From Terriglobia bacterium (GTDB lineage Bacteria > Acidobacteriota > Terriglobia > Terriglobales > Acidobacteriaceae), in contig JAIQGK010000014.1 of the NCBI GenBank assembly GCA_020072645.1, positions 1-64,000 of the forward strand: 64,000 bases of DNA, given 5' to 3'. The notes under the pieces were generated by a model that worked only from the letters and a program-made list of their open reading frames with translations, did not search any database and was not told the origin of the DNA. The translations under genes were made by a program, and so were the position numbers. Below are positions 1 through 64,000 of the stretch, piece after piece; the stretch's first letter is position 1; each line of letters begins with the position of its first letter.

Positions 1-50
1 AACTGCTCTCGACGGATAAAGGTAAGTCGTGCATTCTTATGAATGTCCAT
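1..50 (-). CDS. IS481-type transposase, N-terminal fragment (continues left of window)
   Basis: Only the first 16 codons lie in the window. They read MDIHKNARLTFIRREQ from an ATG at 50 on the minus strand, with GGAGG eight to twelve bases upstream. The opening xxHKNARLT is the characteristic start of IS481-family DDE transposases (family knowledge). The helix-turn-helix and the DDE catalytic region would be beyond the left edge, so intactness cannot be judged. The upstream sequence up to 134 resembles an IS481 terminal repeat, which supports the call. Short length is the main uncertainty. Confidence 0.72.
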   Translation of the reverse strand, partial: MDIHKNARLTFIRREQ

Positions 51-134
51 TCGGGCCTCCAGATTTGAGTTGACTGCTCATCACAATCAGCTTCTCTGGT
101 TTTGCTCGAATGGACAACCTCTTGAAATGTCACA
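1..134 (-). mobile_element. IS481-like insertion sequence, 5' end with terminal inverted repeat
   Basis: Read on the minus strand, the sequence from 134 downward starts TGTGACATTTCAAGAGGTTG, then continues to the transposase ribosome binding site and ATG at 50. IS481 elements begin TGTGA and carry an AGGTTGT block shortly after (remembered family consensus), so the element boundary is placed at 134. The other terminus and any target-site duplication lie outside the window, so the boundary is a prediction. Confidence 0.6.
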
Positions 135-530
135 GTTAGACCAATAGCATGGCCCTTATTATTCCCAAAATGGAACAGAATTTAACCGAATTTAAATTGA
201 GCTTTCTCATATTTTTGCTTATGCTGTGATCTCCTGCCTCGGGCCCCGAAATGTTTGTGACGTTTCTCTGGAGAAAAAGATGACCATCGTAAATACCGTA
301 GTTCATCGCTTTTCATATCAGAATTGTCCTCGTTCTTTTGACTACAGCGGCAGGACACTGCTTTCATTCAGGCAGGCTGCTCCCGCGCCACCGTGGTATC
401 TCTAGCAAACACCAATCTCCGATAAGCAGCTCAATATCAAACCTGCATTGTAAGGTTGATCAACACCCGTTTGCCCACGCAAGATAAAGGCCGGTATCTG
501 CGTGCGCTTTGTCAAACCAGGAGCACCGCT
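135..530. other. AT-rich spacer without a recognisable gene
   Basis: About 400 bases between the insertion-sequence end and the LysR fragment. Short reading frames occur on the minus strand but none has a ribosome binding site together with a family resemblance. It may hold the remains of whatever the insertion sequence entered; nothing specific is supported. Confidence 0.4.
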
Positions 531-908
531 ATGGAAATTCATCAGCTTAGATATTTTTGTGCCATCGTGAAACAAGGAACATTCACACGCGCAGCAGAGT
601 CTGAGTATGTAGCGCAGCCCTCTTTGTCGCAGCAGATTCATAAGCTGGAAGACGAGTTGGGAGGAAGGTTATTCTACCGGCTGCCGCGGGCAGCGCGCCT
701 TACCGTTTTGGGCGAGTGTTTTCTGCCTCGCGCGCTAGCCATTCTGCAGGCGATCCGCGACACCAAAGCCGAAGTGCGCAAGATTATTGAACTCGGCTGC
801 TCGCAAACGGGACTGGATTCGGGGACAACCAATTTATTGCGAAGAATGGAAAATGAGCAGGTTGACGCAAGTAAAAACTTAATTTCCGAGCTGTCCAAGA
901 GCGCATGA
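531..908 (+). pseudogene. LysR-family regulator reduced to its DNA-binding domain
   Basis: The 125-residue product starts MEIHQLRYFCAIVKQGTFTR and keeps a complete LysR winged helix-turn-helix (about residues 1-60: TRAAESEYVAQPSLSQQIHKLE) and the start of the linker helix (to about 85). A normal LysR protein is about 300 residues, the rest being the effector-binding domain that senses a ligand and allows tetramerisation. Here the sequence diverges after EVRKIIELG and stops. No continuing LysR frame was seen downstream before the haloperoxidase terminator. It may be a decayed gene or a short stand-alone DNA-binding protein; decay is favoured because it lies near an insertion sequence. ATG 531 is chosen because homology begins there. 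Confidence 0.7.
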
Positions 909-977
909 AGCCATTGACCTGAACTTGGTTTTTTTGTGGCATAAGTAATCGCAAATACGAATATCCAAAATTAAAGA

Positions 978-1004
978 GGCAGCAACCGATAACCGGCTGC
1001 TGCC
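978..1004 (-). terminator. Rho-independent terminator of the haloperoxidase gene
   Basis: On the minus strand an 11-pair stem with one mismatch (GGCAGCAGCCG / CGGTTGCTGCC, loop of five) lies about 40 bases after the haloperoxidase stop codon and is followed by the T-rich TCTTTAATTTT. The plus-strand LysR fragment ends upstream, so the hairpin sits between convergent genes. Confidence 0.7.
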
Positions 1005-1041
1005 CCTGCTGTTGATACTGCCAAGATGCTGCCTTTACAGC

Positions 1042-2976
1042 TTATGCGAGCGCTGGGCACGTAGTCTGCGTGCTTGTGCCGTTGTTGAATACGCCCGGAC
1101 TGCTATTGACGAACGTTTGAGTTGTGCCGTCAAACTTGGTGATGCTGATGCTGAACGGCTCGTTGTAGCCCACAGCCCGGTCATTGAGCAGACTGATTCC
1201 CACTTGCTCGCCCAGCAGAATGGAAGCCCGGCTGGAGCTGCGGAAGTGAATGCCCGCGTGGATTCCGTGACCAAATGAGATGTTGTGTGCCAGTTTTGAG
1301 AGCTCACCGTTGATGGTGAGGTTGGCAGCGTCTGTGCCGGTGTAAGGCACCAGTGAAAGGCCATCTTCACTGGGCTGCATTACGTCAGTTCCGGCGGCCT
1401 GGAGTAACGGCTGGATCTTCTTACTGCCGTCAAAGAAAAACTTCAGGGCGGTGATGCATGCGCCTGCGACGGTGCCGTGGCCCGTGGGATAGCACGGATG
1501 AGTGGGCGCTCCTTCAGGGAAGGCCTGTGGCAGCAAGTAAGTGCCAAATTGCGAGAATGTCTTGGCGACTGCCTGCGAATTCAGAACGTCAGCATGCAAA
1601 TGTGCCGCGGCCTGCGGGAGCGGACTCCGGTTGGTGAGGCGCGCATGCACCAGTGCTCCGTAATCTTCTGGACGCTGCCGCAGGTTAACGACCCACTTAT
1701 GGAACCACGCCGCTTTGAGGGCGCGGGTCGCCATCTCAGGCAGCGTAGCGGAACAATCTGCCGCATCCAGCGTGCCAAAGCCGTGCTCCGTCCTTGAGCC
1801 GATATACGGATTGCCTGGGTTAAGCGGCGCATTAAGGTTCAGAAGGAGCAGGAAAGCGAGGAAATACGTTTCGTGGAGCACGTCCACGTGAGTGTACGAG
1901 GCCATGTCCCTGCCGTTGCGCAAGAACCGGGGAGTTGGATCAAAGGCCAGCGAGCCGCTGGGCGGGAAGCCGTTCTCCACGTTGATGTACTCCGCCACGC
2001 TGGTCATGAAGTTCTGGTTCGGCGCAAAGACTTTGAACATCATGCTGAGAGGCAGAGCGCCAAAGCTAGTCGGGTGCAGCAGGAACTGCGAGAGATATGG
2101 TCCTTGAACATTTCCATCCCCGGCGACGATCCGGCCGCGAAATAAATTCTGCGCTGTCACCGGAAACGGATACTCATTGTTTGCGGTGCTCTTGATATAC
2201 GTGAGATTGTTCAATTCAGTTACGGCCTGGGCCACAAGTGCGTTGCCGTCGTAAGCGGTAAAGTTGACGTCGCGCAGCATGGCCGCCCAGTAGTGCTCCA
2301 CTTCCTCATCCGCGGTCTGCGCGCTGGCAGTGGTGGGCGCGGGATCAATGACCGTCGCGTGCGAATCCAGACCTTCCAGGTCATACGCCAGCGACGTCTG
2401 TGGTCCATTCAGCTGCGCATTGGGATTGGTTCCACCGGGATTGCCGACAAGGATGTTTTGAAAATCGGCAAAGTTGGTGCTGGTAAGAGCGTTCACAAAG
2501 CTGTTGAAGGATGTTGCATTCACTATTCCCAGATTGTCATGCTGTAGCGTTTTGCTCCACGTGCCGCTGTGGTCCGTGTACAGCGCGAAATCGCCATTGT
2601 CCGGCGCAACCGGAGGGCTGACTTTCTCAGCTTGCGCTTCCTGCTTGCGATAGTTGAAAGCATTATTGGCGCGGTTGTTTTCTGAATAAACTATGTCCGA
2701 CGCTTCCGCCTCGGTCGCTTTCCCGCCCAGCAACGGTTCAAGCGGGACTAAGCCGGCTGCCATGGCCATTGCGGTCAGGCCGCCGGCCCTGCCCAGAAAC
2801 GAGCGCCGGCTGCGATCAGCCAGCTGAGTGCGCAAATTATTTTTGTGGCCGTTTTTCTTTCCCTCGGTTTGCGTTCCGTTGCTTGGGGACATGCTTACGG
2901 AATGCGAGCCTTGTTGGGGAACGGGCTGAGTTGCTGTTTCTCCTGGTACGGTAAGGGACTGCACTTTCTCACTCAT
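1042..2976 (-). CDS. Vanadium-dependent haloperoxidase (PAP2 fold), Tat-exported
   Basis: 644 residues. A twin-arginine signal (SRRSFLGRAGG, arginines near 57-58, followed by a hydrophobic alanine-rich stretch) sits about 50 residues in, so folded export is expected. The C-terminal half carries vanadate/phosphate-binding signatures of the PAP2/haloperoxidase fold: a WFHKW...LRQRPE block, PTGHGTVAGA near residue 495 and GHGIHAGIHFRSSS near 570, which supply the usual Lys/Arg, Gly-His and His/Arg ligands. Such enzymes oxidise halides with hydrogen peroxide; related acid phosphatases share the pocket, so substrate is uncertain. The ATG has GGAGGAATTC just upstream. The gene stands alone; an inverted repeat at 3044-3086 lies in its promoter region. 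Confidence 0.88.
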   Translation of the reverse strand: MSEKVQSLTVPGETATQPVPQQGSHSVSMSPSNGTQTEGKKNGHKNNLRTQLADRSRRSFLGRAGGLTAMAMAAGLVPLEPLLGGKATEAEASDIVYSENNRANNAFNYRKQEAQAEKVSPPVAPDNGDFALYTDHSGTWSKTLQHDNLGIVNATSFNSFVNALTSTNFADFQNILVGNPGGTNPNAQLNGPQTSLAYDLEGLDSHATVIDPAPTTASAQTADEEVEHYWAAMLRDVNFTAYDGNALVAQAVTELNNLTYIKSTANNEYPFPVTAQNLFRGRIVAGDGNVQGPYLSQFLLHPTSFGALPLSMMFKVFAPNQNFMTSVAEYINVENGFPPSGSLAFDPTPRFLRNGRDMASYTHVDVLHETYFLAFLLLLNLNAPLNPGNPYIGSRTEHGFGTLDAADCSATLPEMATRALKAAWFHKWVVNLRQRPEDYGALVHARLTNRSPLPQAAAHLHADVLNSQAVAKTFSQFGTYLLPQAFPEGAPTHPCYPTGHGTVAGACITALKFFFDGSKKIQPLLQAAGTDVMQPSEDGLSLVPYTGTDAANLTINGELSKLAHNISFGHGIHAGIHFRSSSRASILLGEQVGISLLNDRAVGYNEPFSISITKFDGTTQTFVNSSPGVFNNGTSTQTTCPALA

Positions 2977-3495
2977 GAATTCCTCCGCGCGTTCTGCACT
3001 TGCTCAAATGCAGAGCTGGCCAGAGTTCATCATGCTGGATAAATAGATTCCAATATTTTGTTTCTATGGTTTGTAGCTGGAATCTATGGGCCTTATTTTT
3101 GCGCAAGTTAGCAGGGGGTGGAAATCGAGCGCCATAGTTTGTTCCTATGGGTTTAGGAACCTAGGCGTGTGCAAAAATGCTCGGCGAGAGAACGAGCAGG
3201 GCGTACAGCGAAAATCTTAACTGCACAATCCTGAGCGAATCCGAGCGGGGGAACGATGCTAGGATGAGTCGAAGGCTCCGTGTGCGGAGGGCCTGGGTTA
3301 TCTGTAGTAATCGAGACTTAACCCCCGTAGGCGGCGACACCGAATACATGTTTTGGACCACACGGAACGCCGTGCTATCAGCAGCAATTCTTGATGAGAT
3401 ACCCGTAGATCGCTAATTTCCCTACCGCCGAGGCGGCGGCGCACACGTGCCGTCGCCCGCCATCCGCATATGGAATGGACGATCAACCCGAAGCA
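2977..3495. other. Haloperoxidase upstream region with inverted repeat and no convincing gene
   Basis: About 520 bases. TAGATTCCA (3044-3052) and TGGAATCTA (3078-3086) form a 9-base inverted repeat 70-110 bases upstream of the haloperoxidase start, and CTATGG is repeated three times (near 3064, 3084 and 3144). These could be regulator sites. The 3160-3490 part contains only short reading frames of odd composition on both strands and no recognised family. Confidence 0.4.
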
Positions 3496-3780
3496 CTACC
3501 TCATGTCGCGTTTGCCATGAATCACGCTCGCTATGACTACCTCTTCCGTTTCCACCTTGTAAATGATGCGATAGCTGTAGGCGAGCAGCTCTCTGAGCGA
3601 TGGGTCTTAAAATTCTGGAAATTCACGGCCTGACTGCGGAAAACGAGCAAGCTGACGTGTGAGCTTTACTATCTTTTTGACAACAATCTTTGCGTAAGCA
3701 GGAGAATCGGAAGAGATGAAAGCGGCAATGGATTCGACATCGGCAAGCGCGCGTGCGGACCAGGTTACTCGCTTAGCCAT
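3496..3780 (-). pseudogene. ParE/RelE-type toxin interrupted by an in-frame TAA
   Basis: Reading from ATG 3780 gives MAKRVTWSARALADVESIAA, then LARFPQSGREFPEF, a TAA stop at 3609-3607, and continues in the same frame with DPSLRELLAYSYRIIYKVE and VIHGKRD to TAG at 3498-3496. Ignoring the stop, the 93 residues match a full-length ParE/RelE toxin: N-terminal helices, then the conserved LRE...YRIIYKV...VIHGRR core. The stop removes the C-terminal beta sheet and most active residues. The frame is otherwise open, so a single nonsense change is the simplest explanation. The start overlaps the end of the antitoxin gene by 16 bases, the normal arrangement for such pairs. Confidence 0.78.
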
Positions 3781-3950
3781 TTGCTCAGACGTGACTCGGC
3801 GTCTTCCTGGGAGATCGTGCCATTCTGGCGCGCATCCTCCAGCCCGCTTCTCACCTTTTCCAGCACGTAAAGGTGATACTGAATGTCCTCGATAGAGCAG
3901 TTGTCCGGAAGCTTTTCCAGCAACGATTTGGCTTCCTGTTTGGCTGTCAT
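3765..3950 (-). CDS. Antitoxin of the disrupted ParE-type pair
   Basis: 61 residues from ATG 3950 (MTAKQEAKSLLEKLPDNCSI, ending RLSKWLSE). Small, acidic and helical, with the sequence type of antitoxins commonly encoded upstream of ParE/RelE toxins: a short N-terminal region, then a helix that would bind the toxin. No clear ribbon-helix-helix was recognised. It is intact and overlaps the toxin start by 16 bases, so the two were translated together. With the toxin truncated, the antitoxin may now be a leftover. A longer frame runs upstream to 4202 but overlaps the divergent peptidase gene and lacks protein-like composition there. Confidence 0.68.
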   Translation of the reverse strand: MTAKQEAKSLLEKLPDNCSIEDIQYHLYVLEKVRSGLEDARQNGTISQEDAESRLSKWLSE

Positions 3951-4008
3951 GCCCCCTAGCATATCATTTCCCGTCACGTTATCCTTTTCCCGAGGACTCT
4001 TAACGCCC

Positions 4009-5748
4009 ATGCGCCGACTCCTGACATTTCTACTGGTATCAACTCTCATGGCTACTGCCCAGAAGACTCCTGCTCCTGCTTCCGCCAACACTTCTTTTCC
4101 CAACGCCGACGAACTCAACCAGATGGCAGCGCGGTTTGCGCCTGCGCCTCTGGATGTCGATCTCTCCAGCCTCTCCGCCGGGGACAAGAAAGCGCTGGCC
4201 AAGCTGATTGAGGCCGGACGGATCGTGAACCACCTTTTTATGCGGCAGTTCTGGAGCGGCGACCTGGCGCTTTACCAGAAGCTGCAACTGGATAAGTCCG
4301 CGCTGGGCAAGGCGCGGCTGCATTATTTCTGGATCAACAAAGGCCCATGGTCAGAGATTGACGAGCACAAGGCATTCCTGCCCGGAGTGCCGGCGAAGAA
4401 GCCGGCGGGCGCGAATTTTTATCCGGAAGACATGACCAAGGAAGAATTTGAGGCCTGGGCCAAGACGCTCTATCCGGAATCGAAAGAGCAGGCGGAAGGG
4501 TTCTTTACCGTGATTCGTCGCGGCGCGGACAAAAAACTCAAGATGGTCCCCTACAGCGAGGAATACAAAACCGATCTCGCCAAAGCGGCCGCGCTGCTGA
4601 AACAGGCCGCCGCGCTCACGGACAACGCGTCGCTCAAAAAGTTTCTTACCACGCGCGCTGCCGCCTTCAGCACCAACAATTATTTTGAAAGCGACATGGC
4701 GTGGATGGACCTGGACGCGCCCGTGGACGTGACGATTGGCCCGTATGAGACGTACAACGACGAGCTGTTTGGCTACAAAGCTGCGTTTGAGGCCTACATC
4801 AACGTGCGCGACGAGAAAGAATCCGCGCGGCTGGCGTTCCTGGGTGAGCACCTGCAGGAGATTGAAAACAATCTGCCGGAAGACCCGAAGTATCGCGTGC
4901 CCAAGCTGGGAGCGGCGGCGCCCATCCGCGTGGTAAATGAAGTTTTTGCCGCCGGCGACGGCAATCATGGCGTGCAGACCGCGGCCTACAACCTGCCCAA
5001 TGACGATAAAGTTGTCCAGCAGAAGGGCAGCAAGCGCGTGATGCTCAAAAATATTCAGGAAGCAAAATTCAAATCCACGCTGGAGCCGATATCGAAAGTG
5101 GTGCTGCAACCGGCGGCGCAGCAGGACCTGAGCTTTGAATTGTTCTTCACCCACATTGTGGCCCATGAACTCACGCACGGACTGGGCCCGCACCAGATCA
5201 AGGTCAACGGTCGCGATACGAACCCGCGCCTGGAGCTGAAAGAACTTTACAGCGCCGTGGAAGAAGCCAAGGCCGACGTGACCGGCCTCTTCGCGCTGCA
5301 ATACCTGATGACGCAAGCCGACAAAGGCGCGATGCAGGCGCCGCTTCCGCACGGCCCAGACGCGGAGCGCAAGCTCTACACCACGTATCTTGCGTCTTCA
5401 TTCCGCACGCTGCGCTTTGGCCTGCAGGATTCGCACGCCAAGGGCATGGCCGTGCAGTTCAATTATTTTCTTGATAAAGGCGCTTTCGTCGCGAACTCTG
5501 ACGGCACCTTCAGCGTGGATCTGGGCAAGATCAAAGACGCAGTCGCGGGGCTGGACCACGAGCTGCTCACGCTGGAAGCCACCGGCGATTATGCCGGCAC
5601 GAAGAAGCTGATGAGCGAAATGATGGTGCTGCGTCCTGAAGTGCAGAAAGCCCTGGAGCGGCTGAAAGGCGTTCCCACGGACATTGAGCCGGTATTTGTG
5701 ACCGCCGGTGCGAGCCCAGCCAAAGCCATGCCGAAGAAAACGAAGTGA
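4009..5748 (+). CDS. Secreted M49-like zinc metallopeptidase (dipeptidyl-peptidase III relative)
   Basis: 579 residues from ATG 4009 (MRRLLTFLLVSTLMATAQ), a clear signal peptide; the frame is open further upstream but the signal peptide fixes the start. The zinc site is visible as HELTHG (His386, Glu387, His390) followed about 30 residues later by VEEAKAD (Glu418/419), matching the HExxxH/HExxH plus EECRAE-type glutamate of M49 peptidases and their nudix-linked relatives. Those enzymes remove dipeptides from oligopeptide N-termini. Export suggests a periplasmic role in peptide or cell-wall turnover (inference). The last 15 residues are lysine-rich. A small membrane protein gene follows after 18 bases. 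Confidence 0.82.
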   Translation: MRRLLTFLLVSTLMATAQKTPAPASANTSFPNADELNQMAARFAPAPLDVDLSSLSAGDKKALAKLIEAGRIVNHLFMRQFWSGDLALYQKLQLDKSALGKARLHYFWINKGPWSEIDEHKAFLPGVPAKKPAGANFYPEDMTKEEFEAWAKTLYPESKEQAEGFFTVIRRGADKKLKMVPYSEEYKTDLAKAAALLKQAAALTDNASLKKFLTTRAAAFSTNNYFESDMAWMDLDAPVDVTIGPYETYNDELFGYKAAFEAYINVRDEKESARLAFLGEHLQEIENNLPEDPKYRVPKLGAAAPIRVVNEVFAAGDGNHGVQTAAYNLPNDDKVVQQKGSKRVMLKNIQEAKFKSTLEPISKVVLQPAAQQDLSFELFFTHIVAHELTHGLGPHQIKVNGRDTNPRLELKELYSAVEEAKADVTGLFALQYLMTQADKGAMQAPLPHGPDAERKLYTTYLASSFRTLRFGLQDSHAKGMAVQFNYFLDKGAFVANSDGTFSVDLGKIKDAVAGLDHELLTLEATGDYAGTKKLMSEMMVLRPEVQKALERLKGVPTDIEPVFVTAGASPAKAMPKKTK

Positions 5749-5766
5749 GCTGACAAGGAACGACCA

Positions 5767-5988
5767 ATGTTTGATGGAATTGGAACCCTCTACACGCTAT
5801 ACATAGTTGGCTTCGCGATTGCATTGACCGTCTCAGGCTGGATTGTGACCGTGCGTGTGCGGCGCAGGATGAAAAAATCCCTGGGACGAAAGGCCACCGA
5901 TCTGGAATTGGCGTCGCTCAACACGTGGATGCGCGTGGAGGAAGCAGAGCAGCGGGACAAGCAGAGCAGCCCAATTCATCCGCGTTGA
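5767..5988 (+). CDS. Small single-span membrane protein, unknown
   Basis: 73 residues. One N-terminal membrane segment (about residues 6-28, LYTLYIVGFAIALTVSGWIV) is followed by a strongly basic stretch (RVRRRMKKSLGRK) and a charged helix, giving a predicted cytoplasmic tail. ATG 5767 follows the peptidase stop by 18 bases and has AAGGA upstream (TGACAAGGAACGACC), so co-transcription with the peptidase is likely. No family was recognised. Confidence 0.6.
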   Translation: MFDGIGTLYTLYIVGFAIALTVSGWIVTVRVRRRMKKSLGRKATDLELASLNTWMRVEEAEQRDKQSSPIHPR

Positions 5989-6028
5989 TCGCGGTATTGG
6001 TTTTGTGCATCCTACTATTGAGGTAAAA

Positions 6029-6295
6029 ATGCGCGAACTTGTCGCCAATACGGATGACCTTATCAGTGTCCTCGATCGTGTCCTGGATAAAGGGATTGTC
6101 CTGGAATCGTGGGCACGCCTGTCCTTGCAGGAATCCGGGTTCAGTAACGCAGATTCCAGAGTCCCAGCCGGCTCAAAGATTTCCGTGGAATCGTCGGCCG
6201 TGTACGTCGGTTACGGCACACGCGGCTCGTGGCGTGAAGACGTGGAACTGGATGATCTATTTCCCTTCTGGCGGCGCGATCTCTGGAGCAAATAG
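6029..6295 (+). CDS. GvpA/GvpJ-like small protein outside a gas-vesicle cluster
   Basis: 88 residues from ATG 6029, with GAGGT eight bases upstream; an in-frame GTG at 6005 is an alternative start. Residues 8-32 contain LISVLDRVLDKGIVLESWAR and LSL, which lines up with the GvpA core ([22 protein letters not shown]), and the later RVPAGSKISVESSAVYVGYG follows the second GvpA block (RIVIASVETYLKYAEAVG). A 9-10 residue insertion separates them. The C-terminus (DDLFPFWRRDLWSK) is unlike GvpA. No other gvp gene is in the window, so a structural gas vesicle is unlikely; minor GvpJ/M/S-like or unrelated use is possible. Confidence 0.62.
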   Translation: MRELVANTDDLISVLDRVLDKGIVLESWARLSLQESGFSNADSRVPAGSKISVESSAVYVGYGTRGSWREDVELDDLFPFWRRDLWSK

Positions 6296-6525
6296 CCCCG
6301 CGCGCGCAGCCCCAGAAAAGTGGAAATCGCACTGTTGACTTTTTAGTTATGTGGCGATATTCTGCGGTTACACGGGAAAGGAGGGCGATCCAAATATATG
6401 AAGAATTCTGATTGTAGTGGTTTACGTGAGGTGGCTGAGGCTTAAGGCGTGAGTCTTTAAGTCCTGAGCGAAGTTGTGATTCGTGTAAGGCCTCCGCGCC
6501 TTCAGCCAATCCCAACAGCTTACCG

Positions 6526-6556
6526 AATAACCCCGCACATTGTGTGCGGGGTTATT
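6526..6556. terminator. Strong bidirectional hairpin between convergent genes
   Basis: A perfect 14-base stem (AATAACCCCGCACA, loop TTG, then its complement) is followed by TGCTTTT on the plus strand. It separates the plus-strand GvpA-like gene (ends 6295) from minus-strand genes starting at 6608. The 230 bases between the gene and the hairpin hold no recognised feature. Confidence 0.8.
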
Positions 6557-6607
6557 TGCTTTTACGGGGGAAAGGGGGGAGGGACACCTTTTTTGCTGCA
6601 ATCTTTT

Positions 6608-6778
6608 TCAGGACCGCCCGGCGGACATGGCTTTGGCGCGCTTTTTCACCACCACAGCCGGCTTGGGGTCTGACTTGGTTTTGCGGAACAGGTCCCGGAT
6701 GGCCAGGCCAAGCAGGAAATAAATTTCGCGATCGGTAACGATCTCGTAGAAGACCTTCATCGCACGCCAGATTCTCAT
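6608..6778 (-). CDS. Small basic protein, unknown
   Basis: 56 residues from ATG 6778 (MRIWRAMKVFYEIVTDREIY...), chosen because GGAGGCAGG lies directly upstream. The N-terminal half is amphipathic with a short hydrophobic patch (YFLLGLAIRDLF); the C-terminal half is lysine/arginine-rich (KTKSDPKPAVVVKKRAK). This could bind nucleic acid or a membrane surface, but no family was recognised. It ends 50 bases from the strong hairpin at 6526-6556. Confidence 0.5.
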   Translation of the reverse strand: MRIWRAMKVFYEIVTDREIYFLLGLAIRDLFRKTKSDPKPAVVVKKRAKAMSAGRS

Positions 6779-6904
6779 TCCTGCCTCCACGGCGAGTGGC
6801 TGAGTCTTGTCTGATGCAGAAGTTTTCACCCAGAGTTGCTGACTTTGCCGGAAAGATGCAAAAAATAGAGAGATTTTGGCGAATAAAGATCGTATAAGCC
6901 TGAC

Positions 6905-7396
6905 TTATGATGCAGTTCGCTTGTCGCGCCAGCCTATCCAGAGGGCAATTGCCAGCTGGAAAAAAATGCCGCCCATAGTATCGATCAGCACGTCCCGCAG
7001 GCTTGGGCCGCGTGAGGGAACAAAGATCTGGTGAAATTCGTCCAGGCTGCCGGCGATGGCGGCAACCAGCACCGCCAGCAAACTCCAGCGGAATGTCCAT
7101 CGCGGACGCGCCGGCAACGTGGCGCGCCACGAAAAAAATGCCAGCGCTCCCAGGAATCCATAGCTGCAAAAATGCGCTGACTTGCGGACGAGAAAGTGAA
7201 TTTGGTCGAACTGTTCGTCAAAGCGAGTGCCGAACAGCGCGTGGAAAATTTTCAAAAGCACGCTGCCTGTGTGCTCGGCGGAGAACGTGTCAGTGGAAAA
7301 AAGCGCGAGCACACAAAGCCAGATCAGCGTGGGGATCCACGCGCGCAGCTTGTGCGGCGCTGCGGTGCTTACAGGCTCTTGAACGGCGAATGACAA
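6905..7396 (-). CDS. VanZ-like family membrane protein
   Basis: 163 residues from TTG 7396 (GGCGGAAGAAGA upstream). Four hydrophobic segments and the family signatures are visible: RKSAHFCSYGFLGALAF in the middle and DEFHQIFVPSRGPSLRDVLI before the last membrane helix. VanZ proteins modestly raise teicoplanin tolerance in enterococci, but most family members, like this one outside a van cluster, have no defined role. It lies 11 bases downstream of guaB on the same strand, so co-transcription is likely. Confidence 0.85.
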   Translation of the reverse strand: MSFAVQEPVSTAAPHKLRAWIPTLIWLCVLALFSTDTFSAEHTGSVLLKIFHALFGTRFDEQFDQIHFLVRKSAHFCSYGFLGALAFFSWRATLPARPRWTFRWSLLAVLVAAIAGSLDEFHQIFVPSRGPSLRDVLIDTMGGIFFQLAIALWIGWRDKRTAS

Positions 7397-7407
7397 TCTT
7401 CTTCCGC

Positions 7408-8931
<1,524 letters not shown>

Positions 8932-9070
8932 TCAAGGAGGGACTAAGGAACTATTGTAACTGGTTTTGCCGCATCACGCAGGGTCCGCCGTAGGATTGGA
9001 ATCCGTTTCAAACTAAACAAACGAAAGTAATATTGACCAGAAAGAGGCCAGCCGCGATACTCGAAAGGTC

Positions 9071-9445
9071 ATGGAACCAAAGCAAGTTGCCACACCTGCG
9101 CCGGCTGGCGCATCTTCCGTTGTAACCGCTCCTGAAAAGCGTCATGAGAAGCGGCTGCATCTTGCCGTGCCCGTAAAAGTTTTTCCGGATGTTGCCAGTA
9201 TCGAATCGCAGAATTGCTGCACTTATGAGATTTCCGCTACCGGTGCCCGCCTCGTCGCGCCACCAGGTATTAAAAGCGTGGGACAAACCATCTGGCTGCA
9301 GCGCCAAAACCGCCGCGCTCGCTACAAAGTTGCATGGATCGGCAAGGACGGCACTTCGCAGCAAGGCCAGGTCGGCGTTGAAACCCTGGAGCCCGGCAAC
9401 GTGATCTGGGAACCCGAAATCAAAGCCCGCATCATGCGATCGTAG
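9071..9445 (+). CDS. PilZ-domain protein
   Basis: 124 residues. After a flexible 20-residue start comes EKRHEKRLHLAVPVKV, then TYEISATGARLVAP and, near the end, GQVGVETLEP. This is the PilZ layout: the RxxxR arginines and the D/NxSxxG motif (here EISATGA, with Glu in place of the usual Asp/Asn) bind cyclic di-GMP. The motif deviation makes binding uncertain. Divergent from guaB across 150 bases. In acidobacteria many single PilZ proteins exist without a known output; none is suggested by neighbours. Confidence 0.8.
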   Translation: MEPKQVATPAPAGASSVVTAPEKRHEKRLHLAVPVKVFPDVASIESQNCCTYEISATGARLVAPPGIKSVGQTIWLQRQNRRARYKVAWIGKDGTSQQGQVGVETLEPGNVIWEPEIKARIMRS

Positions 9446-9676
9446 CTTCGAGTCGCACTTTCCAACCTCTTTCTATAGATCATTTTATTTTCGACCATTT
9501 ATCTTTCAAACAGTTTTTCCGACTGTTGCTTTTCTTGATCGCCCTTTGGCAACGCCTCGCCATTGTGCAATGTTTTTCACGATCAGCTAAATATCTCATT
9601 CACCCTAAGTGAACCGCCTTAGTGCATAGGATTAAGAAAAGTTCCACAATGGGGCCATCCCCCAACGTGTGACTGA

Positions 9677-9871
9677 ATGGCCGAAAACTATCCTTATATA
9701 GTGCGCTGCAATGACTGTGATTTTGTTAGCCAGGTCTATCTGGAAGAAAACCAGGCAATGAATGAGCGCGACTTCCATTCGTTTGAAAACCTGCACTCCG
9801 TTTCAATCTGGCGTTACGCCTGGGAACAATGGACGATGGTCACGGAGTTGATGGGCGTAGAGCTGCATTAG
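9677..9871 (+). CDS. Small hypothetical protein with one CxxC
   Basis: 64 residues (MAENYPYIVRCNDCDFVSQV...). It has one CxxC (RCNDCDF) near the N-terminus, like half of a zinc ribbon, and an aromatic-rich C-terminal half (SIWRYAWEQWTMVTELMG). No ribosome binding site is visible before ATG 9677, so translation may be leaderless or the call wrong. No family recognised; the 230-base spacer upstream is AT-rich and contains no other gene. Confidence 0.45.
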   Translation: MAENYPYIVRCNDCDFVSQVYLEENQAMNERDFHSFENLHSVSIWRYAWEQWTMVTELMGVELH

Positions 9872-10262
9872 TGTCGCTTCGCTCCAAACCGCTTGAGAGT
9901 CTATTGTTCCGCAAAATTCCTCCGCACCTGCAGCAAGCGGCTCGGCGCGCAAGCCGGCCTCGCCGGGCAATCGGACTTTTGATCGCTGCCGACTCTTAAT
10001 CTAGAATCCGGACATACAGAACGAGGCAAAAAAACTGAGCATAGCGGTGCGGAAAGTTCTGAAGCGGAGAGAACGCAGCCTATGCGGAGCATGCGGCATT
10101 GATCCCTGCAAATGTAAGCGACCCCGTCGCAAAAAGAAGTATGCTACTCGTCAAAGCCCTGATCTGTCGCGGAAACGCTAGTTATCGATCTCAGAGCGGG
10201 CTGCCGGACTTCCCTCATTGCCGCTGATCTGCCACACGTGTTAGTTTTAAAGATTCAACTTT
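9872..10262. other. Spacer holding a possible micro-gene only
   Basis: About 390 bases before the carbonic anhydrase gene. Apart from the cysteine-rich frame at 10047-10181 described separately, nothing was recognised on either strand. Confidence 0.4.
10047..10181 (+). CDS. Possible 44-residue cysteine-rich basic micro-protein
   Basis: The frame from GTG 10047 to TAG 10179-10181 reads VRKVLKRRERSLCGACGIDP, then CKCKRPRRKKK and a short tail. The four cysteines are spaced C-x2-C-x5-C-x-C and flanked by arginine/lysine clusters, the look of a small zinc-binding nucleic-acid-associated peptide. There is no ATG and no clear ribosome binding site; the same frame is stopped by TAG about 45 bases upstream. 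Composition is strikingly protein-like for a spacer, but the call is speculative. Confidence 0.25.
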   Translation: MRKVLKRRERSLCGACGIDPCKCKRPRRKKKYATRQSPDLSRKR

Positions 10263-10790
10263 ATGCTCCGCTCTTACCAGGGAATCGCGCCGCGCATTCA
10301 CGATTCGTGCTATATCGATGAGTCCGCGCAGATCATTGGCGACGTTGAAATCGGTGAAAACTCCAGCGTCTGGATGAATGCCGTGATCCGCGGTGACGTG
10401 TTTGCCATCCGCATTGGCAAGAACTCCAACGTGCAGGATTGCAGCGTGCTCCATGGCATGCGCCACAAATATGGCGTCACCATGGGCGACTGGGTCACCG
10501 TGGGGCATTCGGTCACGCTGCACGGCTGCACCATCGGCGACCGCTGCCTCATCGGCATGGGCTGCGTGATCCTGAACAACGCGAAGATCGGCGAAGGCTG
10601 CATCATCGCCGCCGGAACGGTGATTCCGGAAGGGGCGATCATTGAGCCATACTCGCTGTGGATGGGCGTTCCCGGAAAGTTCAAGAAGAAGATTGACGAC
10701 GAAGAGACGCAAAAGACGATCATGATGTACGGCAGCAATTACGTCGATTACACTGCTGCGTACCTCAAACAAGCCAAGCGAGGTTTTTGA
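10263..10790 (+). CDS. Gamma-class carbonic anhydrase family protein
   Basis: 175 residues forming a left-handed beta helix, seen as hexapeptide repeats (IIGDVEIGENSSVWMNAVIR and onward). The three zinc histidines of the family appear in CSVLHG, VTVGHS and SVTLHG. Members hydrate CO2 or, as YrdA/PaaY/CaiE-like proteins, have other or unknown activity; the sequence alone does not decide. The C-terminal alpha helix (YVDYTAAYLKQAKRGF) packs on the helix in this family. Its stop is three bases before the TTG that may start the HEPN-HisRS frame, so the two are probably on one transcript. Confidence 0.9.
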   Translation: MLRSYQGIAPRIHDSCYIDESAQIIGDVEIGENSSVWMNAVIRGDVFAIRIGKNSNVQDCSVLHGMRHKYGVTMGDWVTVGHSVTLHGCTIGDRCLIGMGCVILNNAKIGEGCIIAAGTVIPEGAIIEPYSLWMGVPGKFKKKIDDEETQKTIMMYGSNYVDYTAAYLKQAKRGF

Positions 10791-10793
10791 GAG

Positions 10794-12701
10794 TTGGATT
10801 TCACTAGAGATATTGCACTGCAGGATAATGCAAATATTAGGTTGCGACCGCTGGACGAAATCGCGACTATTCCTCAAGTTCGCTTCCAAATAGCGGACGA
10901 TTTATGGATTGGAAAAATTGACAAAGAGCTCGCAGATCGAATTTTTAAGGCAACAGAGCCACCTGGCGAGTTCAAGAGCGAGAGAATCAGACAATATAGC
11001 CAGCTCTATTCGTTTGTCCGAGAACTCGGTGCCACTCAAAGCTATGTGTGGGATGAAGACAAGCGGCTTTACACTTGCATCGCGTTATCAAGAATTGTTC
11101 ATCCCACGACAGCCTCGACAGCATATTCAGCCAGATTATTTCTTACCGACGGTGAGATTCAAGGGCTCGTGCCTGGCCCTGTAAAGGGCCATTCATCAGC
11201 ATCTTATATTTCGGACGAGAATGCGCGAGATTGGCTCACGGTTGAAAATCTCGAGGAGCTGAAAGATCTTCATTCGAAAATGAATTGGTTTGCCCTGCCA
11301 CTCAGGGTTCAACGAGCGCTGTTCAAGTTCGATTACGCTATTGGGGACATGTGGCTGGACATGTCTTGGCCCACATTGTGCGCTGCACTTGATGGCTTAG
11401 TGCATATCCCGAGTGACTACGAGACTCCTGAGAGACAGTTCCTTGTAAGGGGACTTAGACTTGCGGAATTGTTAAATATTCCTGCTTCCTTTAGGGATCT
11501 CGAACAAATTCTCAATTCGAGATCGGGCGTATCAATCGGACAAGAATTGGTCAGACTTAGAGGAGAGCTACTGCGCCTTCAAAATCTTCTTAGCGAAATA
11601 GTCCGATCTGCTATTAAGCGGTCTATCCTTGACCCGGATTTCGCTGCAATTTTTAAGGATGATAATAATTTACGTTCTCGTTTATCACCTCCACGGCAGC
11701 GGCAAGGCTTGATTAAAGCAGTCCGCGGCACGCGGGACCTTCTTCCACCGGAGACCGCAATATGGAACTTTGTGGATGCGACAGCCCGCGATGTGTTTCG
11801 TCTTTACAACTTTCAAGAAATTCGCACACCTATATTCGAAGATACCCAGCTTTTTGCCAGAGGAGTGGGGGAAGAAACGGATATCGTCTCCAAAGAAATG
11901 TTCACTTGGGAGGATCGAGCCCGAGCGCAAAGTGAAAAATCGCAATCACTAACTTTACGTCCGGAAAATACAGCTGGCGTGGTCCGTGCTTACATCGAGC
12001 ACAACTTGGGCAAAATAGGCCAGCTACAGAGGCTCTACTATATTGGACCGCAATTTCGCCGCGAGCGGCCGCAAAAAGGTCGCTATCGCCAGTTCTATCA
12101 AATTGGAGCAGAACTGATCGGTCCTAGTTTTGCTGGGAGTGAATCCCCCTCTGTCGATGCTGAGATGATAGAAATGCTCAAAACGCTCCTTGACCGATTG
12201 AACATTCAGGGCTGGGTACTTGAAATCAATTCTGTTGGGTGTGCCAATGATAGACCAATTTACTTACAAGCATTGCAAGATGCCCTAAAGAATGTAGTTC
12301 AAGACATGTGTCCTGATTGCCAGCGCCGCGCACAAACCAATCCATTACGCGTACTCGATTGCAAAGTGCCAGCGGATCAGCCGATTATTGATCGGCTTCC
12401 CAAAATGGCCAAATATCTCGATGAGAATTGCGAAACTCACTTTGAGGAGGTCAAGAAACTTTTGACCGAATTGCAGATTCCTTTCATTGTCAATGACCGA
12501 CTGGTGAGGGGTTTAGACTATTACACACGTACAGCCTTCGAATTCAAACACGGTGCTTTAGGATCGCAGAATGCAATCGTTGGCGGAGGTCGTTACGATG
12601 GACTTTCTGAAGCTTTAGGGGGACCGCCAGCGCCAGGGATTGGTTTTGCCATCGGTGAGGACCGACTAGTAATGACACTAATGCCGCAGGAAGAAAAGTA
12701 A
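10794..12701 (+). CDS. hisS: HEPN-like domain fused to histidyl-tRNA synthetase catalytic core (lacks anticodon-binding domain)
   Basis: One open frame of 635 residues. Residues about 1-305 form an unknown N-terminal part ending in a helical region that resembles ApeA-like HEPN proteins (ALFKFDYAIGDMWLDMSWPT near 180-200, later ILNSRSGVSIG and IKRSILDPDFAAIF); the usual RxxxxH histidine is isoleucine here. From residue 306 (LIKAVRGTRDLLPPET, where LIKAVRG fits a normal HisRS start with TTG for ATG) comes a complete class II HisRS core: motif 2 near 416-440 (FRRERPQKGRYRQFYQIGAE), the histidine motif LVRGLDYYTRTAFEF near 570, GGGRYDGL near 595 and motif 3 GIGFAIGEDRLV near 615. The frame ends at TAA 12699-12701, exactly where the anticodon-binding domain should begin; that domain follows in the same frame. 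Base composition is visibly lower in G+C than the carbonic anhydrase gene (24 of 60 bases at 11641-11700 against 41 of 60 at 10501-10560). Whether translation starts at TTG 10794, TTG 11709 or both is unclear. Confidence 0.82.
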   Translation: MDFTRDIALQDNANIRLRPLDEIATIPQVRFQIADDLWIGKIDKELADRIFKATEPPGEFKSERIRQYSQLYSFVRELGATQSYVWDEDKRLYTCIALSRIVHPTTASTAYSARLFLTDGEIQGLVPGPVKGHSSASYISDENARDWLTVENLEELKDLHSKMNWFALPLRVQRALFKFDYAIGDMWLDMSWPTLCAALDGLVHIPSDYETPERQFLVRGLRLAELLNIPASFRDLEQILNSRSGVSIGQELVRLRGELLRLQNLLSEIVRSAIKRSILDPDFAAIFKDDNNLRSRLSPPRQRQGLIKAVRGTRDLLPPETAIWNFVDATARDVFRLYNFQEIRTPIFEDTQLFARGVGEETDIVSKEMFTWEDRARAQSEKSQSLTLRPENTAGVVRAYIEHNLGKIGQLQRLYYIGPQFRRERPQKGRYRQFYQIGAELIGPSFAGSESPSVDAEMIEMLKTLLDRLNIQGWVLEINSVGCANDRPIYLQALQDALKNVVQDMCPDCQRRAQTNPLRVLDCKVPADQPIIDRLPKMAKYLDENCETHFEEVKKLLTELQIPFIVNDRLVRGLDYYTRTAFEFKHGALGSQNAIVGGGRYDGLSEALGGPPAPGIGFAIGEDRLVMTLMPQEEK

Positions 12702-13040
12702 ATGCCACATCTAGACGTCTACATTGCTCCGTTTGGCTCGGGAATGAACTCACGGGCTGTTCTTCTGGCACGAGAAATCCGCCACAGTCTGGAATTGAGC
12801 GTAGTTGTGGGAAGCGAATCCTTTTCATTACGAAAATCGCTTGAGACTGCTAGCAAATCAGGTGCGACTTACGCATTGATCGTTGGAGAGGACGAAGTTC
12901 GCTCAGGGATATTCCCTATCAAGGACCTCATACGAGGAAAACAATACCGTGTTCCAAAAAGCGAAATAGTCAAAAAACTGAAGAACCTAATCACAGCAGC
13001 GAAGCGACGACAGCCCAAGAAATTAGCATATTGGCAATAG
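12702..13040 (+). CDS. Stand-alone anticodon-binding domain of histidyl-tRNA synthetase
   Basis: 112 residues beginning MPHLDVYIAPFGSGMNSRAV, directly after the TAA of the catalytic frame and in the same frame. It matches the class IIa anticodon-binding fold at the C-terminus of HisRS: DVYIAPFG, SLRKSLETASKSGATYALIV, GEDEV and KDLIRGKQ. Joined to the 330-residue core it would give about 442 residues, a normal HisRS. GCAGGAAG at 12686-12693 is well placed to start translation at ATG 12702, so the domain can be made separately by coupling; readthrough or a sequencing error are alternatives. It would supply tRNA-His anticodon-stem contacts to the core. Confidence 0.83.
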   Translation: MPHLDVYIAPFGSGMNSRAVLLAREIRHSLELSVVVGSESFSLRKSLETASKSGATYALIVGEDEVRSGIFPIKDLIRGKQYRVPKSEIVKKLKNLITAAKRRQPKKLAYWQ

Positions 13041-13080
13041 AAAGTGCGCAACCTTGCGAATCACATCAGCACCGCGGAAG

Positions 13081-13575
13081 TCACTTCACCTCCAGCGGAT
13101 CTCCTGTCTTGTGCTCCGTAATCTGAAATTTCAGAAACTCATGGATCGCCGCCACCGCCTCAGAGTTCGCCGATGAAATTACCACGCGGCCGCCATTCGC
13201 CGCCGGCTCATACTTGTACTTGATCTGGTCTTTCAACTTCGTCATCGTATCCACGCCCGGCGGTGTCTGGTCATGAACGAACATCGGAATATTGAAATCG
13301 CCCGACTTGAAGGCCTGGGTAATGTGGTGCAGGTGCATCTGGATTTCTTCTTTGCTCGTCTTGTCGTCGGCTGAGTTGGCCGTCACCTGGATTGCGCCGC
13401 CATCTTTCCGCAGCAGAAAGTGATGCGTGATCTTCTGCTGGTCGAAGCCCATGCCCTGGTTCCCGCGATGCTCCATTCCCTCGTGTTTGGAATGGTCCTG
13501 CGGCGGAGCGGCCGCGCTCTGTGGTTGAAGTGTCAGCGTCGATGTCAAAATCAATGATGCAAGAAAGTTTGTCAT
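13081..13575 (-). CDS. Exported histidine-rich protein, unknown function
   Basis: 164 residues with a signal peptide (MTNFLASLILTSTLTLQPQSAAA). The mature start is rich in His and Met (DHSKHEGMEHRGNQGMGF, then ITHHFLL and MHLHHITQ), suggesting metal binding. The rest is a compact alpha/beta domain ending EFLKFQITEHKTGDPLEVK. Similar acidobacterial proteins exist but no function is known to me. It lies between the split hisS and aspS on the opposite strand, interrupting the common hisS-aspS neighbourhood. Confidence 0.7.
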   Translation of the reverse strand: MTNFLASLILTSTLTLQPQSAAAPPQDHSKHEGMEHRGNQGMGFDQQKITHHFLLRKDGGAIQVTANSADDKTSKEEIQMHLHHITQAFKSGDFNIPMFVHDQTPPGVDTMTKLKDQIKYKYEPAANGGRVVISSANSEAVAAIHEFLKFQITEHKTGDPLEVK

Positions 13576-13630
13576 AAAGCCTGCGCTGGTTTAGACGGCA
13601 AATAGCCTTTAGGGTAAGCACTCTTTTTGC

Positions 13631-13660
13631 CTTTCTCCGTGTCTCCGTGCCTCAGTGGTG
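13631..13660. repeat. Dispersed 'CACGGAGACACGGAGAAAG' repeat, reverse orientation
   Basis: CTTTCTCCGTGTCTCCGTGC plus CTCAGTGGTG is the reverse complement of the element seen at 17721, 32783 and 57846. It lies in the short spacer upstream of aspS. Its copies differ at scattered positions, so this is a degenerate family rather than a recent duplication. Confidence 0.7.
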
Positions 13661-13719
13661 GGTTTGGCTTTCTCCCGATTTATAATCAAAGTTTCAGCCT
13701 GATTAAGAAAGGTACTTCT

Positions 13720-15537
13720 TTGCCGCTTGATTTTTTAGGTGATCTTCGTCGCACGCACATGTGCGGAGAGCTGCGTCCCGAGCATACGGGATCGCAGGTG
13801 ATATTGCTGGGCTGGGTGAACCGCCGGCGCGATCTGGGCAACGTGATTTTTATTGATATCCGCGACCGCAGCGGAATGACACAACTCGTCTTCGATAAGG
13901 GCGTGAACCCGGCGGTGCATGAGAAGGCCAGCGCGCTGCGCTCAGAGTATGTGATCGCGGCCATTGGAAAAGTCCGCCGCCGCGATGCCGACACCGTGAA
14001 CAAGAACATCGCAACGGGCGAAGTGGAAGTCACCGTCGACGAGCTCAAGCTGCTCAATGAATCCAAGCTGCCTCCGTTTCTGCCAAGTGAGGCTGGGCCC
14101 ATCAATGAAGAGGTGCGGCTCAAGTATCGTTATATCGACCTGCGGCGCGAAAACATGCAGGCGAATATTCAGTTGCGCCATAATGTGGCTCTGGCAATCC
14201 GCCAGGACCTGGCCGCGCGCGGATTCCTGGAAATTGAGACGCCGTTCATGACGCGCAGCACCCCGGAAGGCGCGCGCGATTATCTGGTGCCCAGCCGCGT
14301 GCATCCCGGCGAATTTTACGCGCTGCCGCAGTCGCCACAGCTCTTCAAGCAGATACTGATGATCTCCGGGTTCGACAAATATTTCCAGATTGTGCGCTGC
14401 TTCCGCGATGAAGACCTGCGCGCCGACCGCCAGCCGGAATTCACGCAGATCGACCTGGAAATGAGCTTCCCGCAGCCCGATCGCGTGTATGAAGTGGTGG
14501 AAAGCTTTTTAAAAGCGGCATTCAAAGCGGCAGGCATTGCTTTGCCGACGCCATTCGTGCGCATGAGTTATGACCAGGCTATCCGGCAATACGGGATCGA
14601 CAAGCCAGACATGCGTTTGCCCGCGATGACCGATATCCGCCCGGCCTTTACCGATGAAGACCTGGCCGATCTGCGCATTGATGGCGCATTGAACATGGTT
14701 GGCATCAGAATTCCGAATGTCGGCAAGATTTCTGATCGCGAGAAGAAAGAGCTGCGCGCACTCTCAGAAGAGCTGACCAAACGCAATAAAGACTTTGCCG
14801 GCGTGCTGTATGACTTTGTGCAGATGGAAAAGAAACGCCCGCAAGTCGCGGCAAAGATCCGCGAACTTTGCAAAGCCGGTGCCGATGATCTTGTAGTGCC
14901 CGTAGTTGGCATTGCCGCTGAAGGCAAGACGCGCTCGGCGGCCAACCAGAAAGCGCAATATACTTCCGGTGGCGAAGCCCGTCTGGAACTGGCGCGTAAA
15001 TATGCCGACAAGCACAAAGCCTTTGAGCGCACCGGCGAAGTGGCGCGTGATTTCAAGTTTCTCTGGGTCACAGACTTTCCTATGTTCGAGTATGACGACA
15101 AAGAAAATCGCTGGAACGCCGCGCATCATCCTTTTACGTCGCCGCATGAGCAGGACATGGACAAGCTGCAATCCGATCCCGGATCAGTCCGCGCTCTGGC
15201 CTATGACGTGGTGTTGAACGGCACGGAGCTGGGCTCCGGCTCAATTCGTATCCATCGTCAGGACATCCAGCGGCAGATCTTCACCGCGCTGGGCATGACC
15301 GACGATGAAGCCCGCTCGCGCTTTGGATTTTTCCTGGACGCGCTGGAATACGGCACGCCTCCGCACGGCGGCATCGCGCTTGGACTTGATCGCATTGTGA
15401 TGATCCTGGCCGGAGAGGACAGCTTGCGCGAGGTGATTCCCTTCCCTAAGACCGCCAAGGCGATTGACATGATGGTAGATGCGCCGACTCCGGTGAATGA
15501 GACTCAGTTGAGGGATTTGGGAATCAAGCTGCGCTGA
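13720..15537 (+). CDS. aspS: Aspartyl-tRNA synthetase, bacterial type
   Basis: 605 residues from TTG 13720 (AAAGG eight bases upstream; product starts LPLDFLGDLRRTHMCGELRP, the usual AspRS beginning; ATG further in at THM would cut the first strand). Order: N-terminal OB-fold anticodon domain (about 1-130, QVILLGWVNRRRDLG), class II core with FLEIETPFMTRSTPEGARDY and the aspartate/ATP motif CFRDEDLRADRQPEFTQ, the bacterial GAD insertion domain (about 300-420), and motif 3 GGIALGLDRIVMILAGEDS. It charges tRNA-Asp; whether it also charges tRNA-Asn cannot be judged here. aspS beside hisS is a conserved bacterial arrangement, which supports the hisS assignment upstream. Confidence 0.97.
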   Translation: MPLDFLGDLRRTHMCGELRPEHTGSQVILLGWVNRRRDLGNVIFIDIRDRSGMTQLVFDKGVNPAVHEKASALRSEYVIAAIGKVRRRDADTVNKNIATGEVEVTVDELKLLNESKLPPFLPSEAGPINEEVRLKYRYIDLRRENMQANIQLRHNVALAIRQDLAARGFLEIETPFMTRSTPEGARDYLVPSRVHPGEFYALPQSPQLFKQILMISGFDKYFQIVRCFRDEDLRADRQPEFTQIDLEMSFPQPDRVYEVVESFLKAAFKAAGIALPTPFVRMSYDQAIRQYGIDKPDMRLPAMTDIRPAFTDEDLADLRIDGALNMVGIRIPNVGKISDREKKELRALSEELTKRNKDFAGVLYDFVQMEKKRPQVAAKIRELCKAGADDLVVPVVGIAAEGKTRSAANQKAQYTSGGEARLELARKYADKHKAFERTGEVARDFKFLWVTDFPMFEYDDKENRWNAAHHPFTSPHEQDMDKLQSDPGSVRALAYDVVLNGTELGSGSIRIHRQDIQRQIFTALGMTDDEARSRFGFFLDALEYGTPPHGGIALGLDRIVMILAGEDSLREVIPFPKTAKAIDMMVDAPTPVNETQLRDLGIKLR

Positions 15538-15559
15538 AAAAGGCAAGCCATTTCGAATC

Positions 15560-15638
15560 TATGTGGCACAGGCACTCCTGCCTGTGCTTGATGGATCGTG
15601 AAGGATGCAGGCACAGGCAGGAGTGCCTGTGCCACATA
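15560..15638. repeat. Perfect 28-base inverted repeat (possible REP/terminator element)
   Basis: The arm TATGTGGCACAGGCACTCCT, continuing GCCTGTGC (15560-15587), returns as its exact complement at 15611-15638 after a 23-base loop. It lies between convergent aspS and an MFS gene. As RNA it gives a very stable hairpin from either strand, so it may end both transcripts. The CAGGCACTCCTGCCTG core is itself nearly palindromic, as in mobile REP/MITE-like sequences. Confidence 0.85.
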
Positions 15639-15665
15639 AATCCAGATCCCTTCTGGAACTGGTGT

Positions 15666-17003
15666 TTAGGCCGCTCTTTGCTGTTTCTCAATATCGCGTC
15701 CAATCGTCCTTGATCCAGCCCACAAAACTCCCGCCAACAAAAGAGACAGCACAGGAATCAGCAGCAAAGCTTGTTGCAGGCCGATGGCCTTGAACTGCTC
15801 GTTAATCTTGTCCAGTCCGGCAAGGTGCGCCGCGTGCAGCGCAAAAACGTCGCTCATCTTGCCGATGATCAACGTTCCCCACGACGCGCCGATCACATAC
15901 ATCACCAGAAAGTAAATCGCCATGCTGGTGCCGCGCAGCGCGGGCGCGACAATATCATGAATCGAGGCGTAGACCAGGCCGTAATACATATTCAGCAGGC
16001 CGTAGGCAATGGTGAGCAGCGGAAGGGCAAGCGCGATCGACCCAATGCCCTGATGAATTCCAAAATATGAAAGCGGGGCGGCCAGCAGCGCTGCGATGGC
16101 GGCGATCTTCATCCGTCCGCTGCGGTTGCGCTTAACGATGCGATCACCCCAGATGCCCGCGCACGATCCGCCCAGAATGCCGCCGACGGCATAGACGATT
16201 CCCGTGGTCACGCCCGCGCGGGCGACGCTCATGTGATGGATGCGGCTGAAGAACGCCGGGAAAAACGTTCCAACGGAATACAGGTTAAAGTTCACCAGCG
16301 CGCCGGAGATGGCGATCCACCAGAAGGTGGGAACGCGCAGCACGGCCCAGATGGAGCCGGCATCCACCGGGGGCGCATGCTTTTCAGAAGCGCCGCGCGC
16401 AGGCTCATGCAGCATGAGCAGCAAAGGAATCAAGATCAACGCGGGGAGGGCGGCCACAATCATGGCGGCGCGCCATCCCATTCTTTGCGCGATGGGGCCG
16501 CTGAAGAAAAAACTCAGCGCTCCGCCCACGGGAACGCCCAGCATAAAAAGCGCCAGCGGCTTGGAGCGCTTTTCCGCGGGAAAGAGATCGCCAATCCAGC
16601 TGGTGGCCGTGGGAGCGGCCGTGGCTTCTCCCACGCCTACTCCCAGCCGCGAAATCACCAGAAAAGAATAGCTGTTGATCCACCGCGCGCTGGCCGTGAG
16701 AATTGCCCACACCGCAATGCCAACGGCGAGAAGTTTCTTGCGGCTCACACGATCTGCCAGAAGTCCCAGCGGCAGCCCGACCAGACCATAGAGCATGGTA
16801 AAAGCAAAGTTAAGCCCGCCAATTTCCGTATCGGTAAGATGGAACTCTTTGCGGACAGGCTCCACAATTGCGCCGGCAACCTGGCGATCGTAAAAATTGA
16901 GGACATTGATGGCCACCAGCACCGCCAGCGGCCACCACGTCGTCGATCTCTTTGACGCAACTGTCTTTCCGGCCGAAATAGCTGCCTGCTCTTGGGCGCT
17001 CAT
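15666..17003 (-). CDS. MFS transporter, spinster-like
   Basis: 445 residues from ATG 17003 (MSAQEQAAISAGKTVASK...); a longer start at 17057 is possible. Twelve membrane helices are apparent. The first carries NVLNFYDRQVAGAIVEPVRKEF, the N-x-x-DR pattern of spinster-type MFS carriers, and the loop after helix 2 has LADRVSRKKLLAVG (MFS motif A). Substrates of bacterial members are mostly unknown (organic anions, lipids or sugars). A related MFS gene sits at 51164-52387 beside a glycosyltransferase. Single gene; ends close to the inverted repeat at 15560-15638. Confidence 0.85.
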   Translation of the reverse strand: MSAQEQAAISAGKTVASKRSTTWWPLAVLVAINVLNFYDRQVAGAIVEPVRKEFHLTDTEIGGLNFAFTMLYGLVGLPLGLLADRVSRKKLLAVGIAVWAILTASARWINSYSFLVISRLGVGVGEATAAPTATSWIGDLFPAEKRSKPLALFMLGVPVGGALSFFFSGPIAQRMGWRAAMIVAALPALILIPLLLMLHEPARGASEKHAPPVDAGSIWAVLRVPTFWWIAISGALVNFNLYSVGTFFPAFFSRIHHMSVARAGVTTGIVYAVGGILGGSCAGIWGDRIVKRNRSGRMKIAAIAALLAAPLSYFGIHQGIGSIALALPLLTIAYGLLNMYYGLVYASIHDIVAPALRGTSMAIYFLVMYVIGASWGTLIIGKMSDVFALHAAHLAGLDKINEQFKAIGLQQALLLIPVLSLLLAGVLWAGSRTIGRDIEKQQRAA

Positions 17004-17132
17004 GCGCGGCAATGGTATCAGATTGCCGCATGCAGGGTCATAGCTATTCCGGTCCACCTGGCTGCTCGCCTAAAAACCAAGTCCAAAGAACAGCATCGCC
17101 CCCTCGGTGGTCGGAGGATCGGTCGAGCCGAG

Positions 17133-17543
17133 CTACTTCCTCTCGACGCTCCCCTTCAGTACCACCATGCTTGAGGGCGTATCGGCCTTAACGCTGTCTT
17201 CGGCCGTGATGAGAACGTCAAAGTCCTTGTACGTGGTGGCTGCCTTTAGGCTGCCTTCCAGGTTTTCATTCACCCGCAATGCTCCCAGCAGCTCAGGATC
17301 TTTTCCGCGCGGCTGCACCCAGACTAGATAGGTCTGCTTGCCCGGTGTGAGAGATTGCGGCGTCGCCATGTGTTTTACCTCGATATCGACTCCGGTGTTG
17401 CCGTTGCGGTCCTTGTCGGTAGTGACTTTGCCCTCTGCGGCGGGAGCAACTCCGGTGTTGGTGAGCTTGTCTTCCCTGCCCCAGGCGGCGGTGGCAAGCA
17501 AAAAGCTGAACAGCAGAAACAAAGTGACGGTGCGATGGCGCAT
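17133..17543 (-). CDS. Exported protein with an anti-sigma-factor-like C-terminal fold
   Basis: 136 residues from ATG 17543, which has GGGGGAAAG upstream (an in-frame ATG at 17558 is an alternative). Signal peptide RHRTVTLFLLFSFLLATAAWG. The mature part (QTYLVWVQPRGKDPELLGAL, then KDFDVLITAEDS) resembles the extracytoplasmic beta domain found in RskA-type anti-sigma factors, where a YxLWxx strand and a final EP/ED-S turn are typical, but there is no N-terminal cytoplasmic domain. Function unknown. It precedes no partner gene on its strand. Confidence 0.62.
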   Translation of the reverse strand: MRHRTVTLFLLFSFLLATAAWGREDKLTNTGVAPAAEGKVTTDKDRNGNTGVDIEVKHMATPQSLTPGKQTYLVWVQPRGKDPELLGALRVNENLEGSLKAATTYKDFDVLITAEDSVKADTPSSMVVLKGSVERK

Positions 17544-17710
17544 AAGTCTTTCCCCCATAAAACATCTCAAGTGACAGATAAGATGTGTAGCGGCGTTAAC
17601 AATGTTGCAGCAAATGCAGAGCAGGTTTGTTTTTGTATTTGAATGCGAGCTGCGGCTTGTCCAGCAGCGCTGGATGGGTGTAACTCCAAATGAAAAAGCG
17701 GAGCCATCTG

Positions 17711-17880
17711 AAAACAAAATCACCACGGAGACACGGAGAAGGCCAAAGAATCGGCAGGACGATGGCGCAATTTGAATCCTCGGCAACAACCAGCCGAGCG
17801 CCGGAAGTGAAAAGCAAAATCTCACCCCGGAGACGCGGAGGCACGGAGAAGGCCAAAGGATCCGACAGACGATTCTTGCA
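17711..17880. repeat. Two imperfect direct copies of a 'CACGGAGACACGGAGAAGGCC' spacer unit
   Basis: Copy 1 (17711-17769) and copy 2 (17810-17880) share AAAATC-CAC-GGAGAC-CGGA, GGAGAAGGCCAAAG and a following GACGAT block, with a short insertion in copy 2. They fill the 380-base spacer between the divergent exported-protein gene and lpxB; no separate gene was recognised there. The element belongs to the dispersed family noted elsewhere in the window. Confidence 0.7.
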
Positions 17881-17923
17881 GGGGCAGGGTTCCCTCGCGT
17901 ACGCTCTGGATTACAGAAAAAAC

Positions 17924-19075
17924 ATGAACTTCCTCCTCTCCGCCGGCGAAGCCTCAGGTGACACTTACGGCGCACAGCTCATCGACTCGCTGGGCCAACA
18001 AGTGCCCAGCTCGACTTTCTTTGGCATGGGCGGAGAAAAGATGCGAGCCTCCGGCGCGGAGATTCTGGTCCACGCCAATGAGGTTGCCGTTGTGGGGCTG
18101 GTTGAGGTGGTAAAACACCTGCCGGACATTCGGCGGCGGTTCAAGCATCTGGTGGCGGAAGCAGCACGGCGCAAGCCGGACGCCGCCATCCTGATCGACT
18201 TCCCTGATTTCAACCTGCGGCTGGCGCGCGAGCTGCATGGCCTGGGCATTCCGGTGTTTTATTTTGTGAGCCCGCAGATATGGGCATGGCGCACCGGACG
18301 CGTGCAGCAGATCAGGAAATATGTCCGCAAGATGATTGTGATCTTTCCTTTTGAGCAGGAGTTTTATGCGCGGCACGGGGTTGAGGTCAGTTATGTGGGG
18401 CATCCGCTGGCGTATGTGCCGCAACCGCAGATTTCGCGGGAGGAGTTTGCGGAAAGGCATGACCTTGATCCGAAGAAACAATGGATTGCTCTCTTACCCG
18501 GCAGCCGCAAGAAAGAATTGGCTTTCAACATTGAAAGAATGCTTTTTGCCGCGGAAGGCTTACAGACTGAAGTTGGTGGCTTTGAATTTATCCTGCCAGT
18601 GGCTTCGACCCTGAATAAAGAATGGCTTCTGCAAAGGCTTTATCGTGATTGGGCCGCGCCGATCAGGATCACCCTTACAGACAACGCCCCCGCCACGCTG
18701 ATGCACGCCCGGGCGGCCGTGGTCGCGAGCGGAACTGCCACGGTGGAAGCCGCGCTTTCTGGAACGCCGTTTATTGTCGTCTACAGGCTGGCGCCGCTTA
18801 CCTGGCTGCTGGGACGAAGGCTGGTAAAGCTGGACACGTTCGCCATGCCGAACCTGATCGCCGGGAAGAAGATCGTTCCGGAGCTGATCCAGAAAGACTT
18901 TACCGCACAAAACGTTTTGCGTGAACTGAATGCCATCATCCCGGACGGGCCCGCGCGGCAGCAGATGGAGGCTGACCTGAAAATGGTGCAACAGCGGCTT
19001 CGCGACAGCCAGCATACGGAATCGCCAGCGCAACGCGCGGCACGGGAGATACTGGGAACGCTGGCAACGGCGTAA
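17924..19075 (+). CDS. lpxB: Lipid-A-disaccharide synthase
   Basis: 383 residues from ATG 17924 (MNFLLSAGEASGDTYGAQLI, the canonical LpxB start; the frame is open upstream through the repeats but not coding-like). This GT-B enzyme joins UDP-2,3-diacylglucosamine to lipid X to form the lipid A disaccharide at the inner membrane. Family blocks visible: FGMGGEKMRASG, ILIDFPDFNLRLARE, VSPQIWAWRTGRV, VGHPL, LLPGSRKKEL and, near the end, VASGTATVEAALSGTPFIVV. It shows that the host makes lipopolysaccharide. No other lpx gene is adjacent. Confidence 0.96.
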   Translation: MNFLLSAGEASGDTYGAQLIDSLGQQVPSSTFFGMGGEKMRASGAEILVHANEVAVVGLVEVVKHLPDIRRRFKHLVAEAARRKPDAAILIDFPDFNLRLARELHGLGIPVFYFVSPQIWAWRTGRVQQIRKYVRKMIVIFPFEQEFYARHGVEVSYVGHPLAYVPQPQISREEFAERHDLDPKKQWIALLPGSRKKELAFNIERMLFAAEGLQTEVGGFEFILPVASTLNKEWLLQRLYRDWAAPIRITLTDNAPATLMHARAAVVASGTATVEAALSGTPFIVVYRLAPLTWLLGRRLVKLDTFAMPNLIAGKKIVPELIQKDFTAQNVLRELNAIIPDGPARQQMEADLKMVQQRLRDSQHTESPAQRAAREILGTLATA

Positions 19076-19230
19076 AAATCGCCATGCAAGCCGATGCGGA
19101 AAGCCACGCTGAAGCCTCTTTCGTCCGGAGAGAAGCTCTGTTCCTGTATGCTTCCATTGGTATTAAGGCAGCTTTTCTGGGAGAATTTACATCTAACCTG
19201 AGTAGCTTTCAGCACTTTTTGGAGAAATAC

Positions 19231-21207
19231 ATGCAAATCGCACGACGACCCCTGCGACGTGCCTTACTGTTTATTGGCCTGATCGCGTCTTTCTGCCTGC
19301 CCGCGCTTGCGGCTGACCGCTCACGCGTGAAGGCTGAAGATTACGTGATTGACGCAGAGATCGTGCCCAAGACCCACCGCCTTACGGCGCGCGCCAAGGT
19401 GAAATTCATGGCGCTGGAAGACGTCAACTTTGCCAGCTTTGACCTGCACAACGGCCTGCGCGTGACCAAGGTGCTGGACGACAAAGGCAAGCCCCTGACA
19501 GCCGAGCGCGTTACCCAGGAAAATGCTGTCCGCATCAGCTTTCCTAACACTTTGACGAAGGGCAGCAGCACAACGCTCACTTTCGATTATGAAGGCGCGC
19601 TGGCCAATGCCGATGACAGTCCTGTGGAAGGGCTCAAGCTGGCCTATATCGGCGAAGACGCCATCTATCTTCTTTATCCCGGACGCTGGTTCCCGGTTAC
19701 GAATTACGGCATCGATCGTTTTACCGCCACCATTAACGTGACGGCCCCGGCGGGAACTACCGTGATTGGCAGCGGCGGCGCAAGCGCGGCCAAGCCCGCG
19801 GCGGGCAGCAAAACCGTGACTACGTTTACCTGGGACAAGCCCAGCTTTCCCGGGACAATTGTGGCCGGCAATTTTCAAGAAGCTTCTGTCGGCAGCGTAA
19901 AAGTTTATTTTGGCGCCAACAAAAAGCAGTTTGCCTCCGCTTATGGCGATACCGCCAATAAGGAGCTGGAATACTTCACGTCGTTGTATGGTCCCGCGCC
20001 GGGCGGCGGAACGCTGAAGCTGGTTGAGTTGCCCGATGACACCGTGCCCATGTGGTGGGCGCCGGAAATCGCGGCCCTGGCCACGCGCGACATCAGCGAA
20101 AAAACCAATTACCGCCTGCTGGCCGACGCCATTGGACATCAATGGTGGGGCTCTACCGTTAGCCCGGCGAGCAAAGACGACTGGTGGCTGGTGGATGGCG
20201 GCGCGCGCGACTCCGAGATGCGCTACGTGCAAAGCACCGCCGGACAGCAGGCTTTTGAAGACGCGTCACGCGATATGGCCGTGGGCGCGCTGGCCTATGA
20301 CACAACACCTCTGGGTAGCATCGGCAAGCTGGATACGTTCTCTCCGCAGTTCCAGGCGCTGGTTACCGACAAAGGCGGCATGATCTTCCACATGCTGCGC
20401 TGGGTCATCGGCGATGCGGCGTTCGATAAAACGGTAAAAGATTTTATGACGCAGTACGCCGGGAAGCCCGCTTCGGTGGCCGACTTTGAGGCCATCGCGG
20501 AAAAGAATCACGGCGACAAGCTCACCGCGTTCTTTGCGCAGTGGGTTGACGGCACCGGCGCGCCTGAATTCAAGATGAAATACACCGTCTATCGCGTGAA
20601 GAAAGGCTTCCGCGTTGTCGGGGAAATTACGCAGGACCTTGATCTGTTCCGCATGCCGCTGGAATTAAAGGTCGATACGGACGGACAGACCGAGATGAAG
20701 CGCATTGAGGTGGTGGGGACGGATTCCGCTTTCTCCATTGAGACGTTCGGCAAGCCGCGCCGACTGGTGCTCGATCCCAATAACTGGGTGCTCAAGAACT
20801 CCCCTGATCTGCGCGTGCGCGTCGCTATCCGCCGCGGACAGGAACTGACCGCGCAGGGCAATCTTTCTGAAGCACTCACCGAGTTGAACAAGGCGCTGGA
20901 CGTAAACAAAAACAGTTCGCTGGCGCATTATCGCATTGCCGATATTTTCTTTGCGCAGCGCAACTACCAGTCGGCGGCCAATGAATTTCGTGAAGCGCTC
21001 AATGGTGACGGCGATCCTCGCTGGACTGAGGTCTGGAGCCACATCATGCTGGGCAAAATTTTTGACACCACCGGCCAGCGTGAGCGCGCCGTGAATGAAT
21101 ATCGCCAGGCCATTCAGACCGGGGATCCCACGCAGGGCGCTCTGGACGAAGCGCGGAAGTATCTGGAAAAACCGTACGAGCGTGAACGCCGGCCGAACGG
21201 GAGCTAG
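19231..21207 (+). CDS. M1-family aminopeptidase homologue lacking zinc-site residues, with C-terminal TPRs
   Basis: 658 residues from ATG 19231 (GGAGAAATAC upstream; signal peptide RRALLFIGLIASFCLPALAA). The fold follows M1 peptidases: N-terminal beta domain, then the thermolysin-like domain with GHQWWGSTVSPASKDDWWLV. The expected HExxH is D299-A-I-G-H303, so the first zinc histidine and catalytic glutamate are missing. The third ligand, normally glutamate 19 residues after the second histidine, is Asp322, and no GAMEN motif is present (MWWAPEIAAL instead). Residues about 545-650 form TPR repeats (ELTAQGNLSEALTELNKALD). It is therefore probably a non-catalytic periplasmic scaffold or binding protein (inference). 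Confidence 0.82.
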   Translation: MQIARRPLRRALLFIGLIASFCLPALAADRSRVKAEDYVIDAEIVPKTHRLTARAKVKFMALEDVNFASFDLHNGLRVTKVLDDKGKPLTAERVTQENAVRISFPNTLTKGSSTTLTFDYEGALANADDSPVEGLKLAYIGEDAIYLLYPGRWFPVTNYGIDRFTATINVTAPAGTTVIGSGGASAAKPAAGSKTVTTFTWDKPSFPGTIVAGNFQEASVGSVKVYFGANKKQFASAYGDTANKELEYFTSLYGPAPGGGTLKLVELPDDTVPMWWAPEIAALATRDISEKTNYRLLADAIGHQWWGSTVSPASKDDWWLVDGGARDSEMRYVQSTAGQQAFEDASRDMAVGALAYDTTPLGSIGKLDTFSPQFQALVTDKGGMIFHMLRWVIGDAAFDKTVKDFMTQYAGKPASVADFEAIAEKNHGDKLTAFFAQWVDGTGAPEFKMKYTVYRVKKGFRVVGEITQDLDLFRMPLELKVDTDGQTEMKRIEVVGTDSAFSIETFGKPRRLVLDPNNWVLKNSPDLRVRVAIRRGQELTAQGNLSEALTELNKALDVNKNSSLAHYRIADIFFAQRNYQSAANEFREALNGDGDPRWTEVWSHIMLGKIFDTTGQRERAVNEYRQAIQTGDPTQGALDEARKYLEKPYERERRPNGS

Positions 21208-21606
21208 AAGCCTCTTTACCACAGAGGACACAGAGGCAGGTCAGGCTACTCTGTGTATCTCCGTGCCCCCCGATTAAGACTGCGTTTCCAATTCAGCGAT
21301 TTTGGAAATGCCCTGTTCCCTTCTCTTCTCTGTGTTGCAAAACTTTTCTCACGCGCCTCAGTATCTCAGTCGATGTCACGCTAATGGGTTACTTGTCATG
21401 CATGCTTCGTCGAATGGTCTACGCCGTCCGGACAGTACAAAAATGTCGTCGCGAATTGACTCGCTTGGCGAATATGGAAACAGAGCGACTGCCCGAAGGT
21501 AACCACGCGCGAGCTATTTCTGGAAATTCCTGACACTCTACTGGTTCAGCAGCTGTATCCAGCCTTGGCTCAGCTTCACAACCCCGTAAGGAGCAGTACA
21601 CAATCA
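21208..21606. other. Spacer with repeat remnants, no recognised gene
   Basis: About 400 bases. The first 60 (near 21217-21275) carry a degenerate copy of the dispersed element (ACCACAGAGGACACAGAGGCA and, inverted, CTCTGTGTATCTCCGTGCC). The remainder shows no protein-like frame. AAGGAG near 21585-21594 is the probable ribosome binding region of the next gene, at a slightly long distance. Confidence 0.45.
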
Positions 21607-23139
21607 ATGATGTTCAGCAATATGTTTATGTTTCGACGCCTCGCACTGCTGAGTGCGCTGGCGCTCGGCCTGATCGCGGCCCCGCATGTAGCACAGGCGC
21701 AGCAAGCCTCCATCGTCGGCTCACCCAGCAATTTTGATGCGGCCAACAATGAAGGCCAGGACGCCAATGGATTTGAAATCCAGATTGAAGGTATTCAGCC
21801 GGCGGACCTCGGTCCGTCCTGGCCCGGCAACAAATACGGAGCACCGGAAGTTGTGCCTTACGCCACTGGCGTTTATGTCCGTTACAAGAGCGCGTGGGAC
21901 CCGTTCATGCAGCTCTTCACCTCTACCACCGTGCCCAAAACTCCCGGCGTGCCGTTTGCCGGGACCTGCTACCAGTGGAACACTGCCTATCTGAATGCAG
22001 GCTGTGACCATTTTGGTGTGCGTCCGTTATATACAGCCACTGGCTACACGATCGTCGGCTATCGCTGGCTGTTTGCTGATCCGGTAAATCCCGGCCAGCT
22101 AGTTCCCTCGCCCAACAACATCTTTGTTCCGACACCTGTCTACTCGTGGGTGCCGCCCGCGGTTGTCGGCGCACCGCCTGTTCTGATGGCTGAAATCCAG
22201 ACGCCTCCGCCTCCGCCGCCTCTCCCAGCCGCGCTTCCGCAATTCGGCGACGCGACATGGATGAAGGTCTATAAGACCGAGATGACGCGCGAAGTCGCGC
22301 TCGATGAACTCACCAGTGACAATCCGATCGTACCGCAGGACATAACGCAGATTGAAACCGACTGGGTCCTGATGCAACCCGCGCCGCCGCCGGATGGCAA
22401 CCATCGCCAGCGCAACCGCCAGGTCAATCAAGGAGGAGTCGATAGCGGCACGCGTTCTGTGATTCGCCGCTATGAAACCTACGCTTACACTGGCGCCTAC
22501 GATCCTGCGACCCATGAAGTGCAGTGTGCCGATGGCGGCCTGTGCAATTCGCCGCAACCCGGCGAATTGGGTGACATGATCAATGCACAAATGGCGGCCG
22601 CCAATGTGTCTGTTCCCGGCGTGTCCGTGACCATAGCGGGCACGGGAAAAGTTGAATCCGCGGACAAGGTAATTAGCTGCGGCAACAAATGCTCTTCCAC
22701 CAATTCCCTGGGCGCTGTGGTTACCTTGACCGCAACGCCGGCCAGCAACAACACATTCTCCGGCTGGACCGGCGCATGCACAGGTACGGCAACTACATGT
22801 GCCATCACCGTGAGTGACGCAATGGCCATAACTGCAACGTTTGTGCCGAGCCCGGCCACGGGCGGTGGTGGCGGCGGCTCCACAACGCAGTTCACGCTTT
22901 CAGTGGGCCTCAGTAATCCCGGCAAGGTCTCTGCCACCCCGGCTGGAATTGATCGCGTGCTCGATTGCGGCAGCGCCTGCTCGGCAAAGTTCGATCAGGG
23001 AACCGTGGTTACCTTGACCGCAATTCCGCCGGCCGGAAAGACATTCGCCAATTGGGGCGGGGCTTGCAGTGGCGCCGAGCCGATCTGCACTCTGACGATC
23101 GGCGGCAATACATCAGTCAAGGCAAACTTCAACAAATAG
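21607..23139 (+). CDS. Large secreted protein with two InlB-type C-terminal repeats
   Basis: 510 residues from ATG 21607 with a signal peptide (RLALLSALALGLIAAPHVAQA). The N-terminal 200 residues are an unrecognised, Tyr/Pro-rich domain containing paired cysteines; a PPPPPPLP linker follows near 200. The C-terminus holds two divergent InlB B-repeats, each with CG-xx-C, VVTLTA and GWTGACTG or NWGGACSG plus a closing cysteine (about residues 345-415 and 435-508), joined by a glycine-rich hinge (GGGGGG). Such repeats are usual in surface proteins and adhesins. The cysteines suggest disulfides in the periplasm or outside the cell. Function unknown. Confidence 0.72.
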   Translation: MMFSNMFMFRRLALLSALALGLIAAPHVAQAQQASIVGSPSNFDAANNEGQDANGFEIQIEGIQPADLGPSWPGNKYGAPEVVPYATGVYVRYKSAWDPFMQLFTSTTVPKTPGVPFAGTCYQWNTAYLNAGCDHFGVRPLYTATGYTIVGYRWLFADPVNPGQLVPSPNNIFVPTPVYSWVPPAVVGAPPVLMAEIQTPPPPPPLPAALPQFGDATWMKVYKTEMTREVALDELTSDNPIVPQDITQIETDWVLMQPAPPPDGNHRQRNRQVNQGGVDSGTRSVIRRYETYAYTGAYDPATHEVQCADGGLCNSPQPGELGDMINAQMAAANVSVPGVSVTIAGTGKVESADKVISCGNKCSSTNSLGAVVTLTATPASNNTFSGWTGACTGTATTCAITVSDAMAITATFVPSPATGGGGGGSTTQFTLSVGLSNPGKVSATPAGIDRVLDCGSACSAKFDQGTVVTLTAIPPAGKTFANWGGACSGAEPICTLTIGGNTSVKANFNK

Positions 23140-23158
23140 GCGTTAACACGCATAATCA

Positions 23159-23186
23159 GAGGCGGAGTTACTTGTGGCTCCGCCTC
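23159..23186. terminator. Hairpin after the InlB-repeat gene
   Basis: GAGGCGGAG and CTCCGCCTC pair as a perfect 9-base stem with a 10-base loop, 20 bases after the stop codon and before the convergent cytochrome gene. No long T-run follows on the plus strand, so it may act as a weak or bidirectional terminator. Confidence 0.55.
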
Positions 23187-23303
23187 CACTGTTCGCTTCC
23201 TCCATGTTTTAAAAGCTTTTCTCCGCGTTCCCGCGGTGAAATATTTGGCTTTCTTTTTTCCCTGATGTATTTAGGGCTTCTTCGTGTTTCTGTGATGAGT
23301 CGT

Positions 23304-23696
23304 TTATTGCAGGCTTTTCAGGAAAGCCACAATCTGCCAGCGCTGTTGTTCCGGCAATCTCGACCAGGATGGCATTCCGTTTTTCATGCTGCCGTTCTTC
23401 AGCAGCCACTCCAGTTCGCCATCAGTCGCGCTGCGCACTTGCTCCGAGTGCAGGTTGGGATATTTTTTAGTTCCCAGAGCTTCGCTGCCATGGCAGGTAG
23501 AACAGTTTTGCCGGAAGAGCTTCGCGCCTGCGGCCACTGCGTCGGGTCGCCCTGCAAATGGATTCTCGCGCATGCGTTGCTTGTCCGGCACTCTGGTTAA
23601 CCACACACCATCACCGGCTTCGGCATAAAGAAACAGCGATCCCAGAAGGGCGATGAAACTAATGAACAGGAAAAGTCTTTTAGCGCTCATCTTCAT
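23304..23696 (-). CDS. Exported class I cytochrome c
   Basis: 130 residues: signal peptide (RLFLFISFIALLGSLFLYAEA), then a single haem site CSTCH near 65-69 and a likely axial methionine in SMKNGMPSWS near 107, followed by the usual final helix QQRWQIVAFLKSLQ. This is the small monohaem cytochrome/c553 fold that moves electrons in the periplasm. Its start overlaps the stop of the upstream beta-barrel gene by four bases (ATGA), so both are translated from one message. No oxidase or reductase partner is adjacent. Confidence 0.88.
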   Translation of the reverse strand: MKMSAKRLFLFISFIALLGSLFLYAEAGDGVWLTRVPDKQRMRENPFAGRPDAVAAGAKLFRQNCSTCHGSEALGTKKYPNLHSEQVRSATDGELEWLLKNGSMKNGMPSWSRLPEQQRWQIVAFLKSLQ

Positions 23697-24592
23697 TTCC
23701 GCCTCAGCCGTGAAACAAACTGGTTAATTTCATAAGCCACGCCAAAGCGCAGCAGGAAGCCGTGGCTGTTGCTATTCAGTCCGGCTGCAGGAGAAATGCT
23801 GAACGTCGGACCGCTGGGCATGTGAAACGCCAGCGTTGGAGCCAGATAATGCGATGTATCGTGCAGGCCAAAGCTGTAGCGGTCGCCCAGGCCGCCGTAA
23901 AGTTCCGCGCCCAGGGCAAAATTCTCGCGGCAGAAGCGGCATTCGTTGGCGCTGGCCGCCAGCGCCAGAGGACGGCTCACGGCCACCGCATAGCCAAACT
24001 CCCACGGCTCGCCGGCAATGTTCTTTTCCGCGATAATGTTCTCGGCAACATTCCAGCCTTTGAAGTTGCTGCTCAGGATTAGCTTCAGCTCAACCTCGCG
24101 CTCCTTCTCGCTGCGGTCATTGCGCCCCAGGAAATCCGCGATGCCGTCATGTCCCACTACTTCCAGCAGTGCTTTGTCCGCGCTGTTGATGTCCTCAAAC
24201 TCCGCATAGAGCACAGGGTTGATCCAGTGCTCCTGCAAAAGCGGACGGAAGCGGTTCTCAAAGCGGAAGCCGGTAAACACGCTGCTCTCATTGGCCGTGG
24301 TTTGCGAATCCAGATAAAGCTCTGACGTCCACCAGGTTTTTACGCCATATTCCATCTCAATGGCATTTCCCCAAAACGCATTGCCCGCTTGCGGGAATCC
24401 AGTCACGGACTTGGTGGCGAACTCGAGGTTCCCTGGCTCCTCCATGTGGTGTGTGTAAGTGACAAAATAATTTTCCTGCGCGCAGACTGTGCGCGGCGTC
24501 AATAATGGCGACGCCAGCAATAGCAGCAGGGCGAAAGCTTTTAAACGTCTAGACGACACGGATCGTTCTCTCCCAATCTCCCGGAAATCCAT
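23693..24592 (-). CDS. Predicted outer-membrane beta-barrel protein
   Basis: 299 residues if ATG 24592 is used (MDFREIGRERS...); an ATG at 24628 would add residues encoded by a palindrome and is less likely. A hydrophobic stretch LKAFALLLLLASPLLT and TVCAQ cleavage region form a signal peptide. The remainder alternates polar and hydrophobic residues in strands rich in aromatic amino acids, ending RFGVAYEINQFVSRLRRK, consistent with an outer-membrane barrel. Unpaired CRFC motif near 225 could bind metal or haem. Translationally coupled to the cytochrome c gene, hinting at a shared extracytoplasmic redox or metal role (inference). Confidence 0.6.
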   Translation of the reverse strand: MDFREIGRERSVSSRRLKAFALLLLLASPLLTPRTVCAQENYFVTYTHHMEEPGNLEFATKSVTGFPQAGNAFWGNAIEMEYGVKTWWTSELYLDSQTTANESSVFTGFRFENRFRPLLQEHWINPVLYAEFEDINSADKALLEVVGHDGIADFLGRNDRSEKEREVELKLILSSNFKGWNVAENIIAEKNIAGEPWEFGYAVAVSRPLALAASANECRFCRENFALGAELYGGLGDRYSFGLHDTSHYLAPTLAFHMPSGPTFSISPAAGLNSNSHGFLLRFGVAYEINQFVSRLRRK

Positions 24593-24600
24593 TTTGAAAA

Positions 24601-24621
24601 TGAAATTGAATTTCAATTTCA
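24601..24621. promoter_or_regulatory. 21-base palindrome, probable operator of the barrel-cytochrome pair
   Basis: TGAAATTGAA-T-TTCAATTTCA has perfect 10-base arms around one central base and lies nine bases upstream of ATG 24592. Its size and AT-rich symmetric arms fit a TetR- or MarR-type repressor site, and it would overlap the ribosome binding region. The cognate regulator is not in the window. Confidence 0.6.
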
Positions 24622-24709
24622 AAATCATGAAATAGCAGTCTAAAACAGGCCGAATTTGAGGTCAATGACATGGATCACACAAATTTTGGGAGCACTTCCA
24701 GAATTGGGA

Positions 24710-24731
24710 AAGCCCCGCTGATGCGGGGCTT
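24710..24731 (-). terminator. Hairpin after the 353-residue membrane protein gene
   Basis: AAGCCCCGC and GCGGGGCTT form a perfect 9-base stem with a TGAT/ATCA loop, 35 bases past the minus-strand stop at 24766. The following minus-strand sequence is TTTCCC, a short T-run. Confidence 0.6.
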
Positions 24732-24765
24732 GAACATGCAAGTAACTCTATGTGGATAAAGTAGT

Positions 24766-25827
24766 TTACTGCCCTGGCGCGGCAGTTGCGGCAGACTTGT
24801 TATTGTGCTGCTGATAGCGCGTATCCACCACCGCAATCACGCCCGCAGGATCTTTTTGCCATGCTTTTTCCATGTCCTTGGTGAAGCCGAAAAGAACCCA
24901 CGGCAATCGCGCCGCCAGGTCCGCCAGCATTTCATTCACGGCTTTTTCTTTCATCTGCTCTTCAATCCGCTGGCGATGGCGACCCACCAGCACCACGGAA
25001 TATGTCTTTCCCGTGGGAATGAAGTTGACGGAATGTTTGGTCACCTTCTTATAGATCCACACCAGGTCGCCGACCGGTGACACCCATGTGCTGAATGTTT
25101 TGCGCCGGACCATCCATTGCTGCGCGATCTGAAGCTTACCGTATGTGCGAATCATGGCCGGCTGCAGCTCGGCCTCAATCTGCTGTGAAAGCTGCTCGGC
25201 ATTGCCATACACCGCAAGGTGCTTCCACACGGGAGAGAGCTGTATTTCCGCGATGCGGCGCATCGCCTTGAGGCAGTTCCACAGCGCCAGAGCAAGCAGC
25301 GGCAGTCCAATCATAAGCATGGTATAGCCATTGCTTCGATAATCAACGGCGTTGAGCGTAAATGGCAGGACTTCACTAGCAAGGCCAGCGTCTTCTGTCG
25401 CCAGCGGACGCAGCAAGTCCTCTTTCACTTGCTCGCTTGTGGCCACCAGTTCGCCGGAATATTCAAGTTTTTCTTTCCCCGGGTCAGCCTTCACCAGCAG
25501 GATCTTGTCGCCCACGCGCAGGAGAATGTATTCGTCTTTGATTTCTGTGGAGACAACGCGGTTTCCCTCCATGTGGTTGACGACGTCGCGATATTCCGTG
25601 TTGAAAGATTTTGTGCCGCTGACCGAAACAAAGTTACGCCAACGTTGGTCCGGTGACGTAAGCGCAGCCAACTCTGCGCCTGAAATCGATTGGCAGCCCA
25701 GCACAAAGTTGGCGCAATAACGGTAGTTGCCCGCAACAACCAAAATGATGATGGCTAATATTCCGCCATTCACCAGAAGCAGATTTCGGTTCGCTCTGCG
25801 CGCCTCATTTTCCACCCACAATGCCAT
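24766..25827 (-). CDS. Two-span membrane protein, unknown
   Basis: 353 residues. Membrane segments lie at about 18-36 (LLVNGGILAIIILVVAG) and 170-186 (YTMLMIGLPLLALALW), with a roughly 130-residue domain between them carrying one CANFVLGC cysteine pair. The 165-residue C-terminal domain (KHLAVYGNAEQLSQQIEAEL, GDLVWIYKKVTKHSVNFIPT) looks soluble and probably cytoplasmic. I know uncharacterised families with this layout but no function. Single gene with its own terminator. Confidence 0.65.
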   Translation of the reverse strand: MALWVENEARRANRNLLLVNGGILAIIILVVAGNYRYCANFVLGCQSISGAELAALTSPDQRWRNFVSVSGTKSFNTEYRDVVNHMEGNRVVSTEIKDEYILLRVGDKILLVKADPGKEKLEYSGELVATSEQVKEDLLRPLATEDAGLASEVLPFTLNAVDYRSNGYTMLMIGLPLLALALWNCLKAMRRIAEIQLSPVWKHLAVYGNAEQLSQQIEAELQPAMIRTYGKLQIAQQWMVRRKTFSTWVSPVGDLVWIYKKVTKHSVNFIPTGKTYSVVLVGRHRQRIEEQMKEKAVNEMLADLAARLPWVLFGFTKDMEKAWQKDPAGVIAVVDTRYQQHNNKSAATAAPGQ

Positions 25828-25940
25828 GTTGCATCCCCCAATGGGCTGAAGCTTATCACCGCTCTGTGATGATGCAATGACCCATAGGAGCTTGAACTAT
25901 TGCGGACGTTAAAGCATCCGGGCCTGTTTAAAATGTGGTC

Positions 25941-26351
25941 ATGGCAAAAGTGAAGCGGCCAAACCCGACGTTGGCCGAGATCCGCAGGACCAATATCCGT
26001 GACGCGATCATGAATATCCCGCGCGGCCATGTCTCAACCTATGGAGCAATTGCCCGGGCAGCCGGAATTCCCGGCGGTGCGCGGCTCGTCGTCCGCACAT
26101 TAGGCCAGTCGCACGGACTTCCCTGGCATCGCGTGGTGGCAGCCGGAGGCAGAATTGCGATCCCCGGAGAAGGCGGTCTGGATCAGCGCTTTCGACTGGA
26201 GATGGAAGGGGTGAAATTCAGCGGCAGGAAAGTGCGGATGGCGGAGTTTGAGTACAAGTTTTCACGGACCAGAACGACGAAGCAGAAGAAGAAATCGACC
26301 GGAGGAAGGCAAAAAACAGCCGCAAATCGACGCGAAAAACGCGAATCATAA
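25941..26351 (+). CDS. Alkyltransferase-like protein (MGMT/ATL family, Trp replacing Cys)
   Basis: 136 residues from ATG 25941; about 100 form the O6-alkylguanine-DNA alkyltransferase C-terminal domain: VSTYGAIARAAGIPGGARLV, GQSHGLPWHRVVAAGGRIA. The active-site PCHRV of true transferases is PWHRV, as in ATL proteins such as E. coli YbaZ, which cannot remove alkyl groups but bind O6-alkylguanine and recruit nucleotide excision repair. The arginine finger region (SHGLP side) is kept. A lysine-rich C-terminal tail of about 35 residues (TRTTKQKKKSTGGR...) is extra. Single gene; the following 90 bases are degenerate repeats. Confidence 0.85.
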   Translation: MAKVKRPNPTLAEIRRTNIRDAIMNIPRGHVSTYGAIARAAGIPGGARLVVRTLGQSHGLPWHRVVAAGGRIAIPGEGGLDQRFRLEMEGVKFSGRKVRMAEFEYKFSRTRTTKQKKKSTGGRQKTAANRREKRES

Positions 26352-26444
26352 CTTAGTTCTTCATTCGTGTTTGTTCGCGAAATTCGCGGCTACGCTTCCT
26401 AATCTGCGTCCATCAGCGGAAATCTGCGGCGTAAGGCAACGTTC

Positions 26445-27464
26445 TTATGCTGCCGCCGGCGACATGGATCTCTGCGCCGCCTGGTTGATGAATTTCTTCA
26501 TCACATTGGCCCACATTACTTTCTTGCGCAAAGCGCTTTCTTTCACTGTCCGGCCCTGGGCAAACATTCCCAGCAGAGCTTTCATCTTGAAGACTCGCAG
26601 AATGGCCGCGTCGGACTGGCTGACATTGTAGGCATCCAGAAAGTTCTGCTGGATCTGTGTGGTAATACCGCGGTTGCAGAAAGGATATTTTTCCAGAGCC
26701 TCCACTGAAGCCAGGAACGTGGCCAGGTCTTCAAAGGAATTGCCACGGCGCTTCATGCGGGCGAAGTCGCAGAAGCCGACGCCCTTTTCAGTAACAACCA
26801 CATTGAGTGGAGTAAAGTCACAAAGCACCGCGGAACTCGGCAGTGACTTGCGATTGCGAGGCAATGCGCTACGCGCGCCGCTCATGATCAGGTCAACAGC
26901 TTCATCGTCCAGGCCTTCCGCCTGGCAGCTCTTGCAAAGCTTTTCCATGCTGGCAATGAGCGCTACGCCATCAAACGGTTCTGGCGCATCGGCGGTGGCC
27001 TTGTGGAAACCGCGCAGCCATTCACCGGCCCGCAGTGCTACCAGTGCGATGCTGCCATTATCGGCAAAGCCCGGCAGCAGCGCGGCTTTCATGATGATCG
27101 ACTGCACCGGGAGGCCCGCCACTTTGTCCGTCACCACTGCGGAAAGATCGCTGTAGTCGCCCAGAACGCGCGGAACTCCATCCAGCTTCTTTTTCGCCAG
27201 CGTCTGGTTCACATATTGAAGATTGGCATTCTCCTGCCGGGCCACGGACTTGGCATTGCTTCCGCTCTTGCCCGCCTTGTAAATCTTGATGGCTACCCGC
27301 TCACTGCCTGCGGCAAAATCAATGCACACGTCATAAATAAAATGGTCATTCTTCGGAGTGTGGCCCACCACTCGCAAATTTTTAAAATCACCACGCTGGG
27401 GATAATGCTTTACCGCTTGACTGCGCAAATCATCCAGAATCTGCTCCAAAACCGTTTCTGCCAT
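26445..27464 (-). CDS. Aminoglycoside-phosphotransferase-fold kinase-like protein
   Basis: 339 residues from ATG 27464 (GGGAGAT upstream; frame continues upstream but is not protein-like). The N-lobe has RVAIKIYKAG with the presumed ATP lysine near 70. The catalytic loop reads LCDFTPLNVVV (D and N of HGDxxxxN kept, H replaced), and the metal site is CDFARM. This is the APH/choline-kinase layout; the substrate could be a small alcohol, amino-sugar or protein. No resistance context is present. Genes upstream and downstream run independently, giving no functional hint. Confidence 0.65.
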   Translation of the reverse strand: MAETVLEQILDDLRSQAVKHYPQRGDFKNLRVVGHTPKNDHFIYDVCIDFAAGSERVAIKIYKAGKSGSNAKSVARQENANLQYVNQTLAKKKLDGVPRVLGDYSDLSAVVTDKVAGLPVQSIIMKAALLPGFADNGSIALVALRAGEWLRGFHKATADAPEPFDGVALIASMEKLCKSCQAEGLDDEAVDLIMSGARSALPRNRKSLPSSAVLCDFTPLNVVVTEKGVGFCDFARMKRRGNSFEDLATFLASVEALEKYPFCNRGITTQIQQNFLDAYNVSQSDAAILRVFKMKALLGMFAQGRTVKESALRKKVMWANVMKKFINQAAQRSMSPAAA

Positions 27465-27764
27465 CAAATCTCCCTGGGGTAAATAGCTCCGTTGGCGCGT
27501 TGGCACCGCACCTGGGAACTTTTCTTCGTTGTATTTTTTGCTTCGACAGTTAACTGACGAAACGGCAGGCACCAAAGGTAAGTGCATTTTTAGGGCCACT
27601 AGCGGCCTGCGAACTAAGCCCTAAGTGATTGATGAGGAATGATTTGCAGACGTTGCCAGCAAGCAGAATTTACTCTGGGAAGCGCCATGCCTATATTCGG
27701 AATGGCGGGCGCGAAAAAGCCAAGCCAGAGACATACTTTGGCTTTGATTAAACAGCGGAAGTTC
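27465..27764. other. Spacer without recognised gene
   Basis: 300 bases between the kinase-like gene and the HNH nuclease gene (both minus strand). No ribosome binding site with a protein-like frame and no strong hairpin was seen. It probably holds the kinase promoter. Confidence 0.35.
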
Positions 27765-28355
27765 TTAATAAAAAAGGTACTTCCTCCACTTGGTGTCTGA
27801 CCGCCCAATCATACGCATGATGTGCCGACTGGTATGCAGCGTAAAGGGCCTGGGCTCCTTAAATAGCTTCATATCGGTTTCCGCAAGCAGCCGGTTCCCT
27901 TTGCGACGGTTACAGGGATGGCAGCAGGCCACCAGATTTTCCCAGGTAGAAGACCCGCCGCGCGAGCGCGGGATTACGTGGTCCAGGGTTAGGTCGGCGG
28001 AAGACAGCAGCACGCCGCAGTACTGGCAGGTGTTGCGGTCGCGCAGCAGAATGTTTTTGCGGGACAGAGCACGCGTCTGGTGCGGAATCCGGCGATACTC
28101 CAGCAAACGAATCACTGAAGGCACACGCATAGCCAGCCGCGCCGCATGCAGAAAGTGTCCATTCTCTTCTTCTGGCATGGCCAGCCCTTTCAGCACCAGC
28201 ACAATCGCCCGCCGCGCCGCACAAATGTTGATGGGCTCATACGACGCGTTCAGGACCAGGACCGGAGTCTGCATGAGCATGCTTTTGCGCGGCTTAGGTG
28301 GTTCCTTTGGAGTTTCGCCATAATGGCGTTTACTTCGCTTGTCCCGTTCATGCAT
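27765..28355 (-). CDS. HNH endonuclease family protein
   Basis: 196 residues. After a basic start ([19 protein letters not shown]) comes [20 protein letters not shown], then the zinc finger/HNH region: [36 protein letters not shown]. The His-Asn-His residues and four cysteines of the McrA-like fold are complete, so DNA cleavage or nicking is expected. This single-domain family is widespread and chromosomally conserved; physiological role is not established. Its start overlaps the end of comF by eight bases. Confidence 0.9.
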
Positions 28356-29175
28356 GGCCCTGTGTTCCTCCCGATAAAGCGCTGGCGGCCATCGCCAAAA
28401 CGCTCCCTGCTTCTTTGGTGGCCCGCGCTACCGTGGCCACAAAAACTTCTTTGGCGCCTGCCCGGCGCAGCACCCGGGCACATTCTCCCGCGGTCGTGCC
28501 GGTGGTCATTACGTCATCCACAATCAGGATGCTCTGGCCTTTTATCTTCTCTGCCTTCACCACGGCAAACGCTCCGCGTACATTGGCCCGCCGTTGATGG
28601 CGCGTCAGCCCTGTCTGGGACGCAGTTTCGCGTGTCCGTACCAGGATTGATGTATCTAATTGGATGCTGCTGGAACTTTGAAAGTCGATGAAACTTCTGG
28701 CAATGGCTTCTGCCTGATTAAACCCGCGCGTCGTACGCCTGCCGGACCACAATGGCACCGGGATAACGATCACCGAATCCGGCAAAGCCATTGCGGCAAC
28801 GGTCTGGTTGAGCAAGCCGCCCAAAATCTTCCCGGCTGGCCGTATTCCGTCGTACTTAAAAAGGTGGATCAGATCGCGCAGCGCGCCTTCGTAAGCGCCA
28901 TAGGCCGCAGCCCGGCGGAAATGCGCCCCGACCCGGCAGCAGATTGGGCACATAGGGACATCCTCTGCTTCCGCATTGGGATGGAACAGCTTCTCACCGC
29001 ATATTTGGCACAAAGGTCCTTCCAGCGGAACAATTTTTGCCAAACACAGTTCGCATACTGGCAAGCTGGCAATGTTGGTGAGAGGAGCGTGGCAGATGCG
29101 GCAGTCAGAAGGAAACAGGATGGAAAACAGGCTGGACGAGGCAACTTTGACCGCACTTTTCATCGCATCGCGCAA
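28348..29175 (-). CDS. comF: ComF-family phosphoribosyltransferase-like protein
   Basis: 275 residues. The N-terminal zinc finger has cysteine pairs (CRICHAP, CELC, CQICGE, CPICC) and the C-terminal half is a PRPP-binding fold with the loop [16 protein letters not shown]. The middle [14 protein letters not shown] and [16 protein letters not shown] are ComF signatures. ComF is needed for uptake of transforming DNA in competent bacteria, with a proposed helicase- and DprA-associated role; enzymatic activity is unproven. Overlap with the HNH nuclease gene indicates joint translation. Confidence 0.92.
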
Positions 29176-29477
29176 CTGTGTGGTGCGATGGGGAACCTGC
29201 TGAGCCCGGTCTAGAACACTACTACTGAAGACTACCCTCCTTCAAAAAAACCCGTAGAAGGCTGTGCTCAAGCAGAGTATAGCTTTGTTGCTGCCCGGAA
29301 GCAACGAAACAGTGAGACCACTGCTGCAATGAACAGAACTGTCCTTTTGTAACAAAAATAATCCGCGAGACAGGCCTCATGTCCTTTGTGGTTCAACAAT
29401 TTGTAACAAGCCGCTTGGATGTGCTAACTTGCCCCTCGATTTCATGCGCGCTTAAAGACTTGTTCGTGGAGGAAACT
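29176..29477. other. Divergent promoter region of comF and the OPT gene
   Basis: About 300 bases. A plus-strand frame runs through 29379-29477 into the OPT gene but the GTG at 29478 has the ribosome binding site, so this is taken as leader. TTGTAACAAG near 29400 is a possible -35/-10 area; no operator palindrome was recognised. Confidence 0.35.
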
Positions 29478-31703
29478 GTGGCCGAAACCGTACCAGCGAA
29501 AGTGGAAGAACCAAAATTTCAACCGTACGTTCCCCCGGACGAAGTTCGGCCGGAGTTCACATTCCGCGCCATATTTTTTGGCGGTCTCTTTGGAATTCTA
29601 TTTGGAGCGGTTACGGTTTATGTCGGCTTGCGCGCCGGGTTGACGGTATCAGCCTCGATCCCCATTGCCGTGCTTTCCATCAGCGTTCTGCGCGCGCTGG
29701 GCAAAGCCAGCATCCTTGAAAACAACATCGTGCAGACGGCTGGATCGGCCGGCGAATCCGTGGCAGGCGGCGTGATCTTTACCTTACCGGCGCTCATCTT
29801 TCTTGGCTTCCCACTGGAATACGCGCGCATCTTTCTTCTTGCATTCATCGGCGGATGGCTCGGCGTCCTCTTCATGATTCCCCTCAGGCGGCAGTTGATC
29901 GTGAAGGAGCACAGCAACCTTCTTTATCCGGAAGGCACAGCCTGCGCCGATGTGCTCATCGCCGGCGATAAAGGCGGTTCGTTCGCGGGACGCGTTTTCG
30001 CCGGGCTGGGCCTGGGCGCGCTCTATACTTTTTTTCAGAACGAAAACATGTTTAAGGTCTGGCCCAGCACGCCGACATACACGCCAGGCTGGTATCCCGG
30101 CGCCTCAGTCCGTGCCAACACAACTTCTGAATATCTTGGCGTCGGCTATATCATCGGACCACGCATTGCCGGCGTTATCTTTGCCGGTGGCGTCTTTGCG
30201 TGGCTTGTAGTCATGCCGGCCATTAAGTTCTTCGGCTCGCACGTCACCGGCGCAATTTTTCCAGGAACCATGCCGATCGCCAATATGGGGCCCGATGACA
30301 TTTATCGCGCGTACATCCGTCCAATGGGTGCAGGCGCCGTGGCTGCCGCCGGGCTAATTACCCTGCTTCGCACCATTCCCACCATCGTCAATGCCCTGCG
30401 CGCCGGCGCCAAAGATCTCGCCAAAGGCGCCGCGGCCGCGGCCAGCCTCCGCCGCACAGACCGCGACATTAATTTGAAGTGGGCCCTGCTCGGCTCGGGC
30501 ATTCTCCTGCTGCTCATGTGGGCCCTGCTGACCTTCAAGCCCATCCTGCATGCGGAAACGTCGGCAGGAAACAATTTCTTCGCAGCGATCCTGGTCGTAG
30601 TGTTCGGATTTTTGTTTGTTACTGTCTCATCGCGCATCACGGGATTGATTGGCAGCTCGTCGAACCCAATCTCCGGCATGGCGATTGCAACTCTGATGGC
30701 CACCTGCGCCATGTTTCTGGTCATGGGCTGGACCGGAACCGCATTCTCCGCGCTGGCCATCACTATTGGGGGCGTGGTTTGTATCGCCTCAGCAAATGCC
30801 GGCAATACGTCACAGGATTTGAAGACAGGCTTTCTGGTCGGCGCCACGCCGGCGAAACAGCAAGCTGCTCTGATGGTGGGTGTGACAGTTTCTGTCGTCG
30901 CCATTGGGATGACACTGGGCCTGATGAATGCGGCGCTGGAATCTTTCCGCCCTGCCAACATCGCCATTGACGTTCAACATCCTCCCGTGGGAGTCTCTGA
31001 ATATTCCGGAAAATTCGACCGTCAGGCTGTTCCAGTTGCTCCCACGGCGGGCGGGGCAGCCACGCAGCAATCCGTCCAGGGCATGAAGCTGTACACGGCC
31101 ATCAACTCGCCCACAGTTCCGAACGGATACTATTTCTACAATCCGCAGAGCCAGAAATTTGAAGTGCAGTGGATCCAGGGTATCGGGAGTGACAGCGCCT
31201 CAGCGCCCCAGGCACAGCTCATGGCAACGGTGATCAACGGTATTCTTGAGCGGCGCCTGCCATGGGGTCTGATTCTTTTAGGTGTCTTCCTTGTAATAGC
31301 CGTGGAACTGCTGGGCATCCGCTCTCTTTCATTCGCCGTAGGATTCTATCTTTCGATTGCCACCACTCTGGCGATCTTCACCGGCGGTGTGGTGCGCTGG
31401 CTGGTGGAATTGCGCAGCAAGCGTGAAGGCAAGACTTCAGAAGAAAGTGAAGTCAGTCCCGGCTCGCTTTACTCCAGCGGACTCATAGCCGCGGGCGGCA
31501 TCGTGGGCCTGCTGGGTATGTTCATCAAAATTTGCGAAGACAAGCACTGGCTTCCGGAAAACTCCATTTCCTGGGGGCCTAAGCTTCATTTTATTGCGGA
31601 CCATGCGGACTTTGCCAACATCATTGCGGTGATCATGTTCGCGTTGCTGGCCGCCTCGCTTTATCACTTCGCCCGCAAACCGCTGGAAGGCGAGAAGAAA
31701 TAA
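29478..31703 (+). CDS. OPT-family oligopeptide transporter
   Basis: 741 residues from GTG 29478, chosen because GGAGGAAACT precedes it. About 16 hydrophobic segments. Family blocks: FGAVTVYVGLRAGLTVSASI, NIVQTAGSAGESVAGG, PLRRQLIVKEHSNLLYPEGT, GSSSNPISGMAIATL and ANAGNTSQDLKTGFLVGATP. Such proteins import peptides or metal chelates using the proton gradient; bacterial substrates are mostly undefined. A soluble insertion of about 100 residues (VSEYSGKFDRQAV...YFYNPQSQKFEV) between helices is notable. Likely single gene, ending in a repeat-type hairpin. Confidence 0.9.
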   Translation: MAETVPAKVEEPKFQPYVPPDEVRPEFTFRAIFFGGLFGILFGAVTVYVGLRAGLTVSASIPIAVLSISVLRALGKASILENNIVQTAGSAGESVAGGVIFTLPALIFLGFPLEYARIFLLAFIGGWLGVLFMIPLRRQLIVKEHSNLLYPEGTACADVLIAGDKGGSFAGRVFAGLGLGALYTFFQNENMFKVWPSTPTYTPGWYPGASVRANTTSEYLGVGYIIGPRIAGVIFAGGVFAWLVVMPAIKFFGSHVTGAIFPGTMPIANMGPDDIYRAYIRPMGAGAVAAAGLITLLRTIPTIVNALRAGAKDLAKGAAAAASLRRTDRDINLKWALLGSGILLLLMWALLTFKPILHAETSAGNNFFAAILVVVFGFLFVTVSSRITGLIGSSSNPISGMAIATLMATCAMFLVMGWTGTAFSALAITIGGVVCIASANAGNTSQDLKTGFLVGATPAKQQAALMVGVTVSVVAIGMTLGLMNAALESFRPANIAIDVQHPPVGVSEYSGKFDRQAVPVAPTAGGAATQQSVQGMKLYTAINSPTVPNGYYFYNPQSQKFEVQWIQGIGSDSASAPQAQLMATVINGILERRLPWGLILLGVFLVIAVELLGIRSLSFAVGFYLSIATTLAIFTGGVVRWLVELRSKREGKTSEESEVSPGSLYSSGLIAAGGIVGLLGMFIKICEDKHWLPENSISWGPKLHFIADHADFANIIAVIMFALLAASLYHFARKPLEGEKK

Positions 31704-31705
31704 GT

Positions 31706-31779
31706 TTCACCGCAAAGAGCGCCAAGGATTGCAACAGGACTCTGTGTTCCTTAGCGACTTCAGCGATCTTTGCGGTGAA
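31706..31779. repeat. Inverted repeat TTCACCGCAAAGA with 48-base interior
   Basis: TTCACCGCAAAGA (31706-31718) and TCTTTGCGGTGAA (31767-31779) are exact complements. The interior reads as a further degenerate 'crGAGACACAGAG/CTCTGTGTTCC' type sequence. It lies between the OPT and esterase genes and could stop transcription or be a short non-autonomous element. Confidence 0.75.
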
Positions 31780-31830
31780 CCGCTTTTGCCTGCTCTGCTA
31801 ACATTCCCTGCGTCCTGCCGTCTTTTGCCT

Positions 31831-32772
31831 ATGCCCAAAATTTCTCGTTCGCCGATGTTGGCTATTTTCGGCCTGTGCGCTGTACTTGTCTGCTCTTCCC
31901 TGCCGCTTCACGCACAAACGCGCTCTGCTTCTCCTTCGACATCAATTCCAGCGGCGAGTCCCGCGCCTGCGCCGCAGCCTGAGAGCAACAAGCGCGTGCA
32001 GGACGTGAAGTTCTTCAGCAAGGCACTGCAACGTGAAATGCAATATCGGGTAATTCTGCCGAAAGACTATTTCGGCACTGAGAACCGCTATCCCGTGCTC
32101 TACCTGCTGCATGGACTCACCGGGCATTACCGCAGTTTTGAAGCGCACTCCAACTTAACGCGCTATCTGGAGCGCTACCAGCTCATCGCCGTATCGATTG
32201 AAGGCGAGAACTCCTGGTACATCAATTCGGCCACCAATCCCAAAGAAAAATGGGAAGACTATTTTCTCCAGGACGTACTTACTGATGTGGGCGAGCGCTT
32301 CCGCATCAATGGCGGCGACGCGCGCGCGATTGCCGGGATCTCCAGCGGCGGCTATGCGGCCATCAATCTCGCGCTGAAGTATCCCGGACTGTTTTTCTTT
32401 GCCGGGAGCCTGAGCGGCGCGGTCACCGCTCCGCGCGATCCGGAGTATGACAAGGCATTCAAGAGCTTCGGATTCAGTGACATCTTTGGTCCCGCTGACA
32501 GCAAGACGCGCAAAGAAAACGACGTGTTCCTGCTGGCGGAAAAAGCCGAGCCGCAGCACGCCACTTTTATCTTTATGGCCTGCGGCACGGACGATGACAC
32601 GATCATCGGCAACCATCAATTTGCCGACGTGCTGCGTAAAAAACACATCGCCTATGAGATGACGGAATTTCCCGGCCAGCACGAATGGTCATTCTGGGAA
32701 GCTGCCCTGCCGCCGATGTTGCGCTCGCTGGCAAGGCGCATGCCCGACGTGGTGGGCGTGGACTTGCGGTAA
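31831..32772 (+). CDS. Exported esterase of the esterase D/S-formylglutathione hydrolase type
   Basis: 313 residues from ATG 31831 with signal peptide (MLAIFGLCAVLVCSSLPLHA) and a Ser/Pro/Ala-rich linker. The alpha/beta-hydrolase core shows PVLYLLHGLTGHYRSF (oxyanion region), nucleophile elbow GISSGGYAA, and a C-terminal GQHEWSFWEA with the catalytic histidine; an acid probably lies in ACGTDDDTI. Related enzymes cleave acyl esters, including feruloyl or mycolyl-type esters. The physiological substrate cannot be named. Preceded by an inverted repeat, followed by a nested repeat element. Confidence 0.85.
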   Translation: MPKISRSPMLAIFGLCAVLVCSSLPLHAQTRSASPSTSIPAASPAPAPQPESNKRVQDVKFFSKALQREMQYRVILPKDYFGTENRYPVLYLLHGLTGHYRSFEAHSNLTRYLERYQLIAVSIEGENSWYINSATNPKEKWEDYFLQDVLTDVGERFRINGGDARAIAGISSGGYAAINLALKYPGLFFFAGSLSGAVTAPRDPEYDKAFKSFGFSDIFGPADSKTRKENDVFLLAEKAEPQHATFIFMACGTDDDTIIGNHQFADVLRKKHIAYEMTEFPGQHEWSFWEAALPPMLRSLARRMPDVVGVDLR

Positions 32773-32782
32773 ACTTCAGAAC

Positions 32783-32963
32783 CTACCACGGAGACACAGA
32801 GGCACGGAGAAAGGCGGAATTGGCCGCAGATTTGCGCTGATTAACGCAGATTCAAAAGGTTATCTTAATAACTCTGGCGGAAATTGGAATTATCTGCGTT
32901 CGTCTGCGGAATCAGCGGCAAACCTGATTTTGTTTTCTCCGTGTCTCGGTGCCTCCGTGGTAG
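32783..32963. repeat. Nested inverted-repeat element, about 180 bases (MITE-like)
   Basis: CTACCACGGAGACACAGAGG plus CACGGAGA (32783-32810) returns inverted with five mismatches at 32936-32963. Inside, the GCCGCAGATTTGCGCTGATT block (from about 32823) is complemented by sequence around 32905-32922 (TCTGCGGAATCAGCGGC). Outer and inner arms are degenerate members of families found elsewhere in the window. No reading frame lies inside. The structure suggests either a non-autonomous mobile element or two adjoining repeats. Confidence 0.65.
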
Positions 32964-32972
32964 ATTTTCTTC

Positions 32973-33680
32973 ATGCCGATTGCCGACAACGTTGCCGCCG
33001 TCCGCCAGCGCATTGCCCGCGCGGCAGCGCGTGTTGGCCGCGACGCAAGTTCCATCGTGCTCATGGCTGTCAGCAAGACCATGGAACCAGAGCGAATTAA
33101 AGAAGCTTACGCGGCGGGGCTGCGGGTGTTTGGCGAGAACCGCGTGCAGGAGTTTGAAGGTAAATCCGCCGGGCTGAGCGAATTGAAAGATGCTGAGTGG
33201 CATCTGATCGGCCACCTGCAAAGCAACAAAGCGAAGAAGGCAGCCGAGCTGTTTCAGGCCATCGATTCCGTCGATTCTTTGCGACTGGCGGAAAAGCTGA
33301 ATCAATCTGCGGGCGAGTCAGGCAAGAAGCTTGATGTGCTGATCGAAATCAAAGTCGGCCAGGAAGAGAGCAAAGCCGGTATTTCACTCGATTCACCCGA
33401 ACTTGAAAGTCTTCTCCGTGCCGCGCCGCAGCTTGAGAGTGTCCAGATACGCGGGCTGATGACCGTGCCGCCATTTACGGAAAATCCTGAAGGCGCACGG
33501 CCGTATTTCCGTATGCTGCGCGACCTGCGCGACCAGATCGCAGCGCGCAAGCTGCCCGGCATCCAGATGGACGTGCTTTCCATGGGCATGTCGCATGATT
33601 TTGAAGTTGCCATTGAAGAAGGATCGACCTGCGTGCGCGTTGGCACGGCCATATTCGGCGCGCGGCTAAAGCCGGCATGA
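32973..33680 (+). CDS. yggS: Pyridoxal-phosphate-binding homeostasis protein (YggS/PROSC)
   Basis: 235 residues, a single TIM barrel. The Schiff-base lysine is in IVLMAVSKTMEPERI; FGENRVQEF, WHLIGHLQSNKAKK, and near the end LSMGMSHDFEVAIEEGSTCV with the phosphate-binding VRVGTAIFG are all family hallmarks. The protein buffers free PLP and influences amino-acid metabolism; it has no known enzymatic reaction. ATG 32973 follows a repeat element. The next gene overlaps its stop by four bases, the common yggS-yggU pairing. Confidence 0.95.
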   Translation: MPIADNVAAVRQRIARAAARVGRDASSIVLMAVSKTMEPERIKEAYAAGLRVFGENRVQEFEGKSAGLSELKDAEWHLIGHLQSNKAKKAAELFQAIDSVDSLRLAEKLNQSAGESGKKLDVLIEIKVGQEESKAGISLDSPELESLLRAAPQLESVQIRGLMTVPPFTENPEGARPYFRMLRDLRDQIAARKLPGIQMDVLSMGMSHDFEVAIEEGSTCVRVGTAIFGARLKPA

Positions 33681-33976
33681 TTCCCATCCATGAAAGCGCC
33701 ACAGGAATCTCATTTGCCGTGAAGGTCCACCCTCGCGCCCGCAAAAATGCCATCACCGGAGTAGTGGGAGACGCGCTCAAGCTGGCGCTCACCGCGCCGC
33801 CGGTAGAGGGCAAAGCCAACCAGGCGGTGATTGAATTCTTTGCGGATTTGTTTGCAATTCCGCGCTCCTCCGTTACCATAGCCAGCGGTGAAACCAGCCG
33901 AAACAAAATAGTGCGAATCGCGGGTGTGAGCAAACCTGTGGCAGAGCAAAAGCTGGCTGAAAATTTGAAATCGTAA
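33677..33976 (+). CDS. DUF167/YggU family protein
   Basis: 99 residues with the DUF167 signature FAVKVHPRARKNAITGVVGD, LKLALTAPPVEGKANQAVIE and SGETSRNKIVRI. A small alpha/beta fold of unknown function present in bacteria and archaea. Start ATG overlaps the yggS stop (ATGA), so translation is coupled. The pairing with yggS is conserved in many genomes (family knowledge), although its meaning is unknown. Confidence 0.93.
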   Translation: MIPIHESATGISFAVKVHPRARKNAITGVVGDALKLALTAPPVEGKANQAVIEFFADLFAIPRSSVTIASGETSRNKIVRIAGVSKPVAEQKLAENLKS

Positions 33977-33998
33977 ATTTGCCCGACGAGGTGAAATC

Positions 33999-35285
33999 TT
34001 GTCCTTTTCTGAACGCCTGGAGCAGATAAAGATCGGCTTTGAACGGCCATTCTGGGTCGCCAACGTCACTGAGCTGTTCGAGCGACTCTCGTATTACGCC
34101 GCGTTCGCTTCGTTGGCGCGCTACCTGCATGAAACGCTGAGGTTTCCCGTGCAGCAGGCCAGCAGCCTTACCGGACTATTCGGCGGGCTCGTATGGTTCA
34201 TGGCCGCTTTCGGCGGCACGGTTGCCGACCGGCTGGGCTTTCGGCGCGCTTTGTCGCTGGCCTACTTGATTCTGAGCTGCTCTTATTTTTTGCTCGGTTC
34301 TCTCGGGGCGTCCTGGCTCGGCCCAATACGCGGCCACATGCCACTGATTGTGCTGGTCAGCATGGTTTTAGCATTACCTGCGCTGGGGATCGCGCTGGTG
34401 AAGCCTGCGGTGGTTGGGACGACGGCACGAGCTTCAAAAGAAAACGTTCGTTCCATTGGATATTCGATCTATTACACGCTGGTCAACATCGGCGGAGCAG
34501 CAGGGCCATTTGTCGCGTCCTGGGTACACAGCCATATGCGTGTGGAAAACGTCTTCCGCGTCGCGGCGGGCAGCGTCTTCCTGATGTTTTTTGCCGTACT
34601 GATCTTCTTCCGCGAACCGCGCCGCTCCGGCGAAGTACAGACCGCCAGTCTTGCGGAGTCTCTCAAAAACTTTGGCATGGTTTTAGGGAATCCACGGTTC
34701 ATGCTGTTTCTGCTGATCTTTTCCGGCTACTGGATTGTCTACTGGCAAGAGTTCATCATTCTGCCGATTTATGTTCATGACTACATCAATCCCAACACCG
34801 ATACTGAAATCATGCTGATCACCGGCCCCTTGCTCGTGATCGCATTGACGGTGCTGGTGAATGTGGCCACACAAAAGGTCGCGCCGTTTCGCGCAATTAC
34901 GCTGGGGACGATTATCTCAGCCGTGGCTTGGGTTTTCCTGATCTTTCACCCCACTGTGTTGATGGCATACGTCACGCTTGGCGTTGTCGCGCTGGGTGAA
35001 ATCATCCAGTCGCCACGCTATTACGAATACATCTCCCGCCTGGCTCCCTCAGGACAGCAGGGCACATACATGGGCTTTGCGTTTTTGCCCATAGGCATTG
35101 GATCACTGATTGCCGGCTGGTTTGGAGGCAAGCTGATCCATCACTTTGGCGAGGTCACACACCAGCCGGAAAAAATGTGGTGGGCGGTGATCGCCGTCGG
35201 CGTGCTTACCGCGCTGCTGCTGTGGATTTATGACAGGACGCTGATGCCAAAAGAGGTCGCAGAAAATGAGGGACCTATGAAGTAA
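33999..35285 (+). CDS. POT/PTR-like proton-coupled transporter (MFS)
   Basis: 428 residues from TTG 33999, with GAGGTGAAATC upstream; no ATG fits. Twelve membrane helices are apparent. The first helix has NVTELFERLSYYAAF, containing the ExxER motif that couples protons in peptide (POT) transporters. After helix 2 comes GTVADRLGFRRAL (MFS motif A). It is shorter than most POT proteins because the two extra helices are absent. Di/tripeptide uptake is the best guess. It begins 22 bases after yggU, so it may be the third gene of that operon. Confidence 0.8.
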   Translation: MSFSERLEQIKIGFERPFWVANVTELFERLSYYAAFASLARYLHETLRFPVQQASSLTGLFGGLVWFMAAFGGTVADRLGFRRALSLAYLILSCSYFLLGSLGASWLGPIRGHMPLIVLVSMVLALPALGIALVKPAVVGTTARASKENVRSIGYSIYYTLVNIGGAAGPFVASWVHSHMRVENVFRVAAGSVFLMFFAVLIFFREPRRSGEVQTASLAESLKNFGMVLGNPRFMLFLLIFSGYWIVYWQEFIILPIYVHDYINPNTDTEIMLITGPLLVIALTVLVNVATQKVAPFRAITLGTIISAVAWVFLIFHPTVLMAYVTLGVVALGEIIQSPRYYEYISRLAPSGQQGTYMGFAFLPIGIGSLIAGWFGGKLIHHFGEVTHQPEKMWWAVIAVGVLTALLLWIYDRTLMPKEVAENEGPMK

Positions 35286-35316
35286 AGGATTGTCTCCGAA
35301 TCCCCCACTCAAACAG

Positions 35317-35347
35317 GCGGCGAGCGCTCCAAACGCGCACTCGCCGC
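35317..35347. terminator. Hairpin between convergent transporter and propeller genes
   Basis: GCGGCGAG (35317-35324) pairs with CTCGCCGC (35340-35347), extended inward by CGC/GCG with a bulge. It lies between the plus-strand transporter stop (35285) and the minus-strand propeller stop (35365). No strong T-run, so efficiency is uncertain. Confidence 0.5.
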
Positions 35348-35364
35348 AAGGTTAGATCAGAGTG

Positions 35365-37398
35365 TTAAGGCGCCAAAACGTAAGCGATTAATTGCGAGGC
35401 ATCGTACTGGCTCTGTCGGCCCCACCCGTTGTTCGCAGATGCGGCGACGTAGACCTCTTCGGCAAATGCGGCGATTGTGCATTTACCGAGTAGATCCTGC
35501 ACGCTTTCGACAACCGGTGAGAGGCCTAGCGCTGTGGAAACCGGACCGGAAACGGGCAGAGGCGGCAACGTGACCTGGTTGACTCCCTTGACCACGGTGA
35601 AGCTAAAGGAAGCAAAGTTGTTGGGATGACTTGCCGTAAACGGCATGGTAACCGGCGATGCATCTTTTACGCCGTAGTGCAGCAGACCGCAGTCGGTATC
35701 TGCGAATTTGCCATGCAAAGTCGGCTGCGAGAGTGTTGCAGTGCAATGGTTGTTATCCACCAAGATGGTCAGCGGTTTGGACCATTCGATGAAGTTGCCC
35801 GATCCATCCACGAACTCGATCCAGATGGTGTTAAGACCATTGGGCAGGCCGGTCGACTGAACGAAGCCTCCCAGCGATGGGTTCATCCATTGGAACAGAT
35901 CGCTCACAGCGCGCGTGGGAAAGAAACCTGGCTGGCCGGCAACGTTTCTGGGCCCAGTGGTGATGGGCACAAATTCGAACCCGTTCCAATGTTCGTCCGT
36001 CCATGTAACATCCTGAAGCACAAAGCCCAGGCTCGCATTTTGGACGAAAACGCGGTAAAACGCCGCACCATCATTCAACGCTCGCATGTAGTTGAGCGTC
36101 AGTGGCAGTGAGCCTCCGAAGGGCGTGTCCTTCACTTGGTAAAAATAGGTGGGATCCACAGTGGTATCGGCCAGTCCCACGGTCGGCCCGGGGACGTCGG
36201 GGACCACCTTGTCGAAGGGGATAAAGCCGATGCCCATAAGCAATGGCCCACCTGGCTGGAAAGCGAGAAAATTTGCTTCATCGATGACCTGATCACAGCA
36301 GATCAGCATCTGGCCTGGGGCGACCACGGTGACACTCGATGGCCGAAATCCTACGCTGCTGAGAGCCACCTGTGAGCTCTTCGCTGCCACATTGATCATT
36401 GTGATGCGGTTGGCCGGGTCGCGCTCGGGAACGAGGAGGGAGCTTTGTGTATCATCGCTCCAAGTAAGGTAGAACGGTGCCGTTAAACCCTTGACCAGAG
36501 TCTGGCGCACGCCATTGCTCAGTTGAAAACTGCTCACTCGTCCCGCATCCGGCCCGGTGGTTTGTTCGCTTATGTAGGCGAATTGCAGGTCGGCGCTGAG
36601 CACCAGTCCTACTGCATTCTGCAGGCCCTTCAGCACGGCGGTCTTGTTACCGGATGTCAGGTCGATTCGCCACAGATGGCCGGACGGCGCATACTCCACC
36701 ACATAGGCAGCTTTATGCGCCTCGTCAAGGAAGAGCTGCTGCGGGGCGTTCATGCCAGACGCAAGCACCATTGCCGGCGTGCGGTTTGGAGTGGCAAGTG
36801 GAACTTTGAGCAAGTGGCCGGTCCGTTCCGTAACGTAGACATGGCTTCCATCAGCGCTTACCTTCACATCTTCGGGCTGCTGATAGCCAGTGCCCAGCAA
36901 GGCGTACGGCGAATCCAGTTTGTAGGTGGTCCACTGAATCTGCAGGTTGAGCCCGGAAATAACCACCTTGACTTTGGAAAAATTTCCTCCATTTGTATGG
37001 ACCGCAAACACGTTGCCAGTCACAAACTTGGCCTGCGGAATCGTAGCGCTGGAATAGGACAGACTCTGAAGCGTATCTGGGGTAAGAGAGGCATAATCGG
37101 TCACGCCGAGATTGATCATCTGCGCGCTGCCGATGCGAACCATGCCGCCTGGAGGGGACCACCAGATGTCACCAGTAAGGGGTGCCCCGGTTGCGTCTTC
37201 GATACCGGTGTCAAGATTAAATCCATAGCTGGCCAGCAACGTCACAGTGCCCGACGTCACAACCGACGCAGTGCGGGTAAGATTCAGCCGGGAAAGTTTG
37301 CCATTGAATTCGACAAACATAAGCTGATTGAGGGAGCGGCGAAAATCGGAACCGATGGCGCCACCAAGACCACCGACAAGCTGTACTGGTAAAGACAT
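35365..37398 (-). CDS. Large beta-propeller-type protein of unknown function
   Basis: 677 residues from ATG 37398, directly preceded by the strong AAGGAGAAATAAG. No signal peptide, so it appears cytoplasmic or exported by another route. The middle (about residues 180-420) shows NHL/SMP-30-like propeller blades: QQPEDVKVSADGSHVYVTER, APQQLFLDEAHKAAYVVEYA, NAVGLVLSADLQFAYISEQT. The N-terminal part is beta-rich (FVEFNGKLSRLNLTRTA) and the C-terminal 150 residues contain an Ig-like stretch and end VAASANNGWGRQSQYDASQL. Domain order is unfamiliar to me. A 19-base palindrome lies 50 bases upstream and may control it. Could be a filament- or tail-associated structural protein; unproven. Confidence 0.6.
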   Translation of the reverse strand: MSLPVQLVGGLGGAIGSDFRRSLNQLMFVEFNGKLSRLNLTRTASVVTSGTVTLLASYGFNLDTGIEDATGAPLTGDIWWSPPGGMVRIGSAQMINLGVTDYASLTPDTLQSLSYSSATIPQAKFVTGNVFAVHTNGGNFSKVKVVISGLNLQIQWTTYKLDSPYALLGTGYQQPEDVKVSADGSHVYVTERTGHLLKVPLATPNRTPAMVLASGMNAPQQLFLDEAHKAAYVVEYAPSGHLWRIDLTSGNKTAVLKGLQNAVGLVLSADLQFAYISEQTTGPDAGRVSSFQLSNGVRQTLVKGLTAPFYLTWSDDTQSSLLVPERDPANRITMINVAAKSSQVALSSVGFRPSSVTVVAPGQMLICCDQVIDEANFLAFQPGGPLLMGIGFIPFDKVVPDVPGPTVGLADTTVDPTYFYQVKDTPFGGSLPLTLNYMRALNDGAAFYRVFVQNASLGFVLQDVTWTDEHWNGFEFVPITTGPRNVAGQPGFFPTRAVSDLFQWMNPSLGGFVQSTGLPNGLNTIWIEFVDGSGNFIEWSKPLTILVDNNHCTATLSQPTLHGKFADTDCGLLHYGVKDASPVTMPFTASHPNNFASFSFTVVKGVNQVTLPPLPVSGPVSTALGLSPVVESVQDLLGKCTIAAFAEEVYVAASANNGWGRQSQYDASQLIAYVLAP

Positions 37399-37449
37399 CT
37401 TATTTCTCCTTGCGTGCGTACATCGACGCACAATGTGTAGTGCGCAACC

Positions 37450-37468
37450 GGCTGTAACCGTTACAGCC
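37450..37468. promoter_or_regulatory. 19-base palindrome upstream of the propeller gene
   Basis: GGCTGTAAC-C-GTTACAGCC has perfect 9-base arms around one base, about 50 bases upstream of ATG 37398. The size and TGTAAC-GTTACA core fit a dimeric repressor or activator site. No regulator gene is adjacent. Confidence 0.6.
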
Positions 37469-37665
37469 AGGGCCGACCGCGGCAAGGACTCAGCCCAAAA
37501 TCCGCGAATACTACATTCCGGATTTCACTGAGTGGAAGGACCACGACTAATATCAGGAGAGTTTAAAAAGCTGGTGCACGATCTGAAGAAATGAAATGCT
37601 GGATTGGTACGCGGCACGCATTTTTTATAATGCACAAAAAGCTGGCTCAATTCTTTGAACAAGAA

Positions 37666-37791
37666 TTATTTAAACCGAAGAAAAAGCTGCCATAATCCGA
37701 AAAGGAATATTACAAAGATAATCGCACGCGCAAACAAGAGTTCGGCTGCCGTGAACCACTCGAAGACCCGGCGCAATTTCTGGGGAGTCAT
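37666..37791 (-). CDS. 41-residue single-span membrane peptide
   Basis: ATG 37791 has a textbook AGGAGG with a five-base spacer (TAGGAGGCCTGA ATG). The product starts MTPQKLRRVFEWFTAAE, then has a hydrophobic helix from about 18 to 38 (LLFARAIIFVIFLFGLWQLF) and ends LRFK. Positive charges at the start and end of the helix bracket one membrane span. Small size and a strong ribosome site suggest a regulatory membrane peptide or a type I toxin-like protein, but neither an antisense RNA nor partner was identified. It lies in a gene-poor spacer. Confidence 0.6.
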   Translation of the reverse strand: MTPQKLRRVFEWFTAAELLFARAIIFVIFLFGLWQLFLRFK

Positions 37792-37911
37792 TCAGGCCTC
37801 CTAGCGGCGTTTTGAATCTGCGCCGACTCACGCTTGGAAAGTAACAGTTTGTTTTTCATGGTTCTTCTGCGACTATATTCGCGCAAGAACGTGCCTATCC
37901 GGTGAACAGTT

Positions 37912-38523
37912 TCAGCGTTTTATTGGAAAAAAGCGTTCCATGTCGCGCTTACTGTAGAAGCGTTTACGCTGCGTATAGCGACGAATAGAATCGACGGTGA
38001 TCCTCGGTCGTCCCTTGATCCAGGAATGCGCATCAAAAGCTGCGTTCACGAGGTCAGACACATCACGCTCCCAGCCCTGGCACTCGCATCTCTCAGGGCT
38101 GATGCCAAACCGACAGAAATCAAAAACTGGCAAAAGGTGCCAATGGAAGTTGAGTTGTTTGGATTTGTTAAGCGCGCAATTTAGATCGAACCACTCCCGG
38201 AATTCTCTCAACACCTCTGGAATGTGCAGTAGTGTGGCTTTGCCGCACCTGAAAAACTGAAGAGATTGTTCAATCTGATTGAAAAGTTCAAGCCTCAACA
38301 CTGCGAGTCCCTCCTTGAATCTCCTTATTTCCCTTCTATTGTGCTCGTGCGATTTTTGGAGTTTGCTCCAGTTTTCAGGGTCACAGTCGTACCACAAGTA
38401 CCAACGTATGGTGTCAGGGTCACGTCCTCTCTTCTTCAGCCGAGCCAAAATCTCATTGCAGCCGGGTTGTTTGTCAAATCGCTTCGTCCACGCTTGGGGC
38501 GCTTTTGGCATCTCTGCTTTCAT
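37912..38523 (-). CDS. Hypothetical protein, 203 residues
   Basis: Protein-like frame from ATG 38523 (MKAEMPKAPQAWTKRFDKQP...). Charged and aromatic, with no signal peptide or membrane helix: WYLWYDCDPENWSKLQKSHE, a central helix-rich part with NFHWHLLPVFDFCRFG, and a basic end (RRYTQRKRFYSKRDMERFFP). No family recognised. Its base composition is lower in G+C than nearby genes, and it lies with other orphan sequence at 37.5-39.2 kb, suggesting an accessory insertion. Confidence 0.5.
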   Translation of the reverse strand: MKAEMPKAPQAWTKRFDKQPGCNEILARLKKRGRDPDTIRWYLWYDCDPENWSKLQKSHEHNRREIRRFKEGLAVLRLELFNQIEQSLQFFRCGKATLLHIPEVLREFREWFDLNCALNKSKQLNFHWHLLPVFDFCRFGISPERCECQGWERDVSDLVNAAFDAHSWIKGRPRITVDSIRRYTQRKRFYSKRDMERFFPIKR

Positions 38524-38551
38524 CGCTTACTAGCGTAAAAAACGTACGGGG

Positions 38552-38965
38552 CTAGTTCAAGATAGGGAGGCATTTGTTGATGGATGCCGGACATGCCGAT
38601 TGTCCTTGCATTTGATCGAATCCCGCCTCCCGCAATTTGAGCAAGCTGAAAGTGACCGAACGAGGGCAAAGCTGCGGGATTTCCGTAAGGATATGGGAAA
38701 GCTGCTGGAAGGTTTCCTGGGGTGCGCCAATTACAATTTGCTTGTCTTGGCGAACAAAAGACGATAAAATGCTGTGGCTTGGGCCATAGCGCAAGAGATC
38801 TTTGAAAACATAGTTAATCAGCACGCAGCAGTCAGCAAGAAAGCGCCGTCTCTCACGCGTTGCGACCCTCTGCCGACCGGACAGTAAAAATGCAAAGACA
38901 CGGCTGAAATTGATCGCGATTGGAGACCCGAAAAAGGAAAAAATGGACTTCGACCGCTCGGTCAC
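38552..38965 (-). CDS. Possible ORF overlapping an operator-like sequence
   Basis: A 137-residue frame from GTG 38965 (TERSKSIFSFFGSPIAINFS ... QQLSHILTEIPQLCPRSVTF). The C-terminal half has reasonable composition for a small regulator or fragment, but no ribosome binding site or family was found, and the frame also continues upstream through spacer sequence to 39256. Treat as doubtful. Confidence 0.22.
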   Translation of the reverse strand: MTERSKSIFSFFGSPIAINFSRVFAFLLSGRQRVATRERRRFLADCCVLINYVFKDLLRYGPSHSILSSFVRQDKQIVIGAPQETFQQLSHILTEIPQLCPRSVTFSLLKLREAGFDQMQGQSACPASINKCLPILN

Positions 38966-38977
38966 CGTTCGGTCGAA
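38949..38977. promoter_or_regulatory. TetR-type double palindrome
   Basis: GACCG-CT-CGGTC (38952-38963) adjoins ACCG-TT-CGGT (38964-38973), and the whole lies inside TTCGACCG ... CGGTCGAA (38949-38956 and 38970-38977). Repeated GACCG/CGGTC half sites with two-base centres are typical of TetR-family operators (family knowledge). No TetR gene is visible in the window. Confidence 0.55.
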
Positions 38978-39258
38978 TTGAGGTTTAATCTTTGTTTTTA
39001 ATAAAGGTCTTATGGGGGTGGGTCCGTGGCTGAGGGACGCAGGCAGAGGGCTGCAAGGATCGCCGTGATCGCGCGTTGATCGCCGGGATCGGAAACCCAA
39101 AATCTTTAACCACAAAGGATACGAAGGAACACAGAGGATCGGAGGAAGCGGAGGAGCCCTGCGGCTTCCATTTAACTCTGGAAGCTCATCGTTGGAATAG
39201 GGCTCCCTCGGCTGCGCTCGGCCATTCCGAAAAATGTGTTTAAATAGAAGAACCACTT
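38978..39258. other. Repeat-containing spacer upstream of the M24 gene
   Basis: Contains short GATCGCC repeats near 39057-39085 and a degenerate dispersed element near 39108-39137 (AACCACAAAGGATACGAAGG then AACACAGAGG), then a GGGCTCCCTCGGCTGCGCTC palindromic run near 39200-39221. No gene recognised; the last 40 bases probably hold the leader of the M24 peptidase gene. Confidence 0.45.
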
Positions 39259-40422
39259 ATGGATTTGAAAGCTATTCAGTCAGCCCTGCATGAGCGCAAC
39301 ATCGATGCGTGGCTGTTTTATGACCATCACCATCGCGATCCCATTGGTTACAAAGTGCTGGGACTGCCCGAAGGGCTGATGGTAACGCGCCGCTGGTTTT
39401 ACATTATTCCCCGTGAGGGCGAGCCGACGAAGCTGGTGCATCGCATTGAGGCGGGGCATCTGGATTCAGTGCCGGGCACAAAGCGCGAGTACTCCAGCTG
39501 GCGCGAACTCTGGGACAACCTGCAGGCCATGCTGGTGCGCCATCGCACGGTGGCCATGCAGTATTCGCCCAACAACCTGATTCCCTACATTGGGCTGGTG
39601 GATGCCGGGACGGTGGAGCTTGTCCGTAGCTTTGGCAAGGAGATTGTAAGCTCCGGCGACTTGGTGGCGCGCTTTGAAGCCGCGTGGAGTGAAGAGCAGA
39701 TCGCCAGTCATTTTGCCGCGCGTGATGCCATTGACGCCATTGTACCGGAATGCTTCAAGGAAATCGGCCGGCGCGTCCGCAAGGGCAGCGTAACCGAGTA
39801 CCAGATCCAACAGTGGCTGGCCGAGGCCTTCCGCCGCGAGGGGCTGGTCACTGAAGACCTGCCGATTGTGGCGGTGAATGCCAACAGCGGCAATCCGCAT
39901 TACGGGCCGCAAGCGCAAGGCTCGTCGGCGATCAAAGACGGCGATTTTGTGCTACTCGATATCTGGGCAAAAAAGAACACGCCGGACGCCGTCTATTACG
40001 ACATTACCTGGACCGGGGTGCTGGGCACGCCGACGGAAAAACAAATCGAGATTTTTAACATCGTGAGCGGCGCGCGGGATGCGGGCGTCAAGAAAGTTGT
40101 GGAAGCGTTTGCCGGAAAGCGCCGCATTGCTGGCTGGGAAGTGGACCAGGCGACGCGTGAGCACATCACCAACGCCGGTTACGCGCAATACTTTACGCAC
40201 CGCACGGGGCATTCCATCGGCGTAAACGTGCATGGCAACGGCGCGAATATGGACAACCTTGAGACCAAGGACGACCGCGAAATCATCCCCAACACCTGTT
40301 TTTCCATTGAGCCGGGCATTTATCTGCCGGAATTTGGCGTGCGCAGTGAAGTAAACGTGCTCACGCGCAATGGCGCGGCTGAAGTAACAGGTAAAATACA
40401 AAACGAACTGGTCATTATTTGA
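39259..40422 (+). CDS. M24-family metallopeptidase (Xaa-Pro peptidase type)
   Basis: 387 residues. An N-terminal creatinase-like domain (about 1-150) is followed by the pita-bread fold. Metal ligands are visible in order: LLDIWAKKNT (Asp), YYDITW (Asp), HRTGHSIG (His), CFSIEPGIYLPEFG (Glu) and RSEVNV (Glu). This set binds two divalent metals in aminopeptidase P, prolidase and methionine aminopeptidase relatives. N-terminal Xaa-Pro cleavage in the cytoplasm is likely. The stop codon shares one base with the next gene's ATG, so a three-gene translationally coupled unit follows. Confidence 0.92.
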   Translation: MDLKAIQSALHERNIDAWLFYDHHHRDPIGYKVLGLPEGLMVTRRWFYIIPREGEPTKLVHRIEAGHLDSVPGTKREYSSWRELWDNLQAMLVRHRTVAMQYSPNNLIPYIGLVDAGTVELVRSFGKEIVSSGDLVARFEAAWSEEQIASHFAARDAIDAIVPECFKEIGRRVRKGSVTEYQIQQWLAEAFRREGLVTEDLPIVAVNANSGNPHYGPQAQGSSAIKDGDFVLLDIWAKKNTPDAVYYDITWTGVLGTPTEKQIEIFNIVSGARDAGVKKVVEAFAGKRRIAGWEVDQATREHITNAGYAQYFTHRTGHSIGVNVHGNGANMDNLETKDDREIIPNTCFSIEPGIYLPEFGVRSEVNVLTRNGAAEVTGKIQNELVII

Positions 40423-40847
40423 TGGCGAAAACAGAAACCACTACACCCGACGCGCAATCCACCGCCGTGGCAGTTCCCTTTACCGCTCTGGCGGCCATGG
40501 CTCCGTTGATCGGCTGGCTGATACCCGGCGCGGGCCATTTGATCCAGAAGCGCTGGATACGCGGCCTGCTTCTTTTTGGCTCCGTGGCAGGAATGTTTGC
40601 CTTTGGTGTCGCCATGCAGGGCAAGGTTTATCAGGCCAATACCGGCGACCTGCTGGACATTCTTGGCTTCATCGGCGATCTGGGCTCAGGGGCGTTTTAC
40701 TTTATGGCGCGGATCTTTGATTGGGGCGGCACTTCCATCACGTCCGCCGTGGCCGACTATGGAACGAAATTCATTGTTGTGGCGGGTCTCTTGAACATCA
40801 TGGCAGCCGTGGACGCATACCACATTGCGATTGGAAAAAAACCATGA
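40422..40847 (+). CDS. Membrane protein, DUF6677-like
   Basis: 141 residues. Hydrophobic segments at about 22-40 (LAAMAPLIGWLIPGAGHLIQ), 47-62 (GLLLFGSVAGMFAFG) and 118-135 (FIVVAGLLNIMAAVDAYHIA). PGAGHLxQKRWxRGLLLF is a motif I associate with small membrane proteins of acidobacteria/planctomycetes. Start overlaps the M24 stop by one base and the next gene overlaps this stop by four bases, so all three are co-translated. Function unknown. Confidence 0.75.
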   Translation: MAKTETTTPDAQSTAVAVPFTALAAMAPLIGWLIPGAGHLIQKRWIRGLLLFGSVAGMFAFGVAMQGKVYQANTGDLLDILGFIGDLGSGAFYFMARIFDWGGTSITSAVADYGTKFIVVAGLLNIMAAVDAYHIAIGKKP

Positions 40848-41032
40848 TGCTGGCACTGCAACTCTCTCACTTCACCGCCGCAACGCTGTTTGCGTTCTTT
40901 TTTTCCATCGTGTTCGGAATTACGCAACGCAACACACCGAATGAAATGGTTCGCTACGGCGCTTATTGCTTTGCCATGGCCCTGGGCGGACTGTTTGTTG
41001 CCGGCTGGTTTATGTGGCTGCTACATCATTAG
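40844..41032 (+). CDS. Small two-span membrane protein
   Basis: 62 residues from ATG 40844 (ATGA overlap with the preceding gene). Two membrane helices, about 5-25 (LSHFTAATLFAFFFSIVFGI) and 41-58 (YCFAMALGGLFVAGWFMWLL), joined by a short loop NTPNEMVRYG. It probably partners the preceding DUF6677-like protein in the membrane (inference from coupling). No family recognised. Confidence 0.72.
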   Translation: MMLALQLSHFTAATLFAFFFSIVFGITQRNTPNEMVRYGAYCFAMALGGLFVAGWFMWLLHH

Positions 41033-41228
41033 CAATTAGCAGTTGGCAGTTGGCAATTTGCCAAAACCCTTTCCTGTTCTCCGACTAGAAGCCGCCGACA
41101 CCGAGCTTTGATTTTGCTGCGTGCGTTATCCTGTGTTGGTGACGAACCGCACAAGTGTTTGATTCCCAGCAATGTGTTTTCGAAAAATGGCCCTGCTAAT
41201 TGCTATTTGCCAATTGCCAGGTGCTCGT
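41031..41228. repeat. Inverted 'GCAATTAGCAGTTGGCAGTTGGC' spacer repeat
   Basis: AGCAATTAGCAGTTGGCAGT plus TGGCAATTTGCC (from about 41031) is answered in inverse orientation by TGCTAATTGCTATTTGCCAA plus TTGCCAGG (about 41193-41220). The arms are imperfect and enclose 130 bases without a gene, between convergent coding units. Confidence 0.6.
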
Positions 41229-42053
41229 TCACTTCGGTTCTGATCCGTTCTTGATCGGCTGTCCATTGTAGATAATCCGGGTCTTCACGCCGAAACGCTT
41301 GTAGCGCGTGTATTTCAATGTTTCGCGGATGTGGACGTCTCCGGCCCCATCCCTGAAGTGCAAAATATCATCGGCGCGCGTATAGGTGGGGAACCAATAT
41401 TGTCCGTCCACCTGTTCCCGATACGTCACGAATTTGGGGCTGAGGTTCTCCTGCCCTTTCTTGTGCGTGTCCGGAACGTTCTTGCCGCAGGTCTTCACAA
41501 TCTGAAAATCGCGGTTGTCCACCCAGATGCGCCCCTGGAAAAAACGCGGCCCGCCATCTTTATCCACTTTCTTTGGCGCCACGTCGAAAACATACGTATC
41601 CAGTTCGTCTACGTGCTGCTGGCCGGCATAAAGAATGTTGTACTGCGGAAGGTCTTCCGTGGTCAGCACAAAGGGCAGATGATTGCGGAAATCGTCATAG
41701 TCTTCCTTCGTCAGCTGCACGCGCGTGAGCGTATTCATGGGCGCATAAGTCACGTTCTCAATGCGTTTTCCATGATCGTCATACAGGACGTCGGTAGTTT
41801 CCTTGAACTGGCCATCAACGGTGTCGCCGTCCAGGGTTTCCACCGATACCTCTTGCGTGTATGTATAGTGATTGCGTGCTTCTTTAAAGACCGCTTCCTG
41901 CCCGGCGAACTTCTGGATCAAGTCCTGCACGCTGATGCTCTGCGGAGGCGCGGAATTTAGCGGGCCATCGCCGGCATCGCAATTGGTCTGGGCTGTTAGA
42001 GCCAGTGGAGAAAGCAAAATCGTCAGAGCAACGATCTTCAGGACGAAGCGCAT
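41229..42053 (-). CDS. Exported LolA-like protein, downstream copy of a tandem pair
   Basis: 274 residues from the methionine at 42053 (MRFVLKIVALTILLSPLALT signal peptide). The mature part alternates strands as in outer-membrane-lipoprotein-sorting (LolA-like) folds: NHYTYTQEVSVETLDGDTVD, LPQYNILYAGQQHVDELDTY, FFQGRIWVDNRDFQIVKTCG and SPKFVTYREQVDGQYWFPTY. It is plainly paralogous to the gene at 42239-43111, aligning from the QTNCD start to the KRFG end. Function unknown; the fold suggests binding of a hydrophobic ligand. A cysteine in NCD just after the signal cleavage site lacks a lipobox. Confidence 0.68.
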   Translation of the reverse strand: MRFVLKIVALTILLSPLALTAQTNCDAGDGPLNSAPPQSISVQDLIQKFAGQEAVFKEARNHYTYTQEVSVETLDGDTVDGQFKETTDVLYDDHGKRIENVTYAPMNTLTRVQLTKEDYDDFRNHLPFVLTTEDLPQYNILYAGQQHVDELDTYVFDVAPKKVDKDGGPRFFQGRIWVDNRDFQIVKTCGKNVPDTHKKGQENLSPKFVTYREQVDGQYWFPTYTRADDILHFRDGAGDVHIRETLKYTRYKRFGVKTRIIYNGQPIKNGSEPK

Positions 42054-42238
42054 TGCGCACGCATGCAACGTGAGTCTAAGGTGCCGCATAAATTTTTCCT
42101 AGATATCTCTTAAATTTAGATGCGCACCGAGAGCTAACCGCAGCATGATGTACGAGCGCTTAACAAATAAAAACGAAGAAGCTCCTCGCCCAATGGAAAT
42201 GGTCCTTTGGTGTTAAGCGGCTTAAAGGCTGGCAGGTT

Positions 42239-43111
42239 CTATGGTTTTTTATCTGGCGTTTTTGGGCTGGCTTTGGGATCATCTTTCGGATCTTCCTTGG
42301 CTTCGCCCTTAAAGATAATTTTGGTCTTCGAGCCAAAACGTTTGTAATTTGTCAGCTTGATGATCTCGCGCATGTGGACATCATTCTGGCGGAAATGCAG
42401 CACATCGTCAGCGCGAATGTACGTGGGAAACCAGTACTGGCCGTCAATCTGCTCGCGATACGTCACGAATTTCGGTGAAAGGTTCTCTTCCACATTCTTC
42501 TTTTTTTTGGTGGCGATTGCATCCGGCACGGTTTTGCCGCAGCTCTTCACTATCTGCAAGTCATGATTGTCAACCCAGATGCGACCCTGGAAATAGCGCT
42601 GCCCCTTGACGATCGTCTTGGGCGCGATATCAAAAACATAAGTATCGACTTCATCCTGGCGCTGCTGCCCCACGTAAAGCAGGTTGTACTGAGGCAGGTC
42701 AGAGGTGGTCAGGACGAAGGCCATTTTGTAGCGAAAATCCTCGTAGTCTTCACGGCTCAGGCTCAGTTGCCGCAAGGTATTTTGCGGCGCGAAGGTAACG
42801 TTCTCTACGCGTCCGCCCTTATCGTCATACGTGATGTCCTGCACCAGCCGAAATTCGCCGCTCACGGTATTGCCGTCCAGCTCCTGCACGGTGATGTCCT
42901 GCGTATAGACATAATTGTTGAGGGCCTGGCGGAAGACTTCTTCTTTGGCGCCAAATTTCTCAATAATCTGTTGCGGCGTCATGCCCTGTGGCTGGGCAGG
43001 ATTCATCGGGCCTGTGCCTTCATCGCAATTCGTCTGGGCCAAGACCGCGGCTGGCATCATCAGGGCAAAGAGAAAAATAAAAACGAGACGCATAATCCTG
43101 GAGCAGTTCAT
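42239..43111 (-). CDS. Exported LolA-like protein, upstream copy of a tandem pair
   Basis: 290 residues from ATG 43111, chosen for AAAGGAACCGG upstream (43135 is an alternative). Signal peptide IMRLVFIFLFALMMPAAVLA. Shared blocks with its neighbour: NNYVYTQDITVQELDGNTVS, LPQYNLLYVGQQRQDEVDTY, YFQGRIWVDNHDLQIVKSCG, LSPKFVTYREQIDGQYWFPT. It differs by a lysine-rich loop (TKKKKNVEE) and a charged C-terminal tail (KEDPKDDPKASPKTPDKKP). The pair arose by tandem duplication; the 150-base gap between them suggests separate or partly separate transcription. Confidence 0.68.
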   Translation of the reverse strand: MNCSRIMRLVFIFLFALMMPAAVLAQTNCDEGTGPMNPAQPQGMTPQQIIEKFGAKEEVFRQALNNYVYTQDITVQELDGNTVSGEFRLVQDITYDDKGGRVENVTFAPQNTLRQLSLSREDYEDFRYKMAFVLTTSDLPQYNLLYVGQQRQDEVDTYVFDIAPKTIVKGQRYFQGRIWVDNHDLQIVKSCGKTVPDAIATKKKKNVEENLSPKFVTYREQIDGQYWFPTYIRADDVLHFRQNDVHMREIIKLTNYKRFGSKTKIIFKGEAKEDPKDDPKASPKTPDKKP

Positions 43112-43232
43112 TCCGGTTCCTTTGATCGTCCTCAATTGAATCTTATGGGCTTATTCGACCGAGTCAACGATTGCATGCTGGCTTGAAACCGCAAAAAGGT
43201 TTTACACTAACTTGCTCTTCTTAGGAGACCGC

Positions 43233-45407
43233 ATGCGCCGTTTTACGCTCTTAATCGTTTCAGCCATGGCTATTTTACTCATGGGAGGCGTTTTTGTTCA
43301 GCTTTCCGCCCAGCCAGCGGCAAAAAAGGCTTTCACCTTTGAGGACATGATGTCCTTAAAGCGCATTGGCGGCCCGGCAATCTCGCCAGACGGCAAATGG
43401 GTGCTATTTGCCGCTGTGGATGTTGACCTGAAAGAGAATAAACGGACTTCCCATCTCTGGGTGGTCCCCATGGCTGGCGGAGCCGCGCGACAACTCCCGG
43501 TAACCCCCGCGGGCGAGAGTGGCGGACATTGGGCGCCCGACGGAAAGAGCTATCTCTACCTGAGTGCGGCGGAAGGCGGCACGCAGATATGGGTGAGGGG
43601 CTTTGACTCAACCTCAGGTACACCCAGCGTTGCAGCCACGAAAATTACCAGCATCTCCACGGAAGCCGATGGCGCCATCTGGTCTCCCGACGGCAAAAAT
43701 ATTGTTTTTATTTCTGAAGTTTTTCCCGGCTGCATGGACGACGCCTGCAACAAATTCAGCGATGAAGAGCGCGCCAAGTCCAAAGTTAAGGCAATGGTCT
43801 TCGAACATCTGCTGTTCCGGCACTGGAACCATTACACCAGCGGCAAGCGCAGCCATCTTTTTGTTGTTTCGGCAGAAGGCGGAGCGGCAAAAGACCTGAC
43901 TCCGGGCGACCATGACGTTCCTCCTTTCAGCCTGGGCGGACAGGATCCATATGCGATTTCTCCGGACGGAAAAGAAGTGGCGTTTACGAGCAACTGGGAT
44001 GAGGTTGGCGCGACAAGCACGAACAATGACATTTTTGTGGTGCCCATAACCGGCGGCGAACCGAAAAAGCTCAGCACCAGTCCGGGAGGCGACTCCACGC
44101 CGCTCTATTCGCCTGACGGCAAGTGGCTCGCATGGCGCATGCAAAAGCGCGCCGGGTATGAGAGCGACCGGTTCAGGCTGGTTGTTTACGATCGCAAGAG
44201 CGGCGAGATCAAAAACCTGACTGAAAATTTTGATCAGTGGGTGGAAACCATCGCCTGGTCGCCCGATTCGAAGTTTATTTATTTCACATCGGAAAAAGAA
44301 GGCGCATCGCCGATCTACCGGCTGAATCTGCCCGTCGCCCTCGCCGGCGCCAGACCCACAGGGACGGGCATAAAGGACATTGAAGAAATCCTCGGCGGCA
44401 CCAATGACGAGTTGAGCGTCTCCGCGGATGGCAAGACGATGGTCTTTACTCAGCTCTCTGTGGCGGCGCCTAGCGAGGTTTACAAAATCGCGCTCGAAGG
44501 TCAGACATCCGGCTCAACCGCAAAATCCGGCAGGACCGGCCCCACCTCCACAATGGCATACAAGTCGAACTATGTTGCCGAGGAACTTAGCCACCTGAAC
44601 GATGCGACGCTGGCAAAGGTTGACATGCAGCCGGTGGAATCATTCTGGTTTGCCGGCGCTGGTGGGACCAAGGTCCAGGGATTTCTGGTGAAGCCGCCAC
44701 GGTTCAACAAGGACGCAAAATATCCCGTCAAGTTTCTCATCCATGGCGGGCCGCAAGGCCAGTGGGGCGACGAATGGTCCTACCGCTGGAATGCCGAACT
44801 TTTTGCCGCCGATGGCTACGTGGTGATCATGGTCAACCCTCGCGGATCAACCGGCTATGGGCAGGCGTTTGTGGATGGCGTGAACAAGGATTGGGGCGGC
44901 AAGCCTTACATCGACCTGATGAATGGGCTTGATTACGCGGAGAAAACCTACCCGTTTATCGACAAAGACCGCGAGTGCGCCCTGGGCGCGAGCTATGGCG
45001 GCTACATGATTGACTGGATCCTTGGACACACCAATCGATTCAAGTGCCTTGTATCGCACGATGGAATGTTCAACACGGAAAGCGCTTACGGCAGCACGGA
45101 AGAGCTGTGGTTTCCGGAGTGGGAGTTTGGCGATACGCCATGGAACAACCGCGAAGGCTACCGCAAATGGTCGCCACATCTTTTTGCCGCGCAGTTCAAG
45201 ACGCCGACGCTTGTTGTCCACAGCCAGCTTGATTACCGGCTGGACGTCTCTGAAGGCTTCCAGTTATTTACCACGCTGCAACGGCTGAATATCCCTTCAA
45301 AAATGCTGTACTTCCCCGATGAAGGACACTGGATACTCAAACCGCAGAACAGCGAGCTATGGTACAAGACCGTGAATGGATGGGTGGACTCGTATTTGAA
45401 AAAGTAG
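43233..45407 (+). CDS. Exported S9-family peptidase (acylaminoacyl peptidase/DPP type)
   Basis: 724 residues from ATG 43233 (AGGAGA upstream; signal peptide LLIVSAMAILLMGGVFVQLS). The N-terminal 450 residues form a beta-propeller with WD/TolB-like blades (ISPDGKWVLFAAVDVD, WAPDGKSYLYLSAAEGG, YSPDGKWLAWRMQ). The C-terminal alpha/beta hydrolase has the catalytic Ser587 in GASYGGYMIDW, Asp667 in SQLDYRLDV and His699 in PDEGHWI. Prolyl-oligopeptidase relatives cleave short peptides admitted by the propeller. Export implies periplasmic peptide degradation. Single gene facing a convergent DUF2911 gene. Confidence 0.92.
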   Translation: MRRFTLLIVSAMAILLMGGVFVQLSAQPAAKKAFTFEDMMSLKRIGGPAISPDGKWVLFAAVDVDLKENKRTSHLWVVPMAGGAARQLPVTPAGESGGHWAPDGKSYLYLSAAEGGTQIWVRGFDSTSGTPSVAATKITSISTEADGAIWSPDGKNIVFISEVFPGCMDDACNKFSDEERAKSKVKAMVFEHLLFRHWNHYTSGKRSHLFVVSAEGGAAKDLTPGDHDVPPFSLGGQDPYAISPDGKEVAFTSNWDEVGATSTNNDIFVVPITGGEPKKLSTSPGGDSTPLYSPDGKWLAWRMQKRAGYESDRFRLVVYDRKSGEIKNLTENFDQWVETIAWSPDSKFIYFTSEKEGASPIYRLNLPVALAGARPTGTGIKDIEEILGGTNDELSVSADGKTMVFTQLSVAAPSEVYKIALEGQTSGSTAKSGRTGPTSTMAYKSNYVAEELSHLNDATLAKVDMQPVESFWFAGAGGTKVQGFLVKPPRFNKDAKYPVKFLIHGGPQGQWGDEWSYRWNAELFAADGYVVIMVNPRGSTGYGQAFVDGVNKDWGGKPYIDLMNGLDYAEKTYPFIDKDRECALGASYGGYMIDWILGHTNRFKCLVSHDGMFNTESAYGSTEELWFPEWEFGDTPWNNREGYRKWSPHLFAAQFKTPTLVVHSQLDYRLDVSEGFQLFTTLQRLNIPSKMLYFPDEGHWILKPQNSELWYKTVNGWVDSYLKK

Positions 45408-45571
45408 CGGGTTGCGAGTTGCTTTTTCCGTAGTCCGAAGCGAAGCGAGGGATCCCTTTAGCGACGAAGACTTTGGCCCTATAGTCACTGTCGGAAGGGA
45501 TACCACAGTGTCGACCCGATAGCGCTTCGGTACAATAGGGCTCCCTCACCCGCTATGCGGGATTCGGGATT
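45408..45571. repeat. Repeat-like spacer between convergent genes
   Basis: Contains GTCCGAAGCGAAGCGAGGGA and, further on, AGCGCTTCGGTACAATAGGG with CTCCCTCACC, which are partly complementary, and a small CCCGC-TAT-GCGGG hairpin near 45550. GGGCTCCCTC also occurs near 39200. It may contain the terminators of both flanking genes. Confidence 0.45.
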
Positions 45572-46735
45572 TCAGCTCGCTTCCTTGAGTTTTTTGAGGG
45601 CAGCTTCGTATGCAGGAAGCTGGCCTTTCCGGTCCGCCGGAATATTTTGCACCACAATCTCCCAGTTCTTTATTGCTTTTTCCTTATCGCCGGTAGCCGT
45701 GTATGCCCGCGCCAGCCCCAGGTAACCCCAGAATTTATCTTCTGGGTGCCTTTTCTGGTTGAATTTAAAGACTTCAATAGCTTTTTCTTTTCTACCGGCG
45801 CCCAGCAGGCGCATCCCGTAAATATGGACTGGCAGCAGATCGGCACCGGTGAGCTGAAACGCATGGTCCATCAGCTTATCTGCCTCGTCGGTTTTGCCCA
45901 TTGCCTGTAGCACGTCCGCTTTGGTCTGCACCGTGGAGAAATCTTCGCTTCCGATGGTAGCTCCGCGAAACGGACCATGAATGGCTTTATCAGCCCAGAT
46001 CAAGGCTTCATCCAGATTGATTTTGTTGGCCGCGCAAAACTGCGCGGCATTCTGCCAATTCTTGTAGTCGAAACCCGGCCATGACAGCAGGTTATGCCGC
46101 ATCTGCGCCACGTACAGTTCGTTGGCATTGGGCACGTCAATACGGAAGGAGACTCTCTTGTCTTCCCACTGGAGATAGGCGACCGTCGAATCCGGCTTAC
46201 GCTCGTCAAATCCAAATGTAAGAAATTCTGTATGCGGCGCGGACACTGGGTTGGCCGGCACCCTCAGAACATCCTCTTTTGGATCATATTGAAAACTTCC
46301 CCACCCCGCATTGTTCGTGGAGAAGATCCACTGCCACGGCCCATCTTTCTCCACGTCCAGAAACAGGCCATACGTTCCAGCTTTGAGCGTTTTGCCATCC
46401 ACCTTCACATCGTGCGAAAACGAGATGGTAGTAGTTTCATTGGCGCCGGCCCTCCAGGGCGCGGCCTTGGTTGGCCCAAAGCCTTCGTCAATAAAACCAT
46501 AGTGCACCACTTCTCCCCAGATGTGCCCGCTCCGGTCCGCTCCGCCTCCGCCATGCAGATTAGGACTGTGATAAGAGATAGCCACCTTCACCAGCCCAAT
46601 CCACTGGGCCACTTCGGCCTTTTCATTATTTCCGTTGGGCGGGATGGGAATCTCGGCGAAGTCCTGCGCCGGGGAAATGTTCCCAAATGCAAGCAGCATG
46701 ACCAGGATCAACAACAGGGCATAATTCTTTTTCAT
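45572..46735 (-). CDS. Exported DUF2911 protein with C-terminal TPR-like helices
   Basis: 387 residues with signal peptide (YALLLILVMLLAFGNISPAQ). The DUF2911 domain covers about 40-190: VKVAISYHSPNLHGGGG, WRAGANETTTISFSHDVKVD, LKAGTYGLFLDVEKDGPWQW. The rest is helical with TPR-like repeats (FSTVQTKADVLQAMGKTDEA, KEKAIKNWEIVVQNIPADRK). DUF2911 proteins are common in Bacteroidetes and Acidobacteria and are uncharacterised. The arrangement suggests a periplasmic protein-binding scaffold (inference). Single gene. Confidence 0.85.
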   Translation of the reverse strand: MKKNYALLLILVMLLAFGNISPAQDFAEIPIPPNGNNEKAEVAQWIGLVKVAISYHSPNLHGGGGADRSGHIWGEVVHYGFIDEGFGPTKAAPWRAGANETTTISFSHDVKVDGKTLKAGTYGLFLDVEKDGPWQWIFSTNNAGWGSFQYDPKEDVLRVPANPVSAPHTEFLTFGFDERKPDSTVAYLQWEDKRVSFRIDVPNANELYVAQMRHNLLSWPGFDYKNWQNAAQFCAANKINLDEALIWADKAIHGPFRGATIGSEDFSTVQTKADVLQAMGKTDEADKLMDHAFQLTGADLLPVHIYGMRLLGAGRKEKAIEVFKFNQKRHPEDKFWGYLGLARAYTATGDKEKAIKNWEIVVQNIPADRKGQLPAYEAALKKLKEAS

Positions 46736-47013
46736 TTGAGCCGCCTAACAAAGAATTTCTTGGACGAAGAGTAGAAACATGACCATGCCACCACTTGGCC
46801 CAATGGCCCGTTCATAGCAATGCACAGAAGTGTTTCAGCCACTTGGACGCAGGGCAAACTCAAATGTTAGCCTCTGGCTCTTAAGGAACCCCAACGGGAA
46901 TCGGGTGCCATGTTGGGGGTTGGGCGAACCGTGCCGTTCGTCTCTTGTTCAGGTTATCCGGTCACACAATCTCCCAGGCACCTGACTTCGCTCCTGGTGC
47001 TACAATCCAAACC

Positions 47014-47733
47014 GTGTTCAAAAGCGCACTCGCAATCCTATTTTTGTTGGTGGCAGCGGCGGCCATGGGACAAGACCAGCAACCCGCGCCAACACCCAGT
47101 GCCCAGCCTGCCGCGCCTTCGCCAGACGGCAAGCCGCAGGTCAAAGTGAATTACCTGAACGTCTGTACGCCGGGAACCGATGAACAAGCGATTATCAAGA
47201 GCGCGCTGGCGGCAGTGCAGTCCAAGCCGGCCTTCAGCACGGACTTTGAGCTTTCCCGCGGACGCACTTCGCTGAAAGACGCTCCCGACGCAAAGTACGT
47301 CCGCCTGCGCAGGGACTTTGCGGCGGAGTCTCCGCTGCTTACCGCGCAGTACTCCATGAGCACGGACGCAACCAATACGGTTGAGATCCTGGTGCTGCGG
47401 CCGCGCGATCCTAAAGATTTTCTGCAGGTAGTGATGGAAGACCGCATGTCTGCCAGTGCAGCCAAGCCGCTTTCTCTCTTGCAGGTGGATACGCCGACTT
47501 CTCGCGTGAGAGTTGAGCGGCTCAACAAGAGTTCTGCCGTGCTGTCACGCTGTGAGGAAGTTGACCAGAGCGCCTACGAACCGGTGTTTCATCAGGCATC
47601 TGAAATCATGGCGCAATATCGCGCGGCGCTGGGACTGCGTACCGCCTTCCGCTCGGATCTCGCGTGGCTTAACGCCAATGCCAAGGCGGCAGCGCCGGCC
47701 CCCAAGCGAAAACCGGCCGCGGCCAAGCACTGA
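47014..47733 (+). CDS. Exported protein, unknown
   Basis: 239 residues from GTG 47014, where a signal peptide starts (VFKSALAILFLLVAAAAMGQ); no ATG is better placed. A Pro/Ala-rich linker (PTPSAQPAAPSPDGKPQ) precedes a globular domain with NYLNVCTPGTDEQAIIKSAL, FELSRGRTSLKDAPDAKYV and CEEVDQSAYEPVFHQ, then a lysine/alanine tail. No family recognised. It ends 16 bases before trxB on the same strand, so the two are probably co-transcribed. Confidence 0.65.
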   Translation: MFKSALAILFLLVAAAAMGQDQQPAPTPSAQPAAPSPDGKPQVKVNYLNVCTPGTDEQAIIKSALAAVQSKPAFSTDFELSRGRTSLKDAPDAKYVRLRRDFAAESPLLTAQYSMSTDATNTVEILVLRPRDPKDFLQVVMEDRMSASAAKPLSLLQVDTPTSRVRVERLNKSSAVLSRCEEVDQSAYEPVFHQASEIMAQYRAALGLRTAFRSDLAWLNANAKAAAPAPKRKPAAAKH

Positions 47734-47749
47734 AACTAAATCGAAGGTT

Positions 47750-48706
47750 ATGAATCTAATGGATGCCATGGAAAATTCCGTTCGCGATACAGTAGTGCTG
47801 GGTACCGGTTGCGCCGGCCTTACGGCCGCAATCTATGCGGCCCGTGCCAACCTGAAACCGCTGGTGATTGAAGGCCACGAGCCTGGAGGCCAGCTCTCTC
47901 TTACTACGCTGGTGGAAAACTTTCCCGGCTTCCCTGAAGGCATCCAAGGGCCGGAGCTGATAGAGAACATGCGCAAACAGGCAGCGCGCTTTGGCGCAGA
48001 ATACATGCGCGCGCACCTGGTAAAAGCCAATCTGGACGAGCGGCCCTTTAAGCTAGACTTTGGGGGTGACAAGACCGTGCTAACGCGAACGCTCATCATC
48101 GCCAGCGGAGCTTCAGCGCGATGGCTGGGACTGCCGAACGAGCACAAGTTGATCGGCCATGGCGTCTCTTCCTGCGCAACGTGTGACGGCTTCTTCTTCA
48201 AAGGCAAGCCGATTACTGTGATCGGCGGCGGAGATTCCGCCATGGAAGAAGCTTTGTTCCTCAGCCGCTTTGCCACCAAGGTCACGATAATCCATCGGCG
48301 CGAGCACTTCCGCGCATCCAAGATCATGCTGGACCGCGCGCGCAAGCACGAGAAAATCGAGTTCCTCACGGACACAATGGTGGAAGATGTCCTTGACCCC
48401 AGCCTGAAGGAAGTAGTCGCGCTCAAGCTGAAGAATCTAAAGACCGGAAAGGTCTGGGACTTCCCTACCAGCGCCATGTTCCTGGGAATTGGTCATGAGC
48501 CCAACGCCAAGATGTTCACCGGCCAGCTTGATATGGACGACGACGGCTACCTGAAGACCCGTGACTTTGTGATGACGCGTGTCCCCGGCGTCTTTGCCTG
48601 CGGCGACGTACAGGACCGCCGATATCGGCAGGCGATTACCGCTGCGGGATCAGGTTGCGCGGCAGCGATCGAGGCGGAGAAGTTTCTGGAAGAGCACGGA
48701 AGGTAA
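47750..48706 (+). CDS. trxB: Thioredoxin-disulfide reductase-like flavoprotein
   Basis: 318 residues from ATG 47750. FAD-binding GTGCAGLTAAIYAARANLKP (the second glycine is followed by Cys, a small variation), NADPH-binding VIGGGDSAMEEALFLSRFA with HRREHFRASK, and the redox centre SSCATCDGFFF with CATC near residue 143 identify thioredoxin reductase. The C-terminal FAD motif ACGDVQDRRYRQAITAAGSG is complete. It would reduce thioredoxin using NADPH, supplying electrons for ribonucleotide reductase and repair. Frame is open upstream but overlaps the previous gene and is not protein-like there. Confidence 0.93.
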   Translation: MNLMDAMENSVRDTVVLGTGCAGLTAAIYAARANLKPLVIEGHEPGGQLSLTTLVENFPGFPEGIQGPELIENMRKQAARFGAEYMRAHLVKANLDERPFKLDFGGDKTVLTRTLIIASGASARWLGLPNEHKLIGHGVSSCATCDGFFFKGKPITVIGGGDSAMEEALFLSRFATKVTIIHRREHFRASKIMLDRARKHEKIEFLTDTMVEDVLDPSLKEVVALKLKNLKTGKVWDFPTSAMFLGIGHEPNAKMFTGQLDMDDDGYLKTRDFVMTRVPGVFACGDVQDRRYRQAITAAGSGCAAAIEAEKFLEEHGR

Positions 48707-48717
48707 GCGACACTAAT

Positions 48718-48806
48718 GATTTGCGAATTGTGATTTGTGATTGTTCTTTTCTGCCCGAGACAACCAATCACAAGTCGCCAATCGCAAATTACAAATCCCT
48801 CGCACT
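48718..48806. repeat. Imperfect inverted repeat in trxB downstream spacer
   Basis: TTTGCGAATTGTGATTTGTG plus ATTG (48720-48743) is answered by CAATCACAAGTCGCCAATCG plus CAAATTACAAATC (48765-48797). Interior is 20 bases. The palindromic AT-rich form resembles the GCAATTAGCAGTTGGC element at 41031 and may stop trxB transcription. Confidence 0.6.
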
Positions 48807-48864
48807 TGTGTTAAAAAAGTAAGTTCCTTTCTATGCCCGCATCTCAAACCATCCAGGAGCCCAA

Positions 48865-49782
48865 TTGTTAAGGGCCACCTTCATTTCCCTGTCAGAAAGC
48901 AAGTCTCTGCGCTCGGCGGCGGAGAAAACATGGATCGGCCAGCGGCTCTCTCGCCGCTTTGTCGCCGGAACCACCATTGAAGATGCGCTTGCCGCCACAC
49001 AGGCCATGAACAAACTGGGCCTGAGCGTGAGCGTGGACAATCTGGGCGAAAACGTGACCAACGCCGACGAAGCCCGGCACAGCGCACAGCTCTATCACCA
49101 GATGCTGGACCAAATGAACGCGCTGGGACTGAATGCCAACGTGAGCTTGAAGCTCACGCACATGGGCCTGGATGTGGACGAAGCGATGGCCTATGAGATT
49201 GCTTCGGGTGTGGTGCAGCACGCGGTGCGGATCAATAATTTCGTCCGCATTGATATGGAAGGCTCGCCGTATACGCAGCGGACGCTGGATTTTGTTCATA
49301 AGCTGCACAGCCAGCCGGAAAATGCCGGCCGCGTGGGCGCGGTAATCCAGTCGTATATGTTCCGAAGCGAAAAAGATGTTGAAGAGCTATTGGCACAGCG
49401 GATACGAATACGGTTGTGCAAAGGCGCATACAAAGAGCCTCCTGAGATCGCGTTCCCGAAGAAAGATGACGTGGACGCGAATTACGTCAAGCTGATGAAG
49501 ATGCTGCTGAAGAGCGGCGTCTATCACGGCATCGCCACGCACGATGAGAACATGATCCGGGCCACGATTGAGTTTGCGCAAAAAGAAAAGATTGCCGCCT
49601 CGACATTTGAGTTCCAAATGCTTTACGGCGTGCGTCGCGACTTGCAGCAGAAGCTGGTGAAAGAAGGCTGGCGCTGCCGTGTGTACATTCCGTTCGGAAC
49701 GGAGTGGTATCCCTACCTGATGCGGCGGCTGGCAGAGCGCCCGGCAAACGCCATCTTTATCTTGAAGAACCTTTTTAGGTAG
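48865..49782 (+). CDS. Proline dehydrogenase
   Basis: 305 residues from TTG 48865 (CCAGGAGCCCAA upstream). Monofunctional, FAD-dependent TIM barrel: VSVDNLGENVTNADEA, LTHMGLDVDEAMAYEIA, VRIDMEGSPYTQRTLDF, RLCKGAYKEPPEIAFPKKDD and FEFQMLYGVRRDLQQKLVKE near the end, then IPFGTEWYPYLMRRLAERPAN. It oxidises proline to pyrroline-5-carboxylate, passing electrons to quinone. The second-step dehydrogenase is not in the window. The short length is normal for the Thermus/Bacillus-type enzyme. Confidence 0.93.
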   Translation: MLRATFISLSESKSLRSAAEKTWIGQRLSRRFVAGTTIEDALAATQAMNKLGLSVSVDNLGENVTNADEARHSAQLYHQMLDQMNALGLNANVSLKLTHMGLDVDEAMAYEIASGVVQHAVRINNFVRIDMEGSPYTQRTLDFVHKLHSQPENAGRVGAVIQSYMFRSEKDVEELLAQRIRIRLCKGAYKEPPEIAFPKKDDVDANYVKLMKMLLKSGVYHGIATHDENMIRATIEFAQKEKIAASTFEFQMLYGVRRDLQQKLVKEGWRCRVYIPFGTEWYPYLMRRLAERPANAIFILKNLFR

Positions 49783-49928
49783 GATTTTTTCGCCGCAGAT
49801 TTCCGCAGAGAGCGGCTGATAAAAACCAAAGCCAGTTCTGGCCGCGAATTTCGCGAATGAACACGATTCGCGTTTTTCGCGTTGATTCGCGGCTGATTTT
49901 TCTGATCGGCGCTTATCTGTGGCCAGCT

Positions 49929-51167
49929 TCAGCGCTTCTTTCTTAACTCCTCCAACGAATACTTTGTCCCGCGCCAGGTAATGGCTCCATCACGCAGGGC
50001 GAGGAAGGCGGACTGCAAAGTGGCGAAGTTGAATACCAGCGCGGCCACCGGGCAGGTAAGAAACATCCATGGAGAGCTGGCCATGTATCGCCCGGTGAGC
50101 GTGTAAGCGAGCGCGATCATGGCGACGGCCACGGCGAATGGGGCGCGCGCCCAGCCAGAAGCCAGCAGAAGCCCTAAAAAGGGACAGACGCACAGAAAAA
50201 AAGTAACCGCGCAGACGGCCAGCACCAGGCTGATGCGAAACTGCAGAAAGGCAAAAAGATTTTTCTCCAGGTTGGCGACCACGCCTGCTGCGCCCACGGC
50301 CCAGCGCAGGCTTACAAGGTCAGGGCCAAAGACTACGTCCTGCCGAAGCCCCGCGCTCTTGATGGACTCACCCAGTTTGATATCGTCGACCACTTCGAGG
50401 CGGAGTTTTTCATAGGTGCCAATGGCTTCATAAGCTGAGCGTCGGATGAGATTGAACGCGCCGACTCCGATGTGATCGCGCGCCTTGGGATCGCGCACCT
50501 TCCACGGTCGCATGGCAAAGCTGGACATGACCTGAGGAAATGAAATCATCATGCGCTCGCCCAGGGTCTTCATGTGTGCGGTAGGAAAAAGCACAAGATG
50601 GTCGGTCTCGGTCTTTGACGCGTAGTGAATAGCGCGGCGCAGAGTATCAGACCGAAAGACACAATCAGCGTCAGTGAACAGCAGCCAGTCACTGCTGGTC
50701 TGCTGTGCATTTCTCTGTGAGGCGTTTCCTTGTGCGGCGTCCCTCTGTGCGGCGTTTCCTCGGGAACCCAGCCACATGGCATGCACCTTTCCCATCCAGC
50801 CTGAAGGCAACTCGTGTACATGGATTACTCGTAGCTTGCTGGCAGAGGCAGGTTCTGCGGCGAGGCGTTCCATGATCGCGCCGGTCTGGTCAGTGGACCG
50901 GTCATTGACGGCAACGATCTGGTAGTTCCGATAGTTGAGTTGGAGAAGAGATCGAAGCGCGGCTTCAATCTCGGCTTCTTCATTGCGCGCCGGAACAACG
51001 ATGGTGAGCCAAGGCAGCGGTGAATCTAGCGGAGGATTCCACTCAGGCTGCGTGAGGTCGGCGACTTCAGAAAAATGCATGGCTAGCTGCAGGGCGGGAA
51101 CAAGCCAGATCAGGGCCAGCAGCAGGCCTGATATCCAGTAAAGTAATGTCCAGTCCAACACAATCAT
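49929..51167 (-). CDS. Membrane-bound family 2 glycosyltransferase
   Basis: 412 residues. One N-terminal membrane helix, then the GT-A domain: LTIVVPARNEEAEIEAALRS, VNDRSTDQTG, DWLLFTDADCVFRSDT (DxD metal site), EVVDDIKLGESIKSAG. Three to four membrane helices complete the C-terminus. The architecture resembles the hopanoid-associated HpnB type and other lipid-linked transferases. An internal 15-base minisatellite (50716-50760) encodes GNAAQ-RDAAQ-GNASQ next to the DxD region. Start ATGA overlaps the MFS stop by four bases, so it is the second gene of a pair and may act on the carrier's cargo. Confidence 0.82.
   Translation of the reverse strand: MIVLDWTLLYWISGLLLALIWLVPALQLAMHFSEVADLTQPEWNPPLDSPLPWLTIVVPARNEEAEIEAALRSLLQLNYRNYQIVAVNDRSTDQTGAIMERLAAEPASASKLRVIHVHELPSGWMGKVHAMWLGSRGNAAQRDAAQGNASQRNAQQTSSDWLLFTDADCVFRSDTLRRAIHYASKTETDHLVLFPTAHMKTLGERMMISFPQVMSSFAMRPWKVRDPKARDHIGVGAFNLIRRSAYEAIGTYEKLRLEVVDDIKLGESIKSAGLRQDVVFGPDLVSLRWAVGAAGVVANLEKNLFAFLQFRISLVLAVCAVTFFLCVCPFLGLLLASGWARAPFAVAVAMIALAYTLTGRYMASSPWMFLTCPVAALVFNFATLQSAFLALRDGAITWRGTKYSLEELRKKR
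50716..50760. repeat. Three 15-base tandem repeats inside the glycosyltransferase gene
   Basis: TGTGAGGCGTTTCCT, TGTGCGGCGTCCCTC and TGTGCGGCGTTTCCT are adjacent and in frame. On the coding (minus) strand each unit gives five residues of the type G/R-N/D-A-A/S-Q. Unit number may vary between strains without shifting the frame. Confidence 0.8.
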
Positions 51168-52387
51168 GTTTGTTGCGCCTGGAAGCGCGGAGCGAACTTT
51201 GCGCCGTAAAGAAGAATGAGGCCGGAGATGCCAGCGGCGACGAAGGCCACCCAGAAAGCGGTCTGCAACGACCCAGTCTTGTCTGAGATGCGGCCGATCA
51301 GTGTCGGGGAGAAAGCGTCTCCTAGTAGATGAATGATAAAGACGTTTGCGGCCAGCGCGGTGGAGCGAATATTGGCGCTCACGGAATTAACCAGCGCCGC
51401 GTTGGTGGGACCGGTGCCGACGAGGACAAAAAATACCGCAACAAACATGGCCGGAAACATCAACGAGCCGGTGGCATAAATGGCGGCCACCATGAATGGC
51501 ACCGCCAAGAGCATGGCGATGCCGGAGAACGAATAATATGCGCCGTAAAAGCGCCGGAGCAGGCGGTCGCCAATCCATCCGCCCAGCAGCGTTGCGCCAA
51601 TGCCATTGATGATCACGATAATGCTGAAGTCGATGTTGGCGGTCTTTAAATCCAGCCCACGCAGACGAACGAGGAATGTGGGAATCCAGACCTGCATGCC
51701 GCCCATGGCAAATGTGTAAGCCGCCATGCCGAGAGTGGAAGTGATGAATGCGCCATTGCGCACAAGCCCGCGAAGCATACCCCATGTGCTGGCCGCCGGT
51801 GCGGTCTTTTCATGTTGACCGCGCGGCGGTTCAGGCAGCATCCAGAGCAAAAGAGCGAGCAGAAAGCCGGGGATTCCGGCGGCCATAAACGGCACGCGCC
51901 AGCTGCCAAAATAGTGCGCCAGGTAGCCGCCGACAAAGTATCCGGCGGCGCTGCCTACGGGCAATCCCAGAAAAAAGATGGAGAGCATGCGGCCACGCTT
52001 GAGCGTCGGGAAAGAGTCGGCGATCAGCGTGGGGGCGATGGTCGCATAACTGGCTTCACCAATGCCAACGATGGCGTGACGAAAAAGAAGCTGATTATAG
52101 TCATGCACGAACCAGGTAAGAAACGTGAAGCCGCTCCAGATAACAATGCCGAAGACTACAATGCTTTTGCGGGGGAAGCGGTCGCCCATCCAGCCGACGA
52201 CAGGCGCGGCAAACATATAGGTGAAGAAGAAGGCGCTGGTGAGCAGGCCGATCTTTGCGTCGCTTAACAGAAATTCTTTTTTCACGTCAGACTGCACCGC
52301 GAAGAGAACATTGCGGTCAATGTAATTAAGGATATTCAGTCCGGTAAGCACCGCCAGCAAAAGGCGAGGATAGAGTTTTGGCGGCAT
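51164..52387 (-). CDS. MFS transporter, spinster-like
   Basis: 407 residues with 12 predicted membrane helices. Helix 1 reads LNILNYIDRNVLFAVQSDVK, the NYIDR motif of spinster-type carriers; MGDRFPRKSIVVFG is the motif A loop; FLGLPVGSAAGYFVGGYLA follows. It is related to the transporter at 15666-17003, with the same layout. Coupled by ATGA overlap to the following glycosyltransferase gene, which hints at lipid or saccharide export or import, but the cargo is unknown. Confidence 0.85.
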   Translation of the reverse strand: MPPKLYPRLLLAVLTGLNILNYIDRNVLFAVQSDVKKEFLLSDAKIGLLTSAFFFTYMFAAPVVGWMGDRFPRKSIVVFGIVIWSGFTFLTWFVHDYNQLLFRHAIVGIGEASYATIAPTLIADSFPTLKRGRMLSIFFLGLPVGSAAGYFVGGYLAHYFGSWRVPFMAAGIPGFLLALLLWMLPEPPRGQHEKTAPAASTWGMLRGLVRNGAFITSTLGMAAYTFAMGGMQVWIPTFLVRLRGLDLKTANIDFSIIVIINGIGATLLGGWIGDRLLRRFYGAYYSFSGIAMLLAVPFMVAAIYATGSLMFPAMFVAVFFVLVGTGPTNAALVNSVSANIRSTALAANVFIIHLLGDAFSPTLIGRISDKTGSLQTAFWVAFVAAGISGLILLYGAKFAPRFQAQQT

Positions 52388-52572
52388 GGGCTGGAGGGAT
52401 TATACCCGTGAGGATAAATGCTAACTACATCCGTGGGGGCGCACATCGCGCCTACTATCGCCAGAGCGTAGAATAACGCAGCTCCGTTGAGCAAAACTCC
52501 GGCCCAGCGACTCCAACCGAGTCTAAACATTGAGACGATAAACAGAAGTGGCGATCCGAGAAAAATCTTCAC
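52336..52572 (-). CDS. Possible small membrane protein upstream of the MFS gene
   Basis: Frame from GTG 52572, 78 residues, overlapping the first 52 bases of the MFS gene. Two hydrophobic segments (KIFLGSPLLFIVSMFRLGW and WAGVLLNGAALFYALAIVGA) are convincing, but the C-terminus after VVSIYPHGY lies over the transporter start and is poor in structure. No clear ribosome binding site. Low confidence. Confidence 0.32.
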   Translation of the reverse strand: MKIFLGSPLLFIVSMFRLGWSRWAGVLLNGAALFYALAIVGAMCAPTDVVSIYPHGYNPSSPCRQNSILAFCWRCLPD

Positions 52573-52804
52573 CAGATCAGCTTTAAAATCTGAGCATGCC
52601 GAATTCTTTCTTCGTCGTCCAAAGCTAATGATGCGTATCTCAGTAAAGGAAGAGGGCGGCTACGAACAAAAGGGAGCCAAGGACAGTACTTAACAAGCCC
52701 AATCCTTCGCCTCCAGATTGAAATTCTGGAACTCTTCATACACCAAAATTTAACAAGCTATATACGATGCTAAGACGCAGGATGGAGACTGGTTTGGTCT
52801 CGGA
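52388..52804. other. Spacer between MFS and a small hypothetical gene
   Basis: About 415 bases. Apart from the doubtful membrane-protein frame ending at 52336, no gene was recognised; no strong hairpin or operator palindrome was seen. Confidence 0.35.
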
Positions 52805-53179
52805 TCATACTCCAAGCTTAGCAAGCGCGGCTCGCGCGGGTCTGTTCAGGTAATCCCATTGCTCGTCAGCGAGAGCGAGTAATTCCGGCTTATGCCGCGC
52901 GAGTAGAGTGGCCGGGAACTCGGCGATGATATTGGCCGCGGCCCAAGGCGCATCACCACTGTCCTCGCCTTCCAATGCTATTTTGAACAAGGCCGACAGA
53001 AGCTGCTCGTCATCGAGATGGCGGGAAAAATACTCGGACACCATCGGTTCTGTTGTTCCGGAGGTAGTCCAGATCAACAGTTCCCGCAGGTTTTCAGCGT
53101 CTACATGCCCCTTGGAGATAGCCGCTGACGCCGCATCGCGGCTGCGCTTCTCGTAGTCATCTGGGAACATATCGCCCAC
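52805..53179 (-). CDS. Small helical hypothetical protein
   Basis: 124 residues (MGDMFPDDYEKRSRDAASAAISKGHV...). All-helical and acidic, with LSALFKIALEGEDSGDAPWA and FPATLLARHKPELLALADEQWDY. Such short helical proteins are often immunity or adaptor proteins, but nothing in the neighbourhood supports that. No membrane segment or signal peptide. ATG 53179 or the methionine at residue 4 could be the start; no family recognised. Confidence 0.55.
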   Translation of the reverse strand: MGDMFPDDYEKRSRDAASAAISKGHVDAENLRELLIWTTSGTTEPMVSEYFSRHLDDEQLLSALFKIALEGEDSGDAPWAAANIIAEFPATLLARHKPELLALADEQWDYLNRPARAALAKLGV

Positions 53180-53330
53180 CCGCTTATCCGAACGGCCAGT
53201 GTATTATCTCAGAGAGTGCAACCTCACTGCTTGGGAATATTGCAGGTCGGTCTGGCCGAAACACGCTCGGGTGCGGCTTGCCTAGGCTTGGCCTTACTTT
53301 CGTATATAGGTCCGAAAATTTAATACAAAA

Positions 53331-53729
53331 TCACTTCTTCGGCCTCGGCCATCTGGCTTCCACGGTCGTTCCAATCCCGCCGCGCGGACGAAACACGCCT
53401 TTCACCAGCGCCCACTTGGGCTTGCCGGCCCGCGCAACATCCTCCAGCACCTGGTTCACGATGTTTTCCTGAAAGATGCCCAGATTGCGATAGTGCAGGA
53501 GGTATTCCTTGAGGGACTTCAGTTCCAGGCAGAGTCTGGCGGGCATGTAGCGGATTTCCAGCACGCCAAAGTCGGGCAGACCGGTTTTGGGACAGACGGA
53601 GGTGAACTCCGGCACGTCAATCAGGATTTCGTAGGCGGGAAACTGGTTGGGCCAGGTGTCGATTTCAGGGAAGGCGTGGTCGAGCCCTGATTTTGCGTGA
53701 TCGTCGGTATAGCCTGTACGATGTGACAT
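53331..53729 (-). CDS. queF: NADPH-dependent 7-cyano-7-deazaguanine reductase
   Basis: 132 residues, the short single-domain (unimodular) QueF form. It reduces the nitrile of preQ0 to preQ1 in queuosine synthesis. The active cysteine (near residue 46) is in EFTSVCPKTGLPDFG; the substrate-binding ELKSLKEYL and EARWPRP end are present. ATG 53729; no preQ1 riboswitch-like leader was found upstream. No other que gene is adjacent, so queuosine genes are dispersed. Confidence 0.95.
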   Translation of the reverse strand: MSHRTGYTDDHAKSGLDHAFPEIDTWPNQFPAYEILIDVPEFTSVCPKTGLPDFGVLEIRYMPARLCLELKSLKEYLLHYRNLGIFQENIVNQVLEDVARAGKPKWALVKGVFRPRGGIGTTVEARWPRPKK

Positions 53730-53921
53730 CAGGAACCTATTGTAACAACCGCTTTTTCAGGACGTAACCGCGAGAGCGGGACGATCATCTAAAATAGAAA
53801 CACCCGGCAGAAGAGTTTGGAATCGCGTCAGGCGAAGAGCGCAAGACGATGGGGATTCTACGCCGCGCTTCCGGCTTGGATATACTTGGAAGTTTGGGCA
53901 ATTGAACTGACTTTTTAGACG

Positions 53922-55166
53922 ATGGCGAGACAAAGCGCAAATAACGGTCGCAGGCCTGTGATAGTGGTAGTGTCCCTGGTGATATTGGCGGTGCTGATAT
54001 TCACCGGCATCAACCGCCGTCGCGTAGTGACGCCTGTGCGCGCGGAAAAAGTTGTTCGCCAGGAGATTGCCAGCATTATTTCCACTAACGGCAAAATTGA
54101 GCCGATCGACAGCTTTGAGGCACATGCCCCCGCGCCGGGCACCGTGAATAAAGTCCTGGTGGCGGAAGGCGACCGCGTAAAAGTAGGCCAGCTTCTGGTG
54201 AAGCTTGATGACGCTGAAGCGCGCTCGCAGGCAGCGCATGCGCTGGCGCAGTTGCGGTCAGCAGAGGCGGCGCTGAGCGGCATTAAAGCCGGCGGAACGC
54301 AGGAAGAGCTGCTGACAAGCCGCGCTGATTTGACTAAAGCGCAGGCGGAGCAGGCCGAAGCGCAACGCAACCTGAAAGCGATCCAGAAGTTACAGCAGAG
54401 TGGCGGAGCATCGCCGGCAGAGCTGGAAGCGGCACAGGACCGGGCGAAAAAAGCCGATGCCGACGTACAGTTGCTGCAAGCCAAAGTGAATGGCCGCTAT
54501 TCTTCACCGGAGGTAGCCAGGGTAGAGGCTTCAGCAGCGGAGGCCCGAGCGGCCTATACCGCCGCGCAGGAATTGCTGCATCACGCCAACGTGACCGCGC
54601 CCTTTGCGGGGACGGTTTACCAGCTCCCGGTAAAAGCGGGAGGCTATGTGAATGGCGGCGACTTGCTGGTGCAGGTGGCGAACCTGGAAAAAGTGAGAGT
54701 GCGCGCCTTTGTGGATGAGCCAGAAATCGGGCGGCTGGCGAAAGGCCAAAAAGTTGAAATCAAATGGGACGCCATCCCCGGCCGCACATGGGACGGCACG
54801 CTGACGCGCGTTCCGACCTCAGTGACCATGGTGGGAACGCGCACTGTGGGCGAAATCACCTCTGAGATCGACAATACAGACCGCAAGCTGCTGCCGAACG
54901 TGAACGTAAACGTGAGCATTATTTCCGCGCGGCATGACAATGCGCTTACTGTCTCGCGCGAGGCCGTGCATGACGTGGACGGCAAGCGCTATGTTTACAA
55001 GATTGAAGACGAAAAGATCCTGGCGCAGGAAGTGCAGACTGGCCTTTCCAGCCTGACGCGGGTGGAAGTGCTGAAAGGAATCCCAGAAGGCGCCGTAATC
55101 GCGCTGGGCGCCATCAACGCGCAGCCCTTGCGCAACGGCATGGACATAAAGGTGGTCGAGCGTTGA
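53922..55166 (+). CDS. HlyD/MFP-type periplasmic adaptor of an efflux system
   Basis: 414 residues. N-terminal membrane anchor (VIVVVSLVILAVLIF) followed by a biotinyl-lipoyl half (VNKVLVAEGDRVKVGQLLVK), a coiled coil of about 110 residues (AHALAQLRSAEAALSGIK... LEAAQDRAKKADADVQLLQA), the second lipoyl half (ANVTAPFAGTVYQLPVKAGG) and a beta-barrel/membrane-proximal end. It would bridge an inner-membrane pump to TolC. No ATPase, permease or RND pump follows; instead a TPR protein and a TolC-type protein do, the former overlapping its stop by four bases. Confidence 0.9.
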   Translation: MARQSANNGRRPVIVVVSLVILAVLIFTGINRRRVVTPVRAEKVVRQEIASIISTNGKIEPIDSFEAHAPAPGTVNKVLVAEGDRVKVGQLLVKLDDAEARSQAAHALAQLRSAEAALSGIKAGGTQEELLTSRADLTKAQAEQAEAQRNLKAIQKLQQSGGASPAELEAAQDRAKKADADVQLLQAKVNGRYSSPEVARVEASAAEARAAYTAAQELLHHANVTAPFAGTVYQLPVKAGGYVNGGDLLVQVANLEKVRVRAFVDEPEIGRLAKGQKVEIKWDAIPGRTWDGTLTRVPTSVTMVGTRTVGEITSEIDNTDRKLLPNVNVNVSIISARHDNALTVSREAVHDVDGKRYVYKIEDEKILAQEVQTGLSSLTRVEVLKGIPEGAVIALGAINAQPLRNGMDIKVVER

Positions 55167-56122
55167 GGTCCCTGTTCCGGTTGGCAGCTCTCTTATTATT
55201 GGTGGCTTGTTCCATGGCAGGCGCGGACGCCGATCCGGCAGCTCTGCTCCGGGAAGGCAGGGCCGACCAGGCAATCCACGCGCTAAATCTGGCCATTGCG
55301 CGCGCGCCAAACGATGCGCGGTCATACCATTTACTTTGCCGTGTCTACTACCAGCTTGAGCTCTGGGACAACTCCATGCACATGGCGGAGAAGGCGCTGG
55401 CGCTTGATCCGGAAAACAGTTCGTATCATTTGTGGCTGGGCCGCGCGATGGGCAGAAAAGCGGAAGAGGCAAATCCTTTTACCGCGTTTGGGCTCGCGCG
55501 CAAAGTAAAAACTGAATTCGAACGAGCCGTAGCGCTGGACGCCAACAATTTGCCCGCGCGCTCTGACCTGAGCGAGTATTACCTGGAAGCTCCCGGCTTT
55601 CTGGGTGGCGACAAAAATAAAGCCAGGCAGCAAGCCGACTACGTTGCGGAGCATGATCGCGCCCTAGCCAGTTATATCTATGCCCGAGTGCAGGAAAAGC
55701 AGGGCAACACCGGCGCGGAAGCAGAATACAAGAAGGCGATTGCGGCCAGCAGCCGGCCCGCGCGCTACTGGGTGGAGCTGGCACATTTTTATCGGCGCAC
55801 AGGACGGATGGGCGAAATGGAAGACGCTGTCCGCCGTGCTGCTGGCGCGGTGCAGCAGGGAGAACCCAGCGAGTTCGATGCAGCCGCGCTGCTGGTGCAT
55901 TCCGGGCGCAACTTTGCCGGCGCAGCGCAGATGCTGCGGCATTATGTTTCAGAGGAAGATCCTTCAGAAGATGGACCGGCGTTCCGTGCGCACTACCTGC
56001 TGGGAGTCTTGCTGGAAAAGCAAGGCAAAAAGAAAGAAGCCGCAGCCGAGTTCCAGACTGCGCTGAACATGGCCTCAGAGTACCGCCCGGCGCAGGATGC
56101 GCTGGCGCGCGTTTCCCGATAG
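55163..56122 (+). CDS. Secreted TPR protein within the HlyD-TolC operon
   Basis: 319 residues from TTG 55163 (TTGA overlap with the adaptor stop). Short signal peptide (RSLFRLAALLLLVACSMAGA, LVACS fits a lipobox) and at least six TPR units: DQAIHALNLAIARAPNDARS, DNSMHMAEKALALDPENSSY, AEAEYKKAIAASSRPARYWV and KKKEAAAEFQTALNMASEYR. Probably a lipoprotein scaffold at the inner or outer membrane. Its place between adaptor and TolC homologue implies it helps assemble or regulate that complex (inference). Confidence 0.8.
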   Translation: MRSLFRLAALLLLVACSMAGADADPAALLREGRADQAIHALNLAIARAPNDARSYHLLCRVYYQLELWDNSMHMAEKALALDPENSSYHLWLGRAMGRKAEEANPFTAFGLARKVKTEFERAVALDANNLPARSDLSEYYLEAPGFLGGDKNKARQQADYVAEHDRALASYIYARVQEKQGNTGAEAEYKKAIAASSRPARYWVELAHFYRRTGRMGEMEDAVRRAAGAVQQGEPSEFDAAALLVHSGRNFAGAAQMLRHYVSEEDPSEDGPAFRAHYLLGVLLEKQGKKKEAAAEFQTALNMASEYRPAQDALARVSR

Positions 56123-56168
56123 AATCACGTCTTTCCACACCATCCGAACAAATTCGCGCAGGTGAAAA

Positions 56169-57494
56169 ATGAAATTGCATGCCCGTCTAGTCCTGATTGC
56201 AGCGTGGATCGTGGCGCTCCCGCTAACTCTACTCGCGCAAGATACTTCTTCCGGCAAGGACAAACCGCTGGCATTCCGCACGGCCATTGAACTGGCGCTT
56301 AAAAACAGCGCTACCACTGGCCTCTCACAAGCTGACCTGCAGCGCGCGCAATCCGCAGTGAGGCAGACGAAGGACGTATTTCTGCCGCAGTTCGTGCTGG
56401 GCTCCGGGCTGGGCGGATCGTATGGCTTTCCGCTGAGCCTTGAAGGCGCCGCGCCTTCAATCTTTAACGTGAATTTTCAGGGCGCGCTCATCAACCTGGC
56501 GCAGCGCAATTACGTGAAGGCCGCAAAGAGCGATGTAGATGTCACGACGGCCCAAAATGCCGATCGCCGCAATGACGTGATTATGGAGACGGCGCTGGAT
56601 TATGTGCAGCTTGATCTGCTGGACTCATCGTTGACAGTTCAAAAGGAACAGCAACAGTCTGCACAGAAATTTCAAGATATAGTCGCGCAGCGCATACAGG
56701 CTGGGCTGGACAGCCAGGTGGAGGGCACGCGGGCTAAACTTGCGGGCGCAAGAACGCGGCTGGACATCGCGCAAACACAGGCCGCGGCCGACCAGCTGCG
56801 CTTGCGCTTATCACAGCTGACCGGACTACCAGTAGCGGCAATCCAGACGTCAACCGAATCAATTCCGGAGATGCCGCCGGTGGCGCAGGACCAGGACTTG
56901 CCGAGCGAGGCGCTGAAGAACAATCCAGTGGTGAAGGTGGCGGACGCAGCCGCGCGAGCAAAAGAATTTCGCGCGCAGGCGGAGCGCAAGCAACTTTATC
57001 CTGCAATTGATTTTGTCGGGCAGTATGCCATGCTGGCGCGGTTCAACAATTACGATGAGTTTTTCCAGAAATTTCAGCGGAACAATGTAACTGCCGGCAT
57101 AGCCATACGGTTTCCATTTTTCAATCCGGTACAGCGGGCCACGGCGGATGCTGCCAAAGCGGACGCGGTGAAGTCACGCAAAGAGGCGCAGACGGTGAAA
57201 GAACAGGTGAGTACGGAAACGCTAAAACTGCAACGATCAGTGGAGCAACTGGCAGCGGCGAGTGAAGTGGCGCAACTGGAGCACCAGTTGGCGCAATCTG
57301 ATATTGAGTCCGCGCACGCAAAGATCGAGAGCGGCGCGGCGAGCATTAAGGATGAAGAGAACGCCCGCGTGGCCGAGCACGAACGTTACACCGCATACCT
57401 GAATTCAAGCTTCGAGCTGGACCGAGCGCAAATCCAGCTGATGCGCCAGATTGGACAACTGGAGACGTGGGCGCTGAGTCCGCCGAAGCGGTAA
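56169..57494 (+). CDS. TolC-family outer-membrane protein
   Basis: 441 residues with signal peptide (RLVLIAAWIVALPLTLLA). Two structural halves with long heptad helices: LALKNSATTGLSQADLQRAQ and KEQQQSAQKFQDIVAQRIQA in the first, LKLQRSVEQLAAASEVAQLE in the second, with beta strands GFPLSLEGAAPSIFN and AGIAIRFPFFNP. TolC trimers form the outer-membrane channel. ATG 56169 follows the TPR gene by 46 bases and has CAGGTGAAAA upstream. Third gene of the operon; the 3' end is 17 bases from a convergent small gene. Confidence 0.9.
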   Translation: MKLHARLVLIAAWIVALPLTLLAQDTSSGKDKPLAFRTAIELALKNSATTGLSQADLQRAQSAVRQTKDVFLPQFVLGSGLGGSYGFPLSLEGAAPSIFNVNFQGALINLAQRNYVKAAKSDVDVTTAQNADRRNDVIMETALDYVQLDLLDSSLTVQKEQQQSAQKFQDIVAQRIQAGLDSQVEGTRAKLAGARTRLDIAQTQAAADQLRLRLSQLTGLPVAAIQTSTESIPEMPPVAQDQDLPSEALKNNPVVKVADAAARAKEFRAQAERKQLYPAIDFVGQYAMLARFNNYDEFFQKFQRNNVTAGIAIRFPFFNPVQRATADAAKADAVKSRKEAQTVKEQVSTETLKLQRSVEQLAAASEVAQLEHQLAQSDIESAHAKIESGAASIKDEENARVAEHERYTAYLNSSFELDRAQIQLMRQIGQLETWALSPPKR

Positions 57495-57511
57495 GTGAAG
57501 ACGGCGTCGCG

Positions 57512-57736
57512 CTAGGGGGCCATGACTCCGGAATGGCGCAGCGCCAGCCATGCCAGAACGGATCCAATAAACGTAAGAGCCAGAATGAGCGAGACGGCTC
57601 CGGCCACAAATACAGGGATGAGCGGGTGTGGGTCCCATTGTTCGGTTTCTTCATAAACCTGGGGCGTGGGTTTTGCCGGAACCAGGTCGAGTTTGGGTCG
57701 CTGTTCCGCGATTCTTTCCACAACTGCGGTGCTCAT
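57512..57736 (-). CDS. Small single-span membrane protein
   Basis: 74 residues from ATG 57736, with GGAGG eight bases upstream. A charged N-terminal half (VERIAEQRPKLDLVPAKPTP ... EETEQWDPHP) precedes one membrane helix (LIPVFVAGAVSLILALTFIG, ending WLALRHSGVMAP). Similar small tails occur with respiratory or transport complexes, but no partner is adjacent. The previous frame running to 57940 is not protein-like. Confidence 0.6.
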   Translation of the reverse strand: MSTAVVERIAEQRPKLDLVPAKPTPQVYEETEQWDPHPLIPVFVAGAVSLILALTFIGSVLAWLALRHSGVMAP

Positions 57737-58042
57737 AAATGCCTCCGAGAGCCAATCTAGCTGGAAGGCACACAGGCGCGCTGTGACGGCGGTCACAGAA
57801 TGGATGTGACGGGAATCGTCTTGATTACCGGCAGCGGAAAACGAACCTACCACGGAGACACAGAGACACCGAGAAAATTGGGAGGGAGAGAACGAATCGC
57901 CGTCGGGATCGCCGTCATTCGAAATAGGAAACCTTACCACTGATTGACACTGATCACACTGATCGGTCCAAGAAATTTAGATACGCAGCAAATGAGAACA
58001 CGGAGGAATTAGTCGATCGGTGGATTAACTATTTCACTGCGC
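57737..58042. repeat. Spacer with dispersed repeat elements
   Basis: CCTACCACGGAGACACAGAG plus ACACCGAGAAAA (57846-57877) is a further copy of the element at 32783; AATCGCCGTCGGGATCGCCG lies near 57897 and CTGATTGACACTGATCACAC near 57940. No gene recognised in the 300 bases. Confidence 0.65.
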
Positions 58043-58525
58043 TTATGAGGAACGCTTCACCGTTACAGTCTCACCGGCCAAAGACGATCCGGCTTCCAGC
58101 GCCAGGAAACGCACGCGTCCGCTGGCGACGGCACGGCCTTCGGAGTCAGTAACGGTGGCTTCCCAGACCTGCGTGCGGCGGCCACGCATTAAAGGTCGAG
58201 CGGTGGCGCGGAGCTTCCCTTCCCGTACGGCATTCAGGAACGACGTATTATTTTCCAGGCCAACCACGGACTGACTGCGTGGCAATGCAGCGAGCGCCGC
58301 GCCGACGGAAGCAACTGTTTCAATCAGTCCGGAATACACGCCGCCGTGGACGATCCCATATGCCTGATGATGGTCGGCGGTAATCTCCAATTCAGCGACA
58401 ACCTCATCGCCCGTGGCGCGGACGAAATGAATGCCCATGGCCCGGTTCCATCCGCTTACGGAAGGGTTGAGAGCGGCGGCAAAATTTCCGTCAGGCGTGG
58501 CGGTGAGGCCCGGTCGAGTAGTCAT
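58043..58525 (-). CDS. Hotdog-fold thioesterase (PaaI type)
   Basis: 160 residues from ATG 58525. The hotdog signature HHQAYGIVHGGVYSGLIETV with the catalytic-loop HGG is present, plus SVVGLENNTSFLNAVREGKL and RRTQVWEATVTDSEGRAVAS. Such enzymes hydrolyse aryl- or acyl-CoA thioesters, e.g. phenylacetyl-CoA-related intermediates, or are housekeeping thioesterases. Substrate unknown. Runs alone, 80 bases from the sortase gene on the same strand. Confidence 0.88.
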   Translation of the reverse strand: MTTRPGLTATPDGNFAAALNPSVSGWNRAMGIHFVRATGDEVVAELEITADHHQAYGIVHGGVYSGLIETVASVGAALAALPRSQSVVGLENNTSFLNAVREGKLRATARPLMRGRRTQVWEATVTDSEGRAVASGRVRFLALEAGSSLAGETVTVKRSS

Positions 58526-58613
58526 AGCGGGCAATTCTAATGCAAAACATACGACGGATTAATACGGATAATCGCGGACCAAGACACGGCTCATGGTTGT
58601 GGCGCGTCAATAG

Positions 58614-59234
58614 TCAACGGTTGGTGGCCGTGGTCTGTTTTTGCGCAGTTTGGCCTGGGCCGAGCGGCGATGCGCGCACGATGTATCGTTGCGGAGAGCG
58701 CGCACCGCGTCCAAAGGGATAACAGGTGATCAACGTCAGCGCATCGTCTGCGGTCGGCGCAAGCAAAGCAGTGTCCTGGGGCTCGACTATGCTGATCATG
58801 TTCACGGTATAGGTCCGCTCTTGCAATCCGCCGCGATGAGCCGCGAACCATTGAATTTGAATCGTGTCACCTTGAGCGATATTTTCCAGTGGCTTGAACC
58901 AACTTGTGCGATGCCCGGCGAGAACAAGATTTCCCGGCTCTCCGACTTCAGTCCCATTCAACAGATGTGCGGGACCAAAGGCCAGAGTCCGAGGCGACGC
59001 TCCTTCAAGAACGATTTCGTCATAATCCAGTCGGGGAATGCGAATACGCGCGACGGGATGCGTATCCGCCCAGGGCCACGGTGCCTGCGGTTTACCTGAC
59101 TGCACGCTGTGTTCCCAGGCACGGCGGACCAGGATGCCTGCCAGTTCGGCCTTGGCGTGCATGTACAAGGCACGACCGGAAAGGCAGGCACCCGTGATCA
59201 GGAGCAGCGCGCAGATGACGCGTAGGGCTTTCAC
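58614..59234 (-). CDS. Class GN-type sortase
   Basis: 206 residues with an N-terminal membrane helix (VICALLLITGACLSGRALYM). The catalytic triad is visible: His108 in VLAGHRTSWF, Cys171 in LTLITCYPF, Arg183 in QRYIVRA. The TLxTCYPF block and short size fit the sortase class found in Gram-negative bacteria and linked one-to-one with a VIT/vWA target protein (TIGR03784/TIGR03788 families, remembered). It cleaves a C-terminal sorting motif and transfers the substrate to an unknown acceptor. Start overlaps the target gene stop by four bases. Confidence 0.88.
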   Translation of the reverse strand: MKALRVICALLLITGACLSGRALYMHAKAELAGILVRRAWEHSVQSGKPQAPWPWADTHPVARIRIPRLDYDEIVLEGASPRTLAFGPAHLLNGTEVGEPGNLVLAGHRTSWFKPLENIAQGDTIQIQWFAAHRGGLQERTYTVNMISIVEPQDTALLAPTADDALTLITCYPFGRGARSPQRYIVRASPLGPGQTAQKQTTATNR

Positions 59235-61390
59235 AGAAGCGCTCCATCTTTGGATTTGTACGCAAGGGATTTCTGCATAGATGCGGCTTGCGCAAACCGT
59301 CTTTGCGTAAAGAGGAGCAAAAGTCCAAAGAGAAGAAGCGCGATGCCAAGAGATTCAAGAAAAGCGTCAGCGGTGCCGGTGGCGGGCGCACCAAAGACTT
59401 TTTCCATCTGCCAGCCTGCCGGCAATTCTGAAGGGACAGGGGCCGTAGCAGACTGTCCGCTGGCGTTGACCACAACTTCTTCAACCGCGACCAGCGAAGT
59501 GAAACGTGTGACCAGGTGATAGCGTATGGCGTGCGCAATCACGTCTTCGCGAATTTGGGCCTGTGCGGCTGGGTCGGCCTGACGCCAACGATCCATTAGA
59601 TCTTCTACGCGCTGGCGCGCCCAAAGCGTCGTGATGCCGGGATGGAAACTGGCCTGTCCGGCATCGAAAGGAATCGTGGCTTCATAGGGCTCATCGCCCG
59701 CGCGCGCCGTGAGATGGACAACACCGGTACGACCGCGCGTTATGTGCCCGTAGACGAGCAGAGGCTGCGCCGCAAACAGATCTGGTAGATGCTCAGGATA
59801 AATGTCTGCTACGTCGACGCCGTCAAACGAAAGCTTCACATCTGTGAGCACGGGATTCTCAATGCTTTCGAAAAGATGCGCCATCTGGCTGCGGATTTCA
59901 TTGTTGTCAGCAATGTGAGTGAATGTTCCGCGCCCGAATTGCGCCATCTTGGTGGCAAGAAAGAGATTGGGCTCGCTGCCAATGGCAATGGTATACAAAC
60001 GGGCGTTCCCCAGATCACGATGAAGCGCAGCGAAGATTTCTTCTTCGTTGCCAAGGTCGCCATCAGTAAGAAGAATGATGTGGCGCAGATAGCCGGGAAG
60101 CTGCGGCTTGCGCATCAGGTGAAGCAGCGCAGGCAGCATCTCCGTGCCACCGCCAGCCTGCAGGCTCTGCACGTAATGACGTGCCGCAGCCAGGTTATCG
60201 GCTGTGGCGGGAAGCGGCTCCGCCGCAAATTCACCGTAACCGCTGCTGAAGGCCAAGATGCCAAAACGGTCGGTGGGCATGAGCGTGTCGAGCGCCTGAA
60301 GCAACGCGCCGCGCGCCTGCTCAATGGACGTGCCTTCCATGGAACCCGAGACGTCAATCATGTAAAGCATTTCCACTGGCATGCGCTGTTTGGGCGGCGC
60401 TGAGGGCGGAAAAGCCGCAAGCAGAAAATGGGCTTCACCCGTGTCGGCGGCAGGAGAGAGAAAGAGCGAGACTTTGGGCTGCTTGCTGTCTGCGTTTTGC
60501 ACTTCGAGGATGAAATCCTTGTTGGGAATGGTGCTGCCGGTAGCCAGTACCACGCGTTGCCGTCCATTGGACAAACGACGCACATTGATCTGGTGCGAGA
60601 CGGACTGGACGGTCGTAGAGTCAAAGCCGGGATCGAGATCGACGAAAACAGAGATGTCATGCCCGGGGCGGTTGTCAGGATTGCGAACAAACGGCGTGAT
60701 GCGCGATGCATCGGGCACAGCGTTGGTGTCTAAAGACCAGCCCGTGCCGAGATGGCCGACAGCCTGAGTTCCGGGAATGTAACGCGGGCCCACGACCATG
60801 GGGAAAACCAGGCGCATCTTTCCGGCTTCCCAGCGCAAGGGCTGCACATAACGCATGCGCACATCAATGTGGTCGCCGGGCATAATGTTGGCCACTGAAG
60901 CGGTAAAGATATTAGGACGCTCCTGCTCCAGCAGGGCGGCACGCTTGCCTTCAGACTTGGCCTGCGTGTAGACACGTTTGGCTTCTTCACGCTCACGCAC
61001 CACGCTCTTGATCACTCGCTTGCCGATGCGGATCTCCATGTCATAAACAGCTGCGTCATGTGGCAGCGGGAAGACGTAAATGGCCTCAATGGGCGTGGCG
61101 CTGGCGTTGGCGTATTGCTGCGTGACGGTGGCGGAAGCCACGAGACCGCGCACGTCGATAGTGGCGTCAGTATGAAGTAGCGGGATGGATTCGTATTGTC
61201 CGGTAGCGCCGGAGCGGTAGAGAAGCGAACCTTCTCCGACTTGCGATGGGCTGCTGAGCTCAGACGCCTGAGGCTGTCGGGCTTCAGATTGTTGAGCGAA
61301 GCATGGGCCGGTGAGAATGGTGAGTATGACAAGAAGCGCGATGCGCTTCCAGATTTGTTTTGTGAACCAATTGCAGGCGATGCGTTCCAT
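59231..61390 (-). CDS. VIT and von Willebrand A domain protein, presumed sortase substrate
   Basis: 719 residues from ATG 61390 (GGGAGGGAACC upstream), signal peptide (IALLVILTILTGPCFA). VIT domain about 50-190 (ASATVTQQYANASATPIEAI, EREEAKRVYTQAKSEGKRAA), then a vWA domain with MIDAS MIDVSGSME near 343, LTDGDLGNEEE and AIGSEPNLFLATKM. The C-terminus has a sorting-signal layout: GAPATGTADAF near 667-677, hydrophobic LGIALLLFGLLLLF, then TQRRF. PATGT replaces the LPxTA seen in better-known examples. Metal-dependent adhesion or protein binding is likely. Divergent from the TlpA gene over 328 bases. Confidence 0.88.
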   Translation of the reverse strand: MERIACNWFTKQIWKRIALLVILTILTGPCFAQQSEARQPQASELSSPSQVGEGSLLYRSGATGQYESIPLLHTDATIDVRGLVASATVTQQYANASATPIEAIYVFPLPHDAAVYDMEIRIGKRVIKSVVREREEAKRVYTQAKSEGKRAALLEQERPNIFTASVANIMPGDHIDVRMRYVQPLRWEAGKMRLVFPMVVGPRYIPGTQAVGHLGTGWSLDTNAVPDASRITPFVRNPDNRPGHDISVFVDLDPGFDSTTVQSVSHQINVRRLSNGRQRVVLATGSTIPNKDFILEVQNADSKQPKVSLFLSPAADTGEAHFLLAAFPPSAPPKQRMPVEMLYMIDVSGSMEGTSIEQARGALLQALDTLMPTDRFGILAFSSGYGEFAAEPLPATADNLAAARHYVQSLQAGGGTEMLPALLHLMRKPQLPGYLRHIILLTDGDLGNEEEIFAALHRDLGNARLYTIAIGSEPNLFLATKMAQFGRGTFTHIADNNEIRSQMAHLFESIENPVLTDVKLSFDGVDVADIYPEHLPDLFAAQPLLVYGHITRGRTGVVHLTARAGDEPYEATIPFDAGQASFHPGITTLWARQRVEDLMDRWRQADPAAQAQIREDVIAHAIRYHLVTRFTSLVAVEEVVVNASGQSATAPVPSELPAGWQMEKVFGAPATGTADAFLESLGIALLLFGLLLLFTQRRFAQAASMQKSLAYKSKDGALL

Positions 61391-61718
61391 GGTTCCCTCC
61401 CGGGCACTCCAGAGTGCAATTTGTCTTTTCTTACGACGAGCTCTGGGAATGCAAGAGCGAGGCCATGCAGACGTGGAAGCGTCCGGTTTGCCGATTCAGT
61501 GAGTTAGCGTGAATCAGGTGGGAAGGTAACCTGAAGACCTGTGGGTCGTGTCCCACGCTGTGGCAGGGTAAACACACATAGGAAAGGTCGCCCGTGAAGA
61601 TCGGCTTAAGCACCACGGTAGGGCGGAGCCCAACTAGGGATAATTTAGAGCTGACTTAAGGTCGCCAGAAGCTTTGGAGCCGTGATAACGTCTAGTCGCT
61701 GGAGAAGGAGATTTTTGC
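61391..61718. promoter_or_regulatory. Divergent promoter region for the sortase pair and a TlpA-like gene
   Basis: 328 bases without a protein-like frame. It contains GGGCACTCCAGAGTGCA near the vWA gene start and the strong GAGAAGGAGA ribosome site of the plus-strand gene at 61701-61710. No perfect operator palindrome was seen, and no reliable -35/-10 pair could be assigned. Confidence 0.4.
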
Positions 61719-62744
61719 ATGCGATACGCCGTTGTGCTGTTGCTGGCTTGCACGGTCATGCCGGCATTGAGCCAGGACAAGCCGGAAGGGCCACAAGACG
61801 CCAAGGCACAGAAAACTTATAACGAAGGCCTTGACGCCCTGAAGCGGCACCAGGAAATGGATGCGCTGGATAAATTCAAGAAGGCCGACAAGCAGGATGG
61901 CGGACATTGCCTGACGTGCCAAAAGAAAATGCTGAAGTACGGCAGCGAACTGGGCGATTGGAAAACCGCTGAACTTGCCGGCGAGGAGATGGTGGCGCAG
62001 GCGCAGGGCGAGGACCTGGCGCTGGCCCACTATCAACTTGGCGTGGTGCTGCTAAGTGAAGGATTAAACCGGCACAAGGAAGACTTATTCAGCCGGGCAC
62101 ATGATGAGATGACCAAGGCCCTGGCAGCACATGCGAATTTTCCGAGCGCAGTCTATGCCGACGGACGCGCCCTGGCACACATGAAGAAGGACGACGAAGC
62201 GAAAGCACGGTTTGAGCAGTTCGTAAAGATGAGGCCGGAGGACGATCCCGACCGCCAACGCGCTTTGCGTTATATCAGCCAGCCGGAGCTGGCGAGGGCC
62301 AGAATGGCGCCGCCATTCATGGTCACCACGCTCAATGGCCAGCGCGTTTCCATGGACGCACTGAAAGGGAAAGTGGTATTGCTGGATTTCTGGGCAACGT
62401 GGTGCGGGCCTTGCCGCGAGGCGCTGCCGCACATGCAGAAGATCGCGAAAAAATTTGAGGGTGAGCCGCTGGTAGTGCTGAGCGTAAGCCTCGACGAGAA
62501 TGAGCAGAAGTGGAAAGACTTCATCGCAAAAAACGGGATGACGTGGCCACAATATCTTGATGGCGGCTTTACCGGACCACTGTCGAGGATGTTCGCCGTC
62601 AACGCGATCCCGCATACTTTTACCATTGACGCGGATGGCGTGCTCCAGGATGAGCAGATTGGAGACTCGTCCGTTGAAGGCAAATTGAAAAAGCTGATTA
62701 GCCGCGCAAAAGAGCTGCAAGCCACGGAAAAGCCAGGGCAGTAA
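61719..62744 (+). CDS. Exported TPR-thioredoxin fusion (TlpA/ResA type)
   Basis: 341 residues. Signal peptide (MRYAVVLLLACTVMPALS). Residues 25-190 hold TPR-like helices (KAQKTYNEGLDALKRHQEMD ... GRALAHMKKDDEAKARFEQ) with an additional CLTC pair near 67. Residues about 195-330 form a thioredoxin-fold reductase: VVLLDFWATWCGPCREALPH with the redox CGPC, then NAIPHTFTIDADG containing the cis-proline. TlpA/ResA proteins reduce periplasmic disulfides, for example in cytochrome c or haem-copper oxidase maturation. The TPR module may bind the client. Starts with GAGAAGGAGA upstream. Confidence 0.9.
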   Translation: MRYAVVLLLACTVMPALSQDKPEGPQDAKAQKTYNEGLDALKRHQEMDALDKFKKADKQDGGHCLTCQKKMLKYGSELGDWKTAELAGEEMVAQAQGEDLALAHYQLGVVLLSEGLNRHKEDLFSRAHDEMTKALAAHANFPSAVYADGRALAHMKKDDEAKARFEQFVKMRPEDDPDRQRALRYISQPELARARMAPPFMVTTLNGQRVSMDALKGKVVLLDFWATWCGPCREALPHMQKIAKKFEGEPLVVLSVSLDENEQKWKDFIAKNGMTWPQYLDGGFTGPLSRMFAVNAIPHTFTIDADGVLQDEQIGDSSVEGKLKKLISRAKELQATEKPGQ

Positions 62745-62809
62745 TGCAGTTAAGCCCTTTTTTTTGCTGACTGATGCCTAGAGCGAGAATGATTTGCGCA
62801 CGCTGAATG

Positions 62810-63454
62810 TTACAGCAAATAGCAGACGCCAAAAGACTGGTCGCCACATTCAGTGCAGCGGCCGGCGGGCTGCTGCGGCGTTATCACCATGGGATATTCG
62901 CACGCGCTGCACATTTCCCAAGGCGAAATCTGCTGCGCGGTAAAACCGTATCGCTCGCGCAGAACTCTTTCGGTTTCCGCGACGATCTGCTGGCATTCCG
63001 CCGCGCTCAGGAGTTTGTGGTTCAACGCCCAGACTTTGCGATCGGCATAGTCGGGAAACTTTGGCGCTTCTCCCCATCGCCATGAAGGATCGGCGGCGGT
63101 ACGGCTGCGGCCCAGCAGATGCATGTGGACGCGGCGATGTTCAGGAGCATTCTTCATACCGTGAGAACCAGGGCCGTGCGGCTCGGCGGCGAAATTCAAA
63201 GCCCAGTTGCCGGCTTCCCAGTAATTGATGCAGCCGAGATGAAGCTGCGGCAACGTGCGCAGCATGGCCTGTCCGGCGGCCGCAACCAGAAACGACCAGT
63301 GCGTAAGTTCGGCGGGCGTGAGTTCTGATCGCTCCCAGACGTCACGCGGCGGGGTTACCAGCAGATTGCCGCCATCTTCACGGCCCACCAGAGCTGCTCC
63401 TTTATCGGGCAGCGCCAGATGTCCCCCGACGCAGGTAAAAAGTGTCCGTCCCAA
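62810..63454 (-). CDS. HIT-like domain with C-terminal zinc ribbon, unknown
   Basis: 214 residues. The middle contains LGCINYWEAGNWALNFAAEP and HRRVHMHLLGRSRT, where HxH after a beta strand recalls the histidine-triad/GalT nucleotide-binding fold. The C-terminal 60 residues have CSACEYPM and CTECGD, a four-cysteine zinc ribbon. The start MGRTLFTCVGGHLALPDKG also has one cysteine. I do not recognise the combination. Histidine-triad enzymes hydrolyse or transfer nucleotides; that is a possibility only. Gene order gives no help: it stands alone next to a convergent TlpA gene. Confidence 0.5.
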   Translation of the reverse strand: MGRTLFTCVGGHLALPDKGAALVGREDGGNLLVTPPRDVWERSELTPAELTHWSFLVAAAGQAMLRTLPQLHLGCINYWEAGNWALNFAAEPHGPGSHGMKNAPEHRRVHMHLLGRSRTAADPSWRWGEAPKFPDYADRKVWALNHKLLSAAECQQIVAETERVLRERYGFTAQQISPWEMCSACEYPMVITPQQPAGRCTECGDQSFGVCYLL

Positions 63455-63606
63455 ACAGGTGCTCCTTCTATTCCAGAGTAGCAGGCGCGAGCTAAAGCCG
63501 CAGCTCTGGCGTGCAGCTCTGCAATTCCAGCTCTGCCGCGCGAGAGAGGCGCAACTCGCAGTTCAGAGAGAGCATCCATTTCTAAGAAGCTACAGGAAGG
63601 CTCACC

Positions 63607-64000
63607 ATGATGAAACGGATATTACTCGCCACGCTATTTGCAGGCCTGACCGCATTCAGCGCCAATGCACAACAGAATCTGCCTTCGGGCACCGAAATCA
63701 AAGTAAGAACAGACACAGCCATCCCCGCGAAACCAGCGGCTGACTCACGCTATGCCGCGAGCGTGAGTGAGGACGTAAAAGACGCGTCTGGCAACGTGCT
63801 GATCCCTCGCGGATCGCGCGCTCGCCTGGTCGCCGTCCCGTCCAACGATGGCAAAGACACAAACCTTGATCTGCGCTCCGTGACCGTGAACGGCACGCCA
63901 TACCTGATTGACGCAACCGGGTCTGGCAGCAGCGGCGCTCCCGGCGGCCTGGGCGCGAACAAGCGCACCGGAATGTACGTGGGCGGCGGCGCGGCAGTCG
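63607..64000 (+). CDS. Exported protein, N-terminal part (continues right of window)
   Basis: 131 codons before the window ends, still open. ATG 63607 has CAGGAAGGCTCACC upstream. Signal peptide (KRILLATLFAGLTAFSANA), then a beta-rich domain (PSGTEIKVRTDTAIPAKPAA, VLIPRGSRARLVAVPSN), and at the edge KRTGMYVGGGAA, a glycine-rich stretch typical of glycine-zipper outer-membrane proteins. Probably a periplasmic or outer-membrane protein; the rest is needed to name it. Confidence 0.6.
   Translation, partial: MMKRILLATLFAGLTAFSANAQQNLPSGTEIKVRTDTAIPAKPAADSRYAASVSEDVKDASGNVLIPRGSRARLVAVPSNDGKDTNLDLRSVTVNGTPYLIDATGSGSSGAPGGLGANKRTGMYVGGGAAV

Follow-up and report, generated by a model that had tools for sequence, protein, structure and literature searches.

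Bacterial histidyl-tRNA synthetase (HisRS), represented by the E. coli enzyme (1kmm) and the model TIGR00442, is a single chain joining a catalytic core to a C-terminal anticodon-binding domain (ABD). HisZ (TIGR00443), the regulatory subunit of ATP phosphoribosyltransferase, shares the HisRS-like core and has no ABD. HisRS reads mainly the G-1:C73 pair of tRNA-His and to a lesser part the anticodon, and mutations in the ABD alter tRNA selection in vivo, as described in PMC9976931. The split synthetases presented in PMC4975002 include LeuRS of Aquifex, AlaRS of Nanoarchaeota and PheRS beta of Altiarchaeales, which consist of two chains, the cut lying at a domain border or close to it. A search of the open-access literature found no published report of a split HisRS.

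The locus described here lies in a window of 64,000 nucleotides from a Terriglobia bacterium of the family Acidobacteriaceae. Its two ORFs together are homologous over the full length to the core and ABD of single-chain HisRS, and the first ORF carries an additional N-terminal HEPN-like fusion. It resembles the split synthetases mentioned above in being encoded in two pieces and in the position of the cut, but concerns another enzyme, has adjacent pieces with a TAA followed directly by an ATG, and bears an unrelated domain on the first piece. The features are as follows:

10760-13070 (approximate), strand not assigned, foreign-looking block most likely replacing the native hisS (DNA identity breaks, fourfold sites, GC3)
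10794-11708, plus strand, HEPN-like N-terminal domain of 305 residues starting at TTG 10794 (homologues; RSxxxH motif changed)
11709-12701, plus strand, HisRS catalytic core, closed by a TAA stop at 12699-12701 (TIGR00442, conserved columns, best solved match 1kmm)
12686-12693, plus strand, GCAGGAAG, possible Shine-Dalgarno sequence (AGGA) of the ABD gene (4-base match)
12702-13040, plus strand, separate ABD gene of 112 aa with a basic C-terminal extension (PF03129, conserved columns, charge, model)

The split HisRS gene

In the assembly sequence the TAA that ends the core is followed directly on its 3' side by ATG 12702-12704 in the same frame. An open frame of 635 aa (10794-12701) is succeeded by one of 112 aa (12702-13040), with the register unbroken across the stop, and the TAA keeps core and ABD off a common chain. 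Sequence and ORFs here agree with the preliminary description, according to which the core ends at this TAA and the next ATG opens the ABD in frame. That description had also taken the whole of 10794-13040 for HisRS, although the first 305 residues are not synthetase, and had placed aspS immediately downstream, where an ORF on the opposite strand (13081-13575) in fact intervenes. A homologue of this ORF was seen at the same place in three of nine same-genus or near regions (G004, G006 and G007).

Among the 79 relatives that allow the linker between core and ABD to be delimited, 54 have one of 16 residues, and in the window it also has 16 when the TAA is counted as one residue. The junction thus aligns with the core-ABD linker of the relatives, and its length is ordinary.

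Residues 309-633 of the upstream ORF, the first chain alone, match TIGR00442 with 403.8 bits (cut-off 286.75); this match stops at profile position 316 of 406, and the downstream ORF covers positions 324-405. The latter ORF also matches the Pfam anticodon-binding domain PF03129 (41.1 bits, cut-off 21). The window keeps 138 of 140 core columns conserved at 97% or more and 10 of 12 conserved ABD columns, and the best solved match of the core is E. coli HisRS, 1kmm.

A profile search of the whole assembly (6,435,735 bases in 42 contigs, 99.14% complete) gave one match above the hisS cut-off. The two remaining matches of the hisS model are pieces of one 705-aa frame, which is presumably ThrRS. One core was returned by a search with PF13393, while PF03129 detected the ABD of this locus and, besides it, matched two longer frames (705 and 601 aa). 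No second hisS and no other HisRS-type ABD were found in this assembly, which holds no one-chain copy beside the two ORFs that jointly cover one synthetase. The earlier suggestion that this is the sole hisS is therefore borne out within the assembly, where an intact second copy with this one decaying beside it was not seen; the window HisRS is apparently essential.

The genome also has a canonical tRNA-His, found via Rfam and carrying G-1, C73 and the anticodon GTG. It was the only one among 43 of 56 tRNA matches scanned (30 as loci and 13 in fetched stretches), the 13 matches outside the scan being each 82-114 nt long. Elsewhere in this genome, a contig of 24.7 kb that perhaps belongs to a phage or plasmid carries an array of six tRNA genes (L212, 249-757, G000:C35).

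The HEPN-like N-terminal domain

The first 305 residues continue in frame into the HisRS core and have no match in Pfam or NCBIfam. Homologues with 26-38% identity occur in 12 other genomes among 398 genomes of the family; ten are full-length stand-alone genes, which measure 303-366 aa when counted from the first start codon, and the other two are a partial frame and a fragment. In a wider sample of the phylum, two of 297 genomes match this part, namely that of the window and one other, and the gene is absent from all eight same-genus relatives. The stand-alone forms start about where TTG 10794 does and end near residue 290-300; since they share both ends with the window copy, the whole HEPN-like gene appears to be present in the window. 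Five of them sit in differing neighbourhoods:

4215-5192, stand-alone HEPN-like gene, L170
3425-4336, stand-alone HEPN-like gene, L171
4969-5904, stand-alone HEPN-like gene, L172
4684-5610, stand-alone HEPN-like gene, L173
4965-5879, stand-alone HEPN-like gene, L174

In several of these five cases GC3 is below that of the adjoining genes. Judged by eye, the neighbours seem to include genes resembling guaA, a transposase, an integrase and a restriction-type protein. Viral contigs, plasmids and phages yielded no relative of this domain.

The assignment to HEPN comes from a motif and one weak match. RSxxxH is present in all 11 homologues that reach it, and one of the 10 alignment members matches HEPN_Apea (PF18739) with an E-value of 8.7e-4 and 20.2 bits, below the cut-off of 24.4; a PDB profile search with this part of the protein gave one non-significant match (E 0.84), and its single-sequence model is unusable (mean pLDDT 37.6). 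In the window the motif reads RSGVSI, with the histidine at residue 248 changed to isoleucine and the arginine and serine retained. The window copy has lost six of 26 invariant columns, compared with 0-4 in each of the other members (9 of 10 rows). On this evidence the domain is read as HEPN-like and probably devoid of nuclease activity.

The nearest described relatives would be the ApeA-like HEPN proteins (PF18739; covered in PMC3710099), with which the family shares RSxxxH and, through one member, a weak model match; the window copy differs from them in having no PF18739 match of its own, in the lost motif histidine and in its fusion to HisRS. The anticodon nucleases PrrC and RloC are among the HEPN proteins treated in PMC3710099, where a role as nucleic-acid binders is proposed for HEPN domains in which none of the conserved polar residues is left.

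Origin of the block and distribution of the split

The closest relative examined, G006, has 99.0% protein identity to the window in IMDH and 96.9% in AspRS. At the DNA level the aligned upstream flanks (5190-10753) are 86-93% identical to G006, the stretch from 13083 to the end of aspS 86-90%, and the sequence past aspS 81%, compared with 71.7% in the HisRS core; G006 and a further relative, G004, are 84% identical over hisS. Identity breaks near 10760-10790 and 13070. Fourfold sites of five neighbour genes are 72.1, 69.2, 66.7, 68.0 and 70.5% identical between the window and G006, against 33.6% (n=125) in the core and 21.4% (n=28) in the ABD, for which G006 and G004 give 58.8 and 61.9%, respectively. 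Each of the three parts of the block has a GC3 of 0.44-0.45, as against 0.77 and 0.68 for the pair of flanking genes that were measured; for the window HisRS as such it is 0.447, and at least 0.602 in hisS of 89 relatives. In G001, G005, G006, G007 and others a one-piece hisS occupies the same site, after a gamma-carbonic-anhydrase-like gene.

Composition and synonymous sites thus carry strong signs of foreign origin, and the identity breaks, the drop at fourfold sites and the shift in GC3 indicate that the block most likely replaced the native one-piece hisS at its own site. An alternative, faster evolution of the native gene in place, was judged unlikely, since relaxation of the protein alone would explain neither the saturation of fourfold sites (33.6% identity to G006 against 66.7-72.1% in the neighbours) nor a move of GC3 from about 0.7 to 0.45. 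On a 37-row protein tree the window falls outside the native clade (support of that clade 95/77), but a native placement of the core was unrejected (p-AU 0.37 and 0.34). A quick tree of 90 rows was left out of the placement, because its search had failed to reach a tree that scores 38 log-likelihood units higher. A donor was sought in 398 genomes of the family, 397 of the order and a GTDB contig scan, samples that overlap, and was not found; the best HisRS identity among the matches listed, own copy apart, was 74%. Direct repeats that would point to a mobile-element route were not found in 10200-13800.

HisRS itself is widespread in the group, with a hisS match above the cut-off in 58 of 61 genomes and a HisRS match in 372 of 398 family genomes, that of the window being included in both counts. 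A comparison of the junction in related genomes, proposed in the preliminary description, found none of 152 HisRS loci interrupted by a stop before residue 420, and 149 of them run in one piece from residue 10 or earlier to residue 415 or beyond. These loci represent 106 distinct sequences, with own copies left out and some genomes entered twice by different routes. In a survey of the best HisRS matches listed for the family (130 of 142 rows checked), the flagged stops were all at residue 426 or beyond. Among the HisRS loci compared, the split was observed in one genome only, that of the window.

Several other departures from the usual hisS were encountered in the relatives. A second, partial HisRS ABD (L220, 4077-4358, G021:C39) lies about 2 kb downstream of an intact hisS; it is a short frame without the first strand and looks like a duplication remnant. 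HisRS of L221 (474-2069, G030:C36), and also of G018 and G028, carries some 110 extra residues, inserted behind approximately residue 68 of the hisS model, within one open frame. In G060 (C18, 107167-108117) positions 2-312 of the hisS model are matched with 188 bits, below the cut-off, inside a 715-aa frame that is possibly a HisZ fusion.

Proposed translation and function of the two products

TTG 10794 lies 3 nt past the stop of the upstream gene and is preceded by a 5-base Shine-Dalgarno match, whereas no such match precedes TTG 11709, where the core begins with an in-frame start codon; ATG 12702 has a 4-base match, and the ATG of the upstream gene has none. On these grounds the core is probably made as a fusion with the HEPN-like domain, and the ABD by reinitiation at the TAA-ATG. 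The preliminary description had regarded the ABD start as having a well-spaced Shine-Dalgarno sequence: GCAGGAAG is indeed present, but carries little weight alone, as equal matches (at least 4 bases at a spacing of 4-12 nt) precede 14.3% of the 2042 ATGs on both strands of the window. Promoter-like sites in 10200-13800, of which 9 were found and 3.5 +/- 1.9 expected, were given no weight.

The ABD stands out in charge. From DVYIAP on, its net charge is +10, compared with 0.97 +/- 1.44 in 89 relatives, whereas the core is at -4, compared with -3.7 +/- 2.0. Most of the surplus is in the C-terminal extension: the tail carries +9, a value reached by none of 78 relatives, and is matched in length by two of them. 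AT-rich codon bias alone is insufficient to account for this, because the core should then have shifted too. The basic charge of the free ABD is suggestive of an adaptation to work in trans. Divergence of the ABD is also greater than that of the core would lead one to expect: its residual of -0.072 (SD 0.035) ranks second from the bottom among 90. Five relatives lie close by, at -0.064 to -0.075, so that the ABD does not stand alone in this respect, and the excess would fit either relaxed constraint or adaptation. Its structural model has a mean pLDDT of 81.9 and a long terminal helix, with the last 8 residues loose.

These features are, we think, fairly probably explained by a working two-chain HisRS that arrived in a horizontally transferred block and is produced by coupled translation. 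The first chain (635 aa) would combine a probably nuclease-dead HEPN-like domain with a complete catalytic core, read G-1:C73 of tRNA-His and perform the chemistry. The second (112 aa), begun at the ATG adjoining the core stop, would be the ABD; this direct contact of stop and start suggests that its translation is coupled by termination-reinitiation. Being unusually basic, it may dock on the core dimer, bind the anticodon stem in trans, or both. The block of 2.3 kb would have come from an unsampled relative of lower GC content and ousted the native one-piece hisS. The weak Shine-Dalgarno match, the occurrence of the split in a single genome, the excess divergence of the ABD, the unrejected native placement of the core and the unsuccessful donor search count against this explanation. 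So do the alpha-proteobacterial HisRS chimeras of PMC7590224, which were inactive without their C-terminal ABD and in which N-terminal RNA-binding additions aided charging when they bound the tRNA but were otherwise rather inhibitory. A two-chain enzyme nevertheless fits best of the three options raised earlier (two chains, readthrough or a recent nonsense mutation); that the native hisS simply acquired a new stop is disfavoured by the foreign look of the block, which, like the HEPN-like fusion, the preliminary description had overlooked.

The two-chain explanation is most at risk from the possibility that the TAA arose as a consensus error or a private nonsense mutation, in which case HEPN-like part, core and ABD would usually be made as a single chain. 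Occurrence of the split in a single genome and the frame unbroken on either side of the stop are what such an origin would leave, but it does not account for a start codon right after the stop, nor for a strongly basic, derived ABD whose charge the core does not share; the neighbour genes align with those of G006 with no broken frame noticed, and loss of hisS function would kill the cell if this is the sole copy. We regard this explanation as unlikely.

Somewhat less likely is that the core alone suffices and the ABD is vestigial or otherwise employed. An active HisRS fragment was reportedly described by Augustine and Francklyn in 1997. According to PMC4082485 the isolated catalytic domain has a near-normal KM for histidine and smaller fragments still acylate tRNA, and charging of minihelices and microhelices by HisRS is reported in PMC9976931; the divergence of the ABD beyond core expectation agrees with dispensability. 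Against this, the ABD frame is intact, most of its conserved columns are kept and it is modelled as folded, and the alpha-proteobacterial HisRS chimeras described in PMC7590224 were inactive without the C-terminal ABD.

Readthrough of the TAA yielding enough one-chain enzyme would exploit the common register of the two frames, but no favouring feature was noticed at the site, TAA is generally an efficient stop and an ATG directly follows it, which makes this very improbable. Similarly remote is an intact hisS in the unassembled part of the genome, with the window locus a dispensable extra: the assembly is in 42 contigs and short of complete, but the block occupies the very site of the one-piece hisS of the relatives, and the native copy is absent from its place after the gamma-carbonic-anhydrase-like gene. 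That the core is HisZ, which likewise lacks an ABD, is scarcely credible and was rejected, its TIGR00443 score of 133.9 bits being below the cut-off of 271.65 while the HisRS score exceeds its own, in agreement with the earlier identification as true HisRS; moreover, HisZ is not needed, since the HisG of this genome carries a HisG_C domain, the form that requires no HisZ, and no other HisRS was found in the assembly.

A more elaborate scenario, to which we give a low probability, is a domain swap, in which a mobile HEPN-like protein lost its motif histidine and turned into a cis tRNA-binding arm of HisRS. The old ABD, released in this way, would have gone on as a basic subunit of its own that binds tRNA, and native hisS copies would have been displaced as the package spread. 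Among HEPN relatives, PrrC and RloC cleave the anticodon loops of tRNAs. If the swap were true, decoding would have recruited a former nuclease of the defence type.

If the two-chain HisRS is real, an essential translation gene of this bacterium would have been replaced in place by a foreign one with a nuclease-related fusion. It would also provide a natural test of whether core and ABD, whose modularity is a long-standing idea on synthetase evolution, are independent modules able to work as separate molecules.
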